Origin: a virus
Virus record (IMG/VR): IMGVR_UViG_3300017971_000735
Coordinates: 1-24,853 of that record
Direction: 5' to 3' (one strand)
Length of the DNA stretch: 24,853 bases
In this document: positions 1 to 24,853 of the stretch, piece by piece
How the letters are laid out: the number at the start of each line of letters is the position of its first letter
How positions within the stretch are numbered: position 1 is the stretch's first letter
Notes under the pieces: model-generated
Databases searched by the model: none
The model's input: only the letters and a program-made list of their open reading frames with translations
What the model was told of the DNA's origin: nothing
Made by a program: the position numbers and the translations under genes

Positions 1-222
1 ATAGACGCTACACGGGATTTTCGCACCGATAAAACACTGTTCCGGCGTTTCGCTCGCGTGAATGACTCTATCAGTGCAAAGCATACTTGTTTTATTATCA
101 GAATTAAATCCATTTGGACATTTGACGACCTTGCCTATGCTTTCGCGGTAATTTATGGTTTTGCCTGTGTAGAAGTCCCAGCCGTCAGGACGGGCAAGTT
201 TATAATATACTTTACTGCTCAT
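1..222 (-). CDS. conserved phage hypothetical protein, 3' end cut by window
   Basis: Reading leftward from the ATG at 222, an open frame runs off the window edge with 74 residues visible, beginning MSSKVYYKLARPDGWDFYTG and later containing CTDRVIHAS and GAKIPCSVY. A strong ribosome site (AAGGGGG) lies 6 bases before the ATG. The N-terminal wording and the cysteine/histidine-containing VIHAS...IPCS segment resemble small proteins I have seen in many environmental phage genomes without a known role, but this is recollection and not a search. It is the last visible gene of the leftward operon, 58 bases after the lipoprotein gene. The opposite-strand reading here is a shadow. Confidence 0.7.
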   Translation of the reverse strand, partial: MSSKVYYKLARPDGWDFYTGKTINYRESIGKVVKCPNGFNSDNKTSMLCTDRVIHASETPEQCFIGAKIPCSVY

Positions 223-280
223 TTATATCCCCCTTTTTATTGTTCTTTTTCGCAATTTTGACAAAAAGCAGTACCATTCC

Positions 281-592
281 TTAACGACCTATTGGATGTT
301 TATGATATGACCCCTCAATTAAAAACCACTGGTTATAGCCACCTCTATGCACATAATATGCTTCTACACCTAAAGGAAATGATTTAAACATAGGAAATAC
401 TACAATTCTTTTTTCTGTTTTTACGATTGTAATAATAGTTGTTGATAAAAGGTCTGATGACATTTTATAGTCAATATCTAATATTTTACCTAAAGAAACT
501 TTAGATTCTGGAAAAGACGCCCAATGTGGAGCACAGGATAATAAAAGCGCAATCACAGGCAACAAAAACAATAACTCGGTTTTTTTATTCAT
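281..592 (-). CDS. small putative lipoprotein
   Basis: This 103-residue protein starts with a classic lipoprotein signal peptide: two lysines at 3-4, a Leu-rich stretch (residues 7-18) and a lipobox LLSC with the modifiable cysteine at position 20. The rest has no domain I recognise. It should be exported and lipid-anchored at the inner or outer membrane. Phage lipoproteins of this size include superinfection-exclusion and Rz1-type proteins. It is not proline-rich like Rz1, so exclusion is only a guess. The start is supported by AAAAGGAG eight bases before the ATG. The 157-base leader upstream holds unusual RNA structure (614-673), which could control its translation. Confidence 0.7.
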   Translation of the reverse strand: MNKKTELLFLLPVIALLLSCAPHWASFPESKVSLGKILDIDYKMSSDLLSTTIITIVKTEKRIVVFPMFKSFPLGVEAYYVHRGGYNQWFLIEGSYHKHPIGR

Positions 593-613
593 TTTATTCT
601 CCTTTTAAATATT

Positions 614-673
614 TAACCCTTTTAAAACAGCCGGGACACAGGAAAAAGGGTTAGTAAAACCTGTGCCCCGGCT
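614..673 (-). promoter_or_regulatory. pseudoknot-capable RNA element in the lipoprotein leader
   Basis: Two inverted repeats interleave. Positions 614-623 pair with 644-653 (10 of 10), and 629-642 pair with 660-673 (14 positions). In the leftward RNA the only irregular position of the second stem is a U-G wobble (636/666), whereas in the rightward RNA it would be an A-C mismatch, so the structure fits the direction of the operon. The order arm1-arm2-arm1'-arm2' is that of an H-type pseudoknot. The structure ends about 12 bases before the lipoprotein ribosome site. A simpler reading is one long hairpin acting as a weak terminator or processing signal. A perfect 12-base palindrome (675-686) and a hairpin (724-729/735-740) precede it. 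No protein gene is seen in 593-749. Confidence 0.5.
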
Positions 674-723
674 CCCGTTATAACGGTTTAATATTTACTT
701 TTTTTATTTTTCATCGAGTATTT

Positions 724-740
724 GTGCCCCCCGAGGGCAC
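724..740 (-). other. short GC-rich hairpin after the 98-residue gene
   Basis: GTGCCC at 724-729 pairs perfectly with GGGCAC at 735-740 around a 5-base loop, 9 bases after the end of the gene at 750-1046. No T-run follows on either strand, so it is not a convincing intrinsic terminator. It could protect the 3' end of the upstream message or be part of the structured leader of the lipoprotein gene. Confidence 0.4.
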
Positions 741-749
741 CCTATACGA

Positions 750-1046
750 TTATAATATAGGTTTTTCAAATATATACCACCCAAATATTTTACAATAATA
801 GGGATTCCCTTCATCATCATAGAATTTTTGTTTATTTATAATATAATAAAATGGCCCTTCTAATTTTTTGTTTTTAAGCCTGTCTTTGCATTCTTTAGCG
901 TGTTGTATTAGTATTTCAGGCATAGTTTTGCCGTTGTGATTTAAAGTACAAGATATATAATTACCATAAGCATTACGACCTTGAGCTATTACACTTAATG
1001 ACTTTTTCTTTAGTTTTTTAAAATTATGGTATTTTATTTTATTCAT
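750..1046 (-). CDS. hypothetical protein, 98 residues
   Basis: A lysine-rich N terminus (KKLKKKSLSVIAQG) is followed by a mixed alpha/beta pattern with cysteines at 33, 53 and 84 and an aromatic C terminus (YYCKIFGWYIF). I do not recognise the family and see no signal peptide or membrane segment. Its ATG overlaps the end of the upstream gene by 8 bases, which supports translational coupling. The ribosome site is weak (GGAATAAATTTAC before the ATG). It is followed by the structured 593-749 leader. Confidence 0.65.
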   Translation of the reverse strand: MNKIKYHNFKKLKKKSLSVIAQGRNAYGNYISCTLNHNGKTMPEILIQHAKECKDRLKNKKLEGPFYYIINKQKFYDDEGNPYYCKIFGWYIFEKPIL

Positions 1047-1407
1047 GTAAATTTATTCCACAAAAGGGGCAAAATTTTAATTCCGTTGAAAACACATACT
1101 TCCCCGGATTATATAAATATATATTTTTATTAGTTTTATATATAATATTACCCCTTTCCATTTCTATGGTAAAATCAGAGCAATAATGCTTATTTTTAGG
1201 AATTGGATTGCGTTTATTATATTCAATCGTATACATAGTTTCAATATGTTCGGTGTTCCACCTTGTTTCCTTCAACTGCTCACCAATATTATATTTTAAT
1301 TCATCAAGTATTTTGCTTAAATTTATACTAACAAATATAACAAAATATATACTTATTAAAATAAATATTATCCCAAGTATTAAACCCCCAATTTCATCTT
1401 TTTTCAT
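1039..1407 (-). CDS. membrane-anchored protein with C-terminal CPFCG zinc ribbon half-site
   Basis: I place the start at the ATG at 1407 because AAAGGAG sits seven bases upstream. A longer frame reaching 1536 would overlap the neighbouring gene by 143 bases and has no such site. The 122-residue product begins with a single membrane helix (about residues 6-29) followed by a soluble domain. That domain contains HYCSDF and ends in FCPFCGINLHE, a CxxCG knuckle typical of zinc ribbons. This topology puts a metal-binding tail on one face of the inner membrane. The function is unknown. It overlaps the upstream gene by 14 bases and the downstream gene by 8. Confidence 0.65.
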   Translation of the reverse strand: MKKDEIGGLILGIIFILISIYFVIFVSINLSKILDELKYNIGEQLKETRWNTEHIETMYTIEYNKRNPIPKNKHYCSDFTIEMERGNIIYKTNKNIYLYNPGKYVFSTELKFCPFCGINLHE

Positions 1408-1630
1408 TTTTTCTCCTTTCCTCATAAAATGGACATCCTGTGCTTTCTGTGCGTAATATACTACATAGCTTGCGACTACCATCAATATTATTTCTATTAT
1501 CTTTATGGTCGCACCAATAGGATGTTGATTTAACAAGATATTTGCCTATAAGCATAGGGAAAAAGTAATAATCATGTATTTTTACACTATTTTTACATTC
1601 ACAGCATACTTGAAGATTAAATGGACTCAT
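1394..1630 (-). CDS. cysteine-rich small protein, 78 residues
   Basis: The protein carries a CCEC cluster at residues 9-12, WCDH near 39-42 and two further cysteines (LCSIL, GCPFYEER), a spacing that could bind one zinc ion. The start is set by GGAGG six bases upstream and by a 4-base ATGA overlap with the preceding gene. The fold and role are not recognised. It belongs to a run of tiny putative metal-binding proteins in this operon. Confidence 0.65.
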   Translation of the reverse strand: MSPFNLQVCCECKNSVKIHDYYFFPMLIGKYLVKSTSYWCDHKDNRNNIDGSRKLCSILRTESTGCPFYEERRKNEKR

Positions 1631-1950
1631 TTTTCCTCCATTTTGTTAAAAAAATCATTAGGGTCTTGCCCGTCTATAGTAAACGGCATTCCCCTGCTTT
1701 CGTCGATTAATGCTTTTGCTACTGGTGTTCTACAATATTTACAGATATATCCTTGCCTCCTTTCTGACATTTCTTTCCATGCCCTATGTTTGCCGAAAAA
1801 CTCCCCTTCAGTTTTGCCTTGATTATATGCCTCATGTTTTAATTTATCGTAATTTTTCTCAAGCCTTACTCTTGTAAATAAAAATTTAATATGGCAAATA
1901 CCCCAAGTTAAAACGATAGCAAGGACGACAGTGCCTATAAAATATATCAT
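1627..1950 (-). CDS. membrane-anchored small protein with CxxC motif
   Basis: This 107-residue protein has one N-terminal membrane helix (residues 2-19, IYFIGTVVLAIVLTWGIC), then a charged, probably helical region, a CKYC motif near residues 70-73 and an acidic C terminus. AAGGAGGAG just before the ATG is one of the strongest ribosome sites in the operon. The ATG overlaps the stop of the 55-residue gene upstream in an ATGA. The layout (one membrane helix plus a cysteine pair) matches the gene at 1039-1407, although the sequences are not obviously alike. The role is unknown. Confidence 0.65.
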   Translation of the reverse strand: MIYFIGTVVLAIVLTWGICHIKFLFTRVRLEKNYDKLKHEAYNQGKTEGEFFGKHRAWKEMSERRQGYICKYCRTPVAKALIDESRGMPFTIDGQDPNDFFNKMEEK

Positions 1951-2114
1951 TTATTCTCCTCCTTATTTATTTTATCATAATATTCTTTTTGTATTTGGGG
2001 TAATGAACCACAAGTATTATCAACACCATAATTATATATATTACAATTCATAAATTGACTTTTATTTGTGCAAGTATCTCTATTTAAGCAAACATAATCA
2101 CAATAAATGCTCAT
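1947..2114 (-). CDS. tiny cysteine-rich protein, 55 residues
   Basis: This gene begins at the ATG at 2114 (MSIYCDYVCLNRDTC...) and ends in an ATGA overlap with the gene at 1627-1950. Cysteines fall at residues 5, 9, 15, 24 and 35, and the C terminus is highly charged. GGATAGGG lies upstream of the start, which itself overlaps the stop of the preceding gene as ATGA. Both overlaps and the absence of any other frame in this interval support it. The cysteine pattern suggests metal or disulfide stabilisation. No family is recognised. Confidence 0.6.
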   Translation of the reverse strand: MSIYCDYVCLNRDTCTNKSQFMNCNIYNYGVDNTCGSLPQIQKEYYDKINKEENK

Positions 2115-2401
2115 TTATTTATCCCTATCCTTTTTAATATTTTAGTGGTTATGCAGTCTATATTAGTAAATCTTTTATCTTTCCATTCTATCTCTTTAAT
2201 AGATGACAAAACATCAGAAATTATACCAAAATATAAATAATAATCCGGTTTTGGGGTATATTCTTTATTTATTTCATTGATTATTTGTCTTTTTATTTGT
2301 TCTATTGCTTTTCCCTTATTAAAAAAGGCTGCGGGAGATACGCTGTTTAATTCTTTAACCTCCATTAATTTTCCATATAAATAAAAATCAAACATACTCA
2401 T
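2111..2401 (-). CDS. hypothetical protein, 96 residues
   Basis: A mostly helical protein, MSMFDFYLYGKLMEVKE at the start and ending KRIGINK, with no motif I can name. The ATG at 2401 follows directly on the TAA of the upstream gene. A ribosome site AAAGGA is present but about 12 bases away, so reinitiation after the preceding gene is likely. A second ATG two codons in is an alternative start. Confidence 0.6.
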   Translation of the reverse strand: MSMFDFYLYGKLMEVKELNSVSPAAFFNKGKAIEQIKRQIINEINKEYTPKPDYYLYFGIISDVLSSIKEIEWKDKRFTNIDCITTKILKRIGINK

Positions 2402-2623
2402 TTATTTTTTTATCCTTTCAATGTGTTTTATTATACTATTAATATCAATGTGCATTTGGTCTATATAGTTTTCACCAGTATAGGCTAAAAGCACATTATT
2501 TATTCTTAATACTCCTATTTCTGCTCCCTTATATTTAAGGGGTTCTACATCCCCTATATTTGTTATATTATCCGGGTTTATCCACGTTTTCCGAGCATCA
2601 TTTAACCGAATTAATTTTGTCAT
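2402..2623 (-). CDS. small protein resembling FlbD-type beta proteins
   Basis: I start this at the ATG at 2623, giving 73 residues, because it forms an ATGA overlap with the upstream gene and has GGGGGC nearby. A TTG at 2635 is possible but less likely. The sequence MTKLIRLNDARKTWINPDNI, followed by short strands and a C-terminal helix, recalls the small FlbD-like family (INPDxI motif), found both near flagellar genes and in phages. This is a resemblance by eye only. The function in the phage is unknown. Confidence 0.55.
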   Translation of the reverse strand: MTKLIRLNDARKTWINPDNITNIGDVEPLKYKGAEIGVLRINNVLLAYTGENYIDQMHIDINSIIKHIERIKK

Positions 2624-2808
2624 TTTCGCCCCCAATTTCCAATAAACGACATTTTATAAAACTCTTTAAATTTCTTTTTACACTTTTCGCATTTAACATC
2701 ATACCACCCCATATATACATCATTATAAGTATTAAACTCACTATGTAGAAGGTTTTTGCTGTTACAGTGGGGGCACTTGCCCCGCTTTTTATTTAGCAAT
2801 TCACTCAT
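2620..2808 (-). CDS. small zinc-ribbon protein, 62 residues
   Basis: Two CxxC knuckles, CPHC (residues 12-15) and CEKC (about 40-43), are separated by a beta-hairpin-sized spacer, the standard zinc-ribbon arrangement. Basic residues follow (KKKFKEF). Such proteins usually bind nucleic acid or another protein. The ATG at 2808 has GAGGG upstream and overlaps the preceding gene by 8 bases. Confidence 0.7.
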   Translation of the reverse strand: MSELLNKKRGKCPHCNSKNLLHSEFNTYNDVYMGWYDVKCEKCKKKFKEFYKMSFIGNWGRK

Positions 2809-3055
2809 TATTATTGCCCTCTAAAGCTGTTTTAACGTCGTGCATTGTAATACTATCATTATCTTTTTTAACATATTCTTTATATTTTCTTAAAAAACTG
2901 CAATTATCGCATTTATTTACGGGGTCTTTTTCTGCTAATAAATTACCGTCAAAATCCCAAAATTGAGTTATTATTCTTGATGGGTCATTTTCTGTGCCCT
3001 CTCCCGCCCTTTTAAGTTCTGTTACAATTACCTGAATTACTTTAGCGTCAAACAT
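2801..3055 (-). CDS. conserved phage hypothetical protein, 84 residues
   Basis: The N-terminal half (MFDAKVIQVIVTELKRAGEG, then a DPSRIITQFWDFDGNLLAEKD segment) is a beta-rich pattern that I associate with a small phage protein of unknown role found in many environmental phages. The C-terminal half carries CDNC (about residues 49-52) and charged helices. The start has a strong AGGGGG ribosome site eight bases upstream. There is no membrane segment. Confidence 0.65.
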   Translation of the reverse strand: MFDAKVIQVIVTELKRAGEGTENDPSRIITQFWDFDGNLLAEKDPVNKCDNCSFLRKYKEYVKKDNDSITMHDVKTALEGNNNE

Positions 3056-3063
3056 AATACCCC

Positions 3064-3234
3064 CTATATATTAAGTTCTTTTTTTAACAGTTCCCATTCT
3101 TTTTTATGTCTCTTTTTCATTTTACGCCATTTTTTATTATTATATTTAAAAGCTTGTGGAAAACCTTCAAATGCTTGTTGTTGGGCCAACATTATTACTT
3201 TAGTTATTGCTTTTGCTGTTTCAACATCATTCAT
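3064..3234 (-). CDS. tiny basic helical protein, 56 residues
   Basis: From the ATG at 3234 the frame encodes MNDVETAKAITKVIMLAQQQ and ends with a lysine-rich helix (WRKMKKRHKKEWELLKKEL). The ATG overlaps the stop of the upstream gene in an ATGA, and the stop lies 9 bases before the next start, so it fills the only gap left between two genes. The ribosome site is weak (GGAT). The charged C-terminal helix could bind nucleic acid. The family is not recognised. Confidence 0.6.
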   Translation of the reverse strand: MNDVETAKAITKVIMLAQQQAFEGFPQAFKYNNKKWRKMKKRHKKEWELLKKELNI

Positions 3235-3398
3235 TCTAAATATCCATCATAAATAATAATTAATTTATCTTTAAAATTTATAATTAAATCAGTTTCATTA
3301 AACCGATAATATAAATTTTGTAAATCCGTTAAATTGTTTATATTAATTTCCTTTTGTGGGGGTTTATACTCACTTGCTATTTGTAATTTAAATACCAT
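3231..3398 (-). CDS. hypothetical protein, 55 residues, behind a tRNA-like hairpin
   Basis: A longer frame from a TTG at 3428 would translate the tRNA-like sequence, so I choose the ATG at 3398 (MVFKLQIASEYKPP...). The protein ends in alternating hydrophobics (LIINFKDKLIIIYDGYLE) that look like two beta strands. The only plausible ribosome site, AAGG at 3402-3405, lies inside the 3' strand of the tRNA-like acceptor stem. Folding of that RNA should therefore reduce its translation. The function is unknown. Confidence 0.6.
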   Translation of the reverse strand: MVFKLQIASEYKPPQKEININNLTDLQNLYYRFNETDLIINFKDKLIIIYDGYLE

Positions 3399-3399
3399 T

Positions 3400-3442
3400 T
3401 GCCTTACCCCGGAATCGAACCGGGGCAAGTACCATATAAGGC
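3400..3442 (-). ncRNA. tRNA-like minihelix (acceptor stem plus T-arm, no D or anticodon arm)
   Basis: Reading leftward, GCCTTAT (3442-3436) pairs with GTAAGGC (3407-3401), a 7-bp acceptor stem with one G-U. It encloses CCCGG-TTCGATT-CCGGG (3424-3408), a textbook T-arm with 5 bp and a 7-base loop matching TTCRANY. The base after the acceptor is A, where a discriminator base would be, but no CCA is encoded. Only 11 bases (3435-3425, containing GGTA) stand where the D and anticodon arms should be. The element starts on the last base of the upstream stop codon and covers the ribosome site of the next gene. It may be a degenerate tRNA, an RNase P/Z processing signal, a regulatory mimic, or the tRNA-derived core of an attachment site. 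Confidence 0.6.
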
Positions 3443-3876
3443 TATTCCCAGCCCGGAGCGTCCATATATCTTTCAGATTTATTTAATATGACATACGCTA
3501 TTCTATTTCTCATATCATATAAATCATTAAAGAGTTTTGTATCCCTCGCAAGTCCTTCGCATGATTGATATAAATAACACGAAAGAGCTTTAATGAAATG
3601 ATACATGTCCGGTGTCGGTGTTTTTTCATCATATACAAATAAATCACGGTTTTTGGTCATACTATCGCCCCGTTTATACCTTTGTTCAACACTAAATATA
3701 TTAAGGTCAAGTAACATATTTCCTATTTGCTCCGCATTTTCCTTTTTAAATTTCAAGTTTTCGTTATAGTTCCTATAAAACAGGTCAAGCGGTCCGAAAT
3801 AGCCGTTTTCATTAGCTGTAATTAACCCTGCAATAATTGTATTAATTGTTTTATCTGATACTACATAAGCACTCAT
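3442..3876 (-). CDS. conserved phage protein, MSAYVVSDKTIN type
   Basis: This 144-residue soluble, mainly helical protein opens with MSAYVVSDKTINTII and contains LNIFSVEQRY and SCYLYQSCEGLARDTKLFNDL. These landmarks match a protein I recall as common in phages and plasmids and usually annotated as hypothetical. No catalytic motif is evident and the function is unknown. AAAGGGG lies nine bases before the ATG. Its TAG stop supplies the first base of the tRNA-like element. Confidence 0.7.
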   Translation of the reverse strand: MSAYVVSDKTINTIIAGLITANENGYFGPLDLFYRNYNENLKFKKENAEQIGNMLLDLNIFSVEQRYKRGDSMTKNRDLFVYDEKTPTPDMYHFIKALSCYLYQSCEGLARDTKLFNDLYDMRNRIAYVILNKSERYMDAPGWE

Positions 3877-3891
3877 TTTAAAATCCCCTTT

Positions 3892-4029
3892 TTAATAAAT
3901 TACATAACCCGTCTTTAAAATAAGGCGGGCAATTTCTAAACCGTACACCTTCGGACCTACACCAGATAAGTAAATCATTATTGATTTACCGTCCCTGCAT
4001 AAGTACCATTTTAAAACCCTTCTTTTCAT
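3892..4029 (-). CDS. tiny basic protein, 45 residues
   Basis: The frame from the ATG at 4029 (MKRRVLKWYLCRDGKSIMIY, then GPKVYGLEIARLILKTGYVIY) fills the 170-base gap between two larger genes and has G-rich ribosome sites (AAGGGGG and AAAAGGG) upstream. Nothing else is coded here. The product is basic with one cysteine and probably beta-rich. No family is recognised. The short length makes this less certain than its neighbours. Confidence 0.5.
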   Translation of the reverse strand: MKRRVLKWYLCRDGKSIMIYLSGVGPKVYGLEIARLILKTGYVIY

Positions 4030-4046
4030 ACCCTTTTACCCCCTTT

Positions 4047-4610
4047 TTATATTATTTGTTGTATCAACCATTCATCCCCACCATAAAAACACCCTTTTAA
4101 CAATTCACATTCTTCCTTAAACCTGAAAACTTTTGCTTCTATTTTTTCCCTCGTCCATCTGGCGGATTTTTTTGTTATTTTCCTTAAATAAACAGCATTA
4201 TCATAATAAGATTTTTCAATGATGTACTTTGTTTTAGGTAATTTTGTTTTTAATGCCTTTTTTAATAACCTTGTAAACTCATCCGTTTTTCTGCGTTCAT
4301 TTATTTCATCATATTCTTTTCCTATACCTCCGCATTGCCAATTAAATCTTTTATATTCAGGATCATACCTTAATATTTTTAACGCTCTCGTGTATTTATT
4401 CTCTGTTCCTGCCTGAAAATTTCCGCTTTCATACATCCTGAATATTTCCAATTCAACTGCATTTTTCCCTTTTTCCTGTAACATTTTCCCAAAATAATTA
4501 CTTTCGTGCCATTCATAATCTCGCGGATATACATTATTATCCGCCCCTTTTATAGACACCTTCTTTTCTTTCTCGTTAATTTTAATTCCTTTTACAATAT
4601 GATAACTCAT
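4047..4610 (-). CDS. conserved phage hypothetical protein, 187 residues, first gene of the leftward operon
   Basis: The protein starts MSYHIVKGIKINEKEKKVS and has NNVYPRDYEWHES, YTRALKILRYDPEYKRFNW and a basic helical C-terminal half. I recall similar proteins in environmental phage genomes without a known function. It is soluble, with no cysteine knuckles. AAAGGGGG eight bases before the ATG is a strong ribosome site. Its position right after the leftward promoter makes it the leading gene of the operon, a place often held by early or host-takeover genes. Confidence 0.65.
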   Translation of the reverse strand: MSYHIVKGIKINEKEKKVSIKGADNNVYPRDYEWHESNYFGKMLQEKGKNAVELEIFRMYESGNFQAGTENKYTRALKILRYDPEYKRFNWQCGGIGKEYDEINERRKTDEFTRLLKKALKTKLPKTKYIIEKSYYDNAVYLRKITKKSARWTREKIEAKVFRFKEECELLKGCFYGGDEWLIQQII

Positions 4611-4660
4611 TTTAAGCCCCCTTTTTATTTATTTGCACCGCCCCTTAACGGTACGCTTAT

Positions 4661-4688
4661 GTTATAGCATATAATCGGCAATAGTCAA
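4661..4688 (-). promoter_or_regulatory. leftward sigma-70-like promoter
   Basis: On the minus strand TTGACT (4688-4683) and TATAAC (4666-4661) are separated by 16 bases. They lie about 50 bases upstream of the ATG of the first leftward gene. The match is five of six at each box. This would drive the whole left operon. Confidence 0.6.
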
Positions 4689-4933
4689 GTGATTTTTTAG
4701 CGATTTATTCAGGCAGCGTGTAAATCGTTATACGGCAAGGGAATAAAAAAAGAAAAAAACGTAAAAAAAATAACGCTTGTCAAGAGTGTAAGTTAAATAA
4801 TGTCCACGCAATTTATAACGCTATATACAGCAATCATTTAACCTTCAACTTTTGACTCGGACTTAAAAACTTACACCTAAAAGCCAAGGGAACGCCCGCC
4901 CGGAATGATTAATCAATAAAAATTAAATAAAAC

Positions 4934-4962
4934 TTGACACAATGTCTTATAATTGATATTAG
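4934..4962 (+). promoter_or_regulatory. rightward sigma-70-like promoter
   Basis: A perfect TTGACA (4934-4939) is followed after exactly 17 bases by TATTAG (4957-4962). Transcription should begin near 4969, only about three bases before the ATG at 4972, so the first message may be leaderless. The palindrome TGATTAATCA (4906-4915) sits just upstream of the -35 box and could be an operator. Confidence 0.6.
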
Positions 4963-4971
4963 ATTAAATAA

Positions 4972-5409
4972 ATGCTTGATATAGAATCAATTTCAATTCC
5001 AGACCATTTTAAAAAGAAAGCTAAGAAAATAAAGGCATATCTATACTATAAACACAAAGGGTTCAAGGGACATCAAGCACTAAAAAGCGCAGGAATTAGG
5101 GCTTATAACACTAAATACCAAATTAATTCAATTATTAATGATAAAGACATAAGTATTTTTTGTGAAGAGTTGATATTAAACCCTACTAAAACAGTAGTGA
5201 ATAAAGATAAAATCAGTAAAGACACTATATTACAGCTATGCGCTGATATAATTAGTGATGATAAAAGCTCTGATAATGTCAAGGTAAATGCCCTTTCATT
5301 ACAAAATAAGATATTAGATAGTGGAGATTATAGTTTAGATAGTAATAGACCTATATATATAATAACAGCATCGAGGAATTTGTCAGTAAGGGTTAAAGCT
5401 GATGTATAA
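4972..5409 (+). CDS. putative terminase small subunit
   Basis: This 145-residue protein has a basic helical N terminus (HFKKKAKKIKAYLYYKHKG), then a helix-turn-helix-like segment (GHQALKSAGI, about residues 33-42), and an alpha-helical middle. That resembles small terminases, which recognise the packaging site and load the large subunit. Its place as the first gene before the large terminase module supports the call, but similarity is weak and it could instead be another DNA-binding protein. There is no other Met in the frame and no ribosome site before the ATG. With the promoter so close, leaderless translation is likely. The gene is AT-rich like the left arm, unlike the terminase large subunit. 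Confidence 0.45.
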   Translation: MLDIESISIPDHFKKKAKKIKAYLYYKHKGFKGHQALKSAGIRAYNTKYQINSIINDKDISIFCEELILNPTKTVVNKDKISKDTILQLCADIISDDKSSDNVKVNALSLQNKILDSGDYSLDSNRPIYIITASRNLSVRVKADV

Positions 5410-5560
5410 TTATACACAGATAATAATAAATGCTTGGATATATACACTATAATGATTAATTAATGGAACGGGTTGTGCTGAGATGTCCGCCCCCGTCCCT
5501 ATATATATTATATGTGGGCATAAAAATTTTTCTAAAAACTCGGAAATAAGAGGTATAAAA

Positions 5561-5815
5561 ATGGGCGATATTAAAGCTAAGGGCGGTAAAAAGAACAGAA
5601 AGCACATGAGAATGAAGGTGTGGTGTAAGAAGTATAGGGATGAGAACCGGCGTATGAAAAGTCGTGCCCGCAGGATGGCGCGGTATTGCAGGTGGTGGTT
5701 AAAGCGACATAAGATGGAAGTTAATCTTAAGAATGTGTTGGATACGGCTAAAAGGTTTAAATTCAACTTAGCTAATGATATTGTATATAATGCTATGAAA
5801 GGAGGCTTAACATGA
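5561..5815 (+). CDS. strongly basic small protein, 84 residues
   Basis: I start at the ATG at 5561, which follows AGAGGTATAAAA. A GTG-initiated extension upstream to 5483 lacks a ribosome site. The first half is very rich in Arg and Lys (KKNRKHMRMKVWCKKYRDEN, then RRMKSRARRMARYCRWW), so nucleic-acid binding is the natural inference. The second half is an ordinary helix pair. It ends in an ATGA overlap with the zinc-ribbon gene. The family is not recognised. Confidence 0.6.
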   Translation: MGDIKAKGGKKNRKHMRMKVWCKKYRDENRRMKSRARRMARYCRWWLKRHKMEVNLKNVLDTAKRFKFNLANDIVYNAMKGGLT

Positions 5816-5976
5816 GCAAGCCGGGCGATGAGATTCAGAAGGTCATTGATGATATTGACAAGGCGGGTAAGTTCGTATGCGAGCGGTGTGGTGCTACAGT
5901 CCATCTGAAGGACGGGTGTTTGCATATAGACAAGACACCTGATGGTGTTGAGAAATACTGCGAAGCGTGTAAATGA
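5812..5976 (+). CDS. zinc-ribbon-like small protein, 54 residues
   Basis: The ATG at 5812 follows a near-perfect AAAGGAGG. The product has a helical N terminus (MSKPGDEIQKVIDDIDKAGK), a CERC knuckle at residues 23-26, another cysteine at 36, and CEAC at 50-53, a typical zinc ribbon. It overlaps both neighbours as ATGA, so it is translated together with the large terminase. Small zinc proteins next to terminase genes occur in many phages. Whether this one helps packaging is unknown. Confidence 0.65.
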   Translation: MSKPGDEIQKVIDDIDKAGKFVCERCGATVHLKDGCLHIDKTPDGVEKYCEACK

Positions 5977-7427
5977 GGATTGATACGGAGCATGATGCCG
6001 GATTAATTAAGAATACCGGGCTGAGGCGGGAATATCTTAAGTTTCTCAGAAGGAAACGTGCCTGTCCTGAGCATGACGGTAAATGGTATCATCTTGATAA
6101 ACCTAATAATGCGATAATACTTAATTACAAGCCGATAGCTACGCTGAAGAAGTTTCATTTTGCGGATACCAAATTCCGTGCTATGGGCGGTGGGTTCGGG
6201 GACGGAAAGACGCTCGCCCTATGTCAGGAAGCGATACTGCTTGCTATGGAGTACCCTAATTCCCTTGGATTGATAGGACGAGCCACTTATCCAGAGTTGA
6301 GGGATACCACGAGGAAGATGTTTCTTGATGTCTGTCCCAAGCCGTTAATCGAGAATTTCAATAAGACAGAGAACCATCTATGGCTGAGGAACGGGAGCGA
6401 GATAATATTCCGTGCGCTGACAGCTATAAGCGAGGAAGATAAGAGCAAGTTCAAGAATATCAATCTCGGGTGGTTTGCTGTTGACCAGGCGGAGGAGATA
6501 GAGGAGGAAATATTTGATTTGCTCAGGGGTCGGCTCAGGCAGAAGGAGGGTCCGAGAAGGGCGTTCATAGCGTTCAACAGTGAAGGTCATAACTGGATAT
6601 GGGAGAAATGGGTCAAATATCCGAAGAAGGAATACAGGTTGTTCATGGCCCATTCGTTTGAGAACCCGTATCTGCCCGAGGATTACCTGTGGGACTTAAT
6701 AGTGAACAACCCCGAGGAATGGACGATGCGGTACGTCATGGGGTCGTTTGACGTGTTCAAGGGCAAGATATTCAAGGACTTTGATATGGATACCCATGTG
6801 ATAGACGAGTTTGAACCCCCGGCCAACTGGACAAGATACAGGTCTATAGATTGGGGCTACCGACACCCTACTGCCTGCCTGTGGGCCGCTATAAGCCCCG
6901 AGAATGATATTTATATATACGGGGGTACATCACAGAGCGAACTGTCTCCACAGGCGCAGGCGGCGATGATACGGAGCAGTAAGTTCAGTATCCACAGGAA
7001 TGAGGATAGCGACCAGATAGAGCCGTATAACTTTGTATGGACTACCATAGACCCTGCTACGAATAAGCGAGACCCCAATACAGGGGAGACCATCAAGGAG
7101 ATGTTCGATATGGCAGGTGTGCCTACTGTGGACGCTAATAATGACGTACCTGCCGGGATAGCGAAGCTGGCTCAGTTATTCAGGGGCGAAGGCCGCAAGA
7201 TAAAGATATGTCGTAATTGCGTGGACTTGATAGACGAGATAATGAACTATAAGTGGATAATGACTAAGGGAACACAGGGCAAGGAAAAGCCCAAGAAGGA
7301 TAAAGATGACTCCGTAGACGCGCTCAGGTACTTGGTAATGAGCGACCCTACATTCTATGACCCTACAAAGGAATATCAGGACGATGTAGCGGAGCATTAC
7401 TGGCGAGACCCGGATACTGGTTATTAA
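5973..7427 (+). CDS. terL: terminase large subunit
   Basis: This 484-residue protein is the packaging motor, an ATPase plus nuclease that cuts and pumps DNA through the portal. The ATPase domain has a Walker A-type loop GGGFGDGKT (residues 72-80) and a Walker B strand GWFAVDQAEE (166-175). The C-terminal RNase H-like nuclease domain shows SIDWGYRHPT (D293), TTIDPATNKRD (D360) and KKDKDDSVDALRYL with conserved aspartates near 443-449. Length and motif order are normal for the family. The start overlaps the zinc-ribbon gene as ATGA. GC content rises sharply compared with the preceding genes. Confidence 0.95.
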   Translation: MRIDTEHDAGLIKNTGLRREYLKFLRRKRACPEHDGKWYHLDKPNNAIILNYKPIATLKKFHFADTKFRAMGGGFGDGKTLALCQEAILLAMEYPNSLGLIGRATYPELRDTTRKMFLDVCPKPLIENFNKTENHLWLRNGSEIIFRALTAISEEDKSKFKNINLGWFAVDQAEEIEEEIFDLLRGRLRQKEGPRRAFIAFNSEGHNWIWEKWVKYPKKEYRLFMAHSFENPYLPEDYLWDLIVNNPEEWTMRYVMGSFDVFKGKIFKDFDMDTHVIDEFEPPANWTRYRSIDWGYRHPTACLWAAISPENDIYIYGGTSQSELSPQAQAAMIRSSKFSIHRNEDSDQIEPYNFVWTTIDPATNKRDPNTGETIKEMFDMAGVPTVDANNDVPAGIAKLAQLFRGEGRKIKICRNCVDLIDEIMNYKWIMTKGTQGKEKPKKDKDDSVDALRYLVMSDPTFYDPTKEYQDDVAEHYWRDPDTGY

Positions 7428-7462
7428 AGGTTCATGGCTTAAAGTTTAATAAGGAGGTTAAA

Positions 7463-7705
7463 ATGGACGAGAAGGAAGCATGGAAATATGAACATAAACC
7501 AATAACAATAATAACAGAATTATTATATCCCCAATATGAAAAAAATTTTAAAAGTATAAAAGAAAGTGTTTGGAAATATATACAAAAAAGAGCAGCTTTT
7601 TTACTTTCTGAAGAACATGGAGTTGACGAAGTAAGAGAACATTGGAAATCTATAATTAATGGTATAGTTCCATTTGGATTAAAAATAAGAAAGGATAGAC
7701 AATGA
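7463..7705 (+). CDS. hypothetical protein, 80 residues
   Basis: An AT-rich gene with AAGGAGG before its ATG, coding for a probably all-helical protein (MDEKEAWKYEHKPITIITEL... ending KIRKDRQ) that I do not recognise. Its codon use differs from the large terminase before it and the dehydratase after it, and matches the peptidase gene at 7788-8090. It ends in an ATGA overlap with the dehydratase remnant at 7702. These AT-rich genes together look like an inserted block. Confidence 0.6.
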   Translation: MDEKEAWKYEHKPITIITELLYPQYEKNFKSIKESVWKYIQKRAAFLLSEEHGVDEVREHWKSIINGIVPFGLKIRKDRQ

Positions 7706-7791
7706 AAATTCTAATTACAGGTGGTTGCGGATTTCTTGGACATCACTTGGTGGAGCATTATATCAAGAATAGCGATAAGGAGGTTTTATGA
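7702..7791 (+). pseudogene. N-terminal remnant of a sugar-nucleotide dehydratase
   Basis: The frame encodes MKILITGGCGFLGHHLVEHY and nine more residues, then stops. It is the first 29 residues of the same protein that is intact at 8091-9074, including the nucleotide-binding GGCGFLG. The two copies differ at many third codon positions and by one codon, so this is a diverged homologue cut short rather than a fresh duplication. It ends in ATGA with the peptidase gene, and its last codons form that gene's AAGGAGG ribosome site. It may survive as a translated leader. Confidence 0.8.
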
Positions 7792-8090
7792 AAATACCTA
7801 AAGAAATTAAATTAATGGGGCGCAGGATACCAATTGAATATGATTTAAAAATATCTGATAATGATGATGCTTATGGATTTGCTGCTTACAGAAAAGGTAA
7901 AATAATAATAGTACCAAAAGATAAATCAAATAATAGAACTGATGAAATGGTTAATATAACATTTTTACATGAAATTATTCATTGGATATTTTTTTTATTA
8001 CATGAAGATGATTTAAGAAACAATGAGGGTCTTGTTAGTCGTATAACTGAAATGTTATATCAAATAATTCCACAAATAGAGGGTAAATAA
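7788..8090 (+). CDS. putative HEXXH zinc metallopeptidase-like phage protein
   Basis: This 100-residue protein begins MKIPKEIKLMGRRIPIEYDL and carries HEIIH at residues 61-65, the zinc-binding and catalytic motif of metallopeptidases. Downstream acidic residues (E80 or E88) could be the third ligand. The C-terminal EGLVSRITEMLYQII resembles the final helix of small phage peptidase-like proteins related in layout to SprT/ImmA types. These are compact, cytoplasmic and of uncertain substrate. The gene is AT-rich and sits between a broken and an intact dehydratase gene, as though inserted. AAGGAGG precedes the ATG. Confidence 0.7.
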   Translation: MKIPKEIKLMGRRIPIEYDLKISDNDDAYGFAAYRKGKIIIVPKDKSNNRTDEMVNITFLHEIIHWIFFLLHEDDLRNNEGLVSRITEMLYQIIPQIEGK

Positions 8091-9074
8091 ATGAAAAAGA
8101 TTTTAATTACAGGCGGTTGTGGATTCCTTGGGCACCATTTGGTGGAGCATTATCTGAGGAATAGTGATTATGAGATTATAGTATTGGACGCGCTTACATA
8201 CGCATCCAACGGATTTGACAGGCTAAGGGATATAAACTGTTTTGATGACAAACGTATAAAGATAATAACGTACAACATCAGAGAGCCGATAAGCGAGGGT
8301 ATAATTAAGGAAACGGGTAAGTTGGACTATATACTGCACACAGCGGCAGAGACCCATGTAGATAACTCCATTATCGACCCCTTATCCTTCGTAAAGACCA
8401 ATGTACTTGGCACGGCGCATATGCTTGAGTTCGCAAGAAAAAAAGCCGATAATCTAAAGAATATGCTCTATTTCAGCACAGATGAGGTATTTGGGCCTGC
8501 TCCCCAGAAGAAGAAGTACAAGGAATGGGATAGATACAGGAGTACGAATCCCTATGCAGCGAGCAAGGCAGGGGGCGAGGAGCTATGCCTGGCGTATGCC
8601 AATACATACAAGCTACCCGTATTTATCACGCATTGTATGAATCTGTTTGGCGAGAGACAGCATCCTGAGAAATTCATACCCATGTGCATTAAGAAGATAA
8701 GGGATAACCAGTGTGTAACCATCCATGCTAACAAGGCCAAGACGGTATCAGGGTCAAGGTTCTACATCCATTGTAGGAACGTGGCAAGTGCCGTAGATTT
8801 CATACTCCCAAGGGCTACAACGGCTCATAAATACAACATAGTGGGCGAGAAAGAGGTCTCAAACCTTGATATGGCACTCACGATAGCAGAGATATTGGAG
8901 AAACCGCTCAAGTACGAGATGACAGATTTTCATTCTCAGAGGCCGGGCCACGACCTCCGTTACGCGTTGGACGGCTCTCTATTAAAAGAGCTTGGCTGGA
9001 AGATACCTATTGACTTTGAAAAATCACTTGAAAAAACCGTGAAATGGTTTATAAATAATAAGAGATGGTTGTGA
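8091..9074 (+). CDS. NAD-dependent sugar-nucleotide dehydratase/epimerase, dTDP-glucose 4,6-dehydratase-like
   Basis: This 327-residue protein is an extended short-chain dehydrogenase. It has a Rossmann GGCGFLG (residues 8-14), TAAETHVDNSI (84-94), STDEVFG (129-135) with the Asp-Glu pair typical of RmlB dehydratases, and the catalytic YAASK (Tyr155, Lys159). RPGHDLRYALDGSLLKELGW near the C terminus is also RmlB-like. The likely reaction is conversion of dTDP-glucose to its 4-keto-6-deoxy sugar, but related epimerases and decarboxylases cannot be excluded. It sits in the virion operon and may work with the glycosyltransferase at 16329. The start follows directly on the peptidase stop. Confidence 0.85.
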   Translation: MKKILITGGCGFLGHHLVEHYLRNSDYEIIVLDALTYASNGFDRLRDINCFDDKRIKIITYNIREPISEGIIKETGKLDYILHTAAETHVDNSIIDPLSFVKTNVLGTAHMLEFARKKADNLKNMLYFSTDEVFGPAPQKKKYKEWDRYRSTNPYAASKAGGEELCLAYANTYKLPVFITHCMNLFGERQHPEKFIPMCIKKIRDNQCVTIHANKAKTVSGSRFYIHCRNVASAVDFILPRATTAHKYNIVGEKEVSNLDMALTIAEILEKPLKYEMTDFHSQRPGHDLRYALDGSLLKELGWKIPIDFEKSLEKTVKWFINNKRWL

Positions 9075-9100
9075 AAAATTTCACAGTGAAAAATTTCACA
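9071..9100. repeat. tandem pair of near-palindromic 15-bp repeats, candidate operator
   Basis: The sequence GTGAAAAATTTCACA occurs twice in direct succession (9071-9085 and 9086-9100) without a mismatch. Each copy is itself a dyad (TGTGAA/TTCACA arms when the flanking T is counted). The first copy contains the dehydratase stop codon. The pair ends 6 bases before the -35 box of the promoter at 9107. The centres lie about 49 and 64 bases upstream of the expected transcription start, a position suited to an activator or a repressor. Confidence 0.75.
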
Positions 9101-9106
9101 AAGGAC

Positions 9107-9135
9107 TTGACAAAATAGTTAATTACGAGTAAAAT
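9107..9135 (+). promoter_or_regulatory. strong sigma-70-like promoter for portal and capsid genes
   Basis: A perfect TTGACA (9107-9112), a 17-base spacer and TAAAAT (9130-9135) form one of the best promoter matches in the window. Transcription would start near 9142 and enter the tiny basic genes, portal, scaffold and capsid genes. The tandem dyads directly upstream suggest regulated late expression. Confidence 0.75.
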
Positions 9136-9145
9136 GGTAGTGATT

Positions 9146-9241
9146 ATGGTAATGCACCGTAAAACCAAGCTAATACCCAAGAAAAAGACCAAAAGCTACG
9201 AAAAGAAGAACGGAAAGATTATCCGCCGAGGGGGTAAGTAA
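9146..9241 (+). CDS. tiny basic protein, 31 residues
   Basis: The frame MVMHRKTKLIPKKKTKSYEK...IIRRGGK is almost entirely basic and ends in a TAATG overlap with the next gene. An in-frame ATG at 9134 lies inside the promoter -10 box, so 9146 or 9152 is the better start given transcription from about 9142. There is no clear ribosome site, so the message may be almost leaderless. Lysine-rich micro-proteins like this may condense DNA in the capsid, but no function is shown. Confidence 0.45.
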   Translation: MVMHRKTKLIPKKKTKSYEKKNGKIIRRGGK

Positions 9242-9414
9242 TGCCTAAACCTTTGATTGCGTCAACCGCTAAACAGGCAGCCAAGCAGAGGAAACGCCTG
9301 AGACAGCTTAACCGCGCATGGACAGTCAAGGAGAAGCGTGGCAGCGAGTTATTCTACAAAAGCATTATTGGTACATGGGTTCCGCGTCCCGTAAGAGTAA
9401 GGAGGGGAAAGTAA
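9241..9414 (+). CDS. small basic protein, 57 residues
   Basis: The gene starts and ends in TAATG overlaps with its neighbours. The GAGGGGG of the preceding gene's end provides the ribosome site. The protein has an Arg/Lys-rich helix (KQAAKQRKRLRQLNRAW, residues 11-27) and a basic C terminus (VPRPVRVRRGK). A longer overlapping frame from 9318 in another phase reads through this gene but lacks a ribosome site. The family is not recognised. It is likely to be nucleic-acid binding. Confidence 0.6.
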   Translation: MPKPLIASTAKQAAKQRKRLRQLNRAWTVKEKRGSELFYKSIIGTWVPRPVRVRRGK

Positions 9415-9551
9415 TGTCTCCCAAAAAGCTCATGCGTTGTATTCGTAAAGTAAAGGCAAAAATGCGGAAGGGCGGTAAAAAGGTTAATCCTTATGCCGTC
9501 TGCGTAGCATCAACCGGACAGAAACCGCATAAACGGAAAAGGAAAAAATAA
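9414..9551 (+). CDS. small basic conserved phage protein, 45 residues
   Basis: I start at the ATG at 9414, overlapping the previous stop as TAATG and preceded by AAGGAGGGG. The product (MSPKKLMRCIRKVKAKM..., then NPYAVCVASTG, ending KRKRKK) contains the YAVCVASTG segment that I recognise from tiny proteins located near portal or capsid genes in many phages. Their role is unknown. It is strongly basic with two cysteines. Confidence 0.65.
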   Translation: MSPKKLMRCIRKVKAKMRKGGKKVNPYAVCVASTGQKPHKRKRKK

Positions 9552-9685
9552 TGAGTAAAAATAGACGTGGCGTAAGAGATGGTACTGGACCTTATAAGGG
9601 GTCATATCAAAAAAGAAAATATAGGATAGGACGCAGAAAAAAATCAGGAAAAATATGTCCTATGCGTGGGAAAAAAAGAAAATGA
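9551..9685 (+). CDS. small basic conserved phage protein, 44 residues
   Basis: The TAATG start overlaps the previous gene. The protein has RDGTGPYKGSY (residues 9-19) and KICPMRGKKRK at the end. A GTGP...CP pattern of this sort is familiar to me from very short phage proteins of unknown function upstream of the portal. Nearly half of the residues are basic or Gly. It ends in an ATGA overlap with the portal start at 9682, which is why I prefer that portal start. Confidence 0.6.
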   Translation: MSKNRRGVRDGTGPYKGSYQKRKYRIGRRKKSGKICPMRGKKRK

Positions 9686-11523
9686 CAGAAGACCAGAAGG
9701 TACGCGGAAAACAGATTATAGAGAATATACGCGACAGATTTAACTCTGAGATGGCGTATATGCGTACCGATTGGCAGAGGTACGAGAAGAATTACAGGGG
9801 TGTACTCCGCAAGGACAGGTACAAGGGGTCGGCTAACCTGTTCGTTCAGGAGACACATAACGCTGTGGAGACCATAGTGAGCCGTATAAAACGGCTTATA
9901 CTGTCTATCATACCACCGTTCAACGTGAGGTATGAAGGGCCAGTACCGGGGAATCAGCGAGAAGCGTCTAAGATAAGGGCTGATGTAATCAAGGCTAAGT
10001 TCGAGAAACAATGGCGTAATGCAGGTGTTGAGAAAACGCTTGAGATGTTCATACGCAAAACAGGACTGTACGGCACAGGAATAATGAAATACTTTTGGGA
10101 TTATCAGAGAAAGACAGTCATACGGAACGGCAAAGAGGAAAGCGTTACGATATATGACGATGTGATGTTTGAGAATAAAGACCCCTTTAATATGTTTCTC
10201 ATAGGTCAGGGACAGACGGCAGACGAGCTTGAGATGATAATGGAACGCTCAGAGACCACTATGGAGGAACTGAAAAAGCACGAGAAGGGCAAGATAGAGA
10301 GCGGGCCCGACAAGGGTAAGCCCAAAGGATACTACCAGAACCTTGACGAAGTGCCCGCCAAAGCACTCGGGGATGCCGTACCTAACAGCGATAAGTCATA
10401 TCAGAAATACGATTTGAGGTATTCTCCTGAGCAGTTGGACTCATCTACGATACCCGTGGAACTATACGAATTATGGCTCGATTTCGACCTTGAGGGCAAA
10501 GGCAAGAAGATACCGTGTGTGATAACAATGGCTAACGGCGTGGTTATCAGGGTATCAAGGAATCCGTATCATCATCAGAAGAAGCCATATATAATCTGCC
10601 CTTACATACCCGTACCGAATACGCCGTGGGGCATAGGGATATGCGAGCTTATAAAGAACGACCAGGCGCAGATAAATACCGTTATGAACCAGATGGTAGA
10701 TGACGGCACATTCACGCTCCATAATATGTGGCTCAGGAACATAGGTTGCCCCACATTAAAGAGCCATCTCAAAGCCGCTCCCATGAAAGTATTCGATGTC
10801 AGGAACGAGAATGATATAATACCATTGAGAACAGCCGGAGGTCAGATAATGGCTACCGGAATACAGCTATTTAGGCTGATAAGAGACAACATTATGAATA
10901 CCACGGGCGCACAGGCGATAATGCAGGGCGCACCCGCACGGGCGAGGACTACTGCCACGGAAGTGGCAGGCATGGAGCGTCATGGTATGAATCGTGTTGT
11001 AGATATAGCAGACCGTATGAGCGAGCTTGTGATAAAGCCGATGGTAGAAGCTACCTACGACCTTGACAAGCAGTTCCTCGGAAGGGCTGAACAGATACCG
11101 ATTAAGGAAGGCAAGGAGGTCATATTCAGGGACTTACTGTTGAGCGACCTTGATTATGACTACAAGTTTGAGATAATAACGGCTATGGACACCGAGAATA
11201 AAATGATTAAGCAACAGCAATTCATATCATTCTTAAATATTATAAGGGGCTTTCCCCCACAGGCGATGGCAAGTCTTACGTTTGCCCTGTTAAGGCGTAT
11301 ATGGGAATCATTCGGGTTTAAGGATTCGGATGAGGTCATAACGCCACAGGACGAGCAGATGATGAAACAACTTATAGGAGCACCTAACATCGGCCCCGCT
11401 GGCGGTGTTTCTCCCCACCTCGGGCAAGTGGGCGAGAGGGCTGGCGGGGCTGGTCCGCCCAATGTTGCGGGAGTTGAGGCATCACAGATAGGCGGTATTG
11501 CCGGAGCTATGGGGAGGGCTTAA
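9682..11523 (+). CDS. portal protein (podovirus-like)
   Basis: This protein of about 613 residues forms the dodecameric DNA gate at one capsid vertex, which receives the terminase during packaging and the tail afterwards. Recognisable portal landmarks are the PWGIGICELIKNDQAQIN segment near residue 314, followed by a long helix, and TTGAQAIMQGAPARARTTAT near 406. The C-terminal 40 residues are Gly/Ala-rich. Size and gene order (terminase, portal, scaffold, capsid) fit a P22- or N4-like portal. An in-frame ATG at 9655 with AGGA upstream is an alternative start. I prefer 9682 for its ATGA overlap with the previous gene. Confidence 0.88.
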   Translation: MTEDQKVRGKQIIENIRDRFNSEMAYMRTDWQRYEKNYRGVLRKDRYKGSANLFVQETHNAVETIVSRIKRLILSIIPPFNVRYEGPVPGNQREASKIRADVIKAKFEKQWRNAGVEKTLEMFIRKTGLYGTGIMKYFWDYQRKTVIRNGKEESVTIYDDVMFENKDPFNMFLIGQGQTADELEMIMERSETTMEELKKHEKGKIESGPDKGKPKGYYQNLDEVPAKALGDAVPNSDKSYQKYDLRYSPEQLDSSTIPVELYELWLDFDLEGKGKKIPCVITMANGVVIRVSRNPYHHQKKPYIICPYIPVPNTPWGIGICELIKNDQAQINTVMNQMVDDGTFTLHNMWLRNIGCPTLKSHLKAAPMKVFDVRNENDIIPLRTAGGQIMATGIQLFRLIRDNIMNTTGAQAIMQGAPARARTTATEVAGMERHGMNRVVDIADRMSELVIKPMVEATYDLDKQFLGRAEQIPIKEGKEVIFRDLLLSDLDYDYKFEIITAMDTENKMIKQQQFISFLNIIRGFPPQAMASLTFALLRRIWESFGFKDSDEVITPQDEQMMKQLIGAPNIGPAGGVSPHLGQVGERAGGAGPPNVAGVEASQIGGIAGAMGRA

Positions 11524-11816
11524 TGGAATTAGACGATGAGCAGAAAGAATTACTCAAGACGGCAAAAGAGTTCAAAGAGATGTGTCAAACCGAAGGGTGG
11601 AAAAGAATTGAATCCTATATTAAAGATGCTATTGAGCAGATGGATAAATTTATTAGTTTCGATACCCTTCCTAAAGATTATAATGGATTTCTTGAGGAAG
11701 TTGTTAAACGAAGGGCTATCAGGGATACTTGGATAGAATTATTGAACCATGTAAAAAACCACATTGAAGGTGGTTTTGAATTAGAAAAACAAATGAAAGG
11801 AGGAATAGATGATTAA
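11523..11816 (+). CDS. helical protein between portal and scaffold, 97 residues
   Basis: The ATG overlaps the portal TAA as TAATG. The product is acidic at the start (MELDDEQKELLKTAKEFKEM) and predicted to be entirely helical (VVKRRAIRDTWIELLNHVKN). Small helical proteins at this position occur in other phages without firm function. It may help capsid assembly. It overlaps the scaffold gene by 8 bases and contains that gene's AAAGGAGGA ribosome site. A second frame at 11536 is a shadow. Confidence 0.65.
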   Translation: MELDDEQKELLKTAKEFKEMCQTEGWKRIESYIKDAIEQMDKFISFDTLPKDYNGFLEEVVKRRAIRDTWIELLNHVKNHIEGGFELEKQMKGGIDD

Positions 11817-12627
11817 TGTCAACCCAAACATCGACCAAGATGGCGACCAAGCTAACGACGATGTACTGGATGATGAGGATTTGGAGGTAAGTAACCTTGA
11901 GGACGAGGATGACCCCGATGCTCTCAAGGCTAAAATCAAGGAACTGGAAAAGGAAAGGGACAAGACCGAGAAACGCAGAAGGGACGCTCAGAAATGGGCG
12001 CAGCAGAACAAGAACGAAGCCGACAAAATGAAGAAGAAGTTGGCGGAGCATGGGCTTGATATAGGGGAAGATGGAAGCATCGTGAAGAAACAGTATGACC
12101 CCGGCAAGTCAAGCGAGTTGGATAGAGACAAGGTAGCGGAATTATCGCAGAAAGACCCTATTGCGGCTATTAAGGAAGTGGTAAAACACACGGTACAGGA
12201 AGAAATAGGGACTTTAAAGAAGGAACAGAAACAAGATAAATTGCTTGAGATTCAGAAATCTGACAAGGCAGCGATTGAATCGCTTGAAGGTTATGATGAT
12301 GTCAGGTCTCAGGTAGAAGATATTATACGAAAGGACAAAGGATTACTATTAACCGAAACTCCTTTTACATACGCCCTGATGAAAACGGGAAACCCTAAAT
12401 TCCTGAGAGCATTAGAGGCAAAAGGAAACTTTGGTAATATGAGTAAAGAGTCCGAGAAATTGGTTGCTGGTGTATCGAAGGGCGGGGGCAAGTCGCCATC
12501 TCCCTCAGGGGCATCGGGCATGAGCTATGAACAGCTCAGAAAGCTCACCCCCAAGCAGAGAGAGAAACTTGCTAAGGAACATACGAAGCGTGAAACAGGA
12601 CAGGAAACAATCAGACACCGCTATTAG
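11809..12627 (+). CDS. capsid scaffolding protein
   Basis: This 272-residue protein is extremely charged. It has an acidic, Asp-rich N terminus (residues 5-36), a coiled-coil-like segment (about 38-80, IKELEKERDKTEKRRRD), a helical middle, a flexible Gly/Ser/Pro stretch near 224-236 and a basic C-terminal helix (LTPKQREKLAKEHTKRE). This layout, and its position directly before the major capsid gene, are characteristic of scaffolds that shape the procapsid and leave or are degraded before DNA enters. The start has AAAGGAGGA. Sequence conservation in this family is low, so the call rests on composition and gene order. Confidence 0.8.
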   Translation: MINVNPNIDQDGDQANDDVLDDEDLEVSNLEDEDDPDALKAKIKELEKERDKTEKRRRDAQKWAQQNKNEADKMKKKLAEHGLDIGEDGSIVKKQYDPGKSSELDRDKVAELSQKDPIAAIKEVVKHTVQEEIGTLKKEQKQDKLLEIQKSDKAAIESLEGYDDVRSQVEDIIRKDKGLLLTETPFTYALMKTGNPKFLRALEAKGNFGNMSKESEKLVAGVSKGGGKSPSPSGASGMSYEQLRKLTPKQREKLAKEHTKRETGQETIRHRY

Positions 12628-12638
12628 ATTCTGATTTA

Positions 12639-12729
12639 CTTCACTCCTTTCTTTCATTAATCCGAGTTCAAAAACAACGGAACCCGTGTATCATGGTAAT
12701 CTGTTGTTACTCTAAAGAAAGGAGTGAAG
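12639..12729 (+). promoter_or_regulatory. 16-bp inverted repeat that can hide the capsid ribosome site
   Basis: Positions 12639-12654 (CTTCACTCCTTTCTTT) are perfectly complementary to 12714-12729, which contains the AAAGGAG ribosome site of the major capsid gene. The 59-base loop holds a second stem (12673-12680 with 12701-12708, one G-U). In the message this would form a long hairpin sequestering the ribosome site. The 5' arm begins 12 bases after the scaffold stop, so a ribosome finishing the scaffold could melt it. There is no T-run, so it does not look like a terminator. This fills most of the 105-base gap between the genes. Confidence 0.7.
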
Positions 12730-12732
12730 CTA

Positions 12733-13659
12733 ATGAATACTACATCTAATCTGTCAGCTCTTATGCAGACTTATTATGACGATTTGTTTCTGAAAAGAGT
12801 TGACGAGCTTAAGGTGCTTGACCAGTTCGGTCAGAAGCGTCCTCTCCCTATGGGCGAAGGTAAGGTCATATACTTCTCAAGGTATCTGAACCTTTCCACG
12901 GCTACCACGGCTCTCACGGAAGGCACAAATCCCACTGGTTCTAACCTCAGCGCAGAGAATGTGAGCGCAACTGTCGCGGAATATGGCGATTACGTCAAGA
13001 TTTCCGGGCTTGTTTCTCTCACGGCTCTTGATGAGGGAATAACTCAGAGGATACCTATACTTGCGGAGCAGTGTGCGGCTACGGTGGAGGAACTTACTGG
13101 TAACGAGGTGTATGTGAACGGCACGGCACAGGTGGTTTCCACGGCTGCTAATATGGCAGCTATCACGGCAACCGATGTGCTTACGTCTACAGACATCAAA
13201 AAGGCGTACAGGGACTTACAGCAGGAGAAGGCGATGAAATTCGCCGGTGGCTTCTACGCATCTGTCCTTGAGCCTTACACGGAGTATGACTTCTTTGGCG
13301 ATTCTACATGGGTAGATGCAAAGACATACTCGGGTGTTACCGACCTCTACAAGGGCGAGGTAGGCAAGTGGTTCGGTATGAGGTTTGTCCTCACGACCAT
13401 GCCCTATCGCTCTGATGTGGACGGCACGGCTAACAGGTCAAGTGGCGCGGTTCATTACACTCTCTGCATGGGTCAGGAAGGCTACGGCATTACCGACCTT
13501 GAAGGGGAGCGGAAGAAAGTGATAGTCCATTCAGCAGATTCTGGTGGTACTGAGAATCCTCTCAATATGTACTCGACCGCTGGCTGGAAGCTCGCTTATG
13601 TTCCGAAGATACTGAACGCTAACTGGGTCCGCGTGATTCAGTCAGGCGCGACTGCCTAA
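12733..13659 (+). CDS. major capsid protein, N4-gp56-like
   Basis: I choose the ATG at 12733, 8 bases after AAAGGAG. A GTG at 12724 overlaps the ribosome site. The 308-residue protein has the pattern of the N4-gp56 family of HK97-fold capsid proteins: LPMGEGKVIYFSRYLNLSTA and TALTEGTNP near residues 38-66, a long helix with AATVEELTGNEVYVNG, and a beta-rich C terminus (WKLAYVPKILNANWVRVIQS). It builds the icosahedral shell. Codon use is even and GC-rich, as expected for a highly expressed gene. It is followed by a terminator. Confidence 0.88.
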   Translation: MNTTSNLSALMQTYYDDLFLKRVDELKVLDQFGQKRPLPMGEGKVIYFSRYLNLSTATTALTEGTNPTGSNLSAENVSATVAEYGDYVKISGLVSLTALDEGITQRIPILAEQCAATVEELTGNEVYVNGTAQVVSTAANMAAITATDVLTSTDIKKAYRDLQQEKAMKFAGGFYASVLEPYTEYDFFGDSTWVDAKTYSGVTDLYKGEVGKWFGMRFVLTTMPYRSDVDGTANRSSGAVHYTLCMGQEGYGITDLEGERKKVIVHSADSGGTENPLNMYSTAGWKLAYVPKILNANWVRVIQSGATA

Positions 13660-13671
13660 AATAGGCAACTA

Positions 13672-13711
13672 ATGGGCGGGGTTGCAATTCAACCCCGTCC
13701 ATATTTTGATT
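13672..13711 (+). terminator. intrinsic terminator after the major capsid gene
   Basis: ATGGGCGGGGTTG (13672-13684) pairs along 13 bases, one of them G-U, with 13690-13702 around a 5-base loop. It is followed by ATTTTGATT. A shorter perfect hairpin (13653-13658 with 13662-13667) overlaps the capsid stop codon just before. Partial termination here would keep capsid message in excess over the downstream genes. Confidence 0.7.
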
Positions 13712-13723
13712 AAGGAGAAGATA

Positions 13724-14056
13724 ATGAAAGCACAGTTAACTATAAAATATCCGCTGTATGCAAAGATTGATATAGCTACTGCTACAAACCATACGATTAT
13801 AGCAGCTCCTGGCACAGGGAAGAAAATTGCCATAGCCGCCGTATTTGCCAAGTCAGCAGGTTCAAATACCGCGACATGGAAAGATGGGTCAACGGCTATT
13901 ACGGGTGCTATATCAGAAGCCGCTAATTCAGGCGAGGTTGTGAGATTCGGTCCTGATTCTCCGCTTCTCCTGTCTGATAATCAGGCGTTTGTGATAACGC
14001 TTGGTAGCGCGGTTCAACTCAGCGGTGTTGTCGTTTACGGCATTGTCGTAGATTAA
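13724..14056 (+). CDS. putative capsid decoration or head-fibre base protein
   Basis: Starting at the ATG at 13724, behind AAGGAGAAG, the 110-residue protein is made almost wholly of short hydrophobic strands with Gly/Ala/Thr turns (KIAIAAVFAKSAGSNTATWK, ending VVVYGIVVD), a likely beta-sandwich. It follows the major capsid gene directly. Decoration proteins that cement the shell commonly have this size, composition and position. There is no motif to prove it. A TTG-initiated extension into the terminator is unlikely. Confidence 0.55.
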   Translation: MKAQLTIKYPLYAKIDIATATNHTIIAAPGTGKKIAIAAVFAKSAGSNTATWKDGSTAITGAISEAANSGEVVRFGPDSPLLLSDNQAFVITLGSAVQLSGVVVYGIVVD

Positions 14057-14074
14057 AAAACAGAGGTTAATATT

Positions 14075-16093
14075 ATGTCTGATATAAGTTCCAATGGTGC
14101 TGGCGGTGGTAACTGGAACGTTGGTGCGAGTTGGGCTGGAGGTGTAGCCCCTGGTGCTGGCGATGATGTTACGATACTGAACGGCGACGCGATCGCCCTG
14201 ACGGGAAACGAGTCGAGCAGGACGATCCGCGTTGACTCCGGCGGGACCTACACCGACGCCGGCAACAAGCTGACTGTCGTCCTGAACTTCGACTTCGACG
14301 CAGGCGCGACGATCAACTCAACGGGCATATTAGATCACACGGGGTCCGGGACCGGAGCGAACCCGACGAAGGCGAACGCCATCGCCGAGTTGATGACGGT
14401 TGCGGCAGGTCAGACGCTCTCGTATGGTCAGGACATATACTGCAACAAGCTGACGACCGGCACCGGGATTATCAACGAGACAGGGGGCGGCACGGCAAAG
14501 ATATATGTGCTTTATCAGGGAAACGATGCGTTCAATTCGAACGCCAACACCGTGGCGAATACAGATACCACGATAGTGCTTGACGGAGACGGTTCTGTAT
14601 ATAGTCAGGCAGGCGGTACGTTTGCGAATTATGGTTGCACTTTTGAGATTGCTGATATTGACCTCGGCACAGGCGCGAACTGGTTCACGGAGAATGCGAG
14701 CGTGGATTTCACAGGCGGCACGAACAGCTTGCAGAACAATTTCAAGAGCAACGACATATACCTGAACGGCGGAACGTTGGACGACAACGGTAACACGGTC
14801 GAATGGAAGCGTCACATGGGGATTAACGTGAACGGGCTCACGAATTCAGGAATATGGCGTGCGCTCGGTTCCGGGAACATCACTAACCCGCATAACGGCA
14901 GTAGATTTGTCGCTCCCGAGTTCGCGCCTGCCGGGTTTACGACCACAACGATAGGGAATGTGTATTGCGAGAAGATAAAACTGAACGGTGGGGCGTACAA
15001 TAGGAGCGCGGGGAATACTCGAATGCTTGCACAAGCGAACGACTCGCTGGACATAAATCCGGCGACGGCGATGAACGCCATAATACAAGTATATTATTCC
15101 GGCGGGAGTTACACGCAGAAGAGCTTCTCACATGTAGGAACCGGAATAATAAATTTCTGGGACGATGGCGGCGGTGACGTGACAATGACTGGTAGCTCAG
15201 ATTTGAACGGCACCGGAAGCGTAGAAGTCAATGATTTTCAGATTGATTGGAATGGTTTCAACCTCACGAATGCTGTTTATTTTAAAATAGACGGGGCATC
15301 AGGGAGGACCATATATTTCAGGACGGGCCTTTTTTCAATGATATATTTCCAGAAACGCAGTAATGGAGGGGCAATCCTTGAGCCGGGAAGCGCGGAATTC
15401 CGTCCCTTAACATTGTTCTCGCTTGAGGACAATACATGGAATCACGACAGCGAGACGATAAAGTTCACGAACGCCACGGGCGGTACGGATTTCGACACGG
15501 ATGGTAACGAGGTGCATAATGTCGAGGAGGCGATGGGAACAGGAATATTTTTATATGTTCTTGATGATGTTGTTGTGAATAACTGGACTGGCACCAGTGG
15601 GAATATAGATATAACCGCTAGCAAGAAAATATATATAAAAGGCGATTTATATAATTCCGGTATTGCAACAACGCCGAATGGAATATGGGAATTTATTGGA
15701 ACTGGTACCCAAAATTGGACCAAGGGCAATAATTATTTGTATAATGTAATAATAAATAAGGCATCTGGTAAAGCAATATTATCAGGCGGTGGTTCGGTAA
15801 CTCAACTTACCATGACGCTCGGGGAGTTACAGCTTGATAATACCAACACGCTTACTGCCACGGATTTTACAGGTAACGGCGGTACAATGAAGTCCGATAG
15901 CGGTGGTACAAGGGCTGCATTTACAGTAACGAATAACGGAGCAGCCAACATAACGGGCATGACGTTTCAGGATATAGACGCTACAGGAGGACCATTAATA
16001 GCCCTCAATTGTACTGATGGAGGAAATAATTTGTTCATATCTTTTGTCAATACGCCTTACGGCGAAATGTGTTTATTGGGGGTAGGATTCTAA
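14075..16093 (+). CDS. large beta-rich fibre or adhesin-like virion protein
   Basis: This 672-residue protein is rich in Gly, Asn, Thr and Asp with repeated short strands, as in beta-helix fibres and adhesins. The N terminus (GGGNWNVGASWAGG, then APGAGDDVTI) resembles the opening of secreted surface proteins that bind or process glycans. Near residues 30-60 and again at 575-640 it has repeated strand-turn units such as TLTATDFTGNGGTM. It is probably a head or tail fibre recognising the host surface. Base composition is mixed: about 14185-15230 is markedly GC-rich, 15540-15800 AT-rich. AGAGG precedes the ATG. A spike hydrolase is possible, but no active site is evident. Confidence 0.6.
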   Translation: MSDISSNGAGGGNWNVGASWAGGVAPGAGDDVTILNGDAIALTGNESSRTIRVDSGGTYTDAGNKLTVVLNFDFDAGATINSTGILDHTGSGTGANPTKANAIAELMTVAAGQTLSYGQDIYCNKLTTGTGIINETGGGTAKIYVLYQGNDAFNSNANTVANTDTTIVLDGDGSVYSQAGGTFANYGCTFEIADIDLGTGANWFTENASVDFTGGTNSLQNNFKSNDIYLNGGTLDDNGNTVEWKRHMGINVNGLTNSGIWRALGSGNITNPHNGSRFVAPEFAPAGFTTTTIGNVYCEKIKLNGGAYNRSAGNTRMLAQANDSLDINPATAMNAIIQVYYSGGSYTQKSFSHVGTGIINFWDDGGGDVTMTGSSDLNGTGSVEVNDFQIDWNGFNLTNAVYFKIDGASGRTIYFRTGLFSMIYFQKRSNGGAILEPGSAEFRPLTLFSLEDNTWNHDSETIKFTNATGGTDFDTDGNEVHNVEEAMGTGIFLYVLDDVVVNNWTGTSGNIDITASKKIYIKGDLYNSGIATTPNGIWEFIGTGTQNWTKGNNYLYNVIINKASGKAILSGGGSVTQLTMTLGELQLDNTNTLTATDFTGNGGTMKSDSGGTRAAFTVTNNGAANITGMTFQDIDATGGPLIALNCTDGGNNLFISFVNTPYGEMCLLGVGF

Positions 16094-16332
16094 TGCCGAC
16101 ATACGAATATAGTTGTCAATGTGGATATAAACTTTCGCTTATACAGCTTATGAACGACCAACATATAGCGATATGCCCCCAATGCAAGAAACTTATGCAG
16201 AGGGTTTATACGCCGTTCATGTTCAAGATAGACAATAAGCCGAGGTGGTGGAATCCCAAAAAGATGGATGCCGCCGAGGACCAGAAGGCTTATCATTATA
16301 CACAGGAGAATCCAAAGAAGGTAGTGGTATGA
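16093..16332 (+). CDS. FmdB-like zinc ribbon protein
   Basis: This 79-residue protein opens MPTYEYSCQCGYKLSLIQLM, the standard MPxYEYxC start of the FmdB family of putative regulatory zinc ribbons, followed by CPQC (residues 28-31) and MQRVYTPFMFKI. The first knuckle is CxCG rather than the usual CxxCG. Family members are found in bacteria and phages. DNA or protein binding is assumed, not shown. The ATG overlaps the preceding stop as TAATG, with GGGGGTAGGA upstream, and the end overlaps the glycosyltransferase start as ATGA. Its C-terminal tail is rich in charged and aromatic residues. Confidence 0.75.
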   Translation: MPTYEYSCQCGYKLSLIQLMNDQHIAICPQCKKLMQRVYTPFMFKIDNKPRWWNPKKMDAAEDQKAYHYTQENPKKVVV

Positions 16333-17498
16333 AAATACTTGCTATATACACAGATTGGAAAGAGCGCGAGACCTATGGTGGTTGCGGATACTATCGCTGC
16401 ATAGCACCCATGCGACATCTCGGTATAAAAACGCATGGCAAGCTCATGGGCGAAGGATGTATGTATCCTGAGAAGATGGACGCTGTAAAGTTGTGGACGG
16501 ATATATGGATGAAGTACGATGTGATATATACTATGAAGGTGGACGGTAAGGAAGCCCTCGCACAGATGTATGCGAGCCGTACTCATTTCAAGAAGAAGAT
16601 AATATTGGATGTGGACGATGATTACTTTAACATAGACCCTAAAAGCTCGGCTAAGAAACATATTACACCTGACAAATATTATATAATTGAGGCGATGCTA
16701 AGGAACGCTGATATGATAACCGTATCCACGGAATATCTTAAAAAGCAGTATGAGAAATACAATGGCAAGATAACAGTAATACCTAATTATATTGATATGG
16801 ACGATTGGGCTTATGAGAACAGGATAGGCAAAGACGGGCGTATAAAGATAGGTTGGCAGGGAAGCAGTACACATGAGACAGACCTTAAGATGATAATACC
16901 CGTGCTGAAGAAGATAATGAACAAGTTCGATAACGTGGATTTTGTTCATGTAGGATACGACAGTAAGATATTCAAGGAACTGCCGAGGCGTAAATTTGTG
17001 CCGGGGACAAACGAATTTCCAGAAGCACCTAAGCTGATAGCCGACCAAGGATTTGACATAGGCATAGCACCGCTGGCTGATATAAAGTTTAACTACAGCA
17101 AGAGCGCAATCAAATATTACGAATATAGCGCATTGAAGATACCTACTGTCTGCACTGGGAACAAATGGTCTCCGTATCACGGCAAGTTCCATGATGGCAA
17201 GACGGGGATGTACGCTAATAACGAGAAGGAATGGTACGATAAGTTGACTAAACTTATCAAGGATAAACAACTCAGGAAGCAGATGGGATTAAATGCTTAT
17301 AGCCATGTAAAGCAGACATATCATATTAAAGACCATACAGATGAATGGCGAAACGTATTTGAGCGGGCGAACAATATAAAATATAAAGAAAAGCCCCAAA
17401 GGAGTAAGATATGGACACCGCCGCTATTATTGACGAAGTTGCGCGGATTACTGGTGAAACCGACTCAGGTTATGAAACCACAATCCTCCGTTATCTAA
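16329..17498 (+). CDS. glycosyltransferase, GT-B fold (family 4-like)
   Basis: The 389-residue protein has an N-terminal Rossmann-like half beginning MKILAIYTDW, with GGCGYYRCIAPMRHLG (residues 17-32). Its C-terminal half has IKIGWQGSSTHETDLKMI (172-189), FDIGIAPLADIKFNYSKSA and KYYEYSALKIPTVCT (262-276), corresponding to the donor-binding region with its conserved acidic residue. It should transfer a sugar from an activated donor to a glycan, protein or DNA acceptor. The ATGA overlap with the FmdB-like gene fixes the start. The last 29 codons (361-389) overlap the next gene and look like readthrough in a second frame rather than part of the fold. Confidence 0.85.
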   Translation: MKILAIYTDWKERETYGGCGYYRCIAPMRHLGIKTHGKLMGEGCMYPEKMDAVKLWTDIWMKYDVIYTMKVDGKEALAQMYASRTHFKKKIILDVDDDYFNIDPKSSAKKHITPDKYYIIEAMLRNADMITVSTEYLKKQYEKYNGKITVIPNYIDMDDWAYENRIGKDGRIKIGWQGSSTHETDLKMIIPVLKKIMNKFDNVDFVHVGYDSKIFKELPRRKFVPGTNEFPEAPKLIADQGFDIGIAPLADIKFNYSKSAIKYYEYSALKIPTVCTGNKWSPYHGKFHDGKTGMYANNEKEWYDKLTKLIKDKQLRKQMGLNAYSHVKQTYHIKDHTDEWRNVFERANNIKYKEKPQRSKIWTPPLLLTKLRGLLVKPTQVMKPQSSVI

Positions 17499-18334
17499 AC
17501 TTTTATTACAAGGAACTTGAGTACATTCTCAGGTTTCCTGAGCTTATTAACGATACTACGTTCTACATTCCAAAGTATTACAACACGGGAACTGTATCGG
17601 TTATTAATGGCTCTGCTACTGTTACGGGTTCAGGCACGGCCTTTACCACCGACCAGATAGGTTGGTTCATCAAGATTGATGGGGAAGCCGATGTCCACAG
17701 GGTAACTGCGCGTCCGAGTGCAACGCAGTTGACCATAGCGAGTAACTGGACGCAGGAATCCCTGAGCGGTAAGAAATACTACTTATATAAAGCGGTATAT
17801 GCTCTGCCTGCGGATTTCAATAAGATTCTCTCCGTTACGCAGGGGGATACGCCCCTTCAGGTCAATCTCAGGTCCATCATGCAGATGGATTACCTGCATA
17901 AGATGTTCTACAGGATATATCCAGGCGCACCGAGATACGTTGTGATATGGAAGAACGCGGCTGATTATGATAACGAGACCACGACTCAGCTTGCTCAGAT
18001 GCTCGTGATGCCTACTCCTGATGACGATTATCAGATTAATGTCAAGTATTGGAGACACTTAGCCGCGCTGACAAACGCAAGCGACAACTATCCTGTGTAT
18101 GACGATGCGAGAATGGATAAATATCTGATTGACAGAACCTGTGCAAGGATATTTTTGGAAAAGGAAGATGACAGAAATAAGGTATTTTTTAGTGAGGCTC
18201 AGACTTCTCTTGGGTTGCTTAAGCAGTATTTCGATTCTTCTGCTGAGGATGATGATAGATTCGTTCTGCAATCTCATAGGAGAGATGAGCGCGATTTTCT
18301 TAGAAGGGTTGCTGAAGACCCTAATATCGGTTAG
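17411..18334 (+). CDS. putative head-tail adaptor (connector) protein
   Basis: This 307-residue protein starts MDTAAIIDEVARITGETDSG behind a strong AAAGGAG and has a helical N-terminal region (LRYLNFYYKELEYILRFPEL). An inserted small beta domain follows (residues 59-125, GTVSVINGSATVTGSGTAFT ... QLTIASNW). The C-terminal half resembles connector proteins that lie between portal and tail nozzle in podoviruses (LPADFNKILSV, KYWRHLAALTNASDNYPVYD). The call rests on gene order and pattern. It begins inside the glycosyltransferase frame, overlapping by 88 bases. Confidence 0.55.
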   Translation: MDTAAIIDEVARITGETDSGYETTILRYLNFYYKELEYILRFPELINDTTFYIPKYYNTGTVSVINGSATVTGSGTAFTTDQIGWFIKIDGEADVHRVTARPSATQLTIASNWTQESLSGKKYYLYKAVYALPADFNKILSVTQGDTPLQVNLRSIMQMDYLHKMFYRIYPGAPRYVVIWKNAADYDNETTTQLAQMLVMPTPDDDYQINVKYWRHLAALTNASDNYPVYDDARMDKYLIDRTCARIFLEKEDDRNKVFFSEAQTSLGLLKQYFDSSAEDDDRFVLQSHRRDERDFLRRVAEDPNIG

Positions 18335-18338
18335 GATT

Positions 18339-20978
18339 ATGAGAAAGAACAAGTTTAAGAAATTTCTCGATTTCCGAGGCGGTATGCAGAGAGACTTAGG
18401 GGAGACCCGTCTGCGTGATAACGAACTCTATACTCTGAAGAACATGAGGATAGAGGACGATGGGACTCTTATGAGCAGGTATGGTGCAAGCAAGCAGAAC
18501 GCAAGTGCGATAGCCGTAGGCAACGGGAACATGATTACACAGCTACGGCAAGCTGATGGAACTAAAAGATTGTTGTCTCAGTTTGTTAATGATATATACC
18601 ATTATGTTGACGATGCTTGGACAAGTATAAAAAGTGAAATAACAGATGCTATAATGAATGTTTTACAATTTAGCGATAAAATGATTATGGGCAATGCTGT
18701 TAATAATGTAATGAGCTATGGAAAAGAAACAAGCTATGAGAGTACGGTTCATGCCTATCTTGCAAATACCGCCTCTGATAAAGAGGGTATAGGTGATAGG
18801 CTACAGAGTAATTTCTCTTTGGTTCAGGAAATAAGAGGTATGGGGTCGGGGATTAATGAATTTAATAATCCTGAAGGTATTTGTGGGTCGGGAGATTATT
18901 TATATATAGCCGACAGTCTAAATCATAGAATAGTTAAAAGGCTTGCGGCTGATTTATCTTATGTTGCGTCTATTGGAACACAGGGAACTGGTGATAATCA
19001 ATTTGATACACCAAAAGGAATAGATACTGATGGTACTCATATATGGATAGCCGATACAAATAATCATAGAATAAAAAAACATCTTTGTTCTGATTTAAGT
19101 TATGTGTCTAAAATAGGTAGTCAGGGAACAGGAAATGACCAGTTTGATTCTCCTGAAGATATTTGTTTTTCTACCGTGGGCGGTACTGATTTTATATATG
19201 TAGCTGATACAGCTAATGACAGAATACATAAACGCCTTGCGTCTAATTTAAATCTTAGCGTCGTAGTAGGAAGTACGGGAACGGGAAATGACCAATTTGA
19301 TGGACCTGTTGGCATAGAATCTGATACTACAAATGTATATGTTTGTGATACAAATAATGACAGAATACATAAGCGTCTTGCAACAAATTTAAATTATGTT
19401 GCAATTCAAGGAACTGGTGGCAATCGTGCGCCCCTTAAAGGCACTATATATGGAACAGATTTATATGTTGTATTGGCAGGCGCAGTAATAAGAAAATATG
19501 CTTTATCGAATTTAGCTGAGTCAAGCGTAACAAGTGTTGTTGGATATTTAACTGATATTGAAATATTAACAATCGCCACTTCTTCTGATGAATATACCGT
19601 AAGAGATATTGGAACGCCCAATGCTCCAAAAGTTACCGTGGGTTCGGCAACAGGTCTTACAGGAACATATAAATATAAACTAACTTGGGAAACCGGAACA
19701 TTAAAAGGAAGTGGCGGCCCCGAAAGTAATAGTATAACAGTTACCAATCAAAAAATAGCAATCTCTGAAGTAGAATCTCCTTCTTGGTTGCAGGCATTAA
19801 CTATTGCTAAAATACGAAGGTATAGAACTAAGGCAGGTGGCTCTGTTTATTATTATGTAGATGAGATAGACGCAGACGGAACATTTGCAGAAGATAGTAC
19901 AGCAGATGGTAGCATAGGATACGACCCAGATGGGAATAATGATGGTACTGATATTATACCATCTCAAAGTCTTTATGTCCCCCAGATGAAATATTTCGCT
20001 GAATATCAGGGACATATATTTGGAGCAGGTTATGGAACAAATCCTTCATTTTTATATTTCTCCGCACTCTATAGCGATGATGATTGGTACGATAATAGCT
20101 CTGGTACTCTGCGTTTTATACGAGTGTACGAGAATGACGGCGATGAGATTAAAGGGCTACGAGAATACTACGGACAGCTATTTATATTTAAGCGTGATAG
20201 TGTTCACCGCCTTACTGGTGTGTACCCTTCTTATAATATTGCGAGGATAAAGAGTGGTGATGGAGCAGGCACTATTTCTCACAGGACAATACAGGAGTAC
20301 GAGCGTAAATTATTCTGGTTGTCAGAAAAAGGCATTGAAATGATGGCAGGCTACGAGCCAAAGACAATAACAGACCTTAAAATACAGTCCATCATAAGGA
20401 CTATCAATAAAGAACAGGAGGAACTCAGCTTTGCTTTCATCTACCAGGATAAGTATTACCTATTTATCCCCACAGGTTCAAACACATATTGTGATACCTG
20501 CATTGTCTACGACTTGCACCTCAACTGCTTTTACTACGATACTGGTATCAACGGCATCAGCGGACAGACCGTGGAAGATGCAGATGATTATGAAATCCCA
20601 TACATAGCGGACAACGCGGGATTCGTATGGCAGTATGAGGACATCACACAGAGAGCCGATGGGACAAGCGCAATAGACTGCGAGATAAAGACAGGCAAGA
20701 TAACACTACAGGAGGACTACGAGCAGGCGTTCAGGGAATTACAGACGGAGAATTATGGGAACGGAACATTAAACTATGCGGTTCAAGTAGAGGGCAGAAC
20801 GGTAGAGAATTATACAAAAACACTCACAGGTAATTATCTCAATTTCAGATATACACCATCAGCTCAATGGGGCAAGTCAATACAGCTTACAATCACACAG
20901 AACAACGCAGATGACTATTTTTTCCATAGAAGTCATACTCTATGGTATAAGATAAAAGGAACAGATAAGGAGGGCTAA
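18339..20978 (+). CDS. tail nozzle/stabilisation-like protein with internal NHL beta-propeller repeats
   Basis: I begin at the ATG at 18339 (MRKNKFKKFLDFRGGMQRDL), 4 bases after the previous stop and with AGGA. The frame upstream overlaps the adaptor gene. The 879-residue protein resembles podovirus tail-nozzle or DNA-stabilisation proteins in its N and C parts (KNMRIEDDGTLMSRYG; GHIFGAGYGTNPSFLYFSAL; RDSVHRLTG). Between about residues 163 and 385 it carries four clear NHL repeats (consensus QGTGxxQFDxPxGI then YVADTxNxRIHKRLA) with a 47-51 residue period and a fifth weak one, which would form a propeller. Codon use in the repeat region is much more AT-rich than in the flanks. Confidence 0.65.
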   Translation: MRKNKFKKFLDFRGGMQRDLGETRLRDNELYTLKNMRIEDDGTLMSRYGASKQNASAIAVGNGNMITQLRQADGTKRLLSQFVNDIYHYVDDAWTSIKSEITDAIMNVLQFSDKMIMGNAVNNVMSYGKETSYESTVHAYLANTASDKEGIGDRLQSNFSLVQEIRGMGSGINEFNNPEGICGSGDYLYIADSLNHRIVKRLAADLSYVASIGTQGTGDNQFDTPKGIDTDGTHIWIADTNNHRIKKHLCSDLSYVSKIGSQGTGNDQFDSPEDICFSTVGGTDFIYVADTANDRIHKRLASNLNLSVVVGSTGTGNDQFDGPVGIESDTTNVYVCDTNNDRIHKRLATNLNYVAIQGTGGNRAPLKGTIYGTDLYVVLAGAVIRKYALSNLAESSVTSVVGYLTDIEILTIATSSDEYTVRDIGTPNAPKVTVGSATGLTGTYKYKLTWETGTLKGSGGPESNSITVTNQKIAISEVESPSWLQALTIAKIRRYRTKAGGSVYYYVDEIDADGTFAEDSTADGSIGYDPDGNNDGTDIIPSQSLYVPQMKYFAEYQGHIFGAGYGTNPSFLYFSALYSDDDWYDNSSGTLRFIRVYENDGDEIKGLREYYGQLFIFKRDSVHRLTGVYPSYNIARIKSGDGAGTISHRTIQEYERKLFWLSEKGIEMMAGYEPKTITDLKIQSIIRTINKEQEELSFAFIYQDKYYLFIPTGSNTYCDTCIVYDLHLNCFYYDTGINGISGQTVEDADDYEIPYIADNAGFVWQYEDITQRADGTSAIDCEIKTGKITLQEDYEQAFRELQTENYGNGTLNYAVQVEGRTVENYTKTLTGNYLNFRYTPSAQWGKSIQLTITQNNADDYFFHRSHTLWYKIKGTDKEG

Positions 20979-20979
20979 A

Positions 20980-21615
20980 ATGGACCCATTAACAGCAGCA
21001 GCAATAGCAGGAGGAATAGCAGGTCCGGTATTTGATTTTTTAGGGGGTAGTGCTGATAGAGAATATCAAGCAACGCAGACCCAACAACAAAACTTGCAAC
21101 AGTTTATAATGTCAAGAGCGGGGGATTTGCTTGGTGCAAAAGTAGGAAAAAGGCGCAGGGGATACCTTGAAGATATCCCTGAATATCAGCCATACGAATA
21201 TACCGCTCCTGATGAAGCTGTGTTTGAACGTATGAGACAGCTTGGTATAGAGGATATATCGGAAGCAGGCAGACAGGCGGAATTGCTACAGGCAGAACGT
21301 CTTGCGGGCGCAGGGCTTGGTATGTCGAGCATAGGAATCGGTGCAGGGCAGAGAATGGCACAACGTACTGCAAGGGAACTCGGAAGGTTTGAGACCGATA
21401 TAGCGCGCCAGCAAGCCGAAGCACAGCTTAGGTATGAACAGCTTATGGCGGCAGAGCAGGCGAAAGCCCATGCAGCAGCCGTAGAAATGGCTGGTATGTT
21501 TGCGGAATATGAAACGCCTACTGAAGAAGAAATTAAGGAAACATACCGAACAGCGGGAGAAAGTTTGATTGGTGGAATGGGCGGTGGTAGTTTAGTAGGT
21601 GGACTATTCGGATAA
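20980..21615 (+). CDS. putative internal virion/DNA ejection protein, 211 residues
   Basis: The N terminus (MDPLTAAAIAGGIAGPVFDF) is a Gly/Ala-rich amphipathic or membrane-active segment. It is followed by a Gln-rich helix, a long Ala/Gln/Arg coiled region (RQAELLQAERLAGAGLGMSS; RFETDIARQQAEAQLRYEQL) and a Gly-rich tail (GGMGGGSLVGGLFG). This composition and its place after the tail nozzle gene match small ejection proteins of podoviruses that leave the head with DNA and cross the host envelope. AAGGAGGG precedes the ATG. Confidence 0.6.
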   Translation: MDPLTAAAIAGGIAGPVFDFLGGSADREYQATQTQQQNLQQFIMSRAGDLLGAKVGKRRRGYLEDIPEYQPYEYTAPDEAVFERMRQLGIEDISEAGRQAELLQAERLAGAGLGMSSIGIGAGQRMAQRTARELGRFETDIARQQAEAQLRYEQLMAAEQAKAHAAAVEMAGMFAEYETPTEEEIKETYRTAGESLIGGMGGGSLVGGLFG

Positions 21616-21625
21616 GGAGAATACA

Positions 21626-22780
21626 ATGCTACAGGGATTAGGAAGATTACAACAGTTTTTAGCTACAAGACCTCCACGCCAAAGACCTATAAGTGGGCTT
21701 GAGGCGATAGGCAGGGGATTGGCGAGGGGTGTACCACAGGCCGTGCAGCAAGCTGAACAGATGGAAGCATTTCGTGGACAACAAATAGCAAGGGCTATAG
21801 AATCTGGTACTGGTGCTAAGGCTAACCCAAGAGAAGTCAGTATGCTTGCTCAGAGACTTATGGGTCAAGCCGGTGGTACAAAAAAATATTTAACTAAAAG
21901 ACAGCAGGAATTACAGGGTCAGTTTGAGGGTATAAAGAATATGCTTGAATCTCCTGAATTTACGGGCAAGTTAGATGCTGAAAAACAAGCACAGAAAGAA
22001 AACTTACAGGATATGCTTAAAAGAGTAGAAAGTGGCATAGGTGATTTACAAGTAGCTGAGAAGGGTGGTTTAAAAGGTCTGTTTGAAACACGGAGAATAG
22101 CAAAGCAGGGAGCATTACAGGAAGCTGCGTCTATATTTGATAGGGGTGCATTAGCAAGACAAGCCCCTATGGCGAAGCCTTTAACCGCCGGACAAATTCA
22201 ACAGCAATCTCAGTTTGAATCAAGAACTCTAAGAAGCCAAATTAGAACATTAATAATGGCTAAAAAAGGTAAAAGCGGTTTTAGATTTGAAGATTTAACA
22301 CCAGAAGAAAAAGATGAGATTATGAGAGAAACTGATAAATTAGCAACTTATATTGGTAAATCTCCTAAAACTAAAAAAATATATAAAAATGGTCAGTTTC
22401 TTATGTGGGACTTGGGGTTGCCGCCCAAATTAACTGCTGAACTAAAAACTGAACCGGCTGAAAAATTTGTAAGAGATATTTTGCCAAAATTACCAATCGA
22501 AAAATCTGAGACCGTAACTAAAGAACAAGTTAAAATAAATAAAAAAATAATATCTTCGATTGATAAAATGAAAGATGCCGAGGATAAAGGAAATAGTGAT
22601 AAAGCAGATGAATATTTCACTGAAGCATATAATCTTTGGATAAATTCTTCTAAGAGGAAAGAAGAAATAAGAGAAATGAAAAATATAATAGATACCTTAT
22701 ATCCATCAAAAGAGTATAGAATATATTTATATCCTAAAATGGGAGTTCCTTTACCGGAGGAATTAAAATTTGCCGACTAA
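21626..22780 (+). CDS. putative internal virion protein, 384 residues
   Basis: Starting at the ATG at 21626 behind AAGGAGAA, the protein has an Arg/Gln/Gly-rich N terminus (LATRPPRQRPISGLEAIGRG, then QAVQQAEQMEAFRGQQIARA), long helices in the middle and a charged lysine-rich second half. No catalytic motif is visible. Position and helical Gln/Ala-rich composition suggest a second ejection protein. The DNA becomes AT-rich from about 22200. It overlaps the start of the next gene by 11 bases, and the GGAGG before its end serves as that gene's ribosome site. Confidence 0.55.
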   Translation: MLQGLGRLQQFLATRPPRQRPISGLEAIGRGLARGVPQAVQQAEQMEAFRGQQIARAIESGTGAKANPREVSMLAQRLMGQAGGTKKYLTKRQQELQGQFEGIKNMLESPEFTGKLDAEKQAQKENLQDMLKRVESGIGDLQVAEKGGLKGLFETRRIAKQGALQEAASIFDRGALARQAPMAKPLTAGQIQQQSQFESRTLRSQIRTLIMAKKGKSGFRFEDLTPEEKDEIMRETDKLATYIGKSPKTKKIYKNGQFLMWDLGLPPKLTAELKTEPAEKFVRDILPKLPIEKSETVTKEQVKINKKIISSIDKMKDAEDKGNSDKADEYFTEAYNLWINSSKRKEEIREMKNIIDTLYPSKEYRIYLYPKMGVPLPEELKFAD

Positions 22781-24853
22781 AAGAAAATTATTATCTCCTA
22801 TAGAACCTACTGAGACAATTTCATTAGAAGAACCGGCTACAACAAAAAGAAAGTTATTGTCTGATGATGAAATTCCTAAAGCAGGGGCATTGGCAGAGCC
22901 AAAACCACTATCTTTAGTTACCGGCACACAGCCTACGGGAGGCCAACCGTTACCCCAATATCCCCGTGGGGGAGCACTGCCATTTTTATCGGACCTAGGT
23001 GAATTAACCCACATGACTCTTGGGGCTTTTGAGTGGATGCCTGCTAAATTGGTAGCAACTATATTTCCTGAAACATTTAAAAAATCTAGTAAAAAAGCGT
23101 TTCCTGATTATACAGATTTACTTATAGATGCCGGTGTTTCCGACTTACCTGCTGTGGCTTTGGGTCTTGCAGCCGGTATTGCATTAGACCCATTATGGAT
23201 GCTTAAAATAAATAAGCTGAATAAGTTTGGTAAGGCATATAAAATTATTAGTCGTATGCCAAAGGGCGCATTTAAGGGCGCGACTAAGATTGATGACATA
23301 GCAAAATATTTAAGGAAAGCAGAAAAACTTAATCCTAAAGAAATTAAAAGATATACTGATGCTTTAGAATTTATAAAAAATTCTAAGCAGTTTAAAAATA
23401 TGGCTAAGTTTGCTCCGACAGAAGATATTATACAATCATTTACAAAGTTCCCCAAAGAACTATCTGAGCAAGTGGTAAAAGGTATGGCTGATTATTTCAG
23501 AATAGACTTACCTAAACCTTTGAAATTTATTGGTGAATTAAAGCCAGTTAAAAAAATAGCCGCTCGCCTAAAAAGAAAACAGTTATACAGGGCGGCAAAA
23601 GAAATAAATGAAAGGATGTGGGGTAGAACAAAGAATCTTCAAGATATTCCCATAGTGAGAAATCTGACTATCAATACCGGAATAACAAGCATAGACAAGT
23701 GGATGGACAGAACAATATCTCGTACATCTAGAATGACTACGAAACTTATTGAGCAATTCGGGGATATACTAGACGATACAAGAAAAATTGCCAATGATTA
23801 TGCTGATGCTATGGGATATAATAAAGTTCCAGGCCGTGTTGGTAGAGAGCTTAGAGAACAGGCCATGGAGCGCATGAACCAGCTTAATGTTCTTCTTGCT
23901 GAAGTTCAAGAAGCAACGCCTGATGTTATAAGAAAAATAGAGAAACGACTTGGTGATTTGTCTAATGTTTTAGATAAACAGAAATTTAAAACACAGATAG
24001 GCGAGTTGGCACAGAAAACAGTTGAAGCTGGGAAAAAAATAATAAAAATAGAACAGATGAACGCCGTGCCTATCAAGGAATTGAAAGATAATATCAATTA
24101 TGTGCATCACGCATTAAAGAAAGACGGGTTTGATTTTGTAAAAAATTTCAAAAATTGGGCTATCCCCGAATTACCGGCAGACCTTGGCGATGATGCTGGA
24201 GACATCTTAGCTTTCCTTGAACATTATACTCCGAATATAGATATTAAAGCAGGGGCAACGGGTACGGGATTAAAAAATGGATTGGGCGGTGTGCAGGCTC
24301 ATAGGGGTAGGGTAAAAATTTTTAAAGGCATGAGGCGCGATGAGATAGATGTCTTTATGAAAAATCGTGGTTATGGATATGAAAATGAATTAAGAAAAAT
24401 GATAGCCGCCGGGAAAAAAAGAATGGCAAGGGGCGGTTTGCCATTATCATTATCGGAAATAGTAAATAGATTTAAGAACAAGCCAGTCGTTAAAGAGTTT
24501 TTTTCAAGCGACCCAAGGGATTGGTTAATTGGAAGAATATTATACGCATCAAAAAGAATAGGACTATCTCAAGCGTTAGATGATGCTGTTAGAACATTTG
24601 GAACACTTAAAGACGATATACCAAGATTAATGGAGGTGGCGCGTCCAAGCGAGGCAAAAAGATTGGGGTTACTTGTAGATTCTAGGGATGCGGTTAAGCA
24701 TACGGTAAAGATAGGTGGGGAAATGAAAACTGTCCCCGTAAAAGTAAAGAGAAGATTTAAAACAGCTACTAAAAAAGCTATCGAAGCTATGAAAAAATAT
24801 CATATGCAACCGTATATTAAAGAAGATGTTATCGAAGAAATAGGTGCTTTACC
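22770..24853 (+). CDS. large virion-associated protein, 3' end cut by window
   Basis: An open frame from a TTG at 22770 runs without a stop to the window edge (694 codons visible). GGAGGAATTAAAA upstream of the TTG and the lack of an ATG before about residue 80 support this unusual start. The N terminus is Pro-rich and disordered, with KRKLLS repeated at residues 4-9 and 25-30. A hydrophobic Ala/Leu/Gly stretch (about residues 125-150, LPAVALGLAAGIALDPLWML) could insert into a membrane. Long charged helices follow, with YVHHALKKDGFDF near 442-454. After two ejection-like genes, a large ejectosome-type internal protein is the best guess. The function is not proven. Confidence 0.6.
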   Translation, partial: MPTKRKLLSPIEPTETISLEEPATTKRKLLSDDEIPKAGALAEPKPLSLVTGTQPTGGQPLPQYPRGGALPFLSDLGELTHMTLGAFEWMPAKLVATIFPETFKKSSKKAFPDYTDLLIDAGVSDLPAVALGLAAGIALDPLWMLKINKLNKFGKAYKIISRMPKGAFKGATKIDDIAKYLRKAEKLNPKEIKRYTDALEFIKNSKQFKNMAKFAPTEDIIQSFTKFPKELSEQVVKGMADYFRIDLPKPLKFIGELKPVKKIAARLKRKQLYRAAKEINERMWGRTKNLQDIPIVRNLTINTGITSIDKWMDRTISRTSRMTTKLIEQFGDILDDTRKIANDYADAMGYNKVPGRVGRELREQAMERMNQLNVLLAEVQEATPDVIRKIEKRLGDLSNVLDKQKFKTQIGELAQKTVEAGKKIIKIEQMNAVPIKELKDNINYVHHALKKDGFDFVKNFKNWAIPELPADLGDDAGDILAFLEHYTPNIDIKAGATGTGLKNGLGGVQAHRGRVKIFKGMRRDEIDVFMKNRGYGYENELRKMIAAGKKRMARGGLPLSLSEIVNRFKNKPVVKEFFSSDPRDWLIGRILYASKRIGLSQALDDAVRTFGTLKDDIPRLMEVARPSEAKRLGLLVDSRDAVKHTVKIGGEMKTVPVKVKRRFKTATKKAIEAMKKYHMQPYIKEDVIEEIGAL

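Follow-up and report, generated by a model that had tools for sequence, protein, structure and literature searches.

A probable Shine-Dalgarno-sequestering hairpin at the scaffold-capsid junction of an uncultured phage, and its possible gating by ribosome position

The junction and its inverted repeat

The window (the whole stretch of DNA analysed here, 24,853 nt) is a 24.9-kb virus record in which portal and large terminase genes lie upstream of the gene for the major capsid protein. The gene immediately ahead of the capsid gene (11809-12627) has no PHROG or Pfam match; we infer from gene order and from relatives that it encodes the scaffold protein, and refer to it by that name. The features of the junction, all on the plus strand, are:

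11809 to 12627, plus strand: open reading frame for a probable scaffold protein of 272 aa, ending in the stop codon TAG (12625-12627), in the portal-capsid position seen in relatives
12639 to 12654, plus strand: arm B, the 5′ or anti-Shine-Dalgarno (anti-SD) arm, CTTCACTCCTTTCTTT (sequence, inverted-repeat scan)
12655 to 12713, plus strand: loop of 59 nt with inner stems 12664-12667/12709-12712, 12673-12681/12700-12708, and 12684-12688/12692-12696 (RNA folding)
12667 to 12694, plus strand: weak sigma-70-like promoter match within the loop, TTCAAA-16-TATCAT (consensus scan, 9/12)
12714 to 12729, plus strand: arm C, the 3′ arm, AAAGAAAGGAGTGAAG, with the capsid SD inside (sequence, folding)
12733 to 13659, plus strand: major capsid protein gene, 308 aa, ATG start (PHROG 1357 major head protein, E = 1e-54; relatives)
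13672 to 13702, plus strand: strong intrinsic-terminator-like hairpin just past the capsid gene, 13 pairs and then ATTTTG (scan, sequence)

A terminator is also annotated right behind the capsid gene in the record of the related Paenibacillus phage API480.

The preliminary description had pointed to an exact complement of the capsid ribosome site and its flanks, lying 59 bases upstream and just behind the scaffold stop codon, and inspection of the sequence confirms it: arm B (12639-12654) is the exact reverse complement of arm C (12714-12729), so that the two form a perfect 16-bp inverted repeat with a 59-nt spacer. The capsid SD, AGAAAGGAG (9 nt, 12716-12724), lies inside arm C and 8 bases 5′ of the ATG at 12733, and arm B is placed 11 nt past the upstream stop. 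The further claim that such a match is very unlikely to arise by chance also holds. Specifically, i) no other perfect inverted repeat in the window comes within 5 bp of it except the runner-up, exactly 5 bp shorter (11 bp; scan with loops up to 150); ii) in 200 order-2 Markov copies of the window the longest inverted repeat never exceeded 14 bp; and iii) RNA folding, which had been proposed as a check, gives -54.3 kcal/mol for the 201-nt region (z = -4.8), with none of 200 shuffles folding as low. The duplex of arms B and C by itself has an energy of about -23 kcal/mol, and the loop bears an additional branched stem at 12664-12712 (all energies are equilibrium values at 37 °C). An SD-sequestering hairpin is recognized by a stable helix pairing the SD on the mRNA, and here we find 16 bp over the SD at -23 kcal/mol; Rfam, searched with the window, returned no match at the gathering score. 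The evidence that the repeat would serve as a lock on the SD is good as far as sequence and folding can tell, and the hairpin is probably a real control element.

Locks among distant relatives

Searches with capsid, portal, and terminase found a sole close relative of the window, a 30.5-kb contig identical over the 6,924 bases compared; being identical, it adds no independent evidence and offers no covariation within the immediate family. Nothing in the collections searched lies between this copy and relatives at 41% capsid identity or less, and the window's own pairing may be convergent with the locks of the relatives. A pattern search also found the same inverted repeat in two other contigs, where it falls inside uracil-DNA glycosylase-like coding sequence and was set aside as coincidence.

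The survey of distant relatives was built from a capsid alignment yielding 80 loci at 31-41% capsid identity, from two further alignments that added more, and from a genome scan, whose loci came from Clostridia and Oscillospiraceae assemblies. Capsid start codons and the stops ahead of them were called automatically throughout, and near-identical leaders were dropped, giving a survey set of 126 distinct leaders with a gap of 24-160 nt; an earlier set held 101 leaders. About one third of distinct leaders have a gap shorter than 24 nt, with no room for a lock, and on the capsid tree these are interspersed with locked leaders.

Perfect Watson-Crick stems that cover the capsid SD and are 7 bp or longer are present in 32 of the 126 leaders, about a quarter, as against a mean of 3.5 (maximum 9 in 100 runs) when the gaps are shuffled. 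Swapping gaps between leaders, so that every SD faces a foreign one, gives 11.9 (maximum 19). The earlier set gave a lock in 27/101 leaders; elsewhere in those loci, 6/241 control gene junctions had one (Fisher 7e-11; the stem metric was picked after examples had been seen, and the p-values are somewhat optimistic). The locks are anchored to the scaffold stop, most 5′ arms beginning 6-14 nt behind it: among stems of at least 6 bp in the earlier set, 87.5% have a 5′ arm starting +5 to +14 nt after the stop, compared with 13% at control junctions, and the gap in that set (48 ± 13 nt) is more variable than the stop-to-start distance across the stem (15 ± 4 nt). When capsids are thinned to less than 80% identity, 25/91 leaders are locked versus 2.3 shuffled (maximum 7) and 8.2 swapped (maximum 14); on thinning to less than 70% or less than 60% the excess persists against shuffles and ceases to stand out from the swap control.

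Compensatory change, the other check that had been proposed on sequence, could be followed in the distant relatives as a group. Past the fixed GGAG core, an SD pairs with 2.70 bases of its own partner but with 1.60 ± 0.13 of a swapped one (maximum 2.11 in 500 shuffles), and the two arms co-vary outside the Shine-Dalgarno core. The preliminary description had reasoned that relatives conserving the SD without the upstream complement would speak against the lock, and here the outcome is divided: most relatives have no strong lock or have a short gap, but a large and significant minority carries the complement. Locks have been gained or lost often, supported branches of the capsid tree requiring 13 changes or more; the loops of locked relatives are mostly 6-38 nt; and the longest stem of all leaders is that of the window, at +11 after the stop and on its own long branch. 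We conclude that, at the level of sequence, complementarity over the SD, its recurrence and stop-anchored placement in relatives, and the preference of each SD for its own partner are established, and that the evidence for recurrent locks at the scaffold-capsid junction across the capsid family is good. We find it barely credible that the window's repeat arose by chance or is a neutral relic that leaves expression untouched: there are no close relatives to reveal constraint, and most relatives do lack a strong lock, but none of 200 simulated windows contained such a repeat, and other members of the family likewise have a stem that covers the SD and lies behind the stop.

Ribosome position and the scaffold tail

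The effect of ribosome position at the end of the scaffold gene was calculated with a folding model in which the ribosome is a block of 30 unpaired bases. In leaders with stems of at least 8 bp, the calculated cost of opening the SD is 2.6 kcal/mol on ribosome-free RNA; it rises to 6-8.4 when a ribosome occupies the last ten codons, is 6.4 with the ribosome on the stop, and falls to 1.8 once it stands 9 nt past the stop; lockless leaders are much flatter (2.3-4.6 overall, with 4.2-4.6 on the last codons and 2.3-2.8 past the stop). For the window the corresponding values are 11.7 without a ribosome, 13-19 on the last codons, 13-15 at the stop (13.3), and 3.6 past the stop. The window lock would accordingly be shut on naked RNA, would remain closed under a terminating ribosome, and is calculated to open when a ribosome lies 6-9 nt past the stop; in the switch-bearing relatives described below, the prediction, contrary to simple coupling, is that the lock closes when a ribosome occupies the last ten codons of the scaffold gene.

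These calculations bear on classic translational coupling, in which the ribosome finishing the scaffold gene melts the hairpin and each scaffold made permits capsid initiation. Coupling of this unfolding type is established for f1 VII-IX, MS2 coat-lysis, and E. coli rpmI-rplT (PMC12548453), where, as in the window, an intercistronic structure conceals the ribosome site of a co-expressed downstream gene; arm B sits directly behind the stop, and short-gap and locked leaders alternate on the capsid tree as if doing the same job. In those systems, however, the upstream ribosome opens the structure directly, whereas arm B of the capsid lock lies past the stop, starting level with the calculated front edge of the terminating ribosome or farther on, rather than beneath it, and closure is predicted with the ribosome on the last codons. 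Moreover, when a ribosome is placed on the stop in the 32 leaders whose stems reach 7 bp, 14 are closed further and not one is opened by as much as 3 kcal/mol. We consider classic coupling decidedly unlikely. The earlier suggestion that the hairpin couples capsid synthesis to scaffold translation survives insofar as the lock covers the SD, is anchored to the scaffold stop, and recurs in relatives; the idea that translation up to the stop opens it is not supported, since the window SD is calculated still to cost 13-15 kcal/mol to open at that point.

A likely third element in the main clade is the end of the scaffold gene, its last codons (A). A first accessibility test (70 leaders, 100-nt context) found a modest excess, 26% in the top 7.5%, and this was explained once post-stop and scaffold RNA were separated: the context had included the scaffold tail, which competes for arm B. 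Folding of lock leaders puts SD opening at about 10 kcal/mol with post-stop RNA alone and at about 2 once the end of the scaffold gene is included. The scaffold tail carries a conserved G-E motif six codons ahead of the stop, and its G codon is GGA in 31/38 lock leaders versus 34/83 lockless or short-gap leaders (Fisher 2e-5; background about 23%), while synonymous recoding of the last 15 codons of lock leaders shifts SD opening from the native 2.98 to 5.73 kcal/mol (Wilcoxon 3e-10), both being counts that ignore relatedness; the same recoding has no effect on SD opening in leaders without a lock. A tree-controlled association between A and the lock runs in the right direction (4.6 vs 1.8 pairs) and is not significant in a test that had too few pairs to compare. 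Leaders L083, L130, L097, and others display a three-part alternative pairing among the scaffold tail codons (GAGGAGAGAAGAT), the anti-SD arm, and the capsid SD, in which the tail copy resembles the SD itself. It is likely, although not proven, that the scaffold tail competes for arm B in the main clade, and the synonymous sites look as if selected for it. The window has no significant competitor A: its SD opening is 13.3 kcal/mol versus 15.3 for synonymous recodings (p about 0.27), and throughout the scaffold gene the best upstream partner of arm B is no better than shuffled.

The hairpin could instead be a static attenuator, cutting capsid initiation to a fixed rate and responding to nothing. 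Widely varying stem lengths and the frequent gains and losses would fit a tuned rate, but under a lock of -23 kcal/mol hardly any of the virion's most abundant protein would be made, and neither anchoring to the scaffold stop nor selection on scaffold tail codons would be expected; we regard this as improbable.

The frame past the scaffold TAG (12625-12660) stays open for ten codons, spans all of arm B, and ends in TAA at 12658-12660, probably by chance. Stop-codon read-through into arm B was considered and rejected, relatives such as L097 having an immediate in-frame stop.

Opening the lock, and comparison with known systems

A different kind of switch is known from bacteriophage T4, where SD-sequestering helices of e, soc, 49, and I-TevI are relieved by late promoters (PMC3014915); as in the window, the SD of a phage late gene is hidden by an upstream arm on long transcripts. 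By analogy, a promoter in the loop would give a capsid transcript without arm B and with a free SD, and read-through transcripts from upstream would be locked. A transcript from the promoter match at 12667-12694 would be without arm B; SD opening is calculated at 5.5-6.4 kcal/mol for transcripts starting at 12695-12704 and at 3-6 for starts at or beyond 12655, versus about 13-20 for longer transcripts, and the terminator-like hairpin behind the capsid gene would then yield a one-gene transcript. The match is weak, however, and near chance (about 10% expectation for a stretch of such length, about 60 nt); and whereas the switch in the T4 leaders is the start of transcription, the capsid-lock family has its arm anchored to the upstream stop, and most of its loops are too short to hold a promoter. 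We judge a T4-like arrangement fairly unlikely.

Genes of T7 are preceded by RNase III sites whose stems are comparable, and a cut within the 16-bp stem would part the arms and free the SD. A duplex this long and free of mismatches, with additional stems beyond, would suit such a processing site, but the 6-10 bp stems of the relatives are too short, leaving the family unexplained, and processing seems very improbable.

The reading we prefer, with a probability of about 0.5, is that the hairpin is an SD-sequestering intercistronic element of the scaffold-capsid mRNA, gated by the position of ribosomes at the end of the scaffold gene, and the strongest member of a stop-anchored family. While arms B and C are paired, the capsid gene would recruit no ribosome; in the window phage the lock would be closed on naked RNA and also as long as a ribosome occupies the stop or the codons just ahead of it; a post-termination ribosome scanning 6-9 nt past the stop would peel off arm B and open the SD; and in the main clade the last scaffold codons would compete for arm B, making a three-part switch. 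Three candidate openers can be named for the window, namely cleavage, a transcript initiated within the loop, and a ribosome that has moved past the stop. We judge the last most likely because it is the only one the window shares with its relatives: most of their loops could not accommodate a promoter, and their stems lack the length for RNase III. Through such gating the lock may set the ratio of capsid to scaffold. Counting against the gated model, structure just past a stop codon has been reported to lower coupling (review, PMC12548453).

We wish to stress that a broader reading is more tentative, and we hold it to be possible rather than probable: that in a large family of phages, of gut Clostridia and others, the anti-SD arm pairs either with the last codons of the scaffold gene or with the capsid SD, so that arriving ribosomes would shut capsid initiation and their passing or absence would permit it, controlling the ratio, the window being the strongest, default-off version. 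A parallel for the main clade, and for the main clade only, may be the translational attenuators of the erm leader type, in which ribosome position sets mutually exclusive RNA pairings, one of which includes the SD. The capsid switch differs from these in having no drug-stalled leader peptide, in sensing the frame of a structural gene, and in its predicted sign, which is opposite. On the features examined, the capsid lock resembles both the T4 type and unfolding-type coupling and matches neither, and a lock of this kind between scaffold and capsid genes was not found described in the papers searched, which left most subscription journals outside the search. Phages need capsid and scaffold protein in a workable ratio; if true, a lock that depends on ribosome position would be an answer for uncultured podovirus-like phages, and a compact natural design for ratio control.

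Two other genes in the window may be mentioned: one resembling NAD-dependent epimerase/GDP-mannose 4,6-dehydratase, which separates the terminase gene from the portal gene (8091-9074), and, among the structural genes, a reading frame at 16323-17498 with a weak glycosyltransferase-like match, below the Pfam cut-off.
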